Positions 1 to 64,000 of a stretch of DNA of 64,000 bases are shown here, one piece after another. Under the pieces are notes generated by a model. That model made no database searches and was not told the origin of the DNA. It was given only the letters and a program-made list of their open reading frames with translations. Made by a program: the position numbers and the translations under genes. This DNA comes from Ignavibacteria bacterium. Lineage in GTDB: Bacteria; Bacteroidota; Ignavibacteria; Tepidaquicellales; Tepidaquicellaceae. The stretch is taken from NCBI GenBank assembly GCA_036262055.1, contig DATAJP010000001.1, positions 124,001 through 188,000 of the forward strand, in the 5' to 3' direction. Position 1 is the stretch's first letter, and the number at the start of each line of letters is the position of its first letter.

Positions 1-324
1 CGGGTTAAGCTTGCGTATCATTTATCGTTCCAGGAAAAGGGGAACAATACTTTATTTGTTTTTGACGAGCCGACAACAGGATTGCATTATTACGACATTG
101 CGAAATTATTGAAATGTTTTGAGCAGTTAATTAAGAAAGGAAATTCGGTTGTGATAATCGAACATAATCTTGAAGTTATTAAATCTGCTGACCATGTCAT
201 CGATTTAGGACCTGAAAGCGGTGATGCGGGAGGTGAAATCGTTGTAACAGGTACACCTGAAGAAGTAGCAAAGCATAAAGGTTCTTACACAGGACAATTT
301 CTGAAAAAGTTATTGCTTAATTAA
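1..324 (+). CDS. UvrA-family excinuclease ATPase, C-terminal end (partial)
   Basis: This is the 3' end of a UvrA-type ABC ATPase; the reading frame is open from base 1. The visible part begins with RVKLA, which follows the ABC signature in UvrA. It then shows Walker B ([11 protein letters not shown]), the H-loop ([20 protein letters not shown]) and the usual UvrA tail (GTPEEVA...). It ends in a TAA at 322-324. The residues before Walker B ([11 protein letters not shown]) differ from the [11 protein letters not shown] form of the complete uvrA on the opposite strand at 805-3657. It is therefore a paralogue, probably of the UvrA2 type, and not a duplicate end. UvrA2 proteins are associated with DNA-damage or drug tolerance in other bacteria; here that is inference. 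Everything upstream, including both zinc modules, lies outside the window. Confidence 0.9.
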
Positions 325-393
325 ATTATATAAGCGATATTTATTATCAATAATTTTCAAAAAGTTCATACTAACTAAACGGGGGTTAGCATT

Positions 394-768
394 ATGAAAA
401 CAACTTTTGCGTTAATCGCGTTTTTGTTTATTTCAAACATTTCTTACTCTCAATCTTCAGCAAAATACCAGATTATCGGAACGGAGCCGTTCTGGAGTTT
501 GATGATTACTAGTAACAACGCCGAATTTGATTTAATGGATTCTCCAAAAATTAAATTTGATTCGATTAAGAAGAAAAATATGGAAGGGACATCTGAAGGA
601 TATGGATTTGCTTTCGAGGTTTCAAACAAAGATGCTTCGGCAATGATTCTTCTCAGAAAATGCGAAGGGTGCAGTGATGGAATGTCAGAAGTGAAATATA
701 CTTATGAGGCATTTTTTGTTTTTAACGGGAAAGTATATCACGGCGCTGCGAATGAAGTGGAGAAGTAG
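394..768 (+). CDS. Small exported protein with GTEPFW motif (COG3650-like)
   Basis: The 124-residue protein starts at an ATG after an A-rich leader. It has a clear signal peptide (two basic residues, a hydrophobic core, cleavage near ISYSQ). The mature part opens with IIGTEPFWSLMI, a motif I associate with the uncharacterised COG3650 lipoprotein/membrane family. A CEGC pair near residue 90 (LLRKCEGCSDGMS) could form a disulfide in the periplasm. There is no lipobox. The stop codon is the first part of a CT-rich repeat that separates it from the convergent uvrA. Function is unknown. The family link rests on one motif, while secretion is well supported. Confidence 0.75.
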   Translation: MKTTFALIAFLFISNISYSQSSAKYQIIGTEPFWSLMITSNNAEFDLMDSPKIKFDSIKKKNMEGTSEGYGFAFEVSNKDASAMILLRKCEGCSDGMSEVKYTYEAFFVFNGKVYHGAANEVEK

Positions 769-803
769 TCCTCCTCCTAAATCCTCCTCCAAAGGAGGAC
801 TTA
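768..803. repeat. CT-rich dispersed hairpin repeat (family C)
   Basis: The repeat is tcctcctcctaaa followed by tcctcctccaaaggagga, giving a short hairpin between cctcc and ggagg. It sits exactly between two convergent stop codons (768 and 805), so it may act as a bidirectional terminator. A near-identical copy lies at 41623-41657, and related CT-rich copies lie at 12921-12957 and inside a coding region at 43307-43343. Confidence 0.75.
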
Positions 804-804
804 A

Positions 805-3657
805 TTAGTCTAGTTCTTTTTCCAGATACTGTGCTGTATAGCTGATGTTTTTGTATTTACTGACGATTTCTTCGGGAGTGCCTTCTGCAATAATTTGACC
901 GCCTGCTTCACCACCCTCAGGTCCCATGTCAATTATCCAATCTGCGGATTTAATCACATCCATATTGTGTTCGATTACGATTACGGTGTTGCCTTTATCT
1001 GCAAGCTTGCTTAATACTTCGAGAAGCATTCTTATGTCCTCGAAGTGTAGTCCTGTTGTCGGTTCATCGAGAATATAAACGGTTCTTCCTGTCTGAACTT
1101 TTGAAAGTTCGGTTGAGAGTTTTACACGCTGGGCTTCTCCGCCGGATAATGTTGTTGCCTGCTGACCGAGTTTGATATAACCTAAGCCAACGTCGTTCAA
1201 AGTCTGTAATTTTCTTTTAAGCGAAGGAACAGCTTCAAAGAAACTCAAAGCATCTTCGACGGTCATATCGAGAACATCCGAGATGGATTTGCCTTTGTAT
1301 TTTATTTCAAGAGTTTCATGATTGTATCGCTTTCCGTTACAAACGTCACACGTGACATAAACATCGGGAAGGAAATTCATTTCAATTTTTTTCAGACCCG
1401 CGCCCTCGCAAGCTTCACATCTTCCGCCTTTAACGTTAAATGAAAAACGTCCGACTTTATATCCGCGGATTTTTGAATCAGGCAGGTTTGCAAAAATATC
1501 ACGAATGAAAGTAAACAAGCCCGTGTATGTAGCGGGGTTGCTTCGCGGTGTTCTGCCAATAGGCGACTGGTCGATTTCGATTACCTTATCGATTATTTTT
1601 ACGTAACGTCCTTCAACACGTTTGCTGAATCCTTCTATAGTTTTATAAGGCAGAGGTCTTTCGGGAGTTTTATAAAATTTCTGCGATAGCAATCTGAAAA
1701 GTGTTTCGTTAATTAATGAAGATTTTCCCGAACCGCTTACTCCTGTAATAGTTATGAATTTTCCGAGGGGAATATTTAATGTAACATTTTTTAGATTATT
1801 TCCGGTTGCGCCTTTTAAAGTGAGAAATGCTCCCGTGCCCTGACGACGCTTGTTTGGAATTGAAATAACTTTTTTCTTTGAAAGATATTCTGCCGTAACT
1901 GATTGTCCGTTGAGCTGTTCCGGATGCCCGAATGAAACAACTTTTCCGCCGTGTACACCTGCTCCGGGACCTAGGTCAACGATGAAATCTGCTGCCTCAA
2001 TCATTTCTTTGTCGTGTTCGACAACTATGATTGAATTACCTATGTCGCGGAGATGCTTTAATGAATTTATTAATTTTATGTTATCTCGCTGATGCAAACC
2101 TATTGACGGTTCATCGAGAATATATAAAACTCCAGTTAGCTGTGAGCCGATTTGTGTAGAGAGTCTTATGCGCTGCGCTTCGCCGCCTGAAAGCGTTTTA
2201 GCGCTTCGTTCGAGCGAGAGATAATCGAGTCCGACGTTCAAAAGAAAATCAAGACGCATTTTGATTTCTTTAAGAATTTCCTTTGCTATAATCATCTGGC
2301 GTTCATCGAGAACAAGTCCATCAAAGAATTTTCGTGCTTCGCGGATTGACATCTGCGTAATCTGGTAAATGTTTTTGCCATTTATTTTTACCCATAATGC
2401 GTCTTCCTGCAAGCGTCCGCCTTTGCAGACGGGGCATTTATCAATGCGCATGTAGCTTTCAGCCCATTGTCGGATGCTTTCGGATGAAGAATCTTTTTCA
2501 AAATGCTTTATGTAATTAATTATTCCGTTGAACTTCCCATAATACTGCGTTTTTTTACCGAGTGAATTTGTGTAAGTATAAGAAACTTTGTCGGTTGTTC
2601 CGTTAAGCAACGAATCAATAAGCTGATGAGAAAATTCTTTTATTGGGTCATCGAAAGTAAAATTATAATGCGTGACAACTCCTTCAATTATAGAAGTAAT
2701 CCAATTTTGTTTCGGCTTGCCGATTGGAGCTATGCCTCCCTGATTAATCGAGAGCTCCTTGTCAGGAAAAATTTTATCTGTATCGATTTCTTTCCGCTCG
2801 CCAAGCCCGAAGCATTCATCGCACCATCCGTAATGAGAGTTGAATGAAAAAGAATTCGGTGCAGGTTCGGAAAAGCTTCTTCCCGTTTCAGGGTCGGAAA
2901 GCTTTTCGTTATACATCTTGTCATCCTTGCCGTCGTTTATGATTACAACGCCGTCACCGTGACGAAGCGCGGTTTCGATTGAATCATAAATGCGCATCTT
3001 TGATTTTTCGTTCACAGTAACTCTATCAACAACTATTTCGATATCGTGAATTTTAAATCTCTCGACCTGCATTTTCGGAGTTATGTCGAGTATATTACCA
3101 TCGACACGTACTTTTGTGAAACCGTCATCTACAATTTCCTGAAACAGCTCGCGGTAATGTCCCTTGCGACCTTTGATGACGGGGGCAAGTATTGAAATCT
3201 TTGTGCCTTCTTTGAGCTTAAAGATGTGGTCGATAATCTGATCGATTGACTGGCGCGTTACTGCTTTGCCTGTATCGGGAGAGAACTGCGTTCCGCATCT
3301 TGCAAAAAGCAAACGGAGAAAATCATAAATTTCCGTGACCGTGCCGACAGTCGAACGTGGGTTATGAGAAATTGTTTTCTGCTCGATTGAAATCGCAGGG
3401 GAAAGTCCCTCGATTTTATCAACGTCGGGACGCTCAATGCCACCAATGAACTGACGGGCATAAGCAGACAAAGTTTCCATAAATCTGCGCTGTCCCTCGG
3501 CATATATGGTATCGAAAGCAAGGGATGATTTTCCCGAACCGGAAAGCCCTGTGAACACAACAAGTGCATCACGGGGAATTTCTACATCAATGTCTTTGAG
3601 GTTATGGACGCGTGCGCCTTTTACAACTATTTTATCTAAAAACGAATTCTCAGCCAA
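805..3657 (-). CDS. uvrA: Excinuclease ABC subunit A
   Basis: The complete 950-residue UvrA is close to the usual length of about 940. It has the N-terminal Walker [10 protein letters not shown] at residues 37-45 and a first zinc module (CDEC and CPVC pairs). The first ABC signature and Walker B follow ([30 protein letters not shown]). The second half holds Walker [10 protein letters not shown], the C-terminal zinc finger (CEAC...CDVC) and a second signature and Walker B ([29 protein letters not shown]). UvrA dimers scan DNA and load UvrB at bulky lesions in nucleotide excision repair. All key residues look intact. The gene stands alone and converges with a second UvrA-like gene upstream of it in the window, a common pairing of a housekeeping and an accessory UvrA. 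Confidence 0.98.
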
Positions 3658-3800
3658 TATAAATTGAATATAAACTACTTAAAAAATTAACTCTAAATAT
3701 AACCATAATAATTTATAGGTTCAATGCGTGAAATGATGCCTTAAGTTAACTGCCGCAAAGTCTCAAAGACTCGAAGAAAAAAATTAAAATATTAGGGATA

Positions 3801-3840
3801 AAAAAAATCCCGTTTAAAAATAAACGGGATTAAAATTTTT
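3801..3840 (-). terminator. Intrinsic terminator, probably bidirectional
   Basis: An 11-bp perfect stem (aatcccgttta at 3806-3816, taaacgggatt at 3821-3831) encloses a 4-base loop. Read on the minus strand it is followed by seven T residues, as expected for a terminator of the minus-strand gene ending at 3868. On the plus strand it is followed by aaaattttt. Confidence 0.8.
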
Positions 3841-3867
3841 GCGGCTTTGTGCCTTAGAGGCAAAAAA

Positions 3868-4641
3868 TTATCCTGTTGGATTAATTGTCGGAGGTTTTTG
3901 TCTCATGAAAACGGGTTTCTGACCGAGAGTAAAAATAAATCCGAAGTTGAGAGAAAGCATCGCAATTTTTCTTTTGAAGCCGAGAGTTCCGTAACCGTCA
4001 TTGATGTTAAAACTTCCTGCGGTTGAGTCGAAGCTTGAATTAAAAAGATTTATGTAGTTAAATCTCATTCCGAGATTAATTCCGAACTGACCTTTTTGAC
4101 CGAAAGCATATTCATACCCGCCCATTATCATAGCGCCGAATCTGAAAGCAGGGTCGAAGTCACCGAGTGCATTGCCTGATGGAGCGCTGATGCGGTTTCC
4201 TGTTAGTCCGCCGCCGATGAAAAATCTTTCCGGACAGCGCGGCTTGGTAACGTATTCAATGCCGAGTCCTCCGGTTATGATGTCATAATTTGTTGCGGCA
4301 CCTTTAGGGTTGATAACAAAAAACGGGATGTCATTGAAGTTGTCGTTTATCATTTTGTTATACTCTGCGGCAATGACAAACCTGTAATATTTTTGCTGAC
4401 CGAGACCGATTTTAACATTAAGCGAGCCGCCGCGTCCCCAGATTGCACCATAATTGCCGCCGGTATTGTCGGAATAAAAAGTGCCGTAAAAATCAAGCGC
4501 TGCAAGATTTCCGTTAAAATTTGCGTTTAGAGTTACGGTAGGAGCCGTATAAGGCAAATTTTGTGAATAGCCGTTTTTGAAGCTAAAAAGACTAAAAAGC
4601 GTTATCAGGGTGAGTAGTGAAGGCGTAATTTTTCTTGCCAT
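3868..4641 (-). CDS. Predicted outer-membrane beta-barrel protein
   Basis: The protein has 257 residues. Its signal peptide runs to about residue 27, ending NGYSQ. The mature part is rich in alternating hydrophobic and aromatic stretches typical of an outer-membrane barrel, for example GGNYGAIWGRGGSLNVKIGL, YRFVIAAEYNKM and FGAMIMGGYEYAFG. It ends in NFGFIFTLGQKPV plus a short polar tail. I recognise no named family and no catalytic motif. It is a single-gene unit with its own terminator about 30 bases after the stop. A porin-like or structural envelope role is inferred from shape only. Confidence 0.7.
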   Translation of the reverse strand: MARKITPSLLTLITLFSLFSFKNGYSQNLPYTAPTVTLNANFNGNLAALDFYGTFYSDNTGGNYGAIWGRGGSLNVKIGLGQQKYYRFVIAAEYNKMINDNFNDIPFFVINPKGAATNYDIITGGLGIEYVTKPRCPERFFIGGGLTGNRISAPSGNALGDFDPAFRFGAMIMGGYEYAFGQKGQFGINLGMRFNYINLFNSSFDSTAGSFNINDGYGTLGFKRKIAMLSLNFGFIFTLGQKPVFMRQKPPTINPTG

Positions 4642-5024
4642 TTTTTACTCGGGTTTAATTTAACAGTTGATAATTTATAGTTTATTAGTCAGAATTTCAA
4701 GTGCGAAGTATTCAAGTTAAGAAGTTGTGAAATGGGGAAATTGCGAGTTGAGATGCTATTGATATATTCCTCGGTATAAACATTTTGCCGCAAAGACGCA
4801 AAGAACTCAAAAAACGACTTAACCACGAATTTGCACAGATTAGCACAAATTGCACGGATTAAAAATTTGCCACAGAGAGCACAGAGGAAAAACAACTGCC
4901 CACGAATTGCGCGGATGTTCGCGAATTAATTCACGGTTAAAAATATGCAAAGAGGATTCGGGAGGAAAGTGAAAAGGGGTTAGGATACTTTTGTCATTTC
5001 TGCGAAGGCAGGAATCCATAAAAT
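4642..5024. repeat. Intergenic repeat tract (families E, F and A)
   Basis: This 383-bp gap holds no convincing gene. From about 4780 to 4925 it carries degenerate units such as gccgcaaagacgcaaagaa, ccacgaatttgcacagatt and gccacagagagcacagagg, related to tracts at 3748-3865, 40816-40853 and 52749-52880. At 4993-5019 there is a family A palindrome in reverse orientation (tgtcatttctgcgaaggcag...). A short minus-strand reading frame over 4689-4895 is made of this repeat and is not credited. Confidence 0.7.
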
Positions 5025-7100
5025 TTATTTTAAAATTATCATTTTTCTCGATTGTGTAAAATTATCAGATTTTAATCTATAAAAATAAATTCCACTCGGT
5101 AAGTTTTGTGAATTAAAATCAATTATGTATTTACCATTTTGAAGAAATTGTGAATTTATGAGAGTAGTAATTTCCTTACCTAATGAGTCATAAATTTTCA
5201 ATTCCACTTTAGAAGATTTTGCAATATCGAAAGTAATTTTTGTTGTTGGGTTAAAAGGGTTTGGATAGTTTTGATAAAGATTGAAATTAGAAACTATGCT
5301 TGTATGAATAGGAGTTATATTTACAGGTTCACCACCATTTGTTGTTTTTAGAACAGTTACATTATCGCCAGTTATCCAGCCGGTATTACTGTTAACCATA
5401 CTTATAGAGAATAACTCATAGTTTGTGTAACTATTTTGTTTACTCCAATTTAGACCTCCATTTATTGTTTTAATAATTGTTCCGTTTCTTCCAACAATCC
5501 ATCCGGTATAATCATTAACAAAATCGATTGATTTGAGAACTGATTTTACCCCTGTCATTTGCCTTTCCCAATTAATCCCATAATTAGTGCTTCTATAAAC
5601 AAGACCGCTATCCCCTGCTACCCATACATTAGAGTTAGAAAAATCTACATCAAAAAAATTATGATATATAACATCTAACTGCATAATTGTCCAATTAGAC
5701 CCTCCGTTTTGCGTTCTCAAGATTTCTCCATAATCACATGAGACCAATCCGGTTTGGTCATTAAAAAAATCTATGTTTGTAAATCTGTCACCTTGACCTT
5801 CGATTGAATATTGTATAGTCCAATTTAATCCTCCATTTGTTGTTTTTATTATTAATTCACGACCAAGCATCCATCCCGTTAATTCATTTATGAAATTAAT
5901 TTTTATAACATTTAATTTAGTATCGTTTATTTCCCAATTGTTTCCACCATTAGTTGTTTTAAAATAATCACCTCCAAAAGTTCCAAGAAATCCTGTATTT
6001 ACATTAATAAATGAACTATTACCTGGATAAAAGTTATTAAAACTTTGGTTAATCCAATTATTTCCTCCATTTGTTGATTTAATAATTCTTCCATTAAATC
6101 CGAATATCCAACCAGTGGTTTCATTCAAAAAATTAATATGGTTTTGACTCATGTAAGGTAATTGTCTAGGTGTTAATTTGGACCAATTAAAACCACCATC
6201 CATAGATTTCCAGATAGCAGTGCTTGCTCCGGCATATACAACATTAGTGTTTACAAAGTACGGATGATATAACCATGTGGAATCTGAACTTATAGTAATC
6301 CAATTATTTCCAGAATTAGTTGTTAAATAAGTTCTATCGCCGCCAACAATTAAATTGTTATTGTCTATAATGCTGATTGAATAGAAATTGTATCCGGTAA
6401 AATTTTTATCTATCCAATTTATTCCAGCATTTGTTGTTTTATACAGATTCCCGCTCCAACCGCATATCCATCCTGTGGTTTCGTTTAAAAATTTTATAGC
6501 TCTGCAATCAGCAAAAGAACCGAGTGTTTGAAAAAACCAATTTGCACCGCCATCAGTCGTCTTTCGCAAAAATCCAGAACCTCCTGCCCATCCTGTATTT
6601 GCATTAATAAAATACACAACATTAAGGTCCGTACCAGTGTGTTGAACTTGTACTTGCCAATTTATACCTCCATTGATAGTTTTATATATTGTCCTAATAT
6701 TCCCTGCTGCCCACCCAGTATTTTCATTTACAAAATGAATTGATGATAATACATCAGTTATATTTGAAGAAATAACTTGCCAATGTGTTCCGTTATCCGA
6801 ACTTTTAATTATTTTTCCAGAATCTGAACTGATAAATATATAATTATTATATTTACATATATCATATAGATTATTTGATGTTATATTTTGATTTAGATTA
6901 AATGTATTGCCCCCATTTGTGGTATTAATAATTGTTCCAGCATTACAAACGAACCATCCTGTATTCTCATTTAAAAATTCAACCCCGTTAATTCGGTTAC
7001 CAGTCGGTATAGGGTTTTGCCAAAACCATTGTGAATAGATTTTATTTGATGATATTGTATTTAAGAGAATAAAAAGTAAGAAAAATTTAATATTTTTCAT
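5025..7100 (-). CDS. Secreted YCF48/BNR-like beta-propeller with T9SS sorting domain
   Basis: The 691-residue protein begins with a signal peptide (MKNIKFFLLFILL...KIYSQ). About fourteen repeats of roughly 40-45 residues follow, each ending in a motif such as TTNGGNNW, TINGGLNW or STNYGINW. This is the pattern of YCF48-like/BNR propeller blades. The last 85 or so residues form a type IX secretion sorting domain. It starts at YQNYPNPFNPTTKI and ends with SGIYFYRLKSDN and KMIILK. The protein is therefore expected to be exported through T9SS and released or anchored at the cell surface. This exact sorting motif is typical of Ignavibacteria and relatives. Codon use is more AT-rich than that of flanking housekeeping genes. 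The ligand or substrate is unknown; YCF48 repeats alone do not imply a link to photosystem II. Confidence 0.9.
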   Translation of the reverse strand: MKNIKFFLLFILLNTISSNKIYSQWFWQNPIPTGNRINGVEFLNENTGWFVCNAGTIINTTNGGNTFNLNQNITSNNLYDICKYNNYIFISSDSGKIIKSSDNGTHWQVISSNITDVLSSIHFVNENTGWAAGNIRTIYKTINGGINWQVQVQHTGTDLNVVYFINANTGWAGGSGFLRKTTDGGANWFFQTLGSFADCRAIKFLNETTGWICGWSGNLYKTTNAGINWIDKNFTGYNFYSISIIDNNNLIVGGDRTYLTTNSGNNWITISSDSTWLYHPYFVNTNVVYAGASTAIWKSMDGGFNWSKLTPRQLPYMSQNHINFLNETTGWIFGFNGRIIKSTNGGNNWINQSFNNFYPGNSSFINVNTGFLGTFGGDYFKTTNGGNNWEINDTKLNVIKINFINELTGWMLGRELIIKTTNGGLNWTIQYSIEGQGDRFTNIDFFNDQTGLVSCDYGEILRTQNGGSNWTIMQLDVIYHNFFDVDFSNSNVWVAGDSGLVYRSTNYGINWERQMTGVKSVLKSIDFVNDYTGWIVGRNGTIIKTINGGLNWSKQNSYTNYELFSISMVNSNTGWITGDNVTVLKTTNGGEPVNITPIHTSIVSNFNLYQNYPNPFNPTTKITFDIAKSSKVELKIYDSLGKEITTLINSQFLQNGKYIIDFNSQNLPSGIYFYRLKSDNFTQSRKMIILK

Positions 7101-7513
7101 GGCGGTTATGATTTTAACTTTCAGCTATTTAAAGTTAATAAAATTTGAGAATAAATAAATTGTATTTAATTCGTGGGTTGGGTTTTTGAGTTTTTTGTTT
7201 GTAAGAATTTCTCCTTTTGTTTTCTTCCTTGCTTGGATTCCCGCCTGCGCGGGAATGACATAAGGAGGGATTTTGTGTTTTCGTGATTTTGTGTTTAATT
7301 TTTTCTTTGTGATGCTTTGTGCTCTTTATGGCATTTTCTTTTAATTCATGCTAACCTGGATTCCTGCTTTCGCAGGAAAGACAAGACGCTGCCATTTCTT
7401 TACTCCTCTAAAATCGCTATTTTTGTAGTTCACTAACTTAATTCGGTTATTCGTATTTCTCATTCGGATATTCGCATTTATTATCGTTAATTATTAATAA
7501 TTAATTATTTATC
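7101..7513. repeat. Intergenic region with two family A and one family E repeats
   Basis: This 413-bp gap separates divergent genes and should hold both promoters. Family A palindromes lie at 7233-7260 and 7357-7383, both in plus orientation; the second has a base change in the outer arm (gaaagaca). Between them (about 7269-7320) is a family E stretch, ttttgtgttttcgtgatttt and onward. The last 70 bases before asnS contain attcgg/attcg units of no clear meaning. I see no gene and no clear promoter consensus. Confidence 0.65.
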
Positions 7514-8860
7514 GTGGAGAATAAAAATAGAGTTTATATTGGCAAAATCGCAGATTATGTCGGGCAGGAAGTTACCATAAAGGGGTGGCTTTATAATATC
7601 CGTTCATCGGGAAAGCTTATGTTTCCGGAGTTTCGTGACGGGTCGGGAATGATTCAAGGGGTGGTCGTGAAAGCGGCTGTTTCTGAAAAAGTGTGGGAGG
7701 ATTTTGGAAAGCTTACACAGGAGTCATCGGTAATTGTGAAAGGAACAGTTTCAAAACATCCGAAGAAAGAAAATGTATATGAGCTTCAGGTGAGTGATTT
7801 GGAAATTTTGCAAATCGCAGAGCCGTACCCGATTACTCCGAAGGAGCACGGTGTTGAGTTTCTTGCCGACAGAAGACATTTATGGATTCGCTCGCCGAGA
7901 CAGATTGCGATTCTGAAAGTGAGAAGCGAAATTGTTCAGGCAATAAGAGATTATTTTTATGATAACGGGTTCACTTTGTTTGACCCTCCGATTTTTACGC
8001 CTAATGCATGCGAGGGAACATCGACTTTGTTCTCGACGGATTATTTTGATTTAGGCAAAGCGTATTTATCACAGTCAGGTCAGCTTTATGCAGAGGCAGG
8101 CGCGCTTGCACTGGGAAAAGTTTATACGTTCGGTCCGACTTTCAGAGCGGAGAACTCAATGACACGCAGACACATAACGGAGTTCTGGATGATGGAGCCG
8201 GAGATGGCTTTTTATGATCTGGAAGATGACATGGATTTGATTGAGGATTTTCTTGAGTATGTTGTGCAGAGAGTTATAAAAAACAAACGCGAGGAGCTTG
8301 AGCTTTTAGGCAGGGATTTATCGAAACTTGAAAACGTGAAGAAGCCGTTCCCGAGAATTACTTATGATGAAGCTGTTGCGATTTTGCATAAGAAGGACAT
8401 TCCGCTTATAAGAAAAACTACTAACGGTGAAGAAGAAATAAGACCGTTTCCATGGGGTGAGGATTTTGGCGCACCGCATGAGGAAGCGATTGTCGAGGAT
8501 TATGATAAGCCGGTTATGGTTCACAGATGGCCTGCAATTGCAAAGGCGTTTTACATGAAGCGCGACCCAAAGAATCCTGATATTGCTCTTGGTGTTGACG
8601 TACTTGCACCTGAGGGATTCGGTGAAATCATCGGCGGCTCGCAAAGAGAGGATGATATTAATTTGCTAATGGAAAGAATCGAGGAACATCAATTGGACAT
8701 GGCGGATTTTCAGTGGTATCTTGATTTGAGAAAGTTCGGAAGTGTTCCGCACTCGGGGTTTGGGATGGGACTTGAGAGAATGGTAAGCTGGATTTGTAAT
8801 CTTGAGCACATAAGAGAGGCGATACCGTTTCATAGAAGACCGAACAGGATAAGACCTTGA
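7514..8860 (+). CDS. asnS: Asparaginyl-tRNA synthetase
   Basis: This 448-residue class II synthetase charges tRNA-Asn with asparagine. An N-terminal OB-fold anticodon-binding domain covers about residues 5-110 ([24 protein letters not shown]). The catalytic domain follows with motif 2 around [20 protein letters not shown] and motif 3 near the end ([13 protein letters not shown]). The early YNIRSSGK region and overall length match AsnRS better than the longer bacterial AspRS. The frame begins at GTG 7514. There is no Shine-Dalgarno sequence, only an A/T-rich leader, as for most genes here. It stands alone after a repeat-filled gap. Confidence 0.95.
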
Positions 8861-9042
8861 TTCAAGTGGTGAAGTTGTGAACGATAATATTATAAAGTTA
8901 CACGAAGTTCACGAAGAATTCACGAAAAACACAAAGTAAAAAAACGTTTCTAAAATTTCGTGCATTTTGTGTATACTTCAAAAACTTCGTGTCGAGAGAA
9001 TAATTGTTCATTGCACATTGCTAATTGCACATTGAATAGAGT
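8861..9042. repeat. Family E inverted-repeat element
   Basis: The gap after asnS holds cacgaagttcacgaag and acacaaagtaaaa units, with a perfect 10-bp inverted match between 8900-8909 (acacgaagtt) and 8983-8992 (aacttcgtgt). The arms match only partly beyond that. It resembles the cacaaa/tttgtg repeats that enclose the GxxExxY gene near 58 kb, but no gene lies inside. A short direct repeat (ttgcacattg, aattgcacattg) follows at about 9011-9034. Confidence 0.6.
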
Positions 9043-9738
9043 TTGGATAGAAATTTAATATTTATATTACTTTTGTTTGCGGTGATGTTTGCCGCAGTGT
9101 TTGTTTATCACTTCTTTAAAGTCAAATCATATCTTTCAAAGCTTAAGGATTATGCTTATGCGAATAATCTTAAGCTGACGAAGAAGCCGGAAAAAAATGT
9201 TAAGTTTCAATTGACGGGAGTTACGAATAAGCATCCGTGGGTTTTCAAATGTTTAATCGAAAAGCCGGAGGGTTTTGCAGGAATAAATCCGACAGGAGCG
9301 AATGCGGAGATTGCATCGTATTTTCTTTTTTCAGCACCGGGAATAAAAATTAATAATATGTTTATCATCGGGAAGTCCGATATGATGAATGCGCAGGACG
9401 TTGAGTTCGATAAAAACGTTGTTAGTTTTTTTTTGAAGAACGTGCTTGGCGAGGCAACCGCTGCGAAGCTGAAGGATATTAAGCAGATTGATTTTGGAAA
9501 GACGGATGCGTTTAAGTTTCAATACATGACGCTTGCACATGAAAAGGCAAGACCAGGTGATGTCATCGATGAAGAAATTGAAGAAGTTCTTGCGAATCAG
9601 TTCGAGTGGGTATCGGATAATGACATTACGATTACTGTGCTGCCTGACAGAATGGAAATAAAAGCTGATGCGAAGGAGGATTTGGATAACATAAAATCGA
9701 TTGTGGAACTGGGGCAGAAGATTTTGAAGAGGGTGTGA
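9043..9738 (+). CDS. Membrane-anchored protein of unknown function
   Basis: The protein has 231 residues, beginning at TTG 9043. One N-terminal hydrophobic segment (about residues 4-24) is followed directly by positively charged residues (KVKSYLSKLKDY). This predicts an N-out/C-in anchor with a cytoplasmic domain of about 200 residues. That domain is mixed alpha/beta and acidic toward the end (DVIDEEIEEVL). I recognise no family or active-site motif. The gene is followed by a dispersed repeat and then a YacP-like gene; co-transcription is possible but not shown. Confidence 0.6.
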   Translation: MDRNLIFILLLFAVMFAAVFVYHFFKVKSYLSKLKDYAYANNLKLTKKPEKNVKFQLTGVTNKHPWVFKCLIEKPEGFAGINPTGANAEIASYFLFSAPGIKINNMFIIGKSDMMNAQDVEFDKNVVSFFLKNVLGEATAAKLKDIKQIDFGKTDAFKFQYMTLAHEKARPGDVIDEEIEEVLANQFEWVSDNDITITVLPDRMEIKADAKEDLDNIKSIVELGQKILKRV

Positions 9739-9747
9739 TTTCTAATG

Positions 9748-9813
9748 TGTCACTCTGAGCGCAGCGAAGAGTCCCCTTATGAATGGGATCCTTCACTTCG
9801 TTCAGGATGACAC
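9748..9813. repeat. Dispersed tgtcactctgag/ggatgacaca repeat
   Basis: The element starts tgtcactctgagcgcagcga and ends cttcgttcaggatgacaca, so its outer ends are inverted (tgtca/tgaca). It is of the same general kind as the shorter ccctgaa...ttcaggg hairpin at 41906-41924. It lies just upstream of the YacP-like gene and supplies an in-frame ATG at 9779 that is probably not the true start. Confidence 0.65.
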
Positions 9814-9829
9814 AATTTATTTTTACTAT

Positions 9830-10279
9830 ATGAAAACGATAATCATAGACGGAAATAATTTGATGCATAAGATTTATGGGAATGCGGATAATCAACTTGC
9901 GATTATTGAGAGAGTTAAGACTTTTGTTGGAAAGAAAGACAAAGTGATTTTTTATTTTGATGGAGTTGGAGAGAGTAATAGAAGCGATGTGATTTTTTCG
10001 GGAAAGAAGAAAGCAGATGATTTGATGAGGGAATTTATAGAGAAGTTTAAGAATCATAAGATGTTGAAAGTTGTAAGTTCTGATAGAGAGATAAGCGGGC
10101 TTGCGAAAGTCTGCGGGTGCGAAGTGCAAAGCTCAGAGGAGTTTTATAAAGAGATGAATAAGAAGAATGTTATGAAAGGTAAGAATGTAAACCAGAGATT
10201 TATTTATGATGAGAAAGGGGAGAAACCGAGTAGTGTGAGCAGGAAGAGTCTGGATGAGTTTAGGAAGTTGTTTGGGTGA
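9830..10279 (+). CDS. YacP-like NYN-domain protein, putative RNase
   Basis: The 149-residue protein is counted from ATG 9830. The frame extends upstream to 9779, but that extension is encoded by a dispersed repeat. It opens with IIIDGNNLMHKIYG, the NYN/PIN-like metal-binding start. Next come VIFYFDGVG, FSGKKKADDLM and a late SSDREISGLAKVCGCEV. This order matches the YacP (DUF901) family of PIN-like ribonucleases, whose Bacillus member cleaves rRNA. The acidic residues expected for metal binding (D in IIIDGNN, DG in FYFDG, DD in KKADD, D in SSDRE) are present. A role in RNA processing is inferred from family membership. Confidence 0.8.
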   Translation: MKTIIIDGNNLMHKIYGNADNQLAIIERVKTFVGKKDKVIFYFDGVGESNRSDVIFSGKKKADDLMREFIEKFKNHKMLKVVSSDREISGLAKVCGCEVQSSEEFYKEMNKKNVMKGKNVNQRFIYDEKGEKPSSVSRKSLDEFRKLFG

Positions 10280-10283
10280 GTAC

Positions 10284-10311
10284 TGGGATTCCTGCCTTCG
10301 CAGGAATGACT
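10284..10311 (+). repeat. Family A palindrome
   Basis: The 28-bp copy (tgggattcctgccttcgcag, then gaatgact) lies 13 bases before the ATG of the downstream permease, in the same orientation as that gene. The hairpin stem attcctgc/gcaggaat encloses a cttc loop. Confidence 0.8.
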
Positions 10312-10324
10312 TCGATATTAGATT

Positions 10325-11128
10325 ATGGATTTAGAAATCATAGGGTATTGTTGTGCGTTGGTTGTAGGGATTTCTATGGGAATGCTCGGAGCAGGAGGCG
10401 CGATATTAACCATACCGATTATGGTTTATTTGTTTCATGTTGAACCAGTTCTTGCAACAGTGTATTCGCTTTTTATTGTTGGAAGCACTGCGTTTGCAGG
10501 TTCGATAAATTACATCAGGCAGGGATTGATTAATATTAAGTCGTCGCTGTTGTTTGCGATTCCTGCAGTGATAATTATGTTTGCGATGCGAAAACTTGTT
10601 GTGCCTGCGATACCGGGTGAGTTTGATATTGCGGGTGTGCATGTCTTAAAAGGAACTTTCATACTCGGATTTTTCAGCATAGTGCTTTTGTTTTCTTCGA
10701 TGTCTATGATTTTCGGCGGAGTGAAGAAAGAAAAAGAGCACAATTCACTCACGGGTAAAGAGAAATTAATTTTAATTCTTTCCGGCGCAGGCACGGGGAT
10801 TATAACCGGAATGATTGGTGCAGGCGGTGGGTTTATCATCATTCCCGCACTTGTTTTGCTTGCAAAGATGCCAATGAAAGAAGCAGTCGGGACGTCGCTG
10901 ATAATTATTACGATAAATTCACTTACGGGATTTGCGGGAGATCTGACCGGGAGTTATGAAATTAATTGGGCTTTAATTTTAACTTTTCTTTTGATTTCGA
11001 TTGCAGGAATTTTTATAGGAAGTGTTTTAGTGAAAAAGGTAGCATCTGCAAAGCTCAAAGTTGCTTTCGGGTGGTTTATTTTAGCAATGGGGATTTATAT
11101 TTTTATAAAAGAAATTTTTTTGAAATAA
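10325..11128 (+). CDS. TauE/SafE-family anion permease
   Basis: The 267-residue integral membrane protein has about eight hydrophobic segments in two similar halves. Each half carries the family's glycine-rich motif: SMGMLGAGGAILTIPIMVYL near residue 18 and ITGMIGAGGGFIIIPALVLL near residue 160. TauE/SafE proteins move sulfite, sulfonates or other sulfur-containing anions across the inner membrane. The genes that follow on the same strand are a rhodanese (11183) and a persulfide dioxygenase-rhodanese fusion (11562). Export of sulfite formed by persulfide oxidation is therefore the best guess. The substrate is inferred from context. Confidence 0.88.
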   Translation: MDLEIIGYCCALVVGISMGMLGAGGAILTIPIMVYLFHVEPVLATVYSLFIVGSTAFAGSINYIRQGLINIKSSLLFAIPAVIIMFAMRKLVVPAIPGEFDIAGVHVLKGTFILGFFSIVLLFSSMSMIFGGVKKEKEHNSLTGKEKLILILSGAGTGIITGMIGAGGGFIIIPALVLLAKMPMKEAVGTSLIIITINSLTGFAGDLTGSYEINWALILTFLLISIAGIFIGSVLVKKVASAKLKVAFGWFILAMGIYIFIKEIFLK

Positions 11129-11147
11129 ATTTTTAATAATAAAAAAA

Positions 11148-11174
11148 TGGATTCCTGCCTCCGCAGGAATGACA
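11148..11174 (+). repeat. Family A palindrome
   Basis: The 27-bp copy (tggattcctgcctccgcagg, then aatgaca) lies 8 bases upstream of the rhodanese start, in the gene's orientation. It could form a hairpin in the 5' leader of the rhodanese message. Confidence 0.8.
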
Positions 11175-11182
11175 AAAGGTAT

Positions 11183-11503
11183 ATGAAACACGAACATATA
11201 AACTCTGAAGACTTTAAAAAGAAAATGGAAGAGGGCGAGCACGTGCTTATTGATGTCCGCACCGAAGAAGAATTTCATAACGGGCATTTAAAGGAAGCCA
11301 TTGTGATTGATTTTTATTCACCGACATTCCAGATGGAAATAATGAAGCTCGACAAAGGAAAAAAATACTTGCTGTATTGCCGTTCGGGAAACAGAAGCGG
11401 GCAGGCAATGAACATGATGAAGTTCATGGGATTTCCTGAAGTGCTGAATCTTGAAAAAGGAATTAATGACTGGAACGAGAAAGGATTTGAGGTTCACAAA
11501 TAA
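11183..11503 (+). CDS. Single-domain rhodanese
   Basis: The protein has 106 residues from ATG 11183; an upstream in-frame ATG at 11147 lies within the family A repeat. It shows the rhodanese fold markers LIDVRTEEEFHNGHL near residue 22 and the active-site loop YCRSGNRSG with catalytic Cys66. Rhodaneses carry sulfane sulfur as a cysteine persulfide. It lies between a sulfite-type permease and a persulfide dioxygenase fusion, suggesting it donates or receives sulfur for that enzyme. It has no signal peptide, so it is cytoplasmic. Confidence 0.92.
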   Translation: MKHEHINSEDFKKKMEEGEHVLIDVRTEEEFHNGHLKEAIVIDFYSPTFQMEIMKLDKGKKYLLYCRSGNRSGQAMNMMKFMGFPEVLNLEKGINDWNEKGFEVHK

Positions 11504-11537
11504 ATTTCGGATTTCGGATTTCCTATTTCGAATTTAA
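11504..11537. repeat. Family D repeat, solo copy
   Basis: Three atttcggattt-like units in tandem (aatttcggatttcggatt..., ending atttcgaattt) lie right after the rhodanese stop. Similar units form the inverted repeats around the four-helix-bundle gene at 53.7-54.1 kb. Here no gene is enclosed. Confidence 0.6.
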
Positions 11538-11561
11538 ACAAATAAAGAATTTTAAAAATTT

Positions 11562-12902
11562 ATGGAAATAAAACAGTTTTATGACGATAATCTTGCGCAT
11601 GCATCATATGCGATATTAAGCAAGGGCGAGATTGCAATAATTGACCCCGCGAGGGACCCGCGACCATATTTGGATTATGCAAAAAATAATAATGGAAAAA
11701 TCATTGCTGTTATTGAGACGCATCCTCATGCTGATTTTGTAAGCTCGCATCTTGAGCTTCATAAAAAAACCGGAGCGGATATTTATGTCGGGAAGCTTGT
11801 CGGTGTTGAATATCCTCACAAAGCAGTCGATGAAGGTGATGAAATAAAAATCGGTGACATAAAAATTGAAGTGGTGAATACTCCGGGTCATTCACCTGAC
11901 AGCATTACGCTTCTAATCAAAGATGAGAACGGACAGGATTACGCGATTGCATCGGGAGATACATTGTTCGTGGGTGATGTGGGCAGACCGGACTTGCGCG
12001 AATCCGCAGGAAACATAAATCAGAAGCGCGAAGAACTTGCAGGTTCGATGTTTGAAACTGTGCAGACAAAGTTAAAAAAACTTAGTGATAATATTCTGGT
12101 TTATCCTGCGCACGGAGCCGGTTCGTTATGCGGAAAGTCATTGAGTGATGCACGCTTCAGCACTATTGGAGCGGAGAAAAAAGATAATTATGCGTTCCAG
12201 ATAAATAATAAAGAAGAATTCATAGATGCGCTGCTCGAAGACCAGCCGTTTATACCTGCTTACTTCGGATATAATGTTGAGCTTAACAGAAAAGGCGCAC
12301 CTGACTTTGAAGAAAGCATAAAAGCGGTTCCGAGAATTTCAAATGAGAGTGAGCTTAAGAAAGGTGTTCCGGTTGTTGATTCAAGAAGCAAAGATAAATT
12401 CAAAGCCGGGCATGTCAAAGGTGCGATAAATATCGAGAAGAGCTTGAAGTTTGAGACATGGCTTGGTTCTATTGTAAAACCCGGTGAGAAATTTTATTTG
12501 ATTTGCGACAGTGAGAATGATTTTGATATGATGTTAGGGAGAATCGCAAAAATCGGTTACGAGGTGAATGTTGAGGGGGTTTTGACAAATCCTTCAAGCG
12601 GTTTGGTGAAGTCGAAAGAGTTTGACATTGAGGATTTCAGGAAGCATCCTGAAAAATATAATATTGTCGATGTAAGAAATCAATCGGAGACAAAGCAGGG
12701 ACTGATTTTTAATAAAGCAAAGACAATCCCTTTGCATGAGTTGAGAAAAAGAATAAATGAAGTTCCGAAAGACAAGCCGGTGGTTTTCCATTGTGCAGGC
12801 GGTGGAAGAGGTGCTACAGCAGCAAGCATCGCGGAAGGAGAACTTGATGCAGATGTTTATGATCTGGGAGCGATGGTAAAAGATTTCGCAAGTAAAAAGT
12901 AA
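11562..12902 (+). CDS. Persulfide dioxygenase-like MBL-fold protein fused to two rhodanese domains
   Basis: The protein has 446 residues. Residues 1 to about 220 form an ETHE1-type metallo-beta-lactamase domain. Its metal motif is THPHADFVSSH (His54, His56, Asp58), with later ligands in NTPGHSPDS, SGDTLFVGDVGRPDLR and VYPAHGAGS. Such domains oxidise glutathione or other persulfides to sulfite. A first rhodanese-like domain (about 265-350) keeps VVDSRSKDKFKAGHVKGA, but its active loop reads ICDSENDF, so it may be inactive. The last domain (about 355-446) has NIVDVRNQSE and an intact-looking CAGGGRG loop. With the preceding rhodanese and permease it forms a compact persulfide/sulfite handling unit. 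No signal peptide is present. Confidence 0.92.
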   Translation: MEIKQFYDDNLAHASYAILSKGEIAIIDPARDPRPYLDYAKNNNGKIIAVIETHPHADFVSSHLELHKKTGADIYVGKLVGVEYPHKAVDEGDEIKIGDIKIEVVNTPGHSPDSITLLIKDENGQDYAIASGDTLFVGDVGRPDLRESAGNINQKREELAGSMFETVQTKLKKLSDNILVYPAHGAGSLCGKSLSDARFSTIGAEKKDNYAFQINNKEEFIDALLEDQPFIPAYFGYNVELNRKGAPDFEESIKAVPRISNESELKKGVPVVDSRSKDKFKAGHVKGAINIEKSLKFETWLGSIVKPGEKFYLICDSENDFDMMLGRIAKIGYEVNVEGVLTNPSSGLVKSKEFDIEDFRKHPEKYNIVDVRNQSETKQGLIFNKAKTIPLHELRKRINEVPKDKPVVFHCAGGGRGATAASIAEGELDADVYDLGAMVKDFASKK

Positions 12903-12920
12903 AAAGGCAGAAGTAAAAAT

Positions 12921-12957
12921 AACAACCCCCTTTATCCCCCTTTGTTAAGGGGGAATT
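12921..12957. repeat. CT-rich hairpin repeat (family C-like)
   Basis: The sequence is aacaaccccctttatccccc followed by tttgttaagggggaatt. The cccctt/aaggggg hairpin lies between the MBL-fold gene and the HD-domain gene. Confidence 0.6.
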
Positions 12958-12983
12958 TTAAAAAATTATTATTGTATAAATTT

Positions 12984-13520
12984 ATGTCGGTTAAGGCGCA
13001 AGAGTTAATAGAGCATTATATTAAAAACGAGGGATTGCGGAAGCACTGTTATGCGGTGGAGTCTGTGATGAGATTTTATGCGAAGAAGCTCAGTGAAGAT
13101 GAAGAGCGCTGGGGTGATGCAGGACTTTTGCATGATTTGGATTATGAAATGTATCCCGATACGCATCCTAATACCGCTGTGCCGATTCTGAAAGAAGCTG
13201 GATATGACGATGAATTTATCGATGTGATATTGGGGCACGGATATCCCGGCTGGAGCAACGTTCCGAGAACAACAAAGTTTGCTCATTATCTTTTTGCGAG
13301 TGATGAAGTAACTGGACTTGTGATGGCGTATTCGTTTATGAAACCCGACAAATATGCAACGATGGAAGTGAAAGGCGTGATGAAAAAATTTAAGGATAAA
13401 GCATTTGCAAGAAATGTGAATCGTGAAGATTTGATTTTAGGCGCAGAAGAAATCGGCGTTCCTCTCGACGAACATATCGGAAATGTCATCCTCGCAATGC
13501 GGGATGATGCAAGGTTATAA
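12984..13520 (+). CDS. HD-domain hydrolase-like protein
   Basis: The protein has 178 residues from ATG 12984; the frame upstream of it runs through a repeat. It has the HD-superfamily pattern RKHCYAVESVM, then GLLHDLDYEMYPDTHP (the His-Asp doublet), a later ILGHGY, and ASDEVTGLVMAY. This arrangement matches the small HD proteins annotated as HDIG-type hydrolases. The substrate is unknown; metal-dependent phosphohydrolase activity is expected from the family. It overlaps the convergent kinase-like gene by 6 bp at its 3' end. Confidence 0.85.
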   Translation: MSVKAQELIEHYIKNEGLRKHCYAVESVMRFYAKKLSEDEERWGDAGLLHDLDYEMYPDTHPNTAVPILKEAGYDDEFIDVILGHGYPGWSNVPRTTKFAHYLFASDEVTGLVMAYSFMKPDKYATMEVKGVMKKFKDKAFARNVNREDLILGAEEIGVPLDEHIGNVILAMRDDARL

Positions 13521-14033
13521 GTTACCTTGAAATGTTTTTAAAAACTTGCGCAGTTCCTTCCTATTTTTAAATATAAAAACTTTTTTCTTGTCCTGATATT
13601 CAGGAAGCATTTGTCTGAGTTCTGGTTCGTAAGTTTTATGAACGAGCCACATTGCTTCTAATGTTCTCTTAAGTACATGCCGACGGAATGCGCCTGGCGG
13701 GTCGTATGGATTTTGTTTGAAATAATATTGAAAATATCTTTTGATTGCAAAAACATAACTGAACCAGACAGGGTATGCGAGATAAATTATTGTGTCTGCT
13801 TCATCGAGACGCTGTTTAAGTGTTGAGTTATAGCCCCAACCCTCGATTATACAGTTACCGGTTTTAAAAATTTCCGCGAGGTTTGCTTTGAATTCATTTT
13901 CGGGAACGCGCTCCCATTTTGCTTTATAAACCATCTGGTCGGTATGATAGACGGGGATGTTCAGCTTTTTTCCTAGCATGTCTCCGAGAGTTGATTTTCC
14001 CGTCCCGCCGTTACCGATGATGATGAGTTTCAA
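13515..14033 (-). CDS. Small P-loop kinase, adenylate-kinase/FlaR-like
   Basis: The protein has 172 residues. The Walker A motif GNGGTGKST starts at residue 8. It continues with NIPVYHTDQMVYKAKWERVPENEF and CIIEGWGYNSTLKQRLDEADTIIYLAYP. This order is typical of the 'DNA topology modulation protein'/FlaR group of adenylate-kinase-like ATPases. True substrate and function are not established for that group. Translation begins at TTG 14033, overlapping the stop of the upstream minus-strand gene by 4 bp (TTGA), so the two are translationally coupled. Confidence 0.82.
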   Translation of the reverse strand: MKLIIIGNGGTGKSTLGDMLGKKLNIPVYHTDQMVYKAKWERVPENEFKANLAEIFKTGNCIIEGWGYNSTLKQRLDEADTIIYLAYPVWFSYVFAIKRYFQYYFKQNPYDPPGAFRRHVLKRTLEAMWLVHKTYEPELRQMLPEYQDKKKVFIFKNRKELRKFLKTFQGNL

Positions 14034-14728
14034 TGATAACTCCTATAGCTCCATAAAACAATTTCAAAAGCATCTTTTATTTTTTCAATGTTATCAGAAG
14101 GTAAATTTTCATAATTATCCCAAGTAACTTCAGGAATGCAATTACTTAGACTTTTTAAAGAATCAGTAGTATTAATTTCAATCAAATCGGTTGAATTTAA
14201 TGAAGCAGAATATTCATTAAATCTATCAGAATAAAAGCTATTTATGATTTTCTCTAAACTATCTTTATTGGCTAAAGTAACTCTACTCGATAATGTCCAG
14301 TTATTATTTTTAATACGATTTTCTAAATTATTCAAAGTAATAAAAACAGTTCTTTCGGAATTTGGTGGAATTACATATAATTTTGGAAAATTACAATAAA
14401 AGGCCGGATAAGAACCATCTCCGAAAAAATGCGTTACCTTTTCTTCTAATAAAAATATAAGATTTACTGAATACATAAAAGAAAATGGGTATGCAGTAGA
14501 AAATATTGTATTATCTGCATAGCGCAAATAAAAATCTAAAGGAGTTATATAAGTATTTGATGTTTTATTTGTTATGGTAAAGTAAATTTTTTCAGGGATA
14601 CGGTCACCTTTAATTTCGCTTGGATAAATTCTTAGATATAGTGAATCATTTTTTGCTAATGAGGATTGATAAAAAAATAAAAATAAAATTAGTATAAGTA
14701 ATCTCCTTAGATTATAAAATTCCGGCAT
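14030..14728 (-). CDS. Secreted protein of unknown function
   Basis: The protein has 232 residues. The N-terminus (RRLLILILFLFFYQSSLA) is a signal peptide. The mature domain starts with SLYLRIYPSEIKGDRIPEKI and looks like a beta-sandwich: IYFTITNKTSNTYITPLDFY, then VIPPNSERTVFITLNNL. The sequence is noticeably more AT-rich than the genes around it. It forms a two-gene unit with the kinase-like gene through a 4-bp overlap, but nothing suggests a shared pathway. I recognise no family. Confidence 0.6.
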   Translation of the reverse strand: MPEFYNLRRLLILILFLFFYQSSLAKNDSLYLRIYPSEIKGDRIPEKIYFTITNKTSNTYITPLDFYLRYADNTIFSTAYPFSFMYSVNLIFLLEEKVTHFFGDGSYPAFYCNFPKLYVIPPNSERTVFITLNNLENRIKNNNWTLSSRVTLANKDSLEKIINSFYSDRFNEYSASLNSTDLIEINTTDSLKSLSNCIPEVTWDNYENLPSDNIEKIKDAFEIVLWSYRSYH

Positions 14729-14744
14729 ACTTAAAAATTATCGT

Positions 14745-14772
14745 TTGGATTCCCGCTTGCGCGGGAATGACA
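14745..14772 (+). repeat. Family A palindrome
   Basis: The copy (ttggattcccgcttgcgcgg, then gaatgaca) lies between divergent genes, 95 bases before the ABC ATPase start and 17 bases upstream of the minus-strand start at 14728. The stem attcccgc/gcgggaat is perfect. Confidence 0.8.
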
Positions 14773-14867
14773 AGGGTTAATGATAGATTTTTAGTGCAAC
14801 TTTAAGCAAATTAATAAGTAGAATGTGTAAAAAAATAATCATAAATTAGTTGATATTTAATTGAAAA

Positions 14868-15800
14868 ATGGCTGTTGTTGAGATAAAAAATCTTACAAAA
14901 GAGTATTCTGCTAAAAGTTTTTCAAAAGCGAAAATTACCGCTTTGAAAAATTTCAGTCTGGATGTAGAAGGTGGGCAGATATTCGGTCTGCTTGGTCCGA
15001 ATGGCGCAGGCAAGACTACGCTTGTAAAGATTTTGCTCGGCATAGTGTTCCCAACCATCGGTGAAGTTAAAGTTTTTGACCATCCCTTAAGCAATATTTC
15101 ATATAAAACAAAAATCGGATACCTGCCTGAGAATCATAGGTTTCCGCCATATCTCACCGGTGAGCAGGTGCTTTCTTTATACGGAAAGCTGAGCGGCATG
15201 AATGATAACGAAGTGAAAGGAAAAATTCCCGAAATGCTTAGAATGGTCGGGATGGAGCAATGGGGAAAGACGAGAATAAAAAAATATTCGAAAGGAATGA
15301 TGCAGAGAATCGGGCTTGCACAGTCGATGATAAATAATCCTGATTTGATTTTTCTCGATGAACCGACTGATGGAGTTGACCCGATTGGAAGAAAAGAAAT
15401 AAGAGACATTCTTTTAAATCTGAAATCGCAGGGCAAGACTGTTTTTTTAAATTCCCATTTGCTTAGCGAGATAGAATTAATCTGCGACAGAGTTGCGATT
15501 CTTAATAAAGGAGAACTCATAAAATACGGAACGATTGATGAGATAACATCATCGAGCGATACTTATATTTTCTCAACTGAGGATATGAAAGATGAGCTGA
15601 TAAATAATCTGATACTTTCTTATAAAGCAATTGTGCATAACAAGAATGAATTTGTTTTTCAAACTACTTCAATTGAGGAGCTGAACAAACTAATTGATTA
15701 CTTGCGAAGTAATAAAATTCTGATTAGAAGCGTAGCGGAAGAAAAGAACAGTCTTGAAAGCATGTTTATAAATTTAATCGGACAGCAAAAAGCAAATTAA
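14868..15800 (+). CDS. ABC transporter ATP-binding protein
   Basis: The 310-residue ATPase has Walker A (GPNGAGKTT), a Q-loop region (IGYLPENHRFPPYLTGEQ), the signature YSKGMMQRIGLAQ and Walker B (LIFLDEPTDGVDP). The H-loop is in NSHLLSEIE. A C-terminal extension of about 80 residues resembles that of ABC-2 exporter ATPases (CcmA/NosF/GldA type). The next gene, 10 bp downstream, is a matching permease, so together they form one ABC-2 exporter. The cargo is not evident; no nos or gliding genes are nearby. Confidence 0.93.
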   Translation: MAVVEIKNLTKEYSAKSFSKAKITALKNFSLDVEGGQIFGLLGPNGAGKTTLVKILLGIVFPTIGEVKVFDHPLSNISYKTKIGYLPENHRFPPYLTGEQVLSLYGKLSGMNDNEVKGKIPEMLRMVGMEQWGKTRIKKYSKGMMQRIGLAQSMINNPDLIFLDEPTDGVDPIGRKEIRDILLNLKSQGKTVFLNSHLLSEIELICDRVAILNKGELIKYGTIDEITSSSDTYIFSTEDMKDELINNLILSYKAIVHNKNEFVFQTTSIEELNKLIDYLRSNKILIRSVAEEKNSLESMFINLIGQQKAN

Positions 15801-15810
15801 TGGCAATTTA

Positions 15811-16626
15811 ATGATATTTGGAACATTAATATTCAGCACGTTCAAAGAAGCTCTTGAGAAAAAAATCATCCTCGTGATTTTCATTGTGATTGCTTTGATT
15901 GTTTTCCTGATGCTTGCGTTTCTGAACCTTGATTCCGTCGTTGGAATGAATGACCTGTTAAAAATGCAGGGTGAGGAAGGTTACAGACAGGGTATCATAG
16001 AATTTGAAAATGTTCTCATCAGCCAGCCGACTTTTCTTGTTGTGTTTTCGCTTCTCATAGTTTTGTCCGCTTCGTTTATTCCTTCCATGCTTGAAAAGGG
16101 AAGCGTTGATGTGCTGCTATCAAAACCGATTTCAAGAGTAAACATAATTCTGGGTAAATATATATCGGTTGTTCTCTTTGCATTCTTGATAATTGCATTT
16201 TTGATTTCGCTTATATGGCTTATGATTTCGATTAAGTCAGGCATCTGGCATTTTCCTTATCTGCAATCTATAATCTGGTTTACATTTATATTTGCAGTGC
16301 TTTACTCACTTGTTCTATTGACGGGAGTTTTAACTCAAAGCACTGTGCTGAGCATTATAATAAATTTACTGTTGTTGTTTCCTGTTACAGGATTGCTTGC
16401 GGCGAGAGAGGCATTAATGCTTGGATTTTTAAGCAGTGATGTGGCGAAAGGCATCATAAACTTTTTTTATTACATATTTCCTAAGCCGTGGGATTTACGG
16501 GAGATGTGCGTGATTCTGATATCAGGCGGAACAATAGAAAGCTGGCAACCGCTTATAACATCAGTTTTGTTTATGCTTGCAATGCTTTCAATCTCGATTT
16601 ATTACTTCTCGAAAAAAGATTATTAA
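15811..16626 (+). CDS. ABC-2-type transporter permease
   Basis: The 271-residue protein has about six transmembrane segments: one near residues 18-38, one at LVVFSLLIVLSASFIP, then ISVVLFAFLIIAF, SIIWFTFIFAVLYSLVLL, IIINLLLLFPVTGLLA and a final SVLFMLAMLSISIYYF. The loop ASFIPSMLEKGSVDVLLSKPISR is the conserved ABC-2/NosY-type cytoplasmic coupling segment. It starts 10 bp after the ATPase gene and is surely co-transcribed with it. It converges with a VOC-family gene only 3 bases away. Confidence 0.9.
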   Translation: MIFGTLIFSTFKEALEKKIILVIFIVIALIVFLMLAFLNLDSVVGMNDLLKMQGEEGYRQGIIEFENVLISQPTFLVVFSLLIVLSASFIPSMLEKGSVDVLLSKPISRVNIILGKYISVVLFAFLIIAFLISLIWLMISIKSGIWHFPYLQSIIWFTFIFAVLYSLVLLTGVLTQSTVLSIIINLLLLFPVTGLLAAREALMLGFLSSDVAKGIINFFYYIFPKPWDLREMCVILISGGTIESWQPLITSVLFMLAMLSISIYYFSKKDY

Positions 16627-16629
16627 GGT

Positions 16630-17139
16630 TTAATAAGTTGTGTTTCCTTCGAATCCCACACCAAGAGGTTCCCAGAGCTCGATTTTGTTTCCATCAATAT
16701 CCATTATGTGAACAAATTTGCCGTAATCATACGTTTCGATTTCGTCAACAACTTCAACGCCTTCAGATTTCAAAGTCTTGACAAGCTCTTCAAGATTTTC
16801 TACGCGGTAGTTTATCATAAATTCTTTTTGCGAAGGCTCAAAATATTTAGTTGTGCTTTTAAACGGACTCCAAGCTGTAAAACCTTTTTTGTCGGGATTA
16901 TCGGTTAAGCGCCATTCAAAAGTTGCTCCATATTCGTCTGTTTTTAACCCAAGATGTTTTTGATACCACTCTTTTGTTTTTGCAGGGTCATCGACTTTAA
17001 AGAAGATGCCTCCAAGTCCTGTTACTTTTTTCATTTGATTTAGATTTTTATTTTCAGCTAATAAATTATTGTTCGAGATAAATAAATATACGTTAAACAG
17101 CAAAGAAAAGATTAGCCCGGTAAAAAATATTTTTTTCAT
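16630..17139 (-). CDS. Membrane-anchored VOC/glyoxalase-like protein
   Basis: The 169-residue protein begins with an N-terminal hydrophobic segment (about 4-22) that is a signal peptide or anchor, followed by a polar linker. From about residue 42 a VOC domain follows: GLGGIFFKVDDPAKTKEWYQ, LGLKTDEYGATFEW, then EFMINYRVENLEELV and DIDGNKIELWEP. The last motif carries the usual C-terminal metal-binding Glu. Export is unusual for a glyoxalase-like protein and points to a periplasmic small-molecule role. The substrate cannot be read from sequence. Confidence 0.82.
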   Translation of the reverse strand: MKKIFFTGLIFSLLFNVYLFISNNNLLAENKNLNQMKKVTGLGGIFFKVDDPAKTKEWYQKHLGLKTDEYGATFEWRLTDNPDKKGFTAWSPFKSTTKYFEPSQKEFMINYRVENLEELVKTLKSEGVEVVDEIETYDYGKFVHIMDIDGNKIELWEPLGVGFEGNTTY

Positions 17140-17251
17140 AATTTAATATTCTATAATTTTTTAAGGAATGTATATTATGGAAAATAATTCACCATTTTAA
17201 AAAAGGATAATATAAAATATATTTGCAAAACCAAAAATTAAACACTATAAA

Positions 17252-17752
17252 ATGGCAAATAACCCAACACATAAACTTAAATTAAAAGCAGAGGGAAGCG
17301 TTCTTGTTGATGACAAAGGTGGAGTAGTAAAATATGCAGACGTAAATAATTTTCCGATTCTGAAAGACATGACAATGTTTTATGCAAAGCTTGAAAAAGG
17401 AGGACTTCGTGAGCCGCACTGGCATCCGAATGCGTCAGAACTGGATTATGTTGTTAAGGGAAAAGTGCGAATCGGAATTTTAAGCGGAGATATGTCACGA
17501 GAGACAGTTGATTTGGAGCCGGGAGATATTTGTTATATTCCGCGAGGATATTTTCATTATATATTGAATCTTGCTGACGGAGAGTCTGAGCTTGCTATTG
17601 CTTTCAGCGACCCGAATCCTGAAGACATCGGATTAACAGGTGCGGTTGGATTTTTGGATAATGATTTGTTGGGATTATCTTTTAATACAAGTCCTGATGT
17701 TTTTAAAGATGTACCAAAACCTGATGGCAATCTTATTATAACGCCGAGATAA
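17252..17752 (+). CDS. Cupin-domain protein, oxalate decarboxylase-like
   Basis: The protein has 166 residues. A single cupin barrel carries motif 1 (EPHWHPNASELDYVVKGKVR, with two His and a Glu) and motif 2 (PGDICYIPRGYFHYI, with the late His). The layout resembles one half of bicupin oxalate decarboxylases or germins, which bind Mn. A possible -7 element (tatatttg) lies at 17218-17225. The 3' end overlaps a convergent GNAT gene by 17 bp. Enzymatic activity is not certain for a monocupin. Confidence 0.85.
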   Translation: MANNPTHKLKLKAEGSVLVDDKGGVVKYADVNNFPILKDMTMFYAKLEKGGLREPHWHPNASELDYVVKGKVRIGILSGDMSRETVDLEPGDICYIPRGYFHYILNLADGESELAIAFSDPNPEDIGLTGAVGFLDNDLLGLSFNTSPDVFKDVPKPDGNLIITPR

Positions 17753-18215
17753 TACGCGTTATATCAAACTGATAAATTGACAAATAACGGTTTTTAATTT
17801 TGCTTTCTTTCTTTTCGATTACTTCACCCTTCATTTTTTCATAAAATCCATTTGAGTTTGGATCTGAAATGACAATGAATCTTGATTGATTCATTGTCAT
17901 TATTTTTTTAATAATATTTTTAAAAATAATTTTCCCAAAACCTTTATTTTGAAAATCAGGTAAAAGCCATAAATGGTCTAACTCAGGACAGTCAAATTCG
18001 GAGTTAAATCTAATAGCATAAAATCCAATTAATATATTGCCATTAAGAATTTTGTAAACAATATTGTTACTTATGTAAGATGAATTAATTGTTAGCTCGT
18101 CTTTCCATAAAATCATTTCTTCATCTGTATAACCCCAATTTTTCTTGGATGTAATTGCAATGTTTGTAAGCTCATTGTAATCAGTTTCAGATGCTTTCCT
18201 ATACACTAAATTCAT
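17736..18215 (-). CDS. GNAT-family N-acetyltransferase
   Basis: The 159-residue protein begins with YRKASETDYNELTNIAITSK. It has the GNAT core strand FYAIRFNSEFDCPELDHLWL and the acetyl-CoA motif A (LPDFQNKGFGKIIFKNIIKK; Q-x-x-G-x-G form). A terminal FYEKMKGEVIEKKESK follows. It is AT-rich compared with neighbours. It probably forms a pair with the DinB-like gene 3 bp upstream. The acetyl acceptor is unknown. Confidence 0.85.
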   Translation of the reverse strand: MNLVYRKASETDYNELTNIAITSKKNWGYTDEEMILWKDELTINSSYISNNIVYKILNGNILIGFYAIRFNSEFDCPELDHLWLLPDFQNKGFGKIIFKNIIKKIMTMNQSRFIVISDPNSNGFYEKMKGEVIEKKESKIKNRYLSIYQFDITRIISAL

Positions 18216-18218
18216 ATT

Positions 18219-18728
18219 TTACCATTCGCCGGCGTATCGCAGAGATTCGCCGGTTGTTTCTTTGAGATAAAGAAATTTTATATTGTTAATCTGCCTGAAA
18301 TGCATGTAATCGTGTGCGAGCCAGTTTGAAAGAAACATATCTGCGCGAAGCGGTCCCCATTCTTTATGCTGATGTGCGTTTTGCCAATTGGGGTTTTGCA
18401 AAGTACGAAGCCATTCGATTGAATATTTTCTTTCACCTAAAAATTTTTCAACCATTTCATTGTAATCCTTTTCAATATAGTTTCTGCTTTTCACCCAGCC
18501 TGTCGGGTCAATGGGTGCAAGTTCGCGTTCAGGAGTTTCGAGTGTATGTTTAACACGGGTACGAAAATCATATAATTCTTCATCATATAAGTGGCATATG
18601 ATTTCAAGCAAACACCATTTATCGGCAGCAGAACGCCACATGTATTGTTCTTTTGTTAATCCTTTAAGCATTCCTTCAAATACAAAATAGTTTTGTGAAA
18701 GATTTTCTATAATAAAGGTATGGTTCAT
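18219..18728 (-). CDS. DinB/YfiT-like metal-binding protein
   Basis: The 169-residue four-helix-bundle protein has candidate metal ligands spread over three helices: WCLLEIICHLYDEE (His near 46), and a late LAHDYMHFRQI with His at two positions. Such DinB-superfamily proteins bind a divalent metal and often act as thiol-dependent transferases or detoxification enzymes. A second DinB-like gene lies at 19213-19737, but the two are only distantly alike. The stop is 3 bases from the downstream GNAT start. Confidence 0.8.
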   Translation of the reverse strand: MNHTFIIENLSQNYFVFEGMLKGLTKEQYMWRSAADKWCLLEIICHLYDEELYDFRTRVKHTLETPERELAPIDPTGWVKSRNYIEKDYNEMVEKFLGERKYSIEWLRTLQNPNWQNAHQHKEWGPLRADMFLSNWLAHDYMHFRQINNIKFLYLKETTGESLRYAGEW

Positions 18729-18811
18729 CTTAATATGTTTTATCTCAAATTAAATTTAAGTAAAATTAGTTCGGATTTCAGCACTAAATTTTAAAAATTA
18801 AATCCAAAGTT

Positions 18812-19210
18812 ATGAACTGGAAAACTATTTTTTCACTTTCATTATTTGGTTTTTTAATGGGCATTGCATCGATTTTCGGTTATACGAAAGGAATCGAATG
18901 GATTCTCTGGACAGTTATTGCAATCATAAGCGCAGTTGTGATAAACAAATCAGGAGGAAAATTATTTTTAAACAGCTTGCTTACAGGAATAGGCATGGCA
19001 ATTATCAACTCGATAATTCAGGCGGCATTCATTGATATGTACAAACAAAATAATCCTGAGACAACACAACAAGTGCAAGATGGAGCTCTTGAATTTACTG
19101 TCGGGCTCGTTCTTCTGATGGGAATTCCGATAGGCATAGTGTATGGATTGTTTATAGCTTTGGTTGTGTGGATTTTCTCGAAGTTCATGAGAAAACCTGA
19201 AATGGCTTAA
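18812..19210 (+). CDS. Small integral membrane protein of unknown function
   Basis: The 132-residue protein has about four transmembrane segments: near residues 6-22, 29-45 (ILWTVIAIISAVVINKSGG), 51-72 and 99-124. A short polar loop (MYKQNNPETTQQVQDGA) lies between the third and fourth. It resembles small membrane proteins often annotated as DUF4199-like, but I cannot confirm the family. It lies between divergent/convergent DinB-like genes and has no obvious partner. Confidence 0.6.
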   Translation: MNWKTIFSLSLFGFLMGIASIFGYTKGIEWILWTVIAIISAVVINKSGGKLFLNSLLTGIGMAIINSIIQAAFIDMYKQNNPETTQQVQDGALEFTVGLVLLMGIPIGIVYGLFIALVVWIFSKFMRKPEMA

Positions 19211-19212
19211 AT

Positions 19213-19737
19213 TTACTTCTGTAATATCGGCAGATACTCAGCCCAGGGACCGACAGCATCTTTGTATTGTTTGCACATTACTCTTGCGATTTGCGCAATG
19301 TGCGAAAGGTCGTGGATAGTCCACGTTGAAAGTAGCTGGCTAAGTGTTACATTTCCGAACTTTGGATGAATTCCTGTTTTATCTAAATCTGCTTTGGTTA
19401 AGTTAAAAGATTTTAAGATTCTTAAATTTTCCTCACGCGCTTTTTTAAACTCAACGAGTAATTGATTCATTGTCTTACCTTTGCTTTCCTCAAACTGCGC
19501 AAAGCGGTCGAATGGCTTAAATTCTTTTTCATCCGAATTACTTAAAATAATTTTTGTCCGCGCAATCCAGTCTGTTTGCTCACCGTGCAATAAATGTCCG
19601 ACAATATCATATGGACTCCAGGTTTCAGGCCCTTCGTTGTTCGTTGTCCATTCATCGGAAAGGTCTTTGAGCATAAGCTCAAGTATGCCGGGAGTGCGTT
19701 CAAGAAGTTCGAAAGATTTTTCGAGTGAGAAATTCAA
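19213..19737 (-). CDS. DinB-family protein
   Basis: The 174-residue protein has the DinB four-helix pattern. It includes the early PETWSPYDIVGHLLHGEQTD, with the first metal-ligand His in GHLLH, and the late WTIHDLSHIAQIARVM with two further His. The spacing fits a His3 metal site. The exact reaction is unknown; members are thiol S-transferases or stress-induced hydrolases. It ends 2 bases from the convergent membrane-protein stop. Confidence 0.85.
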   Translation of the reverse strand: MNFSLEKSFELLERTPGILELMLKDLSDEWTTNNEGPETWSPYDIVGHLLHGEQTDWIARTKIILSNSDEKEFKPFDRFAQFEESKGKTMNQLLVEFKKAREENLRILKSFNLTKADLDKTGIHPKFGNVTLSQLLSTWTIHDLSHIAQIARVMCKQYKDAVGPWAEYLPILQK

Positions 19738-19770
19738 TTGAAAAAATTATTTGAAATGAATTATAAAAGC

Positions 19771-21462
19771 TTACCTGTTTCTTGAAAATTTATTTTTCTT
19801 GAAAGATTTTTTATCGCCTCTTTTCTTATCTCTATTTCCATCTCGGTTTCTGTTTCTATCCCAGTCTTTATCTCCTCTATCTCTACCTTTTTCTCTGTTA
19901 TCAATATCTCTGCTGCTAATTACAATGTTGCTTCTATCTTTATCCCGGTCTCTATCTCTATCTCTATCTCTTCCTCTGTCTTTATTTCCATCTCTGTTTC
20001 TATTCCTATCTCTGTCTCTATCCCCATCTCTGCCGCCTCTTTTTTTATCATTTCTGTCAAAGCCGCGGTTTTCAAATCTTTTCTTATCAGATCTTTTTTT
20101 ATCGGCAAAAGGTGATTCGGGTTCTTTTGAAAATTCAGGAACCGGACGTTCATCTTCAGTAGCAAGTCTTAGTAATGCGGCAGCCAATTCGGTGAGTGTA
20201 ATATCTTCCGTCAGCATACCTTCAATTTTTCTCACATATCCTGAAAGTTCATTTGAATTAATAATCGTATTCAATTTTTCAATGGTCTTATTCATTCTTG
20301 CTTCTTCTACATCTGTGGCGGTCGGAACCGTCATTCGCACCATTTTAGCATTGGTATATCGTTTAATATCCTTCAGCTTGAAAATTTCTTTAGCGGTTAC
20401 AAAACTGAATGCAATTCCTTTTCTTCCGGCTCTGCCTGTCCGGCCGATCCTGTGAACGTAATATTCTTCATCCTGCGGGAAATCATAATTAAAAACTGCA
20501 TCTATGTCATCAACATCAAGTCCTCTTGCGGCAACGTCAGTTGCAACAAGTATATCAAGATTGCCTGAACGGAATTTTTTCATTACCTGGTCGCGCTGCT
20601 GCTGACGCAAATCACCGTGAAGAGCATCGGCAAGAAATCCGCGCGCATTGAGGTGCTCAACAAGATTATCGACAGCACGTTTTGTATTGCAGAAAATTAA
20701 AGAAAGTTTAAATTGATTTATATCAAGAAGAATCGCAAGTAAATCGAGTTTTTCGCGTTCACGTATTTCAAAATAAAATTGTTCAATACCCGGAACGGTA
20801 ATTTCTTTATGCTGAATTTTTACTTCAACGGGATTGTTCTGAAATTTTTTTGTAAGCTTCAAAATCGGGGGCGGCATTGTAGCTGAAAACAATACTGTTT
20901 GTCTTTCCTTCGGAACTTCGGTGAGAATTTCCTCAATGGCTTCTCTGAATCCCATGTTAAGCATTTCATCTGCTTCATCGAGAACAACAATCCTGACACC
21001 GTCGAGCTTTAATGTCCCGCGGTCAATATGGTCCTGAACTCTGCCGGGAGTTCCGACAACAATGTTCACACCTGATTTTAATGCTTTTATTTGTCTTTCA
21101 ATAGACTGCCCGCCATATATGGAAAGCAAACGAATGTCTTTTTTATATTTGCTGAGATGCGCAAGGTCTTCAGTAACCTGAATTGCAAGCTCGCGGGTCG
21201 GACATAAAATTATTGCCTGCACGATTCGAGCATGAGTATCGATTGTTTCGATTAATGGAATTCCGAAAGCTGCTGTCTTTCCTGTGCCGGTTTGCGCCTG
21301 TCCAAGAATATCCTTTCCTTCAAGCAGAATGGGTATTGCCTGTGCTTGAATGGGCGTCGGTGTTTCATATCCGAGTTCCGTTATGGCTTTAAGAATAATG
21401 GGTGAGATATTGAGATCACTAAAAAGTGAAATCTCATTTTTACTGCTGTTTGATTTGTTCAT
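19771..21462 (-). CDS. DEAD-box RNA helicase with RD-rich disordered tail
   Basis: The 563-residue helicase has all DEAD-box motifs: the Q motif near residue 33 (ETPTPIQAQAIP), motif I (AQTGTGKTA), Ia (PTRELAIQ), Ib (TPGRVQDH) and II (LDEADEML). SAT (motif III), IV (LIFCNTKR), V (ATDVAARGLDVDD) and VI (HRIGRTGRAGRKG) follow. A helical CsdA/DeaD-like spacer covers residues 370 to about 450. From about 455 the protein becomes a low-complexity tail of RD, DRDRNRNRDGN and KRGDKKS repeats. The tail takes the place of a DbpA-type RNA-binding domain and probably binds RNA non-specifically. The role is likely ribosome assembly or mRNA decay, often cold-induced. The tail's DNA is a slippage-prone hexanucleotide repeat. 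Confidence 0.95.
   Translation of the reverse strand: MNKSNSSKNEISLFSDLNISPIILKAITELGYETPTPIQAQAIPILLEGKDILGQAQTGTGKTAAFGIPLIETIDTHARIVQAIILCPTRELAIQVTEDLAHLSKYKKDIRLLSIYGGQSIERQIKALKSGVNIVVGTPGRVQDHIDRGTLKLDGVRIVVLDEADEMLNMGFREAIEEILTEVPKERQTVLFSATMPPPILKLTKKFQNNPVEVKIQHKEITVPGIEQFYFEIREREKLDLLAILLDINQFKLSLIFCNTKRAVDNLVEHLNARGFLADALHGDLRQQQRDQVMKKFRSGNLDILVATDVAARGLDVDDIDAVFNYDFPQDEEYYVHRIGRTGRAGRKGIAFSFVTAKEIFKLKDIKRYTNAKMVRMTVPTATDVEEARMNKTIEKLNTIINSNELSGYVRKIEGMLTEDITLTELAAALLRLATEDERPVPEFSKEPESPFADKKRSDKKRFENRGFDRNDKKRGGRDGDRDRDRNRNRDGNKDRGRDRDRDRDRDKDRSNIVISSRDIDNREKGRDRGDKDWDRNRNRDGNRDKKRGDKKSFKKNKFSRNR
19925..20035 (-). repeat. Imperfect hexanucleotide repeat coding an RD-rich tail
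   Basis: On the coding (minus) strand the sequence is built of agagat/gacaga units, reading Arg-Asp again and again. On the plus strand it shows as tctctatctctatctct. Copy number is likely to vary between strains through replication slippage. Changes of whole units stay in frame. Confidence 0.7.
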
Positions 21463-21499
21463 TTATCATAAAATAGTTAATTAGCAACCAAGTTAATCG

Positions 21500-22363
21500 T
21501 CAAAAATAATTGGCTACGCTATTGAGAAAAACAATCAGATAAAAAATAAAGCCCGAAAGCATCATTAACCCGTCTAAATAAAGATAATACCAAAGTCCTG
21601 ATTTAGTCATAATGCTTTTTTTGAATGAAACCCATAGTAAAATTCCCGGCAAGCTTAATATTAGCAATTGAAAAAATGAGAGATTGAACTGATGTAAATA
21701 AATCAACGACATAAAAAATAAAATTAATGAGGCTATGAAAATATTATGAACTAAATTAATGTTTAATATAGTAATTGAGTTTTTTATCTGTGCCTTTTGG
21801 TCGGGTTCCCGGTCGCGAATATCAAAAAGAATGCAAACCGCATATATAAGAAAAAATCTGTTCAGTATAAAAACTATATTATTTGTTTGCCATGCAGCAC
21901 TTGAGATTATAAATGGAAGTACAGCAGTTATATAAGTCCATACTATGGAGAGGTATAAGGTTTTTTCAATGGCAATTTTTTGCAGATAGATGAAGGGCTT
22001 GTATGGCAGCTTAACAGCAGAATATAAAAACGTTATAATGGCGATTGAAACAATCCAGAACCAGTAATCCAGTAACTGAGTGAAAAAATAAATTGTCGCG
22101 ATGGTTCCGATAATGAAAAATGACAGCAAAAGTTTTTTGTTTTCGTGTGTCCATATCTGACGCTCAAAGCTGTTTTCAACATCGGAAAGGAGATACCAGT
22201 GGAAACTGTAGCTCATTATCGAAGCGGAAAAAATAAAGGAATAAAAATAACTCGTGAGGCGGAGTTCAAACAGAAAATCCGTTTGGAAGACCATCAGTAT
22301 AGCAGCAAAAGCAATAAATAAATTGCTGTAAACAAAATATTCTATTATTTCACGAAATTTCAT
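21500..22363 (-). CDS. UbiA-like integral membrane protein
   Basis: The 287-residue protein has about eight to nine transmembrane segments. A motif VCILFDIRDREPDQKAQIKN in the middle matches the second Asp-rich motif (DxxDxxxD-like) of UbiA prenyltransferases. The first motif is not clearly present; near residue 60 the sequence reads LLSDVENSFER instead of NDxxDxxxD. It may be a diverged UbiA relative without the usual activity. The start codon overlaps the stop of the upstream DUF72 gene by 4 bp, so they form an operon. Confidence 0.65.
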   Translation of the reverse strand: MKFREIIEYFVYSNLFIAFAAILMVFQTDFLFELRLTSYFYSFIFSASIMSYSFHWYLLSDVENSFERQIWTHENKKLLLSFFIIGTIATIYFFTQLLDYWFWIVSIAIITFLYSAVKLPYKPFIYLQKIAIEKTLYLSIVWTYITAVLPFIISSAAWQTNNIVFILNRFFLIYAVCILFDIRDREPDQKAQIKNSITILNINLVHNIFIASLILFFMSLIYLHQFNLSFFQLLILSLPGILLWVSFKKSIMTKSGLWYYLYLDGLMMLSGFIFYLIVFLNSVANYF

Positions 22364-23097
22364 ACGCTTAGGTTTTTGTTTACAACTTCGATAAGCTGTT
22401 TTGCGTTTTTTATTGCTGCGAGGTTCGATGTATTATTAAAATAAACATAGACTTCCTTCACAGATTCTGATTTTAAAATTTCTTCAGCGAATTTTTTGAG
22501 AACTTCTTTCGAATATTCAGATTTATATAGTTGAGGTGCGCCGTGAAATCTGTAATATAATGTTTGCGTATTTTGCATAATTTCATTTGGTAAAGTGGGA
22601 TGGTTTATGCCGCAGAAAACAACATTGCTCTGAGAAAGTTTTTGGCTGACAGTATCGTTCCACCATCCTTGATGTCTGAACTCAATTACATTTTTAAAAT
22701 CAGGATTTATATTTTTAATAATTAACTCCAATTTCTCTTCATTCAAATGTAAATTGGGTGGAAGCTGAAATAAAACGCAGCCTAATTTTTCTTTTAAACC
22801 TTCTTTAATAACCCTGTAAAATTTGCTAAGCAATTCTTTTGAATCGGAAAATTTGCTGTAATGCGTTATAGAGCGGGGAGCTTTAACTGAGAAAATAAAA
22901 TTCTCAGGACTTCTGTTATACCAGATCATTAGTGTTTTAAGCTCAGGAAATTTATAGAAAGTATTATTAAGCTCAAGGGTATTGAACTGCTGTGTATAAT
23001 ACTCAAACCACTTTGTTTTGGGCAGTTTTTCAGGGTAAAATTTGTTTTTCCATTCAAGATAATAAAATCCTGAGCAACCTATATACCATTTTTGCAT
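22360..23097 (-). CDS. DUF72 (YecE-like) protein
   Basis: The 245-residue protein has the clear features of DUF72: WYIGCSGFYYLEWKNKFYPE at the start, then FNTLELNNTFYKFP, FIFSVKAPRSITHYSKF, LGCVLFQLPPNL, VIEFRHQGWW and TLYYRFHGAPQLY. It ends with YVYFNNTSNLAAIKNAKQL. The fold is a TIM barrel with a conserved polar pocket. The function of the family is unknown. It is the first gene of a two-gene minus-strand operon. Confidence 0.93.
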   Translation of the reverse strand: MQKWYIGCSGFYYLEWKNKFYPEKLPKTKWFEYYTQQFNTLELNNTFYKFPELKTLMIWYNRSPENFIFSVKAPRSITHYSKFSDSKELLSKFYRVIKEGLKEKLGCVLFQLPPNLHLNEEKLELIIKNINPDFKNVIEFRHQGWWNDTVSQKLSQSNVVFCGINHPTLPNEIMQNTQTLYYRFHGAPQLYKSEYSKEVLKKFAEEILKSESVKEVYVYFNNTSNLAAIKNAKQLIEVVNKNLSV

Positions 23098-23163
23098 TAT
23101 ATGCTTAACCTGTGAATTATTATTTTCTTAAATTAGTTATATTACATATAAATTATAACAAAA

Positions 23164-23832
23164 ATGGAAGAGCATATAGTTCGTATTTTAGACAAGAAAA
23201 ACCTTACTCATAATGTTATTCGTTTTCGATATGAAAAACCTCAGGGTTATACATTCATTCCGGGACAGGCAACTGAAGTTACTGTAAATAAAGAAGGGTG
23301 GAAAGATAAAAGAAATCCATTCACTTTTACTTGCCTGACAACTGACCCTTTTCTTGAATTCAGCATTAAGATATATCCTGAGCACAAAGGCGTTACCAAT
23401 GAATTAAGCAAGCTTGAAATAGGCGATGAAATAATTCTGCACGATGTTTGGGGAGCGATTCAATATAAGGGAAAAGGTGTATTCATTGCAGGCGGAGCGG
23501 GTGTAACACCGTTTATCGCTATACTTCGTGACCTGAATGTTAAAGATGAAATCGAGGGGAATACATTATTGTTTGCAAATAAAACTTCCGATGATATTAT
23601 TTTGAAAGATGAATTTGAGAAAATGAAGGGACTTAATTTCATTAATATTCTTTCGGATGAAAAGAATTCTGAATATGACAACGGTCATATAACAGAAGAA
23701 TATTTGAAATCAAAGATTAATAATTTTAATCAAAAATTTTATGTATGCGGGCCTCCACCTATGGTTGAGGGTGTTACTAAATCTCTCAAAAACCTTGGTG
23801 CGGGAGAAAATGCGGTTGTTGTGGAGCTATAA
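23164..23832 (+). CDS. Ferredoxin/flavodoxin reductase-like FAD-NAD(P)H oxidoreductase
   Basis: The 222-residue FNR-superfamily protein has the FAD-binding segment RNPFTFT (near residue 58). The NAD(P)-binding GGAGVTPFIAILR (about 110) and the C-terminal CGPPPMVEGVTKSL follow. The ferredoxin-like 2Fe-2S domain of longer relatives is absent. It therefore probably passes electrons between NAD(P)H and a separate flavin or iron-sulfur partner. It is a single gene with a short A/T-rich leader. Confidence 0.9.
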   Translation: MEEHIVRILDKKNLTHNVIRFRYEKPQGYTFIPGQATEVTVNKEGWKDKRNPFTFTCLTTDPFLEFSIKIYPEHKGVTNELSKLEIGDEIILHDVWGAIQYKGKGVFIAGGAGVTPFIAILRDLNVKDEIEGNTLLFANKTSDDIILKDEFEKMKGLNFINILSDEKNSEYDNGHITEEYLKSKINNFNQKFYVCGPPPMVEGVTKSLKNLGAGENAVVVEL

Positions 23833-23893
23833 CAAACTGTATCATAATTTTTATATTATATTCTAATGTATTTAAGATTATTTTTGTTTCTAA

Positions 23894-24925
23894 TTGAATT
23901 TTAAAAAATACATATTAATTATTTTAACCGGGTGCTTGCTTTATTCCTGTTCTTCAAAGCCCACAGCGCAGAAACTGCCCGGGTCGGTGAGGAATACGCT
24001 CAATCTTTTGCAGGTTGACCCGCAGTTTGTGATGTATTTGAATTTTAAATCAATGCGGTCGACTGATTTCTGGAAAGAAAATGTTTCGGATTCAATACTT
24101 GCAACAGAGCAGACATTCGGGAATTTACTCCATACATTCAAACAGGTAACCGGGGCATCAATTTCTGAAAATCTTGATGAGCTTTATTATTCAAATTCGT
24201 GGGTGGGCGAGAATGCAATTGTCTTGCGGGGAGTTTTTGACCGCAACAAGCTTGATGAATACATAAAAACCGATTCGACATACAGCACGCGGACTTCTAC
24301 GGATGGAACGAAACTTTATCTGAATGAAAATAACCGATTATATTTTTTCTTTAAGGATGCTTTTACAATCTGCGCAAGTAATTATCTCAGCAAAGTAAAT
24401 GAAATGACAACAGTGAGAGATACGTCAAAGACCGGACTATCAACCAATGAGAATATGATGAGAGCCATTGACGGAATTATTTATAAGGAAAATATCTGGA
24501 TGGTTTCTACCGAGCCGACTTTCATAAGGGGAATTTTTCTTAATTTTTTCGGAAATCCTCCGAGCGCAGATTCACTTTCCGCTCAGACGGATTCTTCAGC
24601 TCTCAGCAACATAGAGGATATAAAAAATATGTACAAAAAAATCGGTTCGATTTCTTTTTCGGCAAAGATGGATGATAATTTATTGTTCTTGATTCAGGGT
24701 GACTGCGTTGATGCGCGCGCAGCGGCAAGTTTGAGGAATTATCTTGCAGCAGTTCTTGCGCTTTCCAAATTAAAATCAAATCCCGCTTCCGGTTCGGGCA
24801 GCAATGAAAATATTGTAGATAACATAAAGGTCAATGTTTACGATAAAACCGTTTTGCTTGAAATGAAAATTACATCGGAAAATATTAATTTGTTCAGAAG
24901 AAGCTTAAGAACGGGACAGCCATAG
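23894..24925 (+). CDS. Lipoprotein of unknown function
   Basis: The 343-residue protein begins at TTG 23894. The N-terminus (FKKYILIILTGCLLYSCSS) carries a lipobox with cleavage before Cys19 or so, so the protein is a lipoprotein. The mature domain starts with QVDPQFVMYLNFKSMRSTDF. It contains long amphipathic stretches, such as GSISFSAKMDDNLLFLIQGD and ARAAASLRNYLAAVLALSKL. This resembles the DUF3352/DUF4836-like lipoproteins that monitor 'model' values, but I do not assign a family. No partner gene is evident. Confidence 0.65.
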   Translation: MNFKKYILIILTGCLLYSCSSKPTAQKLPGSVRNTLNLLQVDPQFVMYLNFKSMRSTDFWKENVSDSILATEQTFGNLLHTFKQVTGASISENLDELYYSNSWVGENAIVLRGVFDRNKLDEYIKTDSTYSTRTSTDGTKLYLNENNRLYFFFKDAFTICASNYLSKVNEMTTVRDTSKTGLSTNENMMRAIDGIIYKENIWMVSTEPTFIRGIFLNFFGNPPSADSLSAQTDSSALSNIEDIKNMYKKIGSISFSAKMDDNLLFLIQGDCVDARAAASLRNYLAAVLALSKLKSNPASGSGSNENIVDNIKVNVYDKTVLLEMKITSENINLFRRSLRTGQP

Positions 24926-24933
24926 CTTTAAAA

Positions 24934-25245
24934 TTATTCTATCATTCTATAAATTACCCATTCCTGTGAGGCAGGAACAACAAAAGGAGCCAACTGTTCG
25001 CTGAATTTTTTGAACTGCGGCTGTTTCATATCATCTAGTGCTTTTTCGAAATCCGCAAGAGATTCGAATAAATACTCATCCACAATGCAGGAAGGAGTTT
25101 CACCAACATAGCCGGCAAACAAAGAATTTTTTGAAACTTTGAAATGCGATGAACGGAATTTTTCTGCTCCCCATGCCTTGATTACATCAAGAGCTTCTTT
25201 TTGCTTTCCAAAAATAATTTTAATTGACCAGACGCATTTATACAT
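24934..25245 (-). CDS. Small dimeric alpha/beta-barrel-like protein
   Basis: The 103-residue protein begins KCVWSIKIIFGKQKEALDVI. It contains CIVDEYLFESLADFEKALDD and ends VVPASQEWVIYRMIE. The beta-alpha-beta spacing is that of ferredoxin-like dimeric barrel proteins such as ABM/NIPSNAP families. No catalytic residue can be pointed out. It sits 9 bp from the stop of a GNAT gene, likely one transcript. Confidence 0.6.
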   Translation of the reverse strand: MYKCVWSIKIIFGKQKEALDVIKAWGAEKFRSSHFKVSKNSLFAGYVGETPSCIVDEYLFESLADFEKALDDMKQPQFKKFSEQLAPFVVPASQEWVIYRMIE

Positions 25246-25254
25246 AATATTTTT

Positions 25255-25785
25255 TTATTTAAAGTTATTATAAATTCTATATTCCAGCAAGTCCTGAATT
25301 CGACCTGCCATGTTTTTCATTTTGTATTCCCGGGAAACTTTTCCTCCAAGCATTTCAGGAATTTTTATGCTTGCGATATTTTCACGTTCGACTGAATATT
25401 TAATGTATATAAATTTTAGATTTTGTTTTGCCCAATTATAAATAGCTTCTATTGTTTCCTTGCCGTAAGCAAATCCATGCGCGCTTTGTTTAAGCCATAA
25501 ACCGGTTTCAGGGGTATCTGTATCTAAATCATGCAGTCCTGAACATCCGAGAAATTCATTGTTAGATTTTTTCAAGATTACCATTTGCAGATTATTTCCT
25601 GCTTCGATTCCTTTCCTCGACATTGCAATAAATCCTTCAGTCTCACTTATGTCATCATGCGCTTTCGGGTACATAAATTTTGCAACCTCCTGAGTGAAAG
25701 ATTTAAAAATATCCTGCTTGTATTTTTCGGACAGCGTAACTTGAATCAATCGTGGTGATTCGATGATGATGTTTTTTAAATCCAT
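25255..25785 (-). CDS. GNAT acetyltransferase, RimJ/RimL-like
   Basis: The 176-residue protein starts ESPRLIQVTLSEKYKQDIFK, as RimJ/RimL-type enzymes do (R-L-x-L-R-x). It contains EFLGCSGLHDLDTDTPETGL and YGKETIEAIYNWAKQNL, then a late VERENIASIKIPEMLGG, matching the N-acetyltransferase '_3' group that modifies protein N-termini or small molecules. The acceptor is unknown. It is followed closely by a small barrel-like gene. Confidence 0.85.
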   Translation of the reverse strand: MDLKNIIIESPRLIQVTLSEKYKQDIFKSFTQEVAKFMYPKAHDDISETEGFIAMSRKGIEAGNNLQMVILKKSNNEFLGCSGLHDLDTDTPETGLWLKQSAHGFAYGKETIEAIYNWAKQNLKFIYIKYSVERENIASIKIPEMLGGKVSREYKMKNMAGRIQDLLEYRIYNNFK

Positions 25786-25819
25786 CTCTAAACTTTATTC
25801 GGGGTCAACAAAATGCTAA

Positions 25820-25861
25820 TGGATTTCTGCGTGACCCAAAGGGTACACCGCAGGAATGACA
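25820..25861 (+). repeat. Family A palindrome with extended apical hairpin
   Basis: The outer arms are those of family A (tggatttctgcg and cgcaggaatgaca). The usual 4-base loop is replaced by about 16 bases (tgacccaaagggtaca) that form their own accc-aaa-gggt hairpin. The element as a whole remains a self-complementary structure. Confidence 0.7.
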
Positions 25862-25865
25862 AAAA

Positions 25866-26468
25866 CTAATTATTTCCCTCATACCATTCAATTGCTTTTT
25901 GTTCGGTTTCTTTGACCCAGCTGTCTTTTGCATCGTTATAGTCAAGCATATCACGATAATGTCTTTTTGAAATTTCTTTTTTTAGCTCGCAATATTCATA
26001 GCGAATGTCAGGATGAGTTCTCAAATAATCTCTGAATGCAATATGTCGCATCCAGTGATGAGTATTTTTTGTGATGCAATGAATATGTGTGAGCCGTTTG
26101 AAATCTTCGAGAGGAGGTCTATCTTCCTGCGATTCAACTATTTTTGATATTTCAAGATTTTTCGAAGGGTCAAAAGCTTCAACTTTAACAAAATATCTTC
26201 TATAAGGCATTTGGTCTTCATATAATTGATAATAAATATATCCTGCATTTGCATTTAACATGGGCTCGACAATTTTATCAAGGTCACCTTCATTATTAAG
26301 TCCGACGAGAATATCGATAATATTTTTCGCGCCAAGTCCCGGCACTGAAGTGCTTCCGATATGGTCAATAGACGGGGTGAAATTTTTCAATGCTTCAGCA
26401 ATTGTTTTTTGTTCGGCATTAAATCTATCTATCCATTCCGGATTGTAATCTGCAATAATAAACTTCAT
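25866..26468 (-). CDS. GrpB/UPF0157-family nucleotidyltransferase-like protein
   Basis: The 200-residue protein starts with IADYNPEWIDRFNAEQKTI and carries the family's core IDHIGSTSVPGLGAKNIIDI near residues 36-55. This resembles the GS-x9-D-x-D nucleotidyltransferase motif. It later has LTHIHCITKNTHHWMRHIAFRDYLR. GrpB proteins are widespread and are thought to be dephospho-CoA-kinase-associated or nucleotidyltransferase-fold proteins. Their reaction is not settled. It stands alone on the minus strand. Confidence 0.92.
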   Translation of the reverse strand: MKFIIADYNPEWIDRFNAEQKTIAEALKNFTPSIDHIGSTSVPGLGAKNIIDILVGLNNEGDLDKIVEPMLNANAGYIYYQLYEDQMPYRRYFVKVEAFDPSKNLEISKIVESQEDRPPLEDFKRLTHIHCITKNTHHWMRHIAFRDYLRTHPDIRYEYCELKKEISKRHYRDMLDYNDAKDSWVKETEQKAIEWYEGNN

Positions 26469-26565
26469 TTGTGCAATAAATAATTATAATATAATTTGTT
26501 AATTCAACAGGAATTATTTAATTTGGATTTATATTTTCAAAAGATAAATAACTTAATTTTTATAT

Positions 26566-27477
26566 ATGGATATTCAGAAAAGTAATATCTGGCAGGAGCT
26601 TCCTTATGAGAAATGGAAAGGCACATGCAGCACACTTCAAATGTGGATGCAGATTGGCGGGAAGATAAAGCTTGAGCTTTGTCCGTTTCAGAATCATTGG
26701 TGGCACATAACATACTTTGTAACTTCAAGAGGAATGACAAGCCGGCGAATTCCTTATGGTGATGAATGGTTTGAAATTGATTTTGATTTCATTGACCACA
26801 AAATGTATCTGAGAAAAAGCGATGGGCAGGTATCATTAATTGATTTGGTGCCGTGTTCGGTTGCTGATTATTATAAAATGTTTATGGATGCGTTGAAAGG
26901 AATCGGCATCGAAGTCAAAATAAATACTCTCCCACAGGAAGTTCCTAATCCTGTGCCTTTTGAAAAAGATGAGAAGAATTGTTTTTACGACAAAGAGTAT
27001 GTTGAAAGATGGTGGAAGATTTTGGCGGGCATTACTGCTGTGTTTGAAAAATTCCGTTCGCCATTTTACGGCAAGGCAAGTCCCGTGCATTTTTACTGGG
27101 GCTCGTTTGATTTGAGCTTAACGCTTTACTCGGGTAAGATTGCAGAACCGCCTCAGGGCGCTGACCAGATGTTTCGTCTTGCTGAAAACCGCGAGAACTA
27201 TGCGGTTGGGTTCTGGGCGGGAAGTGAAGCGTTTCCAAAACCTGCATTTTATTTTTACATGTATCCTGCACCTGCAGGAATTGAAAAGATAAATATAAAA
27301 CCTCAGAAAGCTTATTGGGATACAAATCTGCGTGAGCATATTTTATTGTATGATGATGTAATAAACTCCGCATCGCCTGAGCCGGCAATAATGGATTTTT
27401 TGCAAAGCTCGTTTGATGAAAGTGTGAAACTCGCAGGTTGGGATATGAAAACTTTGCTTGGTCCTGAAGCAAAATAA
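26566..27477 (+). CDS. DUF5996-family protein
   Basis: The 303-residue protein has WQELPYEKWKGTCSTLQMWM at the start. It continues with QNHWWHITYFVTSRGMTS and the later FHIDF-like EIDFDFIDHKM. VHFYWGSFDLSLTLYSG and FYFYMYPAP close the pattern of the DUF5996 family. The many Trp, His and Tyr residues suggest a ligand-binding cleft, but no reaction is known. It is the first of three plus-strand genes spaced by about 20 bp (Zn-UBP and MFS follow). Confidence 0.88.
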   Translation: MDIQKSNIWQELPYEKWKGTCSTLQMWMQIGGKIKLELCPFQNHWWHITYFVTSRGMTSRRIPYGDEWFEIDFDFIDHKMYLRKSDGQVSLIDLVPCSVADYYKMFMDALKGIGIEVKINTLPQEVPNPVPFEKDEKNCFYDKEYVERWWKILAGITAVFEKFRSPFYGKASPVHFYWGSFDLSLTLYSGKIAEPPQGADQMFRLAENRENYAVGFWAGSEAFPKPAFYFYMYPAPAGIEKINIKPQKAYWDTNLREHILLYDDVINSASPEPAIMDFLQSSFDESVKLAGWDMKTLLGPEAK

Positions 27478-27498
27478 TATTAAAATAAAAAAAATATT

Positions 27499-27765
27499 AT
27501 GTCAAACAATTGTGAACATTATCTGGGGAGTGTTGTGACGATTGAAGCAAATACTCCTGACGGATGCGAAGAATGCCTGAAGACCGGTGACAGCTGGGTT
27601 CATCTGCGTTTATGCCTCACCTGTGGTCATGTCGGCTGCTGCGACAACTCTAAGAACAAACACGCTACAAAACATTTCCACGCAACTCAGCATCCTGTTA
27701 TGAAATCATTTGAACCCGGTGAAGATTGGATGTGGTGCTATGTGGATAATGTGTTTATGAGATAA
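27499..27765 (+). CDS. Stand-alone UBP-type zinc-finger protein
   Basis: The 88-residue protein consists almost entirely of one Zn-UBP domain: CEHYLGSV, GCEECLKTGDSWVHLRLCLT, CGHVGCCDNSKNKHATKHF, then QHPVMKSFEPGEDWMWCYVD. In eukaryotes this fold binds the free C-terminus of ubiquitin. Bacterial stand-alone copies are common in Bacteroidota and their target is unknown. The Cys/His ligands all look intact. It lies between DUF5996 and an MFS transporter. Confidence 0.93.
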   Translation: MSNNCEHYLGSVVTIEANTPDGCEECLKTGDSWVHLRLCLTCGHVGCCDNSKNKHATKHFHATQHPVMKSFEPGEDWMWCYVDNVFMR

Positions 27766-27786
27766 AATAATTTAAGCCCGTGATAT

Positions 27787-29109
27787 TTGTCATCTACAAA
27801 ACAAAATAAAACTCACAGCAGAGCTTTCTTCCCATTGCTCGTTGTTAATTTTGTCAGCGCATTGGGATATAGCATTGTTGTACCTTTTTTAGTTTACATA
27901 ATCATACAATTCGGCGGTAATGCGTTTGTCTATGGAATCATAGGAGCGGTTTACTCGGCATTTCAGCTTATCGGAGCTCCGCTTTTGGGAAAGTGGTCGG
28001 ACATTTATGGTAGGAAAAGAATTCTTCTTTACAGTTCCATAGGTAATGTTATCGGCTGGGGGATATTTTTGATTGCATTTCAGCTTCCGCTTGTTGAGAT
28101 AATTAATTTAAATTTAGGAACATACGGTGTCCTTATAATTACTCTGCCGTTGTTAATACTTTTCATAGGACGTGCAGTCGAAGGGGTGAGTGGCGGGAAT
28201 ATTTCAGTTGCGAATGCTTATGTTGCGGATATCACGTCAGAAAATGAACGCAAGAAAAGTTATGGCAAGATGTCTGTTTCTCAAAACCTTGGTTTTGTTA
28301 TCGGTCCTGCCCTGGCGGGAGTACTGGGCGCAACAGCGCTTGGCAATATTCTGCCCGTTATTGCCGCTATGGTTATCTCCGCGCTGGCAGTTTTGCTCAT
28401 AATTTTTTATTTACCGGGTATAAAACCTAAATCACATTGCGAGTCTCCGGACAAGAATGCAGTTCAAAAAATTTTAGGAGCTGAAAGTAAGGAATGTTAT
28501 AAACACAAAGATGAAGATAAAATAACACTCAAGAAAATTTTGCAAATCAGGTTTATGCCGTTTTTGCTTGTGTTATATTTTTTGATATTTCTCGGGTTTA
28601 ACTTTTTTTATACAGCATTTCCGGTGCACGTCGTAAAAGCAATGAACTGGAGCACATCACAGATGGGAATATTCTTTGCCGGCTTGAGTCTCGGACTTGT
28701 GATAATACAAGGTCCTGTGCTGAGCTTTCTTTCAAAGAAAGTTTCAGATAGTGTGTTGATAATTACAGGTAATTTAATTTTAGGAGCTAATTTTATTTTG
28801 TTATATACGAGTGATAATGTTTTATATTATGTAGCAGGGGGATTGTTTGCGATTGGAAACGGGCTGATGTGGCCGTCGTTTTTGTCTTTGCTTTCAAAAG
28901 CGGCAGATGAGGAGGTGCAGGGTTCCGTTCAGGGATTTGCAAGCAGTATGGGAAGTCTAGCGAGCATTATCGGACTGATAGCAAGCGGTGTTTTGTATGA
29001 AAAATTCGGCAGTGGAACGTTCCTTATCGCAGGAGCAATAATTTATCTGGTTTTCTTCTTATCGTTCAGGTTGATTAAAGTGGAAAGAGAATGCGGGTTT
29101 AATCATTAG
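27787..29109 (+). CDS. MFS transporter, TetA/DHA1-like
   Basis: The 440-residue protein has twelve predicted transmembrane segments. It carries the MFS loop motif A (GKWSDIYGRKRILLYSS) between TM2 and TM3. A second signature sits before TM5 (RAVEGVSGGNISVANAYVAD), as in tetracycline-type antiporters. The central loop (residues about 210-240) is charged and contains Cys/His residues. The protein is likely a proton-coupled drug or metabolite exporter; the substrate is unknown. The start is TTG 27787. Its 3' end overlaps a convergent gene by 11 bp. Confidence 0.92.
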   Translation: MSSTKQNKTHSRAFFPLLVVNFVSALGYSIVVPFLVYIIIQFGGNAFVYGIIGAVYSAFQLIGAPLLGKWSDIYGRKRILLYSSIGNVIGWGIFLIAFQLPLVEIINLNLGTYGVLIITLPLLILFIGRAVEGVSGGNISVANAYVADITSENERKKSYGKMSVSQNLGFVIGPALAGVLGATALGNILPVIAAMVISALAVLLIIFYLPGIKPKSHCESPDKNAVQKILGAESKECYKHKDEDKITLKKILQIRFMPFLLVLYFLIFLGFNFFYTAFPVHVVKAMNWSTSQMGIFFAGLSLGLVIIQGPVLSFLSKKVSDSVLIITGNLILGANFILLYTSDNVLYYVAGGLFAIGNGLMWPSFLSLLSKAADEEVQGSVQGFASSMGSLASIIGLIASGVLYEKFGSGTFLIAGAIIYLVFFLSFRLIKVERECGFNH

Positions 29110-29752
29110 GATTAACTGTCCAATCTTTTAATGATTTCACAAAACGGTTTGTTAAATCATCTTCATTAGACGAAAGTATTGTTACTATTTCATTAAAAGA
29201 AATAACATTGCTGATATTATCAGGATTTTGCGGTTGGATATAAACGATTTCAACATCATAATCTTTGCAAATACTTACAGGAATTTTTTCTCCGGTTTTA
29301 ACCCACCCATGATTTGTCAAAGCATCGATTAAATTATTGTATTTTTTCTTTTGGCTTGTAGCGCAGTAAATTTTAATAAGACCATCAACTAATTTTTTGA
29401 TGTTATTCTCTTTAGCTTTTGATAAATACCAATCTTGTTTATCTCTTCGCGACCGTGAATCCGTTTTCAATTCAGTTAAATAGACTTTTCGTGTAGATTC
29501 ACATATAATTACGTAATCTATTTTAAACGAACTATTTAGCTCGGGAACCTTCTCTGAAATGTCACCAACTCTCACAGGAAATTCAGGCACAATTAAATCA
29601 ATTGTATCACCAAATTTCGTTTTAATTATTTCATCAAGATAAATCGCAAAGAAAATGTCGGCACGTCTTTCAAGCTGATAAGCAGGTAAAAGCCGCCATA
29701 CATCGAGGCGTGAAAATAATTTGTCGATTAACTCACCTGTGTTATTCCTCAT
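29099..29752 (-). CDS. PD-(D/E)XK nuclease-like protein of unknown function
   Basis: The protein has 217 residues. A candidate PD-(D/E)XK core is Asp79 (FKIDYVIIC) and Glu94-Leu-Lys96 (VYLTELKTD), flanked by short hydrophobic strands and followed by basic SRSRRDKQ. This is the spacing seen in restriction-like and repair nucleases. No methylase or other restriction gene is near, so a free-standing role is likely. The sequence is AT-rich. The family is not recognised by name. The motif match is by eye and could be coincidental. Confidence 0.6.
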   Translation of the reverse strand: MRNNTGELIDKLFSRLDVWRLLPAYQLERRADIFFAIYLDEIIKTKFGDTIDLIVPEFPVRVGDISEKVPELNSSFKIDYVIICESTRKVYLTELKTDSRSRRDKQDWYLSKAKENNIKKLVDGLIKIYCATSQKKKYNNLIDALTNHGWVKTGEKIPVSICKDYDVEIVYIQPQNPDNISNVISFNEIVTILSSNEDDLTNRFVKSLKDWTVNPND

Positions 29753-29791
29753 GATTTATTAAGTTTATTTGGCGCTAAAGAATTTAAAACC

Positions 29792-30613
29792 TTACTTCGC
29801 TCTCAGGTAAACGTGTTTGACGTTTTTCTTTCCTGTTTCGCGTTCGTCGATTTCAAATCTGTTGAGACTTTTGATTAAAGGCAGAAGCTTTTTGAAACCG
29901 TAATTGCGCGGGTCAAAGTCAGGCTGTTTTTTGATTATAAGGTCACCAAGCTCACCAAGAAATGCCCATCCGTTTTCATCTGCAACATCGTTAACACTGT
30001 CGGAAATAGATTTCACAAGCTCTTTGTCTATTGTATCAATTGTGTCTGTTGAATTTTGATTGTTGTTTTTTGGCTGAGTGTTTTCAATAGGTGCGGATGA
30101 TTTCTTATTTGTTTTTTTCTTTGAAGGTTTTGACTTCTTAGGTGCTGAAAGAATTGATTTATGTGCCTGCTCTTTTTTTAATATTTCTATGTAGATAAAT
30201 TTATCGCATGCTGAAATAAATGATACGGGAGTTTTCTTTTCGCCGATGCCGAGAACTTTCATTCCTGCTTCGCGCAAACGTGTCGCAAGGCGTGTGAAGT
30301 CACTATCACTGGTTATGAGGCAGAATCCATTTACCCGTCCCGAATATAAAATATCCATTGCATCGATTATCATCGCCGAGTCACTGGCGTTTTTTCCTGT
30401 TGTGTAGCTGTATTGCTGAATCGGAGTAATTGCATTTTCAAGCAGAGCGCTTTTCCATCTTGAAACATGCGGACTTGTCCAGTCGGCATAAATTCTTTTG
30501 AACGCGGGTGTTCCGTATTTTGCAATTTCCTCAAGCATTCCTTTTATGCTTGTCGAGGGGACGTTCTCGGCATCGATTAATACTGCCAGTCTTAAATCTT
30601 TTATCGGTTCCAT
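29792..30613 (-). CDS. NYN (LabA-like) protein with C-terminal LOTUS/OST-HTH domain
   Basis: The 273-residue protein has an N-terminal NYN/DUF88 domain (about 8-150). Its PIN-like acidic residues lie in VLIDAENVP, ASDSAMIIDAMDIL and LITSDSDFTRLATRLREAG. A Lys/Ser-rich linker (about 155-190; KKSKPSKKKTNKKSS) leads to a C-terminal OST-HTH/LOTUS domain, with GWAFLGELGDLIIKKQPDFD and YGFKKLLPLIKSL. LOTUS domains bind RNA, so this is a putative RNase with an RNA-binding module. Its ATG overlaps the fbp stop by one base (TAATG), so the two are coupled. Confidence 0.92.
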   Translation of the reverse strand: MEPIKDLRLAVLIDAENVPSTSIKGMLEEIAKYGTPAFKRIYADWTSPHVSRWKSALLENAITPIQQYSYTTGKNASDSAMIIDAMDILYSGRVNGFCLITSDSDFTRLATRLREAGMKVLGIGEKKTPVSFISACDKFIYIEILKKEQAHKSILSAPKKSKPSKKKTNKKSSAPIENTQPKNNNQNSTDTIDTIDKELVKSISDSVNDVADENGWAFLGELGDLIIKKQPDFDPRNYGFKKLLPLIKSLNRFEIDERETGKKNVKHVYLRAK

Positions 30614-31629
30614 TAATTATTTTTTAAAAATTTTTCTGCCTGTTTTACGTCTTCTTCGCTCCCGATGAAAAGAGGAACGCGTTGATGAAGAGAGTCGGGT
30701 TTTATGTCAAGGATTCTCTGAGAGCCGTTTGAGCTTCTTCCCCCTGCGTGTTCGATAATGTAGCTTAACGGATTTGCTTCATACATTAATCGAAGCTTTC
30801 CGTTTTTATTTTTGTTGTCGGCAGGATACATGAAGATACCGCCATATAAAAGATTTCTATGGAAGTCAGCAACAAGCGAACCGACATATCTCGCGCCATA
30901 AGGACGGTTTGTTTCTTTGTTGTCAACCTTAAGATAATCGATGTAATTTTGCATTCCTTTAGACCACTTGCAATAGTTGCCTTCGTTGACGGAATATGTT
31001 TTTGATTTTTTCGGAATCTGAATGTCTTCACCGAACAAAATAAACTCTCCGACAGTCGGGTCAAGAGTAAAACAGTGCACGCCATTTCCCGCGCAGTAAA
31101 CAAGCACAGTGCTTGAGCCGTAAACGCAGTAACCTGCAGCAACCTGCTCAGTACCTTTTTGCAGACAGTCTTCGATTGTTCCCGGACCTTCGTTTGAGAC
31201 ACGTTTATAAACAGAGAAAATTGTTCCTATGGAAATATTTGCATCGATGTTGGATGAGCCGTCAAGCGGGTCGAAATGAACTATATATTTGTTAGAAATT
31301 GTTTCGCTGTCCTTGAATTTATCATCGAGCGGAATGAAAGTTTCTTCCTCTTCCGAACAAACTGCACAGATATGTCCGCCGAGCTTCATTGTTGTCGTGA
31401 GAACGTCGTTAGCATATTCATCAAGCTTTTTGACTTCTTCGCCTTGCACGTTTTCTTTTCCTGCGAGTCCGAGAATATCAACAAGTCCTGCGCGGTTGAC
31501 TTCCAGAGAAATCAATTTGCACGCAAGTGCAATATCCGCAAGCAGGTCAGAGAGCTGTCCCGATGCTTCAGGTGTTTTTCTTTCTTCTTCTATTATATGA
31601 CGGTAGAGGGTTTTAAACTTACTTTCCAT
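30613..31629 (-). CDS. fbp: Fructose-1,6-bisphosphatase, class I
   Basis: The 338-residue enzyme hydrolyses fructose-1,6-bisphosphate in gluconeogenesis. The metal and phosphate motif is FDPLDGSSNID near residue 110, preceded by the acidic cluster CSEEEETFIPLDD. Later come GYCVYGSSTVLVYC, YGARYVGSLVADFHRNLLYGG, NGKLRLMYEANPLSYI and EHAGGRSSNG. Length and motifs match bacterial class I enzymes of Bacteroidota. It is the first gene of a unit whose next member is the NYN-LOTUS protein. Confidence 0.97.
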   Translation of the reverse strand: MESKFKTLYRHIIEEERKTPEASGQLSDLLADIALACKLISLEVNRAGLVDILGLAGKENVQGEEVKKLDEYANDVLTTTMKLGGHICAVCSEEEETFIPLDDKFKDSETISNKYIVHFDPLDGSSNIDANISIGTIFSVYKRVSNEGPGTIEDCLQKGTEQVAAGYCVYGSSTVLVYCAGNGVHCFTLDPTVGEFILFGEDIQIPKKSKTYSVNEGNYCKWSKGMQNYIDYLKVDNKETNRPYGARYVGSLVADFHRNLLYGGIFMYPADNKNKNGKLRLMYEANPLSYIIEHAGGRSSNGSQRILDIKPDSLHQRVPLFIGSEEDVKQAEKFLKNN

Positions 31630-31656
31630 TCGTTAGTTTATAATTTAATAGTATAT

Positions 31657-32352
31657 TTAATTTATTTTTTTGATTTTAGAAATAAATTTATTCAGGTTGT
31701 TATTGAAATTGTTTTGCAAAAGAGTATCGATATATTTACGAAATATTTCCGAATTGTTATCATTAAATGAATTATAATTATGGCATATTGAATTAACTAT
31801 ATTGTCATTAACTGAACAACCAAATATGTTTACAAAAAAATCTCTTTCATGGCTTGAAAAATCATCAGTAAAAAATAAATCGTTTCTAGTTCTCAAATTG
31901 TCATTTGATCTCCTGGTGTTTCTGGTTTCATCTGTGCAATCTAAAAAAATATAAGCATCTGCAAGTTCAATGAAATTCTTTTCCAGAGATTCGATATATT
32001 TATTTTTTATATATTCATATACATTTAACTCAGGGTTGACAAATTTAAAGGCATAGTTAAATGCGAGTGATGATGTGAAATCAGAGTCGCAGATTACGTT
32101 TATGCCTTTATTAACTAAATTATTTACATGCCCTTGTCTATGGCTGAATATTTCTAAAAAAAATAATTGTTTTTCTTGGTTTTGTTGAAGTGTTAATGGC
32201 TTTTTTATAACGCCAACTTTGTTTATCCATTCTTTGTGTTCTTCAACATAATGTAAACCCAATTCATTACTTAACAACTTTGCTAAAGTGGTTTTCCCTG
32301 AAGCGGATAAACCAGAAAGAACTATAACTTTTCCTTTTTCAGATTTTATCAT
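31657..32352 (-). CDS. P-loop nucleotide kinase-like protein
   Basis: The 231-residue protein has Walker A GLSASGKTTLAK at residues 14-25. After it come EEHKEWINKVGVIKKPLTLQ and a Walker B-like INVICDSDFTSS (Asp near 89). An LID-type Arg-rich segment lies around CTDETRNTRRSNDNLRTRND. The layout is that of deoxynucleoside or thymidylate kinase-like enzymes, but the substrate is not clear. The gene is strikingly AT-rich next to radA and fbp, so it may be a recent arrival. It is 26 bp from the radA stop, in the same direction. Confidence 0.75.
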   Translation of the reverse strand: MIKSEKGKVIVLSGLSASGKTTLAKLLSNELGLHYVEEHKEWINKVGVIKKPLTLQQNQEKQLFFLEIFSHRQGHVNNLVNKGINVICDSDFTSSLAFNYAFKFVNPELNVYEYIKNKYIESLEKNFIELADAYIFLDCTDETRNTRRSNDNLRTRNDLFFTDDFSSHERDFFVNIFGCSVNDNIVNSICHNYNSFNDNNSEIFRKYIDTLLQNNFNNNLNKFISKIKKIN

Positions 32353-32378
32353 TTAAGTAAAGTTTAGTTCTATCGGTG

Positions 32379-33737
32379 TTAGACCAATAGTTCGATTGCG
32401 TTTCTTATGTTTTCCACAGGAACGATGTCGATTTTAGAATTTTTTGTATTAATGTTTTTCAGATTTCCTTTTGGGATAATAATTTTTTTGAAGCCGAGCT
32501 TTGCGGCTTCATTGATTCGTTTATCGATATATGAAATCGTTCTGATTTCACCCGAGAGCCCTATTTCTCCAAGCACGACGGTTTCGGAATCAAGCGGAAT
32601 ATCACGCGACGATGAGTAAATGCTCATTGCAATTGCAAGGTCGATTGCGGGTTCGTCGATTTTCACACCGCCTGCTATATTTACAAATATATCTGATTTA
32701 TTTAAGAAAAGCCCAAGTTTTTTTTCGAGAACAGCAACAAGAAGATTGAGACGCTTATAATCAAAGCCCGATGCGGTTCGCTGGGGCATGCCGTAGTTTG
32801 TTGAAGTTACAAGTCCCTGCACTTCGATTAAGATGGGACGGCTGCCTTCGATGGAGCATGAAATAATACATCCCGATGCTCCGTAATTTCTCTGTGAGAG
32901 AAAAACTTCACTCGGGTTTAAAACTTCTTTAAGCCCTGTATCGGTCATTTCGAAGATTCCGATTTCGTTTGTCGAGCCGAAACGGTTTTTTATACCGCGA
33001 AGGATTCTATATGAATGGGTACGTTCACCCTCGAACTGCAAAACAACATCAACCATGTGTTCGAGGACTTTTGGTCCTGCAATCATTCCTTCTTTTGTAA
33101 TATGTCCGACGATGAAGACGATTATGCCTTTTGATTTTGCAAGCTTGATTAATGCAGAGGTGCAATCGCGAAGCTGTGAAACTGTTCCCGACGCGCTTTC
33201 GAGCTTCGGGTCGTAAATTGTTTGTATGGAATCGATTACGAGTATCTCGGGTTTTTCATTTTCTACAACCGACTCGACTATTTCTAAATTTGTTTCCGAT
33301 ACGACATAAAAATTATTGAGATGATACTTTAATCTGTCGCTGCGGAGTTTAATCTGGAAAGAAGATTCCTCACCGCTTACGTATAAAAATTTTTTGTCTT
33401 TTATGTTGTTGGCAATCTGAAGCATCAGAGTTGATTTTCCGATGCCGGGGTCACCACCGATGAGCAATACCGAACCTTTAACCAAACCGCCGCCGAGAAC
33501 TCTGTCGAGCTCGTCTAAGTTTGTTTTAGTCCGTTCGTAATCGTTTGATATGATATCTGAAATTAACGCAATTTCTGCTGATTTTGCGGCAACTTCGGAT
33601 TTTTTTGTTTTAGATTGTTTTGCTTCAACTACTTCTTCCTGGAAAGTATTCCACTGCTGGCATTCAGGACATTTGCCGAGCCATCGCGGGCTGTTATATC
33701 CGCAGTTCTGGCATATATAAACCGACTTAAGCTTCAT
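32379..33737 (-). CDS. radA: DNA repair protein RadA (Sms)
   Basis: The 452-residue protein has an N-terminal C4 zinc finger (CQNCGY...CPEC). The RecA-like ATPase has Walker A GDPGIGKST near residue 90, and the RadA-specific KNRFGSTNEIGIF lies near 255. The C-terminal Lon-protease-like domain (from about 285) includes DLAIAMSIYSSSRDIPLD and GEIGLSGEIRTI. RadA promotes branch migration during recombination and repair. The start overlaps the end of the cation transporter gene by 11 bp. Confidence 0.97.
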   Translation of the reverse strand: MKLKSVYICQNCGYNSPRWLGKCPECQQWNTFQEEVVEAKQSKTKKSEVAAKSAEIALISDIISNDYERTKTNLDELDRVLGGGLVKGSVLLIGGDPGIGKSTLMLQIANNIKDKKFLYVSGEESSFQIKLRSDRLKYHLNNFYVVSETNLEIVESVVENEKPEILVIDSIQTIYDPKLESASGTVSQLRDCTSALIKLAKSKGIIVFIVGHITKEGMIAGPKVLEHMVDVVLQFEGERTHSYRILRGIKNRFGSTNEIGIFEMTDTGLKEVLNPSEVFLSQRNYGASGCIISCSIEGSRPILIEVQGLVTSTNYGMPQRTASGFDYKRLNLLVAVLEKKLGLFLNKSDIFVNIAGGVKIDEPAIDLAIAMSIYSSSRDIPLDSETVVLGEIGLSGEIRTISYIDKRINEAAKLGFKKIIIPKGNLKNINTKNSKIDIVPVENIRNAIELLV

Positions 33738-34746
33738 ATGCAGGACCTCCGGTAATTTTATCGACAGTCCATTTCGGCAGAAGCTTCATGCGTTCATCTA
33801 TGTGTTGACAATTTGACTCTCCGCACAAAGGACATTTAGGAGGTTTGCACGGGTCCATGTGTATCATGATTTCAAGTTCTGTTGTATTAAATTTTTTGCG
33901 GAGGAAATCCTGAAGCTCCTCATTGATTTTATGCGCCTGTTCAATTTTCATATCAGCAGGAACCGCAATGTGAAAATCCAGAAAATATTTATCACCCGAC
34001 TTCCAGTACCTTAACTGGTGTATGTCAATGATGTTTCCGTTTCTGAATTTTTCCTGTTCAAGCGCGTCGGCAATTTTTTGTAAAGTATCTTTGTCGGTCT
34101 GGTTCATCAACCCGCTGACAGATGCTTTCATAAGCTTGAATCCTGTCCAAAGAATATTCATCGCTATTAATATGGCGACGATAGGGTCTAAATAAATGTA
34201 ATCAGTTATTAAAATTAAAATTAATGCAACGAACGCGGCGATGCTTGTAATGGAATCGGTAAGAATATGTTTTCCATCAGCAACAAGAATCAGACTATTT
34301 GTTTTTTTTCCGGAACGTATCAGGTAAAGTCCGAGTAATAAATTAACGAGGGAAGCGAACGCAATTATAATAACACCCATATCAACTTTTTCAAGCTCAG
34401 GTCCGACGATAATATCTTTTACGCCATAATACATTATGAACAACGCAGCAATTACAATCAACGCACCTTCAAACCCTGCTGAGAAATATTCTATTTTACC
34501 GTAACCGTAAGGTAGATTTTTATTCGGTGGTCTGAGAGTCAGGATTAAACTGTAAAATGCAAAAGCCGAGGCGATGATATTAACGATGGATTCGAGAGCA
34601 TCGGACAAAATTGCTGCAGAGCCGGTGAGCCAATAACCTGCAATTTTGACGAAAAAGAGTGTAATTCCTATCGTCAATGAAAGGATTATAGCTTTTTTCT
34701 TGAGCTTTACTCCGAGTTCCGTTAAATCTGATAGTTCCGTATGCAT
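33727..34746 (-). CDS. Cation diffusion facilitator (CDF) transporter
   Basis: The protein has 339 residues from ATG 34746; an in-frame GTG lies 18 bp upstream. There are six transmembrane segments. The metal-site pairs sit in LSDALESIVNII (TM2) and ADGKHILTDSITSIAAF (TM5). The C-terminal ferredoxin-like domain (from about 215) is followed by an unusual Cys-rich tail, MDPCKPPKCPLCGESNC, which can bind zinc or another metal. CDF proteins export Zn, Fe, Mn or Co in exchange for protons. The metal is not certain, but the tail suggests zinc. Confidence 0.92.
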   Translation of the reverse strand: MHTELSDLTELGVKLKKKAIILSLTIGITLFFVKIAGYWLTGSAAILSDALESIVNIIASAFAFYSLILTLRPPNKNLPYGYGKIEYFSAGFEGALIVIAALFIMYYGVKDIIVGPELEKVDMGVIIIAFASLVNLLLGLYLIRSGKKTNSLILVADGKHILTDSITSIAAFVALILILITDYIYLDPIVAILIAMNILWTGFKLMKASVSGLMNQTDKDTLQKIADALEQEKFRNGNIIDIHQLRYWKSGDKYFLDFHIAVPADMKIEQAHKINEELQDFLRKKFNTTELEIMIHMDPCKPPKCPLCGESNCQHIDERMKLLPKWTVDKITGGPAYEA

Positions 34747-34836
34747 AACTATATAAATTAACACAAATTAAGGAGATAATTTAGGCATAAGAAACAGAAT
34801 ATAATTTGAGAGGTTAAAAAAATATATTTCTAAATC

Positions 34837-35301
34837 ATGAAAAATCTTTATTATGTAACGCTTATAATAGGAATTTTGTTTGTGCTTCTTGCGCTTGGTG
34901 GCGGGACGATTTTTAAAGCGCCGATGACTTCGCTTTCGCAGTATTCATTAGAAAAATCGGGTGTAAAAATCGGATATGTAAATCAGGTTGATGATAAAAT
35001 TGATGATGTTCTTTACCAAGTAAAAAAAGTTCAGTATCAAATTGACAAAATAAAAACTTTTTTCTCTGAAAATAAACCTGACGAGAGTAATTATAAAAGA
35101 GTTCAGAATAAAATTATTGAATCAACAGTTTATAATCCACTTCTTGAGGTGACTTCATTCTTTGTGAGAATATTTTTCTTACTGACAGGCTGCATGATTC
35201 TAATGCTGTCGTTTATAATTTATCTTTTGATGAAGTTCAGCGGATTATTTAAGCGTGTAAAGCATCTTGAAAATCAATTACATATAAAACATTCACATTA
35301 A
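34837..35301 (+). CDS. Two-pass membrane protein with coiled-coil loop
   Basis: The protein has 154 residues. One transmembrane segment is at about 4-24 and another near 112-134. The loop between them (VDDKIDDVLYQVKKVQYQID and on) has heptad-like spacing and is predicted to form a coiled coil. The tail is basic and His-rich (QLHIKHSH). It lies 9 bases upstream of the Sua5 gene in the same direction. No family or function is recognised. Confidence 0.6.
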   Translation: MKNLYYVTLIIGILFVLLALGGGTIFKAPMTSLSQYSLEKSGVKIGYVNQVDDKIDDVLYQVKKVQYQIDKIKTFFSENKPDESNYKRVQNKIIESTVYNPLLEVTSFFVRIFFLLTGCMILMLSFIIYLLMKFSGLFKRVKHLENQLHIKHSH

Positions 35302-35310
35302 CTCCCCGAT

Positions 35311-36267
35311 TTGGAAACAATAATAACAAAAGATATAGATAAAGTTTGTTTGGATTTGATGAGAAATGAAGCAGCGGTGATTCCGACTGAAACGGTGTAT
35401 GGTCTGGCAGCTAAGGCATATAACCCTGATGCGGTTCTGAAAATTTATGAGATAAAAGAACGTCCGAAATTTAATCCGTTGATTGTGCACATATATGACG
35501 AGAAGATGCTTGAAGAAATTGCAGAGGAAATTCCTGATTTTGTTTTGAAGCTTATTTCAAAATTTTGTCCGGGTCCACTGACATTTGTTTTGAAAAAGAA
35601 AAAAATTATTCCCGATATTGTTACTGCGGGGTTAGATACCGTTGCGGTGCGGTTCCCTGCGCATGAAATGACAAGGGAGCTTTTGAAAAGCTTGAAATGT
35701 CCACTGTGCGCGCCTTCTGCCAACAGGTCAGGGAAAGTTTCTCCGACAAGTGCGGAAGAAGCATTTAAAGAATTAAACGGTAGAGTGCATTTTATACTTG
35801 ATGGCGGGAAATGCGAGATTGGAATCGAGTCAACGGTGATTGACTGCTCGGGAAAGGGAATTACATTGCTAAGACCTGGATTTATTTCAAAAGAACAAAT
35901 CGAGAAAGCGCTTCGAAGAAAAGTTAAAGAACGTGATAAAGAAGAAATTATAAATTCTCCGGGACAGATGAAAAACCATTACGCACCTGAAACCCCTTTG
36001 CATATAATAGAGTCACAAGATATAAGCTTCTCTGCTTTTAATAAATCGGTTGGCAAGCTGGATTTTGAAAAATACAGCTCACTTGAAGAAATTGCGAAAA
36101 ATTTATTCAAGGATATAAGAGAGCTTGATGAGAAGGGATATTCGTACATCGTTGCAAAGAAAGTTGCAGATGAGGGGCTGGGAGTTGCGATTAACGACCG
36201 TCTTGAAAAAGCATCAAGCGGGAAGTTGAGTGTGCATAAAGAAAGAATAAAGTTGTTACCGAAGTAA
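35311..36267 (+). CDS. Threonylcarbamoyl-AMP synthase, Sua5 type
   Basis: The 318-residue protein starts at TTG 35311. The N-terminal YrdC/TsaC domain (about 1-200) has AVIPTETVYGLAAKAYNPDA, IKERPKFNPLIVHI, KFCPGPLTFVLKKK, VAVRFPAHEMTRELL and APSANRSGKVSPT. The C-terminal Sua5 domain follows after SPGQMKNHYAPETPL. The enzyme makes the L-threonylcarbamoyl-AMP used for the t6A base of ANN-decoding tRNAs. The longer Sua5 form, rather than short TsaC, is typical of this group. Family A and the propeller gene follow. Confidence 0.95.
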   Translation: METIITKDIDKVCLDLMRNEAAVIPTETVYGLAAKAYNPDAVLKIYEIKERPKFNPLIVHIYDEKMLEEIAEEIPDFVLKLISKFCPGPLTFVLKKKKIIPDIVTAGLDTVAVRFPAHEMTRELLKSLKCPLCAPSANRSGKVSPTSAEEAFKELNGRVHFILDGGKCEIGIESTVIDCSGKGITLLRPGFISKEQIEKALRRKVKERDKEEIINSPGQMKNHYAPETPLHIIESQDISFSAFNKSVGKLDFEKYSSLEEIAKNLFKDIRELDEKGYSYIVAKKVADEGLGVAINDRLEKASSGKLSVHKERIKLLPK

Positions 36268-36295
36268 TGGGATTCCCGCCTGCGCGGGAATGACT
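36268..36295 (+). repeat. Family A palindrome
   Basis: The copy (tgggattcccgcctgcgcgg, then gaatgact) begins one base after the Sua5 stop. It ends 12 bases before the likely start of the next gene. Its gaatgac end supplies an in-frame ATG (36290) that could serve as an alternative start. Confidence 0.8.
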
Positions 36296-36307
36296 TCAAA
36301 TAAGAAA

Positions 36308-37531
36308 ATGACTGACAAAATAGAAATATCATTTGATGATGACGAGAAGGGGAAGATTGAAGTAAATCTTGAACAGACTCTCGAAGAGCAGATTATTATC
36401 GCGGATAAGATTACAGAACCGGCATCGTCTATTATTGTGCCTGCGAATTTTTATTATGCGGGAAATCAGGGGGCGAATAAGTTTTATGATTCCCTGATTG
36501 AGTTTCCCGGGGGAATAGAAAGCGGATTCAGAAAAAAATTCTCGATTGAGTTCAAGGATGAGTTTTACAGCTCAGTGCTTGCGGATAACAAAAATCTAGT
36601 ATTGGTTTCTACGAAGGGAACGGTTTATTTTATTGATAAAGATTCAGGTGAACTAAAAGGAAAAGTTGTTTTAGATAATGAGCTTGTCGAAAAAACGGGA
36701 TTGATTGTCGAAGATGAGATTTATGTTAACTCTCTCAAAAGAATTTATAAAGTCAGTGAGAGCAATAAAGAAGCTTTGTTTAATGCGGATGAAAGCTTTT
36801 ATATATGGACAAACCTGAACCGCTATGAAAATAATTTGTTGTTTGCGGAGTATTCGGATGAGCAAAAGAAGTGCAGGATAATTTTGTATGATGTTAAGCA
36901 GAGTAATTATATTACGCTTAATGAAGTAAAGATTGAAAAATTTGTTTCAGATAGAATCGTTGTGCATAATGAGAAGGCATATTTTATTTTTGATGATAAG
37001 TGTGTTATAATTAATCTCAAAAAAAATGAAACTGAGATTATCGAACTTGGCTTTGAGACGAATGAGCGGAGCTTTATATTTGCGATTAACAAAGGCATAG
37101 TGCTTGTGAATAATAACGAGGTTTATTTCCTTGATGTGATGCATAACGATAATGTGTTTAAGTTCACGGGGATAAAAGAAAATTTTATTAACTCAGGCGG
37201 CGGAAGCGGCGAGAACGTTTTTCTCGGGACAGGAAGCGGATGGTATCATTATAAAATTAACGGAGTGCTTGTCACGCATTATGAGGACACAGAAGAAAAT
37301 ATTATAGAGGCAATCAGCAAGAACGTTCTTGCGATTTCGAGACGTAACAAAGTTATATTCTATAACCTGAATAAGATTCAGGAGGCGGAAGGATTTATAT
37401 TAAGCTCGAAAGATTTTAATATTACGCAGGAGATAATTTCGGTTGTGTTTGACAGGAGTCTTATTTATGTTCTCACGCATCAGGGAGTGCTTACTGCGTT
37501 TTCTAATGATAAGTTGAATATACATATATGA
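36308..37531 (+). CDS. PQQ-like beta-propeller protein, cytoplasmic
   Basis: The protein has 407 residues from ATG 36308; an in-frame ATG at 36290 is supplied by the family A repeat and would add six residues. After an acidic start (IEISFDDDEKGKIEVNL), blades of about 40-45 residues contain PQQ/WD-type segments. Examples are VLVSTKGTVYFIDKDSGELK, NRYENNLLFAEYSD and SLIYVLTHQGVLTAF. There is no signal peptide. It lies upstream of a secreted vWA-domain protein on the same strand, so the pair may share a transcript. No substrate is suggested. Confidence 0.75.
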   Translation: MTDKIEISFDDDEKGKIEVNLEQTLEEQIIIADKITEPASSIIVPANFYYAGNQGANKFYDSLIEFPGGIESGFRKKFSIEFKDEFYSSVLADNKNLVLVSTKGTVYFIDKDSGELKGKVVLDNELVEKTGLIVEDEIYVNSLKRIYKVSESNKEALFNADESFYIWTNLNRYENNLLFAEYSDEQKKCRIILYDVKQSNYITLNEVKIEKFVSDRIVVHNEKAYFIFDDKCVIINLKKNETEIIELGFETNERSFIFAINKGIVLVNNNEVYFLDVMHNDNVFKFTGIKENFINSGGGSGENVFLGTGSGWYHYKINGVLVTHYEDTEENIIEAISKNVLAISRRNKVIFYNLNKIQEAEGFILSSKDFNITQEIISVVFDRSLIYVLTHQGVLTAFSNDKLNIHI

Positions 37532-37535
37532 GGAA

Positions 37536-37723
37536 AGGGGTAACACACCCCGTCAACTTCGTTGACACCCCTCTCGAGAGAGGATTCTATTTGTCATTCC
37601 CGCGAAGGCGGGAATCTAGTCCAGATGATACTTAATTTAAAAAATTTTATAATCTGTCCTGAATATAAAATAATTGGTTCTTGAATAATATTCGTTTGGA
37701 TTCCCGCCTGCGCGGGAATGACA
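37536..37723. repeat. Repeat cluster: family B and two family A copies
   Basis: The intergenic gap is almost all repeats. At 37536-37583 a family B element (acacaccccgtcaacttcgt and on) contains hairpins gtcaac-ttc-gttgac and cctctc-gagagagg. At 37592-37617 a family A copy lies in reverse orientation. At 37696-37723 another lies in forward orientation, 14 bases before the vWA gene start. Confidence 0.8.
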
Positions 37724-37737
37724 ACTTATAAAAGTTT

Positions 37738-39363
37738 ATGAAAAAAATTCTAATAATAATTTTTCTTTTGTGTTCTGCGTTTGCAAACGCAAATGACAAA
37801 ATAGTTTTCTTGTTTGATAACTCGGGGAGTATGTCGGGTTATTATAGAGAGGCGAACAGCGCATTTAAATTATTTTCAAAAGCGTTGATAAAGAATTCCG
37901 TTAAGCCGGGTGATGAGGCGAGTGTTTTGCTTTTCACAAAGACCGAGCCAAGCAGGGGAATAACTTCGCCGAAAGTTTTATTTGAGGGAGCGGGAAATAC
38001 GATTGACCTGAATAAAGTCATCGGAGATTTTCAGCTTATGCGCGGAAAAGACGGCGACTTAGGAAGAACAGATTTGATTCAGGCGCTTGATGACGGAATA
38101 AAATCGCTCGACGGCGACCGCGGGATTATCTGGCTGCTTACCGACAACATCAATGACGTGAGCGGACAGGGGGATTCAAGTTTTCAAAATACTGTTGAGT
38201 TTTATGAGCGTCTCCGCAATGATGCGAACATAAGAAAAATTTTACTTTACCCGATTCCCGAAACAATCACAGAAGAAGGACGGCTCTCGAAAGGATATGT
38301 TGTTTATGCGATGGTGTACTCACCAACCGAGCTTACACAGCAGGAATACGATGCTTACGATGCACAGCTTCGGGGGGTCGGCATTCGCCAGAAGCCCATC
38401 ACGCTTAAGCCGCTCGATATCGGAACGGTTGTTCTTGTTCCGCAAAAAACGCAGAGCAGAATTTCCGAAGGCAAACTTTACTTCGACGGAAAAACTTTGC
38501 GCGGGTTCGGCTTCGAAGAGGGGCAGGCATACCAGGAAGTTTTCAATGACCTCACGCTGAAATCGAATTTGTATCCTTATAAAATCAAGAGCGCAAACCT
38601 GAATGTAAAGCTCGATGATTTCAAGTCGAGTGATTACTCCGTGAAGTCGCTCGGCACGCAGACAATCACGCCATCGACGGTGAGCAACGTTTCGCCTGAA
38701 GGAGAGGTGAAGGGGTTCTCGGTTATTTTTAACCTGCCTGATATCACTCCGAATTTTTCTTTTAACACAATTTTCAAAGAGGACTTTACAATCGGCGGGA
38801 ATTTAATTCTCGACGTTACGAATACCGACATTGCGCTCGATGAGCAGTACATAAGCCAGTTCAATGAGCTGTTTGCGCTGCAGTCGGTGCCGCAGATTTT
38901 CAGACCCGTGCTGAAAGATAAAAAAATCTCGACGCAGATTCCGCTTGAGATAAAAATGAAATACGGTCCGTGGAGATTATTTATTTTAATCGGGCTGATT
39001 GCCGTGGCGGTGCTTATTTTTGTCGGGCTGATTTACCTGCTGCTGAAAAAAACCTGTTTTGAACTGCGGCTGAACAATGAAGAGCCAAGCTCGGTGTGCG
39101 TGAGTGCTATTGGTTCTTACTCGGTAAGTTACGGCTACTCGCAGGAGCTCGGAAAAATCAAGAAGCCGCTTTTCGGCGGATTGAGATTTCAGTATTCGAA
39201 ATTCACTTCATCACCCGGCAGAAGCACGGGGCTGGTCGAGGGACTGCCAATCGAAATCGAATACACAGACGAAGAAATGCACGTGCAGAAAGTCATCATG
39301 ACAATCGAATTCACCGCCGGAAAGCGGGTGGAAGAGAGTAGTGGAAACGGGGAGATGCATTGA
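37738..39363 (+). CDS. Membrane-anchored vWA-domain protein
   Basis: The 541-residue protein has a signal peptide ending near FANA. A von Willebrand A domain follows with a full MIDAS: FLFDNSGSMSG (DxSxS), GRTDLIQALDDGI (Thr) and LLTDNINDVSG (Asp). A beta-rich middle region (about 230-410) leads to one transmembrane helix near residue 420 (LFILIGLIAVAVLIFVGLIY). An Ig- or FHA-like cytoplasmic tail of about 100 residues follows. It probably binds a protein partner through a divalent metal in the periplasm. The gene is clearly richer in G and C at third codon positions than its neighbours. Confidence 0.88.
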   Translation: MKKILIIIFLLCSAFANANDKIVFLFDNSGSMSGYYREANSAFKLFSKALIKNSVKPGDEASVLLFTKTEPSRGITSPKVLFEGAGNTIDLNKVIGDFQLMRGKDGDLGRTDLIQALDDGIKSLDGDRGIIWLLTDNINDVSGQGDSSFQNTVEFYERLRNDANIRKILLYPIPETITEEGRLSKGYVVYAMVYSPTELTQQEYDAYDAQLRGVGIRQKPITLKPLDIGTVVLVPQKTQSRISEGKLYFDGKTLRGFGFEEGQAYQEVFNDLTLKSNLYPYKIKSANLNVKLDDFKSSDYSVKSLGTQTITPSTVSNVSPEGEVKGFSVIFNLPDITPNFSFNTIFKEDFTIGGNLILDVTNTDIALDEQYISQFNELFALQSVPQIFRPVLKDKKISTQIPLEIKMKYGPWRLFILIGLIAVAVLIFVGLIYLLLKKTCFELRLNNEEPSSVCVSAIGSYSVSYGYSQELGKIKKPLFGGLRFQYSKFTSSPGRSTGLVEGLPIEIEYTDEEMHVQKVIMTIEFTAGKRVEESSGNGEMH

Positions 39364-39466
39364 GGGATTTTTGTTATTTCTAATCTACGGTTATCTTGGA
39401 CTTGTTTATTTTTCATATTTATTTTAAAAACTTAATTTACTAGATTTATTTGCCTAAATCACATAA

Positions 39467-40456
39467 ATGTCGGAATTCGGAAAAAGTATAAGAATTTATT
39501 TAAAGGATGGAACTGTTACTGGTATAAAAGTTGGAGAAGTTGTAAATCAAACAATTAAATCAATTTCTTGTCCACGATTAAAGATAAGTGAATTAACAGA
39601 TCAACCTGATGTTAAAAGACCTGGCATATACTTTTTATTCGGTCAAGACGAAGAAACTAGCGAACCTAAAGTCTATATTGGTGAGGCTGAAAATGTTTTT
39701 GAACGACTTCAAGAACACATTTTAAAAAAAGATTTTTGGAACGAAGTAATTTTTATTGTTAGTAAGGACGAAAATTTGACTAAATCCCATGTTAAATATC
39801 TTGAAAGCCGAGTTATTGAATTATCATTTAAAATAAAACGTTATAAAGTAGATAATAATAATCATTCTACCGCTCCATTGTTACCATTACCTGATAAAGA
39901 TGCAATGGAAGAATTTTTAATTTATCTTAAGTTATTACTTGGAGTATTGGGTCACAAACTTTTAGAGGAAATTAACCCAACTAAAGTTGTAGAAAAAACG
40001 TTTGATAAAGTTGAATATAACGAATACAATTCAAGCGACAGTAGGGAACTCTTCTTATCTGTGTCGGGGCTTACCGCAAAAGCACTTCAAACAGATGAAG
40101 GAATAGTAGTGTTAAAAGGTTCGGAGGCAACTCAAAACATCCAAGGATTACAAAAAGGATATAAAGAGGATAGAGAACGACTCATTGAAAACGGCCGATT
40201 AAAATTAATAAATGATAAATATATTTTTCAAGAAGATACTATTTTTAAATCTCCATCCGCGGCAGCTGCAATTATTGTGGGATATAGCATTAATGGTCGT
40301 AAACACTGGAAAGACAAGAATGGTAAATCATTAAATGAGATTGAAAATGAAAGTGTGCCATCAGTAAATTCATTATTGCGAGATATATTTAAAATAGAAA
40401 ACAAAAGTGTTGGCTCTGAAACAAATTCAGAAGGACACTCCCCGTCATTTCGTTGA
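39467..40456 (+). CDS. GIY-YIG nuclease-domain protein with DUF4357
   Basis: The 329-residue protein has an N-terminal leader (about 1-45). A GIY-YIG domain follows with GIYFLFGQ, VYIGEAENVFERLQEH and KSHVKYLESRVIEL (Glu as metal ligand). A C-terminal DUF4357 region (about 235-305) has FKSPSAAAAIIVGYSINGRK and HWKDKNGKSLNE. This pair of domains occurs in restriction-associated and free-standing endonucleases. The last seven residues (GHSPSFR) and the stop come from a family B repeat, so the original C-terminus was probably different. The gene is AT-rich and may be horizontally acquired. Confidence 0.9.
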   Translation: MSEFGKSIRIYLKDGTVTGIKVGEVVNQTIKSISCPRLKISELTDQPDVKRPGIYFLFGQDEETSEPKVYIGEAENVFERLQEHILKKDFWNEVIFIVSKDENLTKSHVKYLESRVIELSFKIKRYKVDNNNHSTAPLLPLPDKDAMEEFLIYLKLLLGVLGHKLLEEINPTKVVEKTFDKVEYNEYNSSDSRELFLSVSGLTAKALQTDEGIVVLKGSEATQNIQGLQKGYKEDRERLIENGRLKLINDKYIFQEDTIFKSPSAAAAIIVGYSINGRKHWKDKNGKSLNEIENESVPSVNSLLRDIFKIENKSVGSETNSEGHSPSFR

Positions 40457-40476
40457 TACCCCTTTCATAAAGAGGA
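40434..40476. repeat. Family B repeat overlapping a gene end
   Basis: This is a diverged copy (acactccccgtcatttcgtt, then gatacccctttcataaagagg). It overlaps the last codons of the GIY-YIG gene. Just after it starts the minus-strand gene fragment at 40480. Confidence 0.65.
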
Positions 40477-40479
40477 AAT

Positions 40480-40621
40480 TTATGATACCTTCTTCTTCAA
40501 CAACTTAAAGGCGTGGTTCCATTGATTTTTTACGATGCCGGGGATGCACCATAGCATCGCGAGCGGCTCAATTGCGCGGGCGCCTTCGGCTTTGCCCATA
40601 TCCTCGACTTCCCATCCGAAC
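40480..40621 (-). pseudogene. 3' fragment of a second F420-reductase-like gene
   Basis: On the minus strand the bases 40487-40621 match 40871-41005 of the intact gene next door at 125 of 135 positions by my count, with no gaps. The fragment encodes the same 45 residues (starting FGWEVEDMGKAEGARA and ending KLLKKKV) followed by Ser and a stop at 40480. All ten differences are synonymous. Nothing of the N-terminal Rossmann half remains. The 5' end is cut off at a family A variant repeat (40628-40655). It is a remnant of a formerly functional paralogue or diverged allele, not a random copy. It is not expected to make a working protein. Confidence 0.85.
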
Positions 40622-40627
40622 ATCAAT

Positions 40628-40853
40628 TGTCATTCCGTGCTTGACACGGAATCTAGGCTAGATGTTTCTAGAATCTTGATACAGTTGTTTAATATAAAAT
40701 AATAGAGGAGTTACTTCAGAAAAAATATTTGAGTGATATGCTGACTAACTTTTGAATCATTTTTGCCTGGATTCCAGCCTTCGCTGGAATGACATTAGTG
40801 GAGTTTTATAAAATTAATCTGTGATAATTTGTGTTAATTCGTGGTAAGGTTTT
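40628..40853. repeat. Family A variant, family A copy and family F tract
   Basis: At 40628-40655 is a family A-like element with changed stem and loop (tgtcattccgtgcttgacac...). At 40767-40794 is a regular copy in plus orientation with an attccagc/gctggaat stem. At about 40816-40853 a family F tract reads ctgtgataatttgtgttaat and onward. The bases between 40656 and 40766 show no gene or motif. Confidence 0.7.
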
Positions 40854-40863
40854 TAAAAACTCC

Positions 40864-41532
40864 TCACTCCACCTTCTTCTTAAGCAACTTAAACGCGTGG
40901 TTCCATTGATTCTTTACGATGCCGGGGATGCACCATAGCATCGCGAGTGGTTCGATTGCACGCGCGCCTTCCGCTTTGCCCATATCCTCGACTTCCCATC
41001 CGAACTTTTCGAGAACTTCCGTTACTTTCTGTTTTGCTTCGTCGCTGTCGCCTGCAATGAACATCGTCGGCTTGCCGTCTTCGAAATCGGGGTTGACCAT
41101 AAAAGCGTTTCCGACACAGCTGAACGCCTTCACAAACTTTGCTTCGGGATATGCGCGCTGAAGCTTTTCCATGTGAGAGAAGTTGAGCTCGGTGAAAAAT
41201 TTGATGACACCGTTGACGGGCTGTTCATCGGCAATCGGGTTTGTGGTATCGATGATGATTTTTCCCTGAAGGTCGCGGTCATCTATGACGCCGAGAACGT
41301 TTTCGGCAGCGCTGCCTTTGACTGCAAGCACGAGTATGTCGCCGAACTTTCCCGCTTCCTTGAACGTGCCTGCTTTGTTGCCTGCCTCAGTCCAGTTTTT
41401 GAGCTTGTCAACGTAGCGCGTTCCCATCATCACGTCGTAGCCGTGCTTTTTGAATCCCTCCGCGAGAGTTTTTGCAACAACACCGGAGCCGAGTACGCCG
41501 ATTTTTTTGATTTCTTTTTGTTTGGTTTGCAT
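40864..41532 (-). CDS. NADPH-dependent F420 reductase-like Rossmann oxidoreductase
   Basis: The protein has 222 residues from ATG 41532; the frame continues upstream but has no matching sequence. The Rossmann motif KIGVLGSGVVAKTLAEGFKK is at the start. Next come VMMGTRYVDKL, GDILVLAVKGSA, GKIIIDTTNPI and a C-terminal half with FVKAFSCVGNAFMVNP and MFIAGDSDEA. This is the F420-dependent NADP oxidoreductase (NpdG-like) family; many members in organisms without F420 use other cofactors. No F420 synthesis gene is seen here. It is GC-richer than the neighbouring GIY-YIG gene. A fragment of a second copy lies 243 bp downstream. Confidence 0.88.
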   Translation of the reverse strand: MQTKQKEIKKIGVLGSGVVAKTLAEGFKKHGYDVMMGTRYVDKLKNWTEAGNKAGTFKEAGKFGDILVLAVKGSAAENVLGVIDDRDLQGKIIIDTTNPIADEQPVNGVIKFFTELNFSHMEKLQRAYPEAKFVKAFSCVGNAFMVNPDFEDGKPTMFIAGDSDEAKQKVTEVLEKFGWEVEDMGKAEGARAIEPLAMLWCIPGIVKNQWNHAFKLLKKKVE

Positions 41533-41923
41533 GGAGTTGTTTCTATTGCTTATTGTTATTAACAATGAAAGTTGGATAAATATTCCAAGAGTGTGAAAAG
41601 GCAAAAGTAAAAAAGCAAAAATGTCCTCCTCCTAAATCCTCCTCCAAAGGAGGACTTACACACCCCGTCAGCTTCGCTGCCACCCCTCTCAAAAGGGGAA
41701 TTTTATTTTCAAATTTTCTAAAGAACTTATTTGGCTTTTATGGAGTAAATAATCATTATAAATTAATTCTCAATTAAATAAATTCTAACTTATATATGCA
41801 AATTTAGACCGTTTTTTAAGAAATTTAGAAGTAATTTAGAGTTTCAACGCTGATTTTATAAGATAGTTATGATAAACGCTGAGAAAACTTGAAACATGAC
41901 GTTGACCCTGAAACAAGTTCAGG
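41533..41923. repeat. Intergenic repeats before the giant outer-membrane gene
   Basis: Family C at 41623-41657 is followed directly by family B at 41657-41699 (cacaccccgtcagcttcgct and on), making a compound element. At 41906-41924 is a ccctgaa-acaag-ttcaggg hairpin whose end supplies the GTG (41924) that could start the next gene. The 200 bases between (41700-41900) are AT-rich and should contain the promoter, but I see no clear consensus. Confidence 0.7.
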
Positions 41924-44900
41924 GTGACAAATTTTTTAAAACGGTTATATTTGATATATAAGCTCAGAAAAATATTTTGCTTCCTATTACTCACATGTAT
42001 ATATGTGAGTATCTTTCATTTATCTTCACAGGCACAAGACAATCCTCTCAATAATCCTAATGCCAAGATAGATATTTTTCAGGTGAGTGCGACCGATACG
42101 GTTGTGAAGACGGGTGCAAAGTTTATTATTCAGTATTCGGAAATTCTTACGCTTGATTTCGGTGATGCGCCGGTTCATAAAAACATTAAACTTTCTCCCG
42201 CGAGTGATTACAAGATAAATTATAAAAATGGCGAGATTACTTTGAGTGATGATATTTTTTCAAAGTATGAGCTCGATACAAACCGCATTTATGATTTGAG
42301 TGTTGAGTATGATTTGTTTCCATATACTTTCAGGGATGAGTACTCGAATTTTGAAATCATAACCGAGCGCGATACGATTACGGGTGACACGATTGAAATA
42401 GCAACACAGAGAAAAGATTTTATTGAAAATATTTTTGAAGGAACACAGCTTGAAAAATCAGGAAGCATTTTCCGCGGATTTAATTTTGGTTCTAACCGGG
42501 ATTTGTCGCTGAACTCGGGTTTCAGATTGCAATTGAATGGAAAAATTTCGAATGACATTGAAATCACTGCCGCGCTTACCGATGAAAGCACACCGATTCA
42601 GCCGGAAGGCAATACGCAAAAGCTTCAGGAGCTTGATAAAGTTTTCATTGAGCTGCGAAGCAATAATGTTACGACGACCATCGGTGACATCGAGCTGGAT
42701 TTTGTGAACTCGGAGTTTGTGAAGTTTCAAAGAAAGATTCAGGGAGCGAAGGGATACGGCGAGTTTGGTTTTGGTGATTTGGTTTTGTCGGGTGCGGTGC
42801 AGAGAGGGAAGTTCAATTCAAATTCTTTCAACGGCATCGACGGTGTGCAGGGACCATATAAGCTGACGGGAACGGAAAACGAAGTGAACATTCTTGTGCT
42901 TTCGGGAACGGAGCGGGTTTATATCGATGGAATTTTGATGACGCGCGGTGAGAATGAAGATTATGTTATTGATTATGGAATCGGTGCGGTGACTTTTAAG
43001 AATCGCAGAATCATTACATCGAATACGAGGATAGTTGTGGACTTTGAATATTCCGACAGAAGATACTCGCGGACTTTGCTTGCGGGAAAAAACGGCTTAA
43101 AGTTTTTTGGTAACAAATTAAATTTTTCGGTCGCGTATGTGAGGGACTTTGATGATCAGGATAAGACGATTGATTTCAGCCTGAGCGAGCAGGATAAACA
43201 AATTCTTGCAAATGCGGGAGCCGACAGGTTTAAAGCGGTGAAGTCGGGAGTAACTTTTGTCGGGTTGGATACGCTGAACAATATTGGGAATGGCGCATAT
43301 GCACGTGTCCTCCCCCCAACCCCCTCCAAAGGGGGAGATACCATATATGTGTTTACTCCGGGGACGGACTCTGCGCAGTATAATGTAACATTTACTTTTG
43401 TTGGTGCGGGGCGGGGTAGCTACACGCAAATCAGTTCGCTTGAATACAGATATGTCGGGCGTGACAGCGGGAATTATGCTCCGATTATTTTGCTGCCCAT
43501 GCCGACAGCGTTTCAGGTTGTGAATGCAGGGCTGGATTTTTCTCCCGATAAAAATGGAGATTTTAACATAAGAGTTGAGTCAGCGTATTCGTATTTTGAT
43601 GCAAATAAATTTTCGGGAATTGCCGACAGTAAATACGGAGGTCTTGCGTTGCTCGGGATTGTAAATTATAAAAAAGATAAGCTAAATTTTCTTGGAATGG
43701 AGCTAAACAATTTTAATTTTACATACAAGGAACGACTGGTTAACAAAAATTTTGCTTCGCTTGACAGAATTAGCAGTGTTGAGTTCGAGCGAAACTTTGA
43801 CGTGAACGACTCTACGCATCAAACGGAAAACTTCAGAGAAGGAAATTTATTTTTTGCTCCGGGGAAATATTTAGGATTTAATTATAACTTCGGTCAATTG
43901 CTGAGAGGAGAGATTTTTAACTCGGTCAGAAATATCGGTGAAGCATTTTTACTGGGGGATTCGTTAAATCTGCCGACGATGAAATACCGTGTTGATTACT
44001 TAAACAGTAGAAATGATTTGGCAACATCGCGAGGCAACTGGATTAAACATTATGGTGAAGCTGGATATAAAAAATATTTTAATGCAAGTGAAGAGGATAT
44101 TTATTTTAACACTCAGCCATATCTTGATATGAAATTTATTTTCAATGCTGAGTCGAAGAGAAATAATTTTACTGCAAACGCTCTCGACACATTGCAAATA
44201 TCAAGCTTTGCTTTCAGTGAGTATATCCCGACTATTGCTGTGAGAAATATTTATAACTTCGATGTTTTTGCGCAGTATAATTACCGCAGGGACGAAACCG
44301 TTAATCAGGGTTTTCTTGATTTTTTTTCGAATACATACATTCAGAAATACGGACTCATATATAGAGGGATAAGCTTTGTAACTGCGGGATTCGATATTGG
44401 CTTCCGTGATAAAGAATTTTCTCAGTTTGCAACACAATTAGGAAACGTGGATAATAAATCTGTGCTTGTGAATTCACAAATCAGAATTGACCCGTTGACA
44501 ACCGGATTGGTAACGGATTTATTTTATAATGTTTCAAGCGACAGAACGGCAAAAATAGAACGGCAGTTTGTGAAAGTTCCTGTCGGTGAGGGAAATTATA
44601 TTTATCTTGGTGATATTAATAATAACGGCATACTCGATGAGTTTGATTTTCAGCTTGTGAATTTCGGCGGTGATTATGTGAGGTTGAACATTCCTACAAA
44701 TGAATTTTTCCCGACGGTGAATTTGAGAACATCTGCGAAAATTACATTTAAGCCGGACAGATTTTTAAATTTACAGAATAATAACTTTTTAAGTACTATA
44801 ATAAAAAACATTACAGCAGAATCATTTTATCGTATCGATGAAAACAGTACTGATCCGAACACAAACAATATTTATTTTCTGCACTTCGATAGTTTTTTAA

Positions 44901-45565
44901 ATGAGCAAAATACATTACAGGGTTTACAGTTGTTCCAGCAGGATGTGAACTTGTTTGAGAATAATGCAGACTACTCTGCGAGATTCAGATTTATTCAGAC
45001 TCGCGGGTTCAGCCAGTACAGCAGCGGGAATGAGAGGTTGTTGAACATTCAGCGTTCACTTAGATTGAAAGTCGGTTTATCAACCGATATCGGAATGCAG
45101 GTTGATTACCTGAACAAAACCGATAGAAACATTGCGCCGGTTGGTTCGATAAGAAACAGAAATATTTCATCTGATGGAATTACTTTTGATTTTGCTTACA
45201 GACCTCTGCCTCAAATCGAAAGCGGGTTCTTAATTAATTTTACCAAAGCAACTGATTTTTATCCTGCAACTCCGACTGATGCAGATATCAATCAGCAGAT
45301 TTTCAGGTTCATATATTCATTTGCGACAATCGGCAGAGTGCGCGTTGAGATTGAACGCGATGATATTATTATGAATGAAAACCTTTTGACGTTTCCTTAT
45401 GAGCTGACAAACGGCAGAGTGAACGGCAAGAGTTATTTCTGGAGAGGAATTTTTGATTACAGCTTAAGTAAAAATATTCAGGCATCGGTGAATTACGACG
45501 GACGCCTTGAAGGTTCAAAGAGAGTTATTCACACAGGAAGAGCGCAGGTGACGGCGTTTTTTTGA
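41924..45565 (+). CDS. Giant outer-membrane beta-rich protein
   Basis: The protein has up to 1,213 residues. The frame opens at GTG 41924, inside a repeat; TTG 41951 is a likely alternative start and would keep the signal peptide (FCFLLLTCIYVSI...SSQAQ). The mature N-terminus is Ig-like. From about residue 180 it becomes a long series of beta strands with FRLQLNGKISNDIEITAALT, PIQPEGNTQKLQELDKVFIE and LSGTERVYIDGILMTRGENE. An outer-membrane barrel of many strands follows, and the protein ends in GRAQVTAFF with a terminal Phe. Near residue 900 a Ca-type loop (GDINNNGILDEFDFQ) resembles EF-hand/dockerin. Repeat sequence at 43307-43343 is translated in frame. Similar giant proteins are common in Ignavibacteria; function unknown. 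Confidence 0.82.
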   Translation: MTNFLKRLYLIYKLRKIFCFLLLTCIYVSIFHLSSQAQDNPLNNPNAKIDIFQVSATDTVVKTGAKFIIQYSEILTLDFGDAPVHKNIKLSPASDYKINYKNGEITLSDDIFSKYELDTNRIYDLSVEYDLFPYTFRDEYSNFEIITERDTITGDTIEIATQRKDFIENIFEGTQLEKSGSIFRGFNFGSNRDLSLNSGFRLQLNGKISNDIEITAALTDESTPIQPEGNTQKLQELDKVFIELRSNNVTTTIGDIELDFVNSEFVKFQRKIQGAKGYGEFGFGDLVLSGAVQRGKFNSNSFNGIDGVQGPYKLTGTENEVNILVLSGTERVYIDGILMTRGENEDYVIDYGIGAVTFKNRRIITSNTRIVVDFEYSDRRYSRTLLAGKNGLKFFGNKLNFSVAYVRDFDDQDKTIDFSLSEQDKQILANAGADRFKAVKSGVTFVGLDTLNNIGNGAYARVLPPTPSKGGDTIYVFTPGTDSAQYNVTFTFVGAGRGSYTQISSLEYRYVGRDSGNYAPIILLPMPTAFQVVNAGLDFSPDKNGDFNIRVESAYSYFDANKFSGIADSKYGGLALLGIVNYKKDKLNFLGMELNNFNFTYKERLVNKNFASLDRISSVEFERNFDVNDSTHQTENFREGNLFFAPGKYLGFNYNFGQLLRGEIFNSVRNIGEAFLLGDSLNLPTMKYRVDYLNSRNDLATSRGNWIKHYGEAGYKKYFNASEEDIYFNTQPYLDMKFIFNAESKRNNFTANALDTLQISSFAFSEYIPTIAVRNIYNFDVFAQYNYRRDETVNQGFLDFFSNTYIQKYGLIYRGISFVTAGFDIGFRDKEFSQFATQLGNVDNKSVLVNSQIRIDPLTTGLVTDLFYNVSSDRTAKIERQFVKVPVGEGNYIYLGDINNNGILDEFDFQLVNFGGDYVRLNIPTNEFFPTVNLRTSAKITFKPDRFLNLQNNNFLSTIIKNITAESFYRIDENSTDPNTNNIYFLHFDSFLNEQNTLQGLQLFQQDVNLFENNADYSARFRFIQTRGFSQYSSGNERLLNIQRSLRLKVGLSTDIGMQVDYLNKTDRNIAPVGSIRNRNISSDGITFDFAYRPLPQIESGFLINFTKATDFYPATPTDADINQQIFRFIYSFATIGRVRVEIERDDIIMNENLLTFPYELTNGRVNGKSYFWRGIFDYSLSKNIQASVNYDGRLEGSKRVIHTGRAQVTAFF
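43307..43343 (+). repeat. CT-rich dispersed repeat inside a coding sequence
   Basis: The sequence tcctccccccaaccccctcc followed by aaagggggagata is the same kind as the intergenic family C elements. It is read in frame as LPPTPSKGGDT within the giant outer-membrane protein. A short hairpin (cccctcc/gggggag) is present. Confidence 0.75.
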
Positions 45566-45763
45566 ATTAATTTTCCTTTTATATCCTACATTCCCATATA
45601 TTTTGAAAATACATTAAATTATTTAAAAAATAGAAATGTCAATAGTGAAATTTGCATTTTACCCTTTGCATTTAAAAAACAGTTGTGTTAATTTTGATAT
45701 AACAAAAGTTCTTTAAAAATTTTTTGTTAAATAGACTTCGAGATATGTATTGTTTCGATTGGA

Positions 45764-45904
45764 TATTAAGAAGTCTGGCGAGATGGTCGAGTGGTTGAAG
45801 ACAACAGACTTAAAATCTGTAAGTGCCTACTAGCATTCGTGGGTTCGAATCCCACTCTCGCCTCCAACCATTAGTTATCATCAGCTCAGCCAGACTTCTT
45901 AATA
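45764..45904. repeat. 16-bp perfect inverted repeat enclosing tRNA-Leu
   Basis: The left arm tattaagaagtctggc (45764-45779) and the right arm gccagacttcttaata (45889-45904) are exact reverse complements. They enclose 109 bases that hold the tRNA. The left arm overlaps the first three bases of the tRNA (ggc). In a precursor transcript the arms can pair to form a long leader-trailer stem. Confidence 0.85.
45777..45866 (+). tRNA. tRNA-Leu (anticodon UAA)
   Basis: The acceptor stem is ggcgaga/tctcgcc. The D arm is gtc...gac, and the anticodon stem acaga/tctgt holds the loop cttaaaa, giving anticodon TAA. A type II variable arm (gtgc/gcat stem) and T arm gtggg-ttcgaat-cccac follow. The CCA is encoded at 45864-45866. 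The D arm and acceptor resemble tRNA-Ser, and the discriminator base is T rather than the A usual for tRNA-Leu. The leucine identity rests on the anticodon. Confidence 0.88.
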
Positions 45905-45953
45905 GTTACTTTTACATAACTATCAGTTAATAATATATAATAAATTTTTATAT

Positions 45954-45990
45954 AAAAAAAATATATTTTTAATATATATCAAAAATATAT
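45954..45990 (-). terminator. Probable terminator of the sigma/anti-sigma unit
   Basis: A perfect 10-bp AT stem (atatattttt at 45961-45970, aaaaatatat at 45981-45990) is followed on the minus strand by seven T residues. It lies 33 bases after the anti-sigma gene stop. Because it is all A/T it is a weak hairpin. It may also work on the plus strand for the tRNA transcript. Confidence 0.5.
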
Positions 45991-46023
45991 CTTTTTTATA
46001 TCTTTTTGGTATTAAAAGGTTAT

Positions 46024-46854
46024 CTACTTGCTTCCCATTGCGCCCATGACGTACATCTGATCGAGGGTTGGATTGACGGAGCCGCCTTTTGGTTCGAGAG
46101 TGATTGCAAACGCTTCTGCTTCGCGAATGACTTTCATTTTATGGAGACCGGCTGCCTCGGACGGCATTTCAATCATACCTGCATCGACAGGTTTTCCGCC
46201 TGCAATTGCCCAGAGCTGATATTGCTTATCAGGAGGAGGAAGTGGCATATTCATAACGTCGAGATAAACTTCTTTGTTTTGTTTGTTCCATACAACCATT
46301 GCGCGCGAGTCAGGTGACATTTGTGTTCCTTTCAAATCAACAATCATAGATGACGTATCTGTGAACATTGCCATATCGGTGTTTTTCTTATTCAAGGTTT
46401 TCTGAAGCATTTCGTTGTCCTGCGCCATAATAAGTTTCTCAGCATTTAATCGTGTGACTTCATCTTTTGATTCATTGTAATTGCTCCACAAAATAAAATT
46501 AATCACAGCACTGATAATAAACATAGCCAGACATGCAGCGAAAGCACCTTTATAATATGTATATGAATATTGCCGGACATTTTTTCCGCCGGTTTTAATG
46601 TTGAAATCAGTTGAGGGAGGAACAGTCTGTTCTTTATATATTTTTGCTTTTAGATTCTCAATCGTATTTACAGGAGGAGGTGTTGCCTGAGAAGCATTAT
46701 AAGTATTAACGGCATTAATAATGTTTTCAATCTCCCGGTTTATTTCAGGATATTGTTGTGCCATTAAATCTACTTCACGGTTTTCTTCAGGGGACAGCAT
46801 TCCCGCGACGTATAATTCAAGTATTCCGGATTCTATGTATTCTTTAATGTTCAA
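46024..46854 (-). CDS. Anti-sigma factor, RskA-like
   Basis: The 276-residue protein has an N-terminal cytoplasmic domain of about 105 residues (starts IKEYIESGILELYVAGMLSP), the expected sigma-binding segment. One transmembrane helix (AACLAMFIISAVINFILW) follows, and then a periplasmic RskA-type domain (from about 160). That domain shows AMVVWNKQNKEVYLDVMNMP, KQYQLWAIAGGKPVDAGMIE and FAITLEPKGGSVNPT. It holds the ECF sigma factor encoded just upstream at the membrane until a signal triggers its proteolysis. The signal is unknown. A family A repeat separates the two genes. Confidence 0.9.
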   Translation of the reverse strand: MNIKEYIESGILELYVAGMLSPEENREVDLMAQQYPEINREIENIINAVNTYNASQATPPPVNTIENLKAKIYKEQTVPPSTDFNIKTGGKNVRQYSYTYYKGAFAACLAMFIISAVINFILWSNYNESKDEVTRLNAEKLIMAQDNEMLQKTLNKKNTDMAMFTDTSSMIVDLKGTQMSPDSRAMVVWNKQNKEVYLDVMNMPLPPPDKQYQLWAIAGGKPVDAGMIEMPSEAAGLHKMKVIREAEAFAITLEPKGGSVNPTLDQMYVMGAMGSK

Positions 46855-46888
46855 ATATATTTTAACTAATAATCTTTTAGTTTGTTAC

Positions 46889-46917
46889 CGGGATTCCCGC
46901 CTTCGCGGGAATGACTT
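46889..46917 (+). repeat. Family A palindrome between sigma and anti-sigma genes
   Basis: The copy (cgggattcccgccttcgcgg, then gaatgactt) fills most of the 66-bp gap. In the minus-strand transcript it would fold between the two genes and could adjust the ratio of sigma to anti-sigma. Confidence 0.8.
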
Positions 46918-46920
46918 CAA

Positions 46921-47487
46921 CTAAATTAAATTTTCTTCTTTCATTAATTCTCTAAGCTTAATCATAGCCGAGCGTATTCGTGTTTTGACCGTTCCTAATG
47001 ACATGCCTAATTGTTCGGAGATTTCTTTCTGGGTGAAGCCCTGAAAGTAGGAAAGGTCAATTAAAATTCTTTGTTCTTCCTTAAGCTTTTCCAAATATTT
47101 ATTAACTCCTTCAAGCTCAATTGCCTTATGGTCTTCTTCTCCGGGTTCATTATAAGATACGTCATTTATGTAGTCGAGGGATTTGTAAGTATTCTTTTTA
47201 TAATCCTTGGAACGCAGCGTATCTATTGATAAATTTCGCGCAATTCCAATTAACCAGGTATATAAACGCCCCTTTGAGCTATCATAAGTTGCGATATTAT
47301 TCCACACTTTTAAGAAGACATCCTGAATCAGTTCCTCGGCAATCTCGCGCGAATTAACAATTTTCACGATAACAGCAAAAACAGCTTTGGAATAATTATT
47401 ATATAAAATTTCCAAAGCATTCACGTCCCTGTTTTTGAGGGAAAGGATTAGATAGTCTTCCGTAATATTTGAGGAGTTTGGATTCAA
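46921..47487 (-). CDS. ECF-type RNA polymerase sigma factor (SigK-like)
   Basis: The 188-residue sigma factor starts at TTG 47487. Region 2 has DVNALEILYNNYSKAVFAV and EELIQDVFLKVWNNIATYD. A linker leads to region 4 with LIDLSYFQGFTQKEISEQLG and MSLGTVKTRIRSAMIKLRE. Pairing with an RskA-type anti-sigma factor places it in the SigK group, which controls envelope or redox stress genes in other bacteria. It probably directs its own operon, but I see no convincing autoregulatory promoter. Confidence 0.93.
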   Translation of the reverse strand: MNPNSSNITEDYLILSLKNRDVNALEILYNNYSKAVFAVIVKIVNSREIAEELIQDVFLKVWNNIATYDSSKGRLYTWLIGIARNLSIDTLRSKDYKKNTYKSLDYINDVSYNEPGEEDHKAIELEGVNKYLEKLKEEQRILIDLSYFQGFTQKEISEQLGMSLGTVKTRIRSAMIKLRELMKEENLI

Positions 47488-47558
47488 GCAAATAATTATA
47501 CAATAATAAAATGTATAATAAAATTATAAATTAGATACATATGAAACATCGTAAAAAA

Positions 47559-49214
47559 CTAAATTGCGATTTTTAAAATTTTGCGCGCTCTGGTGAGAGC
47601 ATCGTCAATATCACCACAAATGTTCTCCCTGCCTATTTTATCAATTAAGCCGGATTTCTCCGCAGCAAATAATGGTTGAGTATGAAGCGCCGACAATATA
47701 AGCACGATATTATGCTTTTTACAGTCATCATAAAAATCTTCAATTGTATTGAGACCGGTTGAATCAATTGCCGGAACGTTTCTTAATCTCATTATCATAA
47801 CTTTTACATTTTCATTTACTATTCTCGAAGCTTCCTTGAACTTGCTTGCTGCGCCGAAGAAGAATGGACCGTTAACTTCATATATTATTACACCGTCAGG
47901 AATATTCAGATTAGAATTTTCCATAGTTTCAACCGCATCACCTTCATCAAATTCTCTTTTTATTATTCCAATATTCGTTACCTGTGCCATGCGATTCATG
48001 AAAAGCAGTGCTGAAAGAATCATTCCGACTTCAATTGCAATTGTTAAATCGAACAAGACTGTTAATGTAAAAGTAGTTATCAGAACTGCAACGTCGCTTT
48101 TCGGCATTTTGAGTTGAGCAATGAACTCGCGCCATTCTGACATATTGTAAGCAACAATGACAAGTATGGATGCAAGAACACACAGAGGTATCATTCCCGC
48201 ATATTGTCCGAAGAAAATCATTATAAGAAGCAAAGTAATGGAATGAACAATTCCTGCTACCGGTGTCCTTCCGCCGTTTTTGATGTTGGTCACCGTTCTT
48301 GCAATCGCTCCTGTTGCGGGGATGCCACCGAATAAGGGAGTAACAAGATTCGCTGCACCGTTTGCAACCAGCTCCATATTAGAGCGGTGCCTTCCGCCAA
48401 TCATTCCATCGGCAACGACTGCAGATAATAAAGTTTCTATTGCCGCAAGAAGAGCAATTGTAAAAGAAGGACCAATTAAATTATAAATTTTATCATACGT
48501 AATTCCCGGCACTGAAGGAGAAGGGAATGTATTGGCAATAACTCCGAATTTCGAGCTGATAGTTTCAACATTAAGATTGAAAAAATAAGCAACGGCAGTC
48601 CCTAATACTAATGCAATTATAGTAGCAGGGATTTTTTTTGTAAATCTTGGCAAAACCGTTATCATTAAAATACTTCCTGTTGAAAGCAAAACCGTCGGTA
48701 AATTAAATGAAAGAATATTCTCAAAATAAACAGGGATCTTTTCTAATAATTCTGATGGAAGCTCGGCTATCTGCAAACCGAGTAAATCTTTTATCTGTGT
48801 AAAAAAAATTATGACTGCAATGCCTGATGTGAAACCGGTGATTATCGGAAGCGGAATGAATTTTATCAGTGTGCCAAGCTTAAGGAAACCCATAAGAATC
48901 AAAATTATTCCCGATAAAATTGTAGCAATCATAAGACCATCCAAGCCGTATTTCTGAACGATTCCAAAAACAATAACGATGAATGCTCCTGTGGGTCCGC
49001 CGATTTGTACTTTGCTTCCTCCTAATGATGAGATAATAAATCCTGCTATTATTGCGGTAATTATTCCTTTTTCCGGTGAGACCCCGGAGGCAATTCCAAA
49101 AGCAATCGCAAGCGGCAGAGCAACAATGCCGACAATTAATCCCGCAAAAACATCTTTATAAAATTGTTGTTTGGTGTAAGATTTAAGAGTAGTGTAAAGT
49201 TTCGGGACGAGCAA
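47559..49214 (-). CDS. SulP-family anion transporter with STAS domain
   Basis: The 551-residue protein has about 11-13 membrane segments. It carries the SulP motifs AGLIVGIVALPLAIAFGIAS, GPTGAFIVIVFGIV and GGIPATGAIARTVTNIKNGG. The STAS domain covers about 440-550, with VIIYEVNGPFFFGAASKF and VPAIDSTGLNTIEDF. Family members carry sulfate, bicarbonate or dicarboxylates. There is no carbonic anhydrase or sulfate-assimilation gene next to it, so the ion is open. It is a single gene. Confidence 0.94.
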   Translation of the reverse strand: MLVPKLYTTLKSYTKQQFYKDVFAGLIVGIVALPLAIAFGIASGVSPEKGIITAIIAGFIISSLGGSKVQIGGPTGAFIVIVFGIVQKYGLDGLMIATILSGIILILMGFLKLGTLIKFIPLPIITGFTSGIAVIIFFTQIKDLLGLQIAELPSELLEKIPVYFENILSFNLPTVLLSTGSILMITVLPRFTKKIPATIIALVLGTAVAYFFNLNVETISSKFGVIANTFPSPSVPGITYDKIYNLIGPSFTIALLAAIETLLSAVVADGMIGGRHRSNMELVANGAANLVTPLFGGIPATGAIARTVTNIKNGGRTPVAGIVHSITLLLIMIFFGQYAGMIPLCVLASILVIVAYNMSEWREFIAQLKMPKSDVAVLITTFTLTVLFDLTIAIEVGMILSALLFMNRMAQVTNIGIIKREFDEGDAVETMENSNLNIPDGVIIYEVNGPFFFGAASKFKEASRIVNENVKVMIMRLRNVPAIDSTGLNTIEDFYDDCKKHNIVLILSALHTQPLFAAEKSGLIDKIGRENICGDIDDALTRARKILKIAI

Positions 49215-49317
49215 ATGAGTAAAATTTAACGATGAGAATGAGTTGTATATAAATATACAATAATTGGAATGATAATTAAATTATAAAAATATACTCTTAA
49301 AGCACGACACAACTATA

Positions 49318-50112
49318 TCAGGGATTAATCAATTTTGCTTTCTCTACTCCATAAACCTGCAGAGTTTTTTTATTCTGAACAAAGGCAATGACATAAGCGT
49401 TGTTCTCGTTTATGACGGGGTCGAGAGAGAAACCAAATTCATAAAAAGAATTTTTGTTGACCTCAAGAGTTATGTGCTGTCCGTCAGGTGAGGGTTTTAT
49501 AAAACGAAGCACGTCATAAAAAACATTTTCACCGTTTGGGGCTGAATAAGAAATGGGAGATTCCGTAAGCATAACAAATAATATTAAACTATCAGATGCA
49601 TTAAGTTCAAAATTCGAAACTTTCAAATTAACTGTTCCTGTTCTTGCAGTGGAATCATATGTTTTTGAAATTGCCAATGAGAGAGGATTTTCCGAAATAA
49701 GAGATTGATTTATTTGAGTTGTCCATCCGGCATTGTTAAAGACGCCCATGAAAGTGCCGCCGAGATATGCTTTAGGGTTTGCCGTCCCCGCATTATAAAC
49801 ACTTTGTCTTGCAAAATTATCAGTCGGATTAAAATCATAAAACGGGTCGTTCGGATATAATGTTGTATGGTACCGTATTATTATTACAGATGAATCATCA
49901 GTCGTAATGCCGCTTCCGGTTTCAACTGCAGTACAGTATTCATTTGCGGGAGGACAAACCGTGCATCGCGTGTTTGTGAACATCTCAATAAGCTTGTTGT
50001 TGTTTCTCGGAAGCAAATCATTAGTTGTAACAGGGTTATTATTGTTGCAGCTAATAAAAGCAAAAGAAGAAAGTATAAGGAAAAGTATTAAAATTGATTT
50101 TGCCAGGTTCAT
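49318..50112 (-). CDS. Omp28-related lipoprotein with CxxC motif
   Basis: The protein has 264 residues from ATG 50112 (MNLAKSILILFLILSSFAFI); the frame runs 14 codons further up, but those would spoil the signal peptide. The lipobox is FISC. The mature part has NNNKLIEMFTNTRCTVCPPA, a thioredoxin-like CxxC as in Omp28-type proteins of Bacteroidota. NPKAYLGGTFMGVFN and a beta-rich C-terminal domain follow. It is probably anchored to the outer membrane or periplasmic face. A redox role is possible, but the family's function is not known. Confidence 0.8.
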   Translation of the reverse strand: MNLAKSILILFLILSSFAFISCNNNNPVTTNDLLPRNNNKLIEMFTNTRCTVCPPANEYCTAVETGSGITTDDSSVIIIRYHTTLYPNDPFYDFNPTDNFARQSVYNAGTANPKAYLGGTFMGVFNNAGWTTQINQSLISENPLSLAISKTYDSTARTGTVNLKVSNFELNASDSLILFVMLTESPISYSAPNGENVFYDVLRFIKPSPDGQHITLEVNKNSFYEFGFSLDPVINENNAYVIAFVQNKKTLQVYGVEKAKLINP

Positions 50113-50169
50113 TGCAGGTGGTTTAACAATATTAAATACTGTTTTTTGTTTCAAAGTTCCTATGCCGGT

Positions 50170-51321
50170 TTATAAGGGGTTTTCATTGTTTTCACAGCCT
50201 GCAAATCTTGCAAGAGCGCTTAATTTTTTATTAAATTTTTTTTTGAACCTTTCTGTAAACTTAAATGTATCTTCCCAAAAATAATTTATTATTCTGAAAG
50301 AATTTTTTTGCCTGTCAGCTTTTGCATCGAGACGCCCGATGAATTTATCTTTATAGAAAATCGGGAGAACATAATATCCATACTTTCTTTTAGGGGCAGG
50401 GACATAGCATTCAATTGTGTAGTCAAAGTTAAATAAAGTATTCAAACGTTTTCGTTGAATTATAAGGTTATCGAATGGGGATAAAATATGAAGAACATCT
50501 TTAGATAATATTTTATCTATGCTTTTAAGGGTTTTTTCAGTAGTATAATAATTTTCTTTTTCAATTTCTTTTATTCTTAGCGGAATTATTTTTTTTGATT
50601 CTAATAAGTTATTCAAAACTGACTTTGTTGTTTGTTGGTGATGCCTGCGCAGATATGTAATTTCTTTTTCAGAGACAAAACCGTTTGCATTGATTGCTTT
50701 CATTATGAGATGCTCCGAGTATTCAGCTTCAGATGGAAGTATTGTGTTTATTTTTTGTGTAAGCACGCGTTCAGGTATATCATAAACTTTCTGAAAATTT
50801 TTTCTTTCTCGAATTACAAGCTCACCGCTGTGAAATAAAAACTCGAGAGCGTCTTTCGTTGGTTTCCAATCCCACCAGCCCGCGGACTTGCGTGGCGGAT
50901 GCTCAAAATCGCGCGATTGCAATGCTCCTTCGTTTTTTATTCTATCATATACGTAATTCAAAATCTTGCGGTTTTTCTTAGCCCAGTCTTTATATTTTTC
51001 TTTGTAAGCATTTTTTCTGTGGAGTGAAAACCTGAAATCTCTCATCGGCAGATATGCGGCGGCATGCGACCAGTATTCAAAAACTTTTTTGTTTTTTACA
51101 AGCTCATCGAGCATCGATTTTTGATAACCGGGAAATCTTGTCCACAGAACATGATGATGCGCGCGCTCGACAATTGAAATCGTATCAATCTGAACATAAC
51201 CAATTTGCTCGATTATTTTTAATAAATCATTTTTTGTTCTTGGAAGGTGAGTATGATAAAGCTTTTGATTGAGCAAAGCAAGATAACGGGCTTCTTTAAG
51301 AGAGATAATTTGCATACTCAT
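50170..51321 (-). CDS. YcaQ-like winged-helix DNA glycosylase
   Basis: The 383-residue protein has the three tandem winged-helix pattern of the YcaQ/AlkX (HTH_42) family. The start ISLKEARYLALLNQKLY is followed by the catalytic QxD segment in IGYVQIDTISIVERAHHH near residue 45. Next come VFEYWSHAAAYLPM, GWWDWKPTKDALEFLFHSGE, SPFDNLIIQRKR and YVPAPKRKYGYYVLPI. YcaQ unhooks DNA interstrand crosslinks. No other repair gene is adjacent. The stop is close to, but does not overlap, the lipoprotein downstream. Confidence 0.93.
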   Translation of the reverse strand: MSMQIISLKEARYLALLNQKLYHTHLPRTKNDLLKIIEQIGYVQIDTISIVERAHHHVLWTRFPGYQKSMLDELVKNKKVFEYWSHAAAYLPMRDFRFSLHRKNAYKEKYKDWAKKNRKILNYVYDRIKNEGALQSRDFEHPPRKSAGWWDWKPTKDALEFLFHSGELVIRERKNFQKVYDIPERVLTQKINTILPSEAEYSEHLIMKAINANGFVSEKEITYLRRHHQQTTKSVLNNLLESKKIIPLRIKEIEKENYYTTEKTLKSIDKILSKDVLHILSPFDNLIIQRKRLNTLFNFDYTIECYVPAPKRKYGYYVLPIFYKDKFIGRLDAKADRQKNSFRIINYFWEDTFKFTERFKKKFNKKLSALARFAGCENNENPL

Positions 51322-51387
51322 TCAATATAAATGAATAAAATAATTTATACTATAAATTTTTATGGTATGTAATTATTAATCCATGAA

Positions 51388-51418
51388 TTGAAATTTTTCT
51401 CTAAATAAGCTATTTTTG
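51388..51418 (+). promoter_or_regulatory. Bacteroidetes-type promoter of tRNA-Val
   Basis: TTG at 51388-51390 is followed by 20 bases and then tatttttg at 51411-51418. This fits the Bacteroidetes -33/-7 consensus (TTTG, about 20 bases, TAnnTTTG). The -7 box ends 8 bases before the tRNA, which suits a start at or just before the mature 5' end. Confidence 0.5.
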
Positions 51419-51426
51419 TTATTCAA

Positions 51427-51503
51427 GGGCGATTAGCTCAATTGGCTAGAGCACCTCGCTTACACCGAGGGGGTTATAGGTTCGAGTCCTTTATCGCCCA
51501 CCA
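51427..51503 (+). tRNA. tRNA-Val (anticodon UAC)
   Basis: The acceptor stem is gggcgat/atcgccc. The D arm is present (agctcaattggctagagc), and the anticodon stem cctcg/cgagg holds the loop cttacac, giving anticodon TAC. The T arm is ataggttcgagtccttt with an imperfect pair. CCA is encoded at 51501-51503. Discriminator A and the UAC anticodon fit tRNA-Val. Confidence 0.95.
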
Positions 51504-51542
51504 CATCCTCAATTTATAAAGTAATAAAGCTGAGCATTGCGA

Positions 51543-51570
51543 AGTCCCGACTTGTCGGGATTATAAGTTT
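51543..51570 (+). terminator. Possible terminator after tRNA-Val
   Basis: A 7-bp GC-rich stem, tcccgac/gtcggga, encloses the two-base loop tt at 51545-51560. It is followed by ttataagttt. It lies about 40 bases after the tRNA. The T tract is poor, so it may instead be another short dispersed palindrome. Confidence 0.4.
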
Positions 51571-51701
51571 TAAGGAATATCTTAATCAACTTTTATTGAT
51601 ATATTGATATTAAGTCCATTATACCTACCTAAAATAATTCATTTTTTTCCGTTATTTTACACCTTTATAAAATTTTGTAACAACTTCGAAATTTCTTTTA
51701 A

Positions 51702-52748
51702 ATGAAAAGTAAGCTACTGTTTCTTGTTACCATACTTGTCCTGTTTGGGTTGAATTTTTTTAAGGACTCTATGGATGCTTACTACTACCAGATTTTAATT
51801 TTCATCGGCATAAACATAATCCTCGCCACAAGCTTAAATTTAATCAACGGTTTTACGGGACAGTTCTCGCTCGGGCATGCGGGATTCATGGCAATCGGTG
51901 CCTATGTGTCTGCAGCAATCGGTGCATACTTCGGACCGTTTTTTATGAACACGTTCGGAACAAGCTTTCCCGGAAATGCAATTGCTTTTTTAATTCTGTT
52001 GATAATCGGAGGAATATCTGCAGCCATTGTGGGTTTAATTGTCGGTGTGCCGTCATTGAGGTTAAAAGGTGATTATCTTGCACTTGTAACGTTGGGTTTT
52101 GGTGAAATCATACGCGTTATAATTCAGGGTATGGATGTTGTTGGCGCGTCGCAGGGATTCAGAGGAGTTTACATTTACAGCAATGGCGTGAAAAGTTTAG
52201 AAATGCTTCCTGATGAACCGGGAGTAACTTTTACTTTTTATGGCTTAGAAAAATACACTGATTTTTTCTGGGTATTTGGAATTGCAGCATTGACGATATA
52301 TGTGATTTATAATCTGATTAATTCGACATACGGACGCGGATTTATTGCAGTCAAAGACGATGAAATTGCTGCCGAAGCAATGGGTATTAATACCACTAAA
52401 TATAAAGTTGTTGCATTTGTTACGGGTGCTTTTTTTGCGGGACTTGCGGGTGTGCTTTACGCGCATTATGCGCAATATATAAATCCCGAAGATTTTAATT
52501 TCATACGTTCGATTGAAATAGTCGTGATGGTAATTCTCGGAGGAATGGGAAGCATATTTGGTGTTATACTTGCGGCAATTATATTGACGATATTACCTGA
52601 ACTGTTGCGCGGAGTATCGGAATACAGAATGGTGATTTATTCGTTACTGTTAATCATAATGATGTTAACACGTCCGCAAGGATTGTTCGGAATGAAAATT
52701 CCGAAGTTTTCATTTAAGAAGAAAGAGAAGGTTGATGTAAATGGGTGA
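51702..52748 (+). CDS. livM: Branched-chain amino-acid ABC transporter permease LivM
   Basis: The 348-residue permease has about nine to ten membrane segments. It has the LivM motifs ATSLNLINGFTGQFSLGHAG near residue 42 and VPSLRLKGDYLALVTLGFGE near 115. GRGFIAVKDDEIAAEAMGIN (coupling helix) and IVVMVILGGMGSIFGVILAA follow. It is the second permease subunit of the HAAT system. The partner LivH and a substrate-binding protein are not in the window. It is followed by livG after a 159-bp repeat-filled gap. Confidence 0.95.
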   Translation: MKSKLLFLVTILVLFGLNFFKDSMDAYYYQILIFIGINIILATSLNLINGFTGQFSLGHAGFMAIGAYVSAAIGAYFGPFFMNTFGTSFPGNAIAFLILLIIGGISAAIVGLIVGVPSLRLKGDYLALVTLGFGEIIRVIIQGMDVVGASQGFRGVYIYSNGVKSLEMLPDEPGVTFTFYGLEKYTDFFWVFGIAALTIYVIYNLINSTYGRGFIAVKDDEIAAEAMGINTTKYKVVAFVTGAFFAGLAGVLYAHYAQYINPEDFNFIRSIEIVVMVILGGMGSIFGVILAAIILTILPELLRGVSEYRMVIYSLLLIIMMLTRPQGLFGMKIPKFSFKKKEKVDVNG

Positions 52749-52907
52749 TTTTGCCACGAAGAGCACAAAGAAGCACAAAGAAAAATTTCTTAACACAAAA
52801 ATACGAAAGCACAAAAACACAAAGAAAAGATTTAAAAAATCTGTGCTAATTTGTGTTAATCTGTGGTTAGTTTTTTAATTTATTAAGATAATTCGTAGTT
52901 AAAAAAA
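52749..52907. repeat. Family E and F repeat tract between livM and livG
   Basis: The stretch cacgaagagcacaaagaagc and then aacacaaaaatacgaaagca (family E) is followed by ctgtgctaatttgtgttaat ctgtgg (family F). These are close to the units around the GxxExxY gene and at 40816-40853. No gene is present. The livG promoter, if any, would be in the last 40 bases. Confidence 0.65.
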
Positions 52908-53672
52908 ATGTCTGATAAGATTCTTGAAATAAAAGATGTTACGATGCGTTTCGGCGGACTAACCTGTGTGGATAAATTGAACACACACGTCGGTACGAAT
53001 GAACTCATTGGAATGATTGGTCCGAACGGAGCAGGAAAGACTACAGTGTTTAATATTATCACGGGTGTTTATGACCCAACCGAGGGCGATGTATTGTTTG
53101 AAGGGAAAAGTCTTGTTCCTTATAAACCGTATCAGGTATCGGATTTAGGAATAAGCAGGACATTTCAGAACATAAGATTGTTTCCGTCATTGAGTGTGCG
53201 TGATAATGTTAGAGTATCATTTGGCAAGAGCATTAAGAACGGATTTTTTTCCTCCATTACTCAAATGCCGGGATTTACTAAAGAAGAAAAAGAGCTTGAA
53301 GATAAAATAACCGAACTGCTGGAGATGTTTGATTTGCTTCATGATGAAAATGAGCTTGCAACCTCGCTTCCTTATGGTGAACAAAGAAAATTAGAAATTG
53401 TCAGAGCGCTCGGAACGTCTCCGAAACTTTTACTTCTCGATGAACCGGCGGCGGGAATGAACCCTACAGAAAAAATTGATTTAATGAGATTGATTAAAGA
53501 CGTGCAGAGCAAGTTCAATATTTCGATTTTACTAATTGAGCACGACATGAGTGTCGTTATGGGAATTTGTGAAAGAATTTTTGTTCTTGATTACGGAAAA
53601 AAAATCGCAGAAGGTCTGCCGGTTGAAATTCAAAATAATCCGAAAGTAATTGAAGCATATCTAGGTGAATGA
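52908..53672 (+). CDS. livG: Branched-chain amino-acid ABC transporter ATPase LivG
   Basis: The 254-residue ATPase has Walker A (GPNGAGKTT) at about 41-49 and a LivG-specific SRTFQNIRLFPSLSVRDNV. The signature region is SLPYGEQRKLEIVRAL, Walker B LLLLDEPAAGMNP and the H-loop in IEHDMSVVM. LivG pairs with LivF to drive uptake of branched-chain amino acids or related compounds. Its stop lies right at the left inverted repeat of the four-helix-bundle cassette. Confidence 0.95.
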   Translation: MSDKILEIKDVTMRFGGLTCVDKLNTHVGTNELIGMIGPNGAGKTTVFNIITGVYDPTEGDVLFEGKSLVPYKPYQVSDLGISRTFQNIRLFPSLSVRDNVRVSFGKSIKNGFFSSITQMPGFTKEEKELEDKITELLEMFDLLHDENELATSLPYGEQRKLEIVRALGTSPKLLLLDEPAAGMNPTEKIDLMRLIKDVQSKFNISILLIEHDMSVVMGICERIFVLDYGKKIAEGLPVEIQNNPKVIEAYLGE

Positions 53673-53704
53673 TTTCGGATTTGGGATTTTTGATTTCGGA
53701 TTTA
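53671..53704. repeat. Left inverted repeat of four-helix-bundle cassette (family D)
   Basis: The 34-bp arm (gatttcggatttgggatttt, then tgatttcggattta) matches the reverse complement of 54077-54110 at 27 of 34 positions. The two atttcggattt blocks are perfect in both arms. It starts inside the livG stop codon. Confidence 0.8.
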
Positions 53705-53716
53705 AAAACTTAAATA

Positions 53717-54100
53717 ATGACATCGACTGAACTCAAACAAAGAACTAAAAAGTTTGCAATTAGAGTTATTGAGTTTGTAGATAATTTGCCAAAAAGGAAA
53801 AAATTTGATGTTATTGCATATCAAATATTACGTTCTTCAACTTCTATTGGAGCAAATTACCGAGCTGCATGCAGAGCACGCTCGAAAGCAGAATTTCTTG
53901 CTAAATTGGGAATAGTTGAAGAAGAAGCGGATGAAACGATTTATTGGTTAGAATTAATTAAGGAGATATTAGGCAAAAATAATGATAAAATTCAAAATGA
54001 AGAATTGGATTTATTGCTCAAAGAAGCTGATGAATTAACAGCAATATTTACAAAAGCTGCGAAAACTATGAAAATGCAAATCCGAAATGCGAAATCATAA
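53717..54100 (+). CDS. Four-helix-bundle protein (S23/IVP-like)
   Basis: The 127-residue protein has the TIGR02436-type motifs: FAIRVIEFVDNLPKRKKFDV, YQILRSSTSIGANYRAACRA, RSKAEFLAKLGIVEEEADET and YWLELIKEILG. Relatives are encoded in 23S rRNA intervening sequences of spirochaetes, and stand-alone genes like this one are frequent in Bacteroidota. Similar folds (Avd) help diversity-generating retroelements, but no reverse transcriptase is here. The gene interrupts the liv operon in the same direction. Its last codons (QIRNAKS) and stop are part of the right inverted repeat. Function is unknown, likely nucleic-acid binding. Confidence 0.92.
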   Translation: MTSTELKQRTKKFAIRVIEFVDNLPKRKKFDVIAYQILRSSTSIGANYRAACRARSKAEFLAKLGIVEEEADETIYWLELIKEILGKNNDKIQNEELDLLLKEADELTAIFTKAAKTMKMQIRNAKS

Positions 54101-54110
54101 ATCCGAAATT
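54077..54110. repeat. Right inverted repeat of four-helix-bundle cassette (family D)
   Basis: The arm (caaatccgaaatgcgaaatc, then ataaatccgaaatt) is the inverted partner of 53671-53704. It encodes the last eight codons of the gene, including the stop. The livF start lies 38 bases further on. Confidence 0.8.
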
Positions 54111-54147
54111 GGATAGATAAATTAAAACTATAATAATTTATAGCTGA

Positions 54148-54855
54148 ATGCTTAAAATAGAGGGGTTGAGTGTAAATTACGGTGCGATAAAGGCGGTGCG
54201 CGGCATCAATATTGAGGTTAAGGAGAAATCCATTGTTACTCTGATTGGTGCTAACGGTGCCGGAAAGACAACGACTTTACGTACAATTTCAGGATTGATA
54301 AAGCCTGCTTCAGGTAAAATTACTTTTGAAGGGCAGGACATTACGAATATGACTCCAGATAAAATTGTTCAAATGGGAATTTGCCAATCGCCTGAGGGAA
54401 GATTGATTTTCTCGAATCTTACCGTGAAAGAAAATCTTGAGATGGGTGCTTTTACAAGAAAAGACAAAGAGAATATTAAGTATGATTTGGAGTTTGTGTT
54501 TGCATTTTTCCCGAGATTGAAGGAAAGAATTAACCAGCTTGGCGGAACGCTCAGCGGCGGTGAACAGCAGATGCTTGCAATTGCAAGGTCGCTAATGTCG
54601 AAGCCAAAGTTGTTGCTTCTTGATGAACCGTCACTTGGTATAGCTCCTTTGCTTGTGAAGACGATTTTTGAAAAGATTGTTGCCTTGAATAAAACTTCGG
54701 GAATAACAATTCTCCTTGTAGAGCAAAATGCAAATCTTGCATTGCATAATTCAGATTATGGATATGTTCTTGAAACGGGAGAAATAACACTCGAAGGACC
54801 TGCAAAAGAGCTTGCAGAAAATGAAGAGGTAAAAAAAGCTTACCTCGGTAAATAA
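54148..54855 (+). CDS. livF: Branched-chain amino-acid ABC transporter ATPase LivF
   Basis: The 235-residue ATPase has Walker A GANGAGKTT at about 34-42 and the LivF-type GICQSPEGRLIFSNLTVKEN. The signature is LSGGEQQMLAIARSL, and LLLLDEPSLGIAP is Walker B. LVEQNANLALHNSD carries the H-loop position as Gln, which is normal for LivF. It works with LivG and LivM. The aminotransferase that follows 30 bp downstream suggests the imported amino acid is used as an amino donor or carbon source. Confidence 0.95.
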   Translation: MLKIEGLSVNYGAIKAVRGINIEVKEKSIVTLIGANGAGKTTTLRTISGLIKPASGKITFEGQDITNMTPDKIVQMGICQSPEGRLIFSNLTVKENLEMGAFTRKDKENIKYDLEFVFAFFPRLKERINQLGGTLSGGEQQMLAIARSLMSKPKLLLLDEPSLGIAPLLVKTIFEKIVALNKTSGITILLVEQNANLALHNSDYGYVLETGEITLEGPAKELAENEEVKKAYLGK

Positions 54856-54885
54856 TTTTACAAACCTGATAAACTTTAAAACTAT

Positions 54886-56040
54886 ATGAGATTAGCAAAC
54901 CGTATGAACAAGCTTGGCACCGAGACGGCGTTTGAGGTGCTTGCAAAAGCTAAGAAGTTAGAAGCTGAAGGAAAAAACATTATTCACCTGGAAATTGGTC
55001 AGCCGGATTTTCCGACACCTGATAATATCTGTGATGCCGCAATTAAAGCAATCGAAAACGGCGAGCATGGATATACTCCTTCTGCAGGTATAGGTGAATT
55101 ACGGGAATCCATTGCGAGATATATAAGCGGTACAAGAAATATCGATGTAAGTCCTGATGAAGTTGTGTTCACTCCGGGTGCTAAGCCGATTATGTTTTAT
55201 ACAATGCTTGCATTGATTGATGAAGGTGATGAAGTTATTTATCCTAATCCGGGATTTCCGATTTATGAATCTATGATTAAGTATGTCGGAGGAACTGCAG
55301 TGCCTCTGCGTTTGAGAGAAGAGATGAATTTTTCTTTTAATGTAGATGACCTTACAAAATTAATTACCAAAAAAACCAAGCTTATAGTTTTAAACACTCC
55401 GCAGAATCCGACAGGCGGTATTGTTCCGAAAGAAACAATTTTGAAAGTTGCTGATGCAATTAAAAATACAGACATAATGGTTTTGAGTGATGAAATTTAC
55501 AGCAGGTTGATTTTCAACGGAGAGCATTTCAGCATTGCATCAATTCCGGGATTCAAAGACAGGACAATTATACTCGACGGATTTTCAAAAACGTATGCAA
55601 TGACCGGCTGGAGAGCAGGGTATGGAGTTATGAACAAAGAGCTTGCGGAACAATTTTCAAAATTAATGACTAACAGCAACTCATGCGTGAATCTTCCTAC
55701 ACAGCGCGCTTGCATTGAAGCATACGAAGGTCCGCAGGATGCAGTTGAAGTTATGAAAGATGAATTCATTGCAAGAAGGGATATCATCGTTGAAGGTTTG
55801 AATTCAATAAAAGGTTTTAAATGCAACATTCCTGACGGAGCGTTTTATGCTTTCCCGAACATCACAGGAACAGGATACAAGTCACGTGAACTCACCGACC
55901 ATTTATTATACAATGCAGGGGTCGCAGCGTTATCAGGAACTGCATTTGGTGAATTCGGAGAAGGATATTTAAGATTTTCTTATGCAAACTCACGTGAAAA
56001 CATTCGCGAGGCGATTAAGAGAATAAAAGAGGTTTTATAA
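54886..56040 (+). CDS. PLP-dependent class I aminotransferase
   Basis: The protein has 384 residues. Fold type I features are IIHLEIGQPDFPTPDNI, HGYTPSAGIGELRESIA, NTPQNPTGGIVP, DEIYSRLIFNGEH, FSKTYAMTGWRAGY (PLP Lys) and late RFSYANSRENIREAI (substrate Arg). This resembles the AspC/AlaT-like group acting on aspartate, alanine, aromatic or branched-chain amino acids. Placement right after livF favours an amino acid taken up by that transporter. Specificity cannot be read from sequence. Confidence 0.92.
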   Translation: MRLANRMNKLGTETAFEVLAKAKKLEAEGKNIIHLEIGQPDFPTPDNICDAAIKAIENGEHGYTPSAGIGELRESIARYISGTRNIDVSPDEVVFTPGAKPIMFYTMLALIDEGDEVIYPNPGFPIYESMIKYVGGTAVPLRLREEMNFSFNVDDLTKLITKKTKLIVLNTPQNPTGGIVPKETILKVADAIKNTDIMVLSDEIYSRLIFNGEHFSIASIPGFKDRTIILDGFSKTYAMTGWRAGYGVMNKELAEQFSKLMTNSNSCVNLPTQRACIEAYEGPQDAVEVMKDEFIARRDIIVEGLNSIKGFKCNIPDGAFYAFPNITGTGYKSRELTDHLLYNAGVAALSGTAFGEFGEGYLRFSYANSRENIREAIKRIKEVL

Positions 56041-56052
56041 TCATATCATTTT

Positions 56053-56080
56053 GTAGAGACGCAAAATTTTGCGTCTCTAC
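56053..56080. repeat. Perfect 28-bp palindrome
   Basis: The sequence gtagagacgcaaaa is followed at once by its exact reverse complement, giving a hairpin with no mismatches. It is followed by ttactttcc and lies 12 bases after the aminotransferase stop, so it may end transcription. Similar gtagagacgc...gcgtctctac palindromes are known from cyanobacterial and other genomes. Confidence 0.85.
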
Positions 56081-56175
56081 TTACTTTCCAAATTAAAATT
56101 TCTTCCAAACAATTACGTTTATAAATACATTAAATAAATGTAATTTCTTATTGATTCTCATAATTTATTGAACAT

Positions 56176-57786
56176 TTGAAGACTGATTTTCTTATAATCG
56201 GGAGCGGAATTGCAGGTTTATCGCTTGCGCTGAAACTAAGCAAACTCGGCAAAGTTGTAATTGTTACGAAAAAGCAAAAGGCGGAATCGAATACGAATTA
56301 TGCGCAGGGTGGAATTGCAGCGGTGCTTTCAGAGGACGATGATTTTGCTTTGCACATAAAAGATACACTTGAGTGCGGGGCGGGGCTTTGTGATTTGCAA
56401 GCGGTCAAAAAAATTGTGACAGAAGGTCCCGGAAAAATTGCTGAGCTTGTCGACATCGGCGTTGAGTTCACAAAAAAAGGCGGCGAGCTTGAGCTTGGAA
56501 GAGAAGGGGGACATTCAAAAAACAGGATTGTCCACTCAAAGGATTTGACGGGCAAAGAAGTTGAAAGAGCTTTGCTCAAAAAAATTTCCGAAACTCCAAA
56601 CATTGAAATATTTGAATATTATTTTGCGATAGATTTTCTCACGAATAAAAATTTTGTGAATCACGATGATGCAAAGAAAAATAAATGTTACGGTGTTTAT
56701 GTTTTCAATGTTGAGACGAATAAAATAGAAAAAATAATTTCAGGTTGGACAATTATTGCAAGCGGAGGACTTGGGCAGGTATATCAACATACATCTAACC
56801 CACCCATTGCGACGGGTGATGGAATTGCGATGGGATACAGAGCGGGATGTGAAATTGCAAATCTGGAGTTCATTCAGTTTCATCCGACGACTTTGTATGA
56901 ACATCCCGACGTAAAATCGGATTATGTTTTTTTAATTACGGAAGCTGTCCGAGGTGCGGGAGCGATTTTGAGAAACATGACCGGTGAAGATTTTATGAAG
57001 GAGTATGACAGCCGGGGGTCACTTGCACCGAGAGATATTGTTGCAAGAAGCATCGACAACGAAATGAAAAAATCGGGTGATATGTTTGTTTATCTCGATA
57101 TAAATCCGATTGGTTTGGAAAAATTTAAGGAAGAGTTTCCTAATATTTATCAAGTTTGCATTAGCAAAGGAATTGATTTGTCAAACGGGTTGATTCCCGT
57201 TGTTCCGGGAGCGCATTATTCCTGCGGTGGGATTGTAACTGACTTAAACGGAAGGACTAACATAAAAAATCTATATGCATGCGGAGAGGTTGCTATGACG
57301 GGAGTGCATGGGGCAAACCGTTTGGCATCAAACTCGCTTCTTGAAGCAATGGTTTTTGCAAATGCAATCGCTGAAGATTTGAATGAAATTTTCGCGAGCG
57401 GAAAAGGAAAGAAACAGGATGTTCAGGAAGAAATGATTCTTGATTGGGATGATGAAGGCACTGAAAACGCTGAAGAATGGATTTTGCTTTCACATGATAA
57501 AAATGAAATTAAGAACGTAATGAGTGATTATGTCGGTATCGTTAGAAACATTTACCGTCTTGAACGTGCGAAACGAAGAATCGACATGATGAAAGATGAA
57601 ATTTTTGAGTTTTATAAAAAAACAAAGGTGACAGTTGAGCTGTTAGAATTGAGAAATCTTGTGACGGTGGCTTATTTGATTATAAAGTCGGCTATGAAAA
57701 GAAAAGAATCACGCGGGTTGCATTATATGACGGATTATCCTGTAAGAGATAAAAAATTTTTAAAAGATACAGTAATTGTGAAATGA
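56176..57786 (+). CDS. nadB: L-aspartate oxidase
   Basis: The 536-residue flavoenzyme starts at TTG 56176. It has the FAD-binding start FLIIGSGIAGLSLALKLSKL and NTNYAQGGIAAVLSEDDDF. Then come the substrate-site region HSKDLTGKEVERALL, IASGGLGQVYQHTSNP, EFIQFHPTTLY, SRGSLAPRDIVARSID, PVVPGAHYSCGGI and GVHGANRLASNSLLEAM. It oxidises L-aspartate to iminoaspartate for NAD synthesis. nadA and nadC are not adjacent. A GxxExxY cassette begins at once after the stop. Confidence 0.95.
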   Translation: MKTDFLIIGSGIAGLSLALKLSKLGKVVIVTKKQKAESNTNYAQGGIAAVLSEDDDFALHIKDTLECGAGLCDLQAVKKIVTEGPGKIAELVDIGVEFTKKGGELELGREGGHSKNRIVHSKDLTGKEVERALLKKISETPNIEIFEYYFAIDFLTNKNFVNHDDAKKNKCYGVYVFNVETNKIEKIISGWTIIASGGLGQVYQHTSNPPIATGDGIAMGYRAGCEIANLEFIQFHPTTLYEHPDVKSDYVFLITEAVRGAGAILRNMTGEDFMKEYDSRGSLAPRDIVARSIDNEMKKSGDMFVYLDINPIGLEKFKEEFPNIYQVCISKGIDLSNGLIPVVPGAHYSCGGIVTDLNGRTNIKNLYACGEVAMTGVHGANRLASNSLLEAMVFANAIAEDLNEIFASGKGKKQDVQEEMILDWDDEGTENAEEWILLSHDKNEIKNVMSDYVGIVRNIYRLERAKRRIDMMKDEIFEFYKKTKVTVELLELRNLVTVAYLIIKSAMKRKESRGLHYMTDYPVRDKKFLKDTVIVK

Positions 57787-57787
57787 T

Positions 57788-57817
57788 TTTAACACAAAAG
57801 CACTAAAACACAAAATT
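57788..57817. repeat. Left inverted repeat of GxxExxY cassette (family E)
   Basis: The 30-bp arm (tttaacacaaaagcactaaa, then acacaaaatt) matches the reverse complement of 58241-58270 at 27 of 30 positions. It begins one base after the nadB stop and ends 20 bases before the GTG start of the enclosed gene. Confidence 0.8.
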
Positions 57818-57837
57818 ATAAAATCAAAAAATAAACA

Positions 57838-58236
57838 GTGTTCACAGATGAGTATAAAAACGAGTGCAATCTATTATCTAACAAAATAATAGGGCTAGCA
57901 ATTGAAGTGCATAAAGAATTGGGTGCAGGATTGTTGGAAAGCATTTATGAAGAATGCATGTGTTTTGAGTTAAGTAAAGCAGGTATAAAATTTCAAAGAC
58001 AAAATCCTTTGCAAATAAAATATAAAGGAAATTTATTAGATAATGTTTTGAGGACTGATTTAATCATATCGGATAGTGTAGTTGTAGAGATTAAGGCGGT
58101 TGAAAGTTTATCCAATCTTCATAAATCTCAATTAAAAACATATTTAAAATTAACAAATAAGTGGTTGGGTTTATTGGTAAATTTTAATTGTCCATTTTTG
58201 GATAAAGAAAATATTAAAAGAGTGGTGCTTGGTTGA
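57838..58236 (+). CDS. GxxExxY-family protein, PD-(D/E)XK nuclease-like
   Basis: The 132-residue protein starts at GTG 57838. The family motif GLLESIY is at residues 31-37, after IIGLAIEVHKELGAG. A nuclease-like core follows: LRTDLIISDS (Asp74) and VVVEIKAVES (Glu84-Ile-Lys86). The end, LGLLVNFNCPFL, is also typical. Family members are small, widespread in Bacteroidota and of unknown function, with the PD-(D/E)XK fold. The gene lies within 30-bp imperfect inverted repeats, five bases before the right arm. It is unrelated in role to nadB or the peptidase around it. Confidence 0.93.
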   Translation: MFTDEYKNECNLLSNKIIGLAIEVHKELGAGLLESIYEECMCFELSKAGIKFQRQNPLQIKYKGNLLDNVLRTDLIISDSVVVEIKAVESLSNLHKSQLKTYLKLTNKWLGLLVNFNCPFLDKENIKRVVLG

Positions 58237-58240
58237 AAAA

Positions 58241-58270
58241 AGTTTTGTGGTTTAGTGTTTTTGTGTTAAA
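58241..58270. repeat. Right inverted repeat of GxxExxY cassette (family E)
   Basis: The arm (agttttgtggtttagtgttt, then ttgtgttaaa) is the inverted partner of 57788-57817. A third, similar block in direct orientation lies at 58318-58349, within the signal-peptide codons of the peptidase gene. Confidence 0.8.
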
Positions 58271-58298
58271 TTTTTTGAAAAATATTAAATTATATTTT

Positions 58299-60758
58299 AT
58301 GAAAGCAATTTCCCTTAAACTTTTGTGGTTTTGTGGTTTTTGTGTTTGTAATTTTTTATTTAATAGTAATGTCAAGGCGCAGACTGTTCCTGAGCCCGAG
58401 CGAGTGCGGACTTATGACGTTCTGCATTATAACATTAACGTTATTCCCGATATTGCGCAGAAAAAAATTACAGGAACGGTGATAGGGCAGATTGTTCCAT
58501 TAAGCAATAATTTTGATATTCTTGAGCTTGACGCGGTTGCCTTTAAGGTGTTCAGCGTTAAGATTAACGGAGCAGAAGTGAGTAGCTATACAAACACAGG
58601 CAAGAAAATAGAGATAATGCTGGATAAAGTTTATAATACGAACGATACCATTATTTATGAAATTTCTTATGAATGTTTTCCTCAGAGAGGATTTTATTTT
58701 GTTCATCCGACTGAGTTAGACCCTTCGCATCCTTATCAATTCTGGACGCAGGGAGAGGGTGAAGATAACAAACACTGGATTCCGATTTATGATTACCCGA
58801 ATGACAAGTCAACTTCGGAAATTTATGTAACAGTTGACAGAAATTATAAAACCATTTCAAACGGTTATCTGGCTGATTCTGTATTTGTTGAATATACAGG
58901 GAAAAGAATTGACCATTGGGTTATGGATAAGCCCCATGTAAGCTATTTAATAATGCTTGGTGGTGGAGACTATCATATATTTGAAGAAAATTTTGAAAAT
59001 CTGCCGGTTCAATCTTACATAGATCCGAAAAAAATTGCGGACGGTGAATATTCCTTCAGAAGAACTGACGATATGATTGGATTGTTTAATAATAAATTCG
59101 GCGTATGGTATCCGTGGGCAAATTATAAACAAGTAGTAGTAAAAGATTTTACTTATGGAGGAATGGAAAATACAACTGCAACGGTGCTGAACGAACGCGC
59201 ATATTTTGACCAGCATGTCGAAGACCATTATACATCGGAGCCGCTTATTGCGCATGAGCTCGGACATCAATGGTGGGGTGATTTGATTACATGCAAAAAC
59301 TGGAGTGAGCTCTGGCTTAATGAAAGCTTTGCTACATATTCAGATGACTTGTGGAACCTGCACGTGAATGGCAAAGATGAATATGATTACGGCATAATGA
59401 AAAACGGAGATGCGTTTTTCAGAGCTGAGAAAAGATTGGGAAGATACAGCATCTGGGCAGGCAGGGGAAGCGTAACGGCAAACAATTATGATAAAGGAGC
59501 TGTAACATTAAACATGATGCGAGATGTTGTCGGTGATTCGTTATTCTTTATGAGCTTGCAGACATTTTTATTAGACAATGCATTTAAGACTGTTGAGACA
59601 CAGGATTTAGTAAATTCATTTAATAAAATTGCAAGTGCAAGTAATGTAAGAGGGATGAATGATTTCAAATGGATGTTCGACCAATGGATTTGGCAGGCAG
59701 GTTATCCTGAGTTTGATGTTTCTTATACGTATGATGAAAATTTAAGACAGTTAAAATATAAAGTTAAGCAAACTCAAAAAATTGATTCGCTTACTCCTGT
59801 TTTTATGATGCCGTTGAAAATTTTAATTAAGAGCGAATCCGGTGAGCAAATAGAGGAAATTTTTGTGAAAGATGCAGATGAAGAATTTATTTTTACGCTT
59901 GTCGATAGGCCGCAGTATATAGTTTTTAATCATGAAAATACTTATTTGACGAAAACGAATTACAAGCGTTCACATTCCGAGGCATATGAACAGGCGTTAA
60001 AAAATTCTTATGCGATAAACAGGATTATGGCAATAAGAGAGATAAAGAATTTTGAGTATGACAAAATAATTCCTGAGATTATGAACACGGTTCTGCTGAA
60101 CGGCAATTTCTGGGGTGAAAGATATGAAGCTGCAATGACTTTGTCAAAGTTCGATAAAAAGCGTGTGAGAGAAGTTTTGCGAGAAGCATATTTTAAAAAT
60201 GAACACCCTAAAGTTAAGAGGGGAATTATAGAAGCACTTGGAATAATCGGAAACGATGAAGATAAAAATTTCATAAATAATATTCTAAAAGCTGAAGAAG
60301 ATAATTATATTATTGCCGAAGCTTTGAAAGCGGGGTGGAGAATTTATCCGCGAGATGAATATATAAATTTACTTGTTAGCTTTAAAGATACAGAGTCTCA
60401 CAGGCAGGTTGTGAAGAGTGCTGTAATTGATGGGTTGGACTCTCTTAGTAAGGTTAAACCCGATGATAAAATTAAAGCTGCACTTATAAGCATTGCATTT
60501 GGAAAAGACATCGAAGGAAGAGCTCGTGCAAAAGCGGTTGACGTATTAAGATTTTATGCAACTGACCAGGAAGTTAAGTCACTTGCTAAAAAATATCTTG
60601 ATTGGAATTTCAGAGTTATGGAAGAAAGCTTGATTCAGCTTCTCGGAAGAAGTGAAGATAAATCAGTGATAGCGCTTCTGAAAGAACATGATGCTAAAAC
60701 AACAGATGATGCGCTGAAAAAAGAAATTGATAAGGCAATTAAGAAGTTAGAAAAATAG
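58299..60758 (+). CDS. M1-family zinc aminopeptidase, secreted
   Basis: The protein has 819 residues from ATG 58299; the frame extends to 58233 but that part is the cassette's right repeat. The signal peptide (LKLLWFCGFCVCNFLF...VKAQ) is followed by an M1 N-terminal beta domain. The exopeptidase motif is GGMENTTATV, and the zinc site is His319-Glu-Leu-Gly-His323 with Glu342 in LNESFATY. After about residue 590 there are alpha-helical HEAT-like repeats (KIIPEIMNTVLL, RGIIEALGIIGNDEDKN). It trims N-terminal residues from periplasmic peptides. Two family E blocks lie at its 5' end. Confidence 0.95.
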   Translation: MKAISLKLLWFCGFCVCNFLFNSNVKAQTVPEPERVRTYDVLHYNINVIPDIAQKKITGTVIGQIVPLSNNFDILELDAVAFKVFSVKINGAEVSSYTNTGKKIEIMLDKVYNTNDTIIYEISYECFPQRGFYFVHPTELDPSHPYQFWTQGEGEDNKHWIPIYDYPNDKSTSEIYVTVDRNYKTISNGYLADSVFVEYTGKRIDHWVMDKPHVSYLIMLGGGDYHIFEENFENLPVQSYIDPKKIADGEYSFRRTDDMIGLFNNKFGVWYPWANYKQVVVKDFTYGGMENTTATVLNERAYFDQHVEDHYTSEPLIAHELGHQWWGDLITCKNWSELWLNESFATYSDDLWNLHVNGKDEYDYGIMKNGDAFFRAEKRLGRYSIWAGRGSVTANNYDKGAVTLNMMRDVVGDSLFFMSLQTFLLDNAFKTVETQDLVNSFNKIASASNVRGMNDFKWMFDQWIWQAGYPEFDVSYTYDENLRQLKYKVKQTQKIDSLTPVFMMPLKILIKSESGEQIEEIFVKDADEEFIFTLVDRPQYIVFNHENTYLTKTNYKRSHSEAYEQALKNSYAINRIMAIREIKNFEYDKIIPEIMNTVLLNGNFWGERYEAAMTLSKFDKKRVREVLREAYFKNEHPKVKRGIIEALGIIGNDEDKNFINNILKAEEDNYIIAEALKAGWRIYPRDEYINLLVSFKDTESHRQVVKSAVIDGLDSLSKVKPDDKIKAALISIAFGKDIEGRARAKAVDVLRFYATDQEVKSLAKKYLDWNFRVMEESLIQLLGRSEDKSVIALLKEHDAKTTDDALKKEIDKAIKKLEK

Positions 60759-60760
60759 AT

Positions 60761-61711
60761 TTGAAAAGAATTATAGTTATCATATTGGTATTATTAATTT
60801 CCTCTTGCTCAAAAAACAAGCAGAGTGATATTGAAATAAATGACAATTCTGAAAAAAGCATTGGTACGATTGCATCCGGTGGAATGGAATTTACGGTTAA
60901 GTATACTAAACCGAGAGGAATATACAAAATTGAAAACCATGATTTGAATAATGACGGCAAAGATGAAGTGATTGTGCTTAGCGTTAACCAGGCAGATTCG
61001 ATTAAAGAGCATTTTGATTTTTATAATTTTGATTTGATTCAGATATTTTCTTTTGATAGCGCAATGAAGAGCTTCAAAAAAATTCTTTCGGACACGGTTG
61101 ATTATGCAACTGAATGCAAGTCCATCGATTTGCAAAAAAATCATAAGCCGCAGATTTTAATTAACACAAATTATGGAGGTAATGACGTAATTATTTCAAA
61201 GGGAATGTTTGTATATAATATGATTAGCAATGACTCGGTTGCTCTCGTGAAATATATTGATGCCGGAAATCCCGAACTTGTTGATTTGAATGCCGACAGC
61301 AATAAGGAATTAATTGTATATGATGAGTTCTGGGGAGTGATGACTCAGGCAGATGTGATTTATTACATAAGAGATATATTGAAGTTTAACGGAAACGGTT
61401 TTGACAGGGTTAACAAAGATTATCAGAATTTTTATAACAAAATAATCGATTCTGCGAAGGCACAATATCAAATGCAGAAAGAGAAATTTTCGAAAAACGA
61501 GAAGATAAAACCGTCTGAATATCCTTTCTATAGACCAATTATTGAAATGTCGGTTAATGCAATTGCATCGGGCAATGTAGATGCAGTAAGACAATTCTGG
61601 TATGCTGAAAAAGATTTTTTACATCTTCATTTGGGTGAAGAACAATACACGGATATTTTGAATTTTTTTAATAAATATATTTTAAACGGAAGTCCCATAG
61701 CTTATAGATGA
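60761..61711 (+). CDS. FG-GAP/VCBS-like lipoprotein
   Basis: The 316-residue protein starts at TTG 60761, 2 bases after the peptidase stop. The lipobox SSCSK follows a short hydrophobic stretch. The mature part has Ca-loop-type motifs ENHDLNNDGKDEVIVLSVN and VDLNADSNKELIVYDE, spaced as in FG-GAP/VCBS propeller repeats. The last 100 residues are helical with FYRPIIEMSVNAIASGN. Its position in a row of four genes (peptidase, lipoprotein, GT2, nitrilase) suggests one transcript. The precise role is unknown. Confidence 0.75.
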   Translation: MKRIIVIILVLLISSCSKNKQSDIEINDNSEKSIGTIASGGMEFTVKYTKPRGIYKIENHDLNNDGKDEVIVLSVNQADSIKEHFDFYNFDLIQIFSFDSAMKSFKKILSDTVDYATECKSIDLQKNHKPQILINTNYGGNDVIISKGMFVYNMISNDSVALVKYIDAGNPELVDLNADSNKELIVYDEFWGVMTQADVIYYIRDILKFNGNGFDRVNKDYQNFYNKIIDSAKAQYQMQKEKFSKNEKIKPSEYPFYRPIIEMSVNAIASGNVDAVRQFWYAEKDFLHLHLGEEQYTDILNFFNKYILNGSPIAYR

Positions 61712-62553
61712 TATCGATAATAATAGTAACGTGGAACAGCGAGCATGAAATTCACAGATGCCTTGGTTCAATATATGGGACAGGTTTGGAAAATGAATTG
61801 GAAGTAATTGTAGTAGATAACAATTCGGCTGATAATACTGCCGCCATTATTCAGAATAATTTTCCGGAAGTAAAGCTTATAAAGAATTATAATAATTTTG
61901 GATTTACGATTGCGTGCAACCAAGGCATTAAAGCTTCGAAAGAAAAATATATTTTATTTTTGAATCCTGATACAGAGTTGAACAAAGATTCACTTGTTCG
62001 ATTAAAAGACTATTTAGACGAGAATGCAGGAGTCGGGGCTGTTGCTCCGCAATTATTGAACGATAATGGAAGTATTCAATATTCATGCAGGACTTTTCCC
62101 AGATATTGGGATATGTTTTGCGAACTAAAGCTGCTCAGTACAATTTTCCCGAAAAGCAAAACGTTTGCGAGATGGAAGATGAGGTATTTTAATCATAATG
62201 AGCTTAAAGAAGTTGACCAGCCGATGGCTGCGGCATTGATGATAAGAAAAAATGTTTTAGATAAAGTTGATAATATGGATGAAAGGTTTCAGATGTTTTT
62301 TAATGATGTTGATTTATGTAAAAAAATTAAGGATAATAATTATAAAATAATTTTTAATCCACATGCGAAAGTTAAACACGCAAAGGGAATCAGCATATAT
62401 AAAGACAGAGCAAGAATGATTGAAGTCTGGAATAACGATTGCATAAAATATTTTGAAAAATATTACAACTCACCTGTAAAATCAGGGCTTTTAAAATTAG
62501 GTTTAAGGTTAAGCGGATTTTTCAGAACTTTGTTTATAAAAAATAAAAATTAA
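61708..62553 (+). CDS. Glycosyltransferase family 2, WbbL-like
   Basis: The 281-residue GT-A enzyme has a clear nucleotide-sugar site: IIIVTWNSEHEIHRCLGSI at the start, VIVVDNNSADNTAAI, FGFTIACNQGIKASKEKYIL and FLNPDTEL (metal-binding Asp). Later come VDQPMAAALMIRKNVLDKV and FQMFFNDVDLCKKIKDNNYK, as in rhamnosyl- or other surface-glycan transferases. The ATG overlaps the lipoprotein stop by 4 bp. It may decorate a cell-wall or surface glycan. The sugar cannot be told. Confidence 0.9.
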   Translation: MISIIIVTWNSEHEIHRCLGSIYGTGLENELEVIVVDNNSADNTAAIIQNNFPEVKLIKNYNNFGFTIACNQGIKASKEKYILFLNPDTELNKDSLVRLKDYLDENAGVGAVAPQLLNDNGSIQYSCRTFPRYWDMFCELKLLSTIFPKSKTFARWKMRYFNHNELKEVDQPMAAALMIRKNVLDKVDNMDERFQMFFNDVDLCKKIKDNNYKIIFNPHAKVKHAKGISIYKDRARMIEVWNNDCIKYFEKYYNSPVKSGLLKLGLRLSGFFRTLFIKNKN

Positions 62554-62554
62554 C

Positions 62555-63394
62555 ATGAAAATTGCACTTGCGCAGATAAGCTCGGTACTTGGCGACCTTG
62601 AAAAGAACATTGAAAAGCATGTTGAGTATTGCAGCAAAGCAATTGCAGACGGTGCGAATGTAATTGTATTTCCAGAGCTTTCGTTGACAGGGTATTCATT
62701 GAAGGATTTGAATTTTGCTATCGCGGTAAATCCATTTAAAACGGATAAATTCAATGCGCTTCTCGAAACAAGTAAAAAAATTTCCATCGTGTGCGGGTTT
62801 GCAGAGTTGAATGACGAATTTGGAATTTATAATTCAGCGCTATATATCGAAGACGGGATGATAAAAAATGTTCATCAAAAAGTTTATCCTCCGACTTATG
62901 GTTTGTTTGAAGAATTCAGGTATTTTTCACGCGGACGGGATTGCAAAGCATTTGAAACTAAATACGGAAAGAGCGGAGTATTAATCTGTGAGGACTTATG
63001 GCATATGTCATTGCCATATCTTCTTGCGCTTGACGAAGCAAAAATAATTTACGGCATTGCGGCATCACCGACACGGCTTGGAACCGATACAGATACTTTC
63101 AGAAATTATGAAATAAATTCCGAACAGCATAAAGTTTTTGCGAGACTGCTTTCGATTTATGTTGTATTTGTGAACAGGGTAGGGTTTGAAGATGGAATAA
63201 ATTTCTGGGGCGGAAGTGAAATCGTCGACCCGTTCGGAAATGTTCTTTGTAAAGCAAAAATTTTTGAAGAAGATATGATTTATGGTGATATTGATTTAGA
63301 AGAAGTGAAACGCGCCAGACATCAGGCACGGCATTTCTTAGATGAAGACTCTGATTTAACTTTAAAAATGCTTCAGCGTATTTATAATAAATAA
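62555..63394 (+). CDS. Carbon-nitrogen hydrolase (nitrilase superfamily)
   Basis: The 279-residue protein has the Glu-Lys-Cys triad in VIVFPELSLTGYSLKDL, VHQKVYPPTYGLFEE and SGVLICEDLWHMSLP. This form, with YSLKDL and LICEDLWH, resembles the glutaminase-like N-terminal domain of NAD synthetases. The synthetase domain itself is absent. It may be an amidase or a free-standing glutaminase partner. It begins 1 base after the GT2 stop and is the last gene of that row. Confidence 0.9.
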   Translation: MKIALAQISSVLGDLEKNIEKHVEYCSKAIADGANVIVFPELSLTGYSLKDLNFAIAVNPFKTDKFNALLETSKKISIVCGFAELNDEFGIYNSALYIEDGMIKNVHQKVYPPTYGLFEEFRYFSRGRDCKAFETKYGKSGVLICEDLWHMSLPYLLALDEAKIIYGIAASPTRLGTDTDTFRNYEINSEQHKVFARLLSIYVVFVNRVGFEDGINFWGGSEIVDPFGNVLCKAKIFEEDMIYGDIDLEEVKRARHQARHFLDEDSDLTLKMLQRIYNK

Positions 63395-63558
63395 TATTAC
63401 CGATAATTTTGCCATAAATGTCAAAATTCTGACTTACATAAAAATTGATTTTTCAATTGTTTATATAAGGCATTAGATTTGTAATTATTGATTTTGTAAT
63501 AGTTTAATAAAATTATTGGCATTTAAAATAGACGGCTGATTAGCTATATTTGTATATA
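63395..63558 (+). promoter_or_regulatory. Upstream region of hrcA
   Basis: This 164-bp AT-rich gap has a weak aattga-tttt-tcaatt hairpin (63443-63458). A tatatttg that fits the Bacteroidetes -7 box lies at 63545-63552, only 6 bases before the ATG. No matching -33 TTTG at the usual spacing is seen. There is no CIRCE element (ttagcactc with inverted gagtgctaa). Promoter assignment is tentative. Confidence 0.3.
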
Positions 63559-64000
63559 ATGAGTATAGAATTAACAAATTTATCCCCACGCGAGCAGAAA
63601 GTATTAAAATACATAGTTTTTAACTTCATCAAAAACGCATCACCGGTTGGTTCCAGATTGGTTTCAAAGCAAATGGAACCGGGTTTATCTTCAGCTACAA
63701 TCAGAAACGTAATGAGTGACCTTGAGGAGATGGAGCTCATAAAAACTCCCTATTCTTCATCGGGAAGAATCCCAACAGACAAAGGTTACAGATTTTATGT
63801 CGATATGCTGATGAACAGCGAGGATTTAACAGAAGATGAAAAATCTTTTTTGAGAAGCAAGATTGAAGAAAAGAAATCTTCACTCATAAACAGCGAAGAA
63901 GTATATAACGAGATTTCAAAAATTCTCGGAAAGATTTCACACCAGCTTGCAATCATAACACAACCGTTTTTAAGCACGGGTGTTTTTGAGAAGCTTGAAA
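63559..64000 (+). CDS. hrcA: Heat-inducible transcription repressor HrcA, N-terminal part
   Basis: The frame starts at ATG 63559 and runs off the window after 147 codons. The winged-helix DNA-binding domain is clear: LSPREQKVLKYIVFNFIKNA, PVGSRLVSKQM, LSSATIRNVMSDLEEMELIK and SSGRIPTDKGYRFYVDML. HrcA represses groE and dnaK operons by binding CIRCE operators, and is often the first gene of an hrcA-grpE-dnaK or hrcA-dnaJ operon, which may follow beyond the window. Confidence 0.95.
   Translation, partial: MSIELTNLSPREQKVLKYIVFNFIKNASPVGSRLVSKQMEPGLSSATIRNVMSDLEEMELIKTPYSSSGRIPTDKGYRFYVDMLMNSEDLTEDEKSFLRSKIEEKKSSLINSEEVYNEISKILGKISHQLAIITQPFLSTGVFEKLE

Follow-up and report, generated by a model that had tools for sequence, protein, structure and literature searches.

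Between nadB and an M1 peptidase gene of an Ignavibacteria bacterium lies a compact unit in which a single GxxExxY gene is enclosed by inverted arms; the unit was inserted between these neighbours and is of a kind whose decay leaves solo arms, palindromes without the gene, and deletion derivatives in tandem. We give an even chance to its being a small insertion element of the form arm, GxxExxY gene, inverted arm, REPtron-like in design and with a PD-(D/E)XK nuclease in the place of the Y1 transposase. To our knowledge, GxxExxY genes are annotated in many genomes and have been given no role, and much intergenic DNA that lacks an explanation consists of common short repeats such as those of the CTCTGTG, CTTTGCG and GAATT types. 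The link between the two gives the hypothesis that a small nuclease stands behind a large dispersed palindrome population; if true, this would be a new way to move DNA, and a finding on a par with the discovery that RAYTs are the transposases of REPs. Open-access papers, to which the search was confined, so that a preprint or a subscription journal may contain one, gave no description of the gene-plus-arms unit; there, the papers that mention GxxExxY do not deal with its function, searches for GxxExxY function (PF13366, PDDEXK_3, TIGR04256, COG5614) returned no relevant paper and the arm sequences matched chance primers only. The unit looks like a widespread mobile element, apparently undescribed.

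The DNA analysed (the window) is a stretch of 64,000 nucleotides, in which the left arm of the unit occupies positions 57788-57817 on the forward strand (TTTAACACAAAAGCACTAAAACACAAAATT) and the right arm positions 58241-58270 on the reverse strand, reading TTTAACACAAAAACACTAAACCACAAAACT when reverse-complemented. The left arm proper (57788-57815) comprises three units, AACACAAAA-G-CACTAAA-A-CACAAAA, and fits the terminus consensus TTTNAC-CRC; its outer end, TTTAACAC, lies 1 base past the stop codon of nadB (56176-57786). Its inverted copy, the right arm, spans 58243-58270. A sequence-only reading of this DNA had described 30-bp inverted arms around a GxxExxY gene, neighbours nadB and a peptidase, and no transposase, and all of this is borne out: the arms are identical at 27 of 30 positions, the family profiles match, the peptidase is of the M1 type, and the GxxExxY gene is the sole gene between the arms. 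The gene (57838-58236, forward strand, GTG start, 132 aa) starts 20 nt past the left arm, as that reading had it, and leaves 4 nt to the right arm where the reading counted 5. In a repeat search of the window the arm pair lengthens to 41 nt at 80% identity, and the two flanks of the gene reach a local-alignment score of 46, compared with a mean of 16.5 and a maximum of 30 for 627 other 400-bp intervals of the window.

On the far side of the unit, the M1 peptidase more likely starts at the ATG at 58299 than at the TTG at 58233; a start at the latter would place the peptidase gene over part of the cassette. A third arm-like copy (58317-58346, reverse strand; 88% identical to the right arm over 24 nt) lies in the codons of the peptidase's signal peptide (LWFCGFCVCN; window 58299-58370), which it encodes in part, and suggests that element debris was taken into the peptidase coding sequence.

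In relatives from the same family (G003, G017, G009 and G011), nadB and the M1 peptidase are adjacent with a gap of roughly 0-10 nt, as against 512 nt here from the nadB stop to the likely peptidase ATG, so that the unit of about 0.5 kb is an insertion; the cassette view thus passes the check that the sequence-only reading had proposed for the nadB-to-peptidase region of relatives. In another relative (L063; G018 C4) the same gap holds a different gene, for a small, apparently secreted protein, and the gap is therefore open to insertions.

Comparison of loci elsewhere documents both the limits of the element and its decay. Two loci (L110 and L115) encode proteins 83% identical in amino acids within unrelated flanks, and their homology ends exactly at TAACCAC...GTGGTTA: the arms are the ends of the element. 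Two orthologous sites were followed through species of genus g17: some carry the full element, others only its left or only its right arm, others a palindrome without the gene, and some nothing at all. A tandem array at a further locus (L295; G035 C35 14250-16950) holds one intact element and several internally deleted copies, which have lost the interior of the gene and retain both arms and the gene ends, with constant spacers of ~25 bp. Recent tandem duplication is also seen (L055; a near-identical pair in G011, dS 0.04); all near-identical copies observed within a genome were tandem ones, and none had recently transposed to a separate site. Among 67 elements, outer k-mer matches at offsets 0-8 gave no clear excess and hence no target-site duplication, although a short one could be masked by imprecise termini; neither excision nor cleavage was seen. 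In a homing endonuclease element the empty allele carries the recognition site and the occupied allele splits it; here, orthologous empty sites often carry one solo arm, which may be a target or a relic. Several elements were inherited vertically over long times, so movement is slow. Spread by plasmids or phages as the main route was rejected, relatives being present in only 8 of 72,556 plasmid records; no relatives were found in viral contigs and phage records.

These observations bear on a rather improbable alternative, in which the gene mainly benefits the host or is selfish and stable (serving genome maintenance, or acting as a restriction-like nuclease). Its protein would bind the arms to regulate its own gene or to protect itself, and any mobility would be a by-product. 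Strong purifying selection, the long vertical inheritance of some copies, and arms placed tightly around the gene in fixed orientation all agree with it; against it speak features typical of mobile elements, namely insertions at new sites, arrays in tandem, copies with internal deletions, and palindromes dispersed without the gene.

Dispersed copies of the arms are largely without genes. In the genome of the window, the exact pattern of the window arm has 15 matches, against 0 for a reversed control, and at least 10 loci of this arm are gene-less palindromes, their loops 5-44 bp long. To enter this count a palindrome had to have each of its two arms read directly, because many paired +/- matches in genus g17 are solo arms. 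Elsewhere in this genome the window arm thus occurs mostly in palindromes that lack a gene and seldom in gene cassettes, a point on which the sequence-only reading needed correction. In another genome (G056; L324-L343), about 20 or more dispersed, REPIN-like palindromes of ~100 bp are made up of the arms of its single GxxExxY element, with the same 3-unit arm and the AACC end toward the loop, the opposite orientation to that in the element. Across 59 relatives, a generic arm pattern gave 232 matches versus 7 in the control; matches per genome averaged 4.5 where GxxExxY was present versus 1.3 where it was absent (one-sided p 0.026). Gene-less clusters and palindromes of the CRCNRA type, of classes CGCAAAG, CACAGAG and CAGATT and some apparently nested, also occur between genes in the window (4780-4910, 8895-8975, 52750-52870, 40815-40845 and 7270-7295), and elsewhere (L024; G000 C3 883200-884200) a CGCAAAG-type palindrome carries in its loop another palindrome, of the window arm type, which makes a nested insertion.

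The arms themselves follow a degenerate but regular grammar. Each strings together between two and four CRCNRAG or CRCNRATT units, in constant orientation and spaced 8-11 bp apart, with TTTNAC in front and an end reading 5'-TTTNACCRC; the consensus core is circular, because the motif itself was used to find the units, while the TTT.AC lead and the spacing are independent of it. CRCNRAK occurs about 2 times per GxxExxY flank in the correct orientation, versus 0.3 in the background; read in the wrong orientation, or in the flanks of IVP genes (see below), its frequency is close to the background level. Arm types include CACAGAG, CGCAAAG and CACGAATT; both arms agree within a locus and the version varies between loci, and in one orthologous pair (L097/L113) spacer bases are altered on both arms in concert. 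A short stretch like TTTCAAAAAGCGAAAGTCAGGCGG is found inside arms (L103; G029/G030 alignment), as if another small repeat were inserting into them.

Arm type also tracks the protein. On the protein tree, the ATT arm type requires 2 changes (shuffled mean 10.6) and the CAC/CGC type about 16 (31-37 when shuffled), with 0 of 500 shuffles as low, counts whose contrast with the shuffles is inflated by relatedness. Where one genome holds several arm types, separate GxxExxY genes each have their own type, which makes an effect of the host less likely. The arms and the GxxExxY protein belong together across phyla. This association speaks against a further, unlikely alternative, in which some unrelated enzyme mobilises the arms as a REP-like or otherwise mobile repeat, while the GxxExxY gene travels between two of them as a passenger or as captured cargo. 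Such a mover would fit the facts that most arm copies are gene-less, that a few genomes lacking GxxExxY keep arms (G040, G042, G049 and G050), and that the reaction carries no footprint linking it to the nuclease; but the arm motif accompanies one protein family across phyla and follows its tree, IVP genes have different arms, arm counts rise with the number of GxxExxY genes (rho 0.41, p 0.001; 59 relatives), and among the loci compared no other gene was seen with these arms.

The gene-plus-arms design is general. At a common flank-score threshold of 25, inverted arms flank 95 of the 150 GxxExxY loci drawn from the relatives and from a wide range of phyla, versus 9 of 322 control genes (~3%; Fisher p about 1e-48), the control positives including the window element itself. 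A mismatched-pair null proved too strict, because arm types are common to several loci, and interval and gene controls were taken in its place. Among the relatives, 57 of 72 GxxExxY loci from 59 genomes lie above the 99th percentile of the interval background. In named genomes that span many phyla (Bacteroidota, Planctomycetota, Acidobacteriota, Alphaproteobacteria, Armatimonadota, Chloroflexota and others), 38 of 78 usable loci lie above the same percentile and clear arms were not found at about half, the 80 named loci being the best-scoring ones and not a random sample; many of the genomes compared are metagenome assemblies, and the collections hold one genome per species. That two intergenic repeat copies should have come to lie around the gene by coincidence is hardly credible: such repeats are common in this genome, yet the excess over control genes refutes chance. 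The sequence-only reading had proposed a cassette and a search for other GxxExxY genes with the same arms; such genes do lie in inverted arms far above background and empty sites exist in relatives, so much of that proposal stands, while the idea of a single fixed arm sequence does not, the arms being variable and their copies elsewhere mostly gene-less.

The protein encoded between the arms matches TIGR04256 GxxExxY (145 bits against a cut-off of 35, E 1e-42) and PF13366 PDDEXK_3 (141 bits against a cut-off of 22, E 3e-41) in profile searches. The catalytic set E34, D74, E84 and K86 is intact, and in an alignment of 40 homologues D74, E84 and K86 are invariant, E34 is conserved in at least 90%, and there are no conserved cysteine columns. 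A dN/dS of 0.04-0.24 between orthologues implies purifying selection and a maintained function. From a structure model (pLDDT 96.7), the protein is predicted to have a PD-(D/E)XK nuclease fold. The nearest solved fold is that of the Cas4/RecB-like PD-(D/E)XK nucleases (Cas4 SSO0001, 4ic1; E 9e-4), to which a weak Cas4b profile match adds; solved structures searched by sequence gave no significant match, and PADLOC returned a weak Cas4 resemblance only. Unlike Cas4, the 132-aa protein lacks the conserved Fe-S cysteines and has no cas genes nearby.

We infer that the nuclease itself moves DNA, which the sequence-only reading had raised as a possibility. The GxxExxY protein would bind the arrayed CRCNRA units, whose 8-11 bp spacing is about one helical turn, and would nick or resolve the hairpin or cruciform that such inverted arms can form; host replication or repair might then copy to other places the DNA that the arms enclose. 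The full element would thereby serve itself in cis, and the gene-less palindromes would be served in trans. More tentatively, and with greater doubt than belief, we propose that GxxExxY, a stand-alone PD-(D/E)XK nuclease, founds a new, phylum-spanning class of transposable elements. It would recognise CRCNRA arrays, cut hairpin or cruciform ends and mobilise its own gene as well as large numbers of gene-less palindromes, and would need no recombinase of the DDE, HUH or site-specific kind; the IVP four-helix-bundle units would form a second class with this design.

Among known systems, the closest in operation is REPIN/RAYT, in which REP doublets accompany REP-associated tyrosine transposases (PMC3116915). 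The likenesses are one gene within inverted short repeats, many dispersed intergenic gene-less doublets, a repeat type paired with the gene lineage, and tandem clusters. The GxxExxY unit works like REPIN/RAYT and is not a member of it, because no Y1 (HUH) transposase was found: only PDDEXK_3/GxxExxY profiles match, with the PD-(D/E)XK fold, and the arms are arrays of direct 8-11-bp units instead of small palindromes with a short tag. With MITEs and their parent insertion sequences the unit shares short inverted repeats, internal-deletion derivatives and dispersed copies; unlike a DDE insertion sequence or MITE, it has no DDE transposase, and no target-site duplication was found.

The intervening sequences (IVS) of 23S rRNA with an S23/IVP ORF offer a second parallel, one small ORF within terminal inverted repeats (PMC4990558). 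Size (~0.4-0.5 kb), the single small ORF and terminal inverted repeats of about 28 bp are alike; the GxxExxY unit differs in its protein fold and its family-wide arm motif, and it is not an IVS because of its location, between nadB and the M1 peptidase. A very improbable explanation would have it be, like these sequences, a unit acting at the RNA level, with the arm stem cut by RNase III, the insertion harmless, and the DNA spread by rare retro-copying. It can draw on the shared architecture, a 0.4-kb ORF in terminal inverted repeats (PMC4990558), and on the IVP genes that themselves lie in arms here; the units nevertheless lie between genes and not in rRNA, the arms contain mismatches and are rich in A+T, positions 53200-58700 of the window match nothing in Rfam, and the orientation of the arm motif is tied to one DNA nuclease family, which suggests recognition of DNA. 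The insertion element is the preferred reading of the GxxExxY unit. That IVP genes are built along parallel lines has a bearing on how the intervening sequences of rRNA arose, for which there is no explanation so far.

Inverted arms were present at 26 of 32 IVP loci (score above 25), in a vocabulary unlike that of the GxxExxY arms; IVP genes of the relatives share the design. The window holds one such IVP/S23 unit (53672-54109), inserted where two ABC-transporter ATPase-like genes adjoin, and its inverted arms are 32 bp long and of the AAATCCG type: the left arm, ATTTCGGATTTGGGATTTTTGATTTCGGATTT, lies at 53672-53703 on the forward strand, the gene for a four-helix-bundle protein (matching the TIGR02436 / 23S_rRNA_IVP profiles) at 53717-54100 on the forward strand, and the right arm at 54078-54109 on the reverse strand, overlapping the 3' end of the gene. 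Some positives among the control genes are due to other repeats, and the top-scoring window gene is flanked by the frequent GTCATTCCCGC palindrome; copies of this palindrome, GTCATTCCCGC...GCGGGAATC, at window positions 36271-36294 and 37590-37620 surround a gene without a Pfam match.
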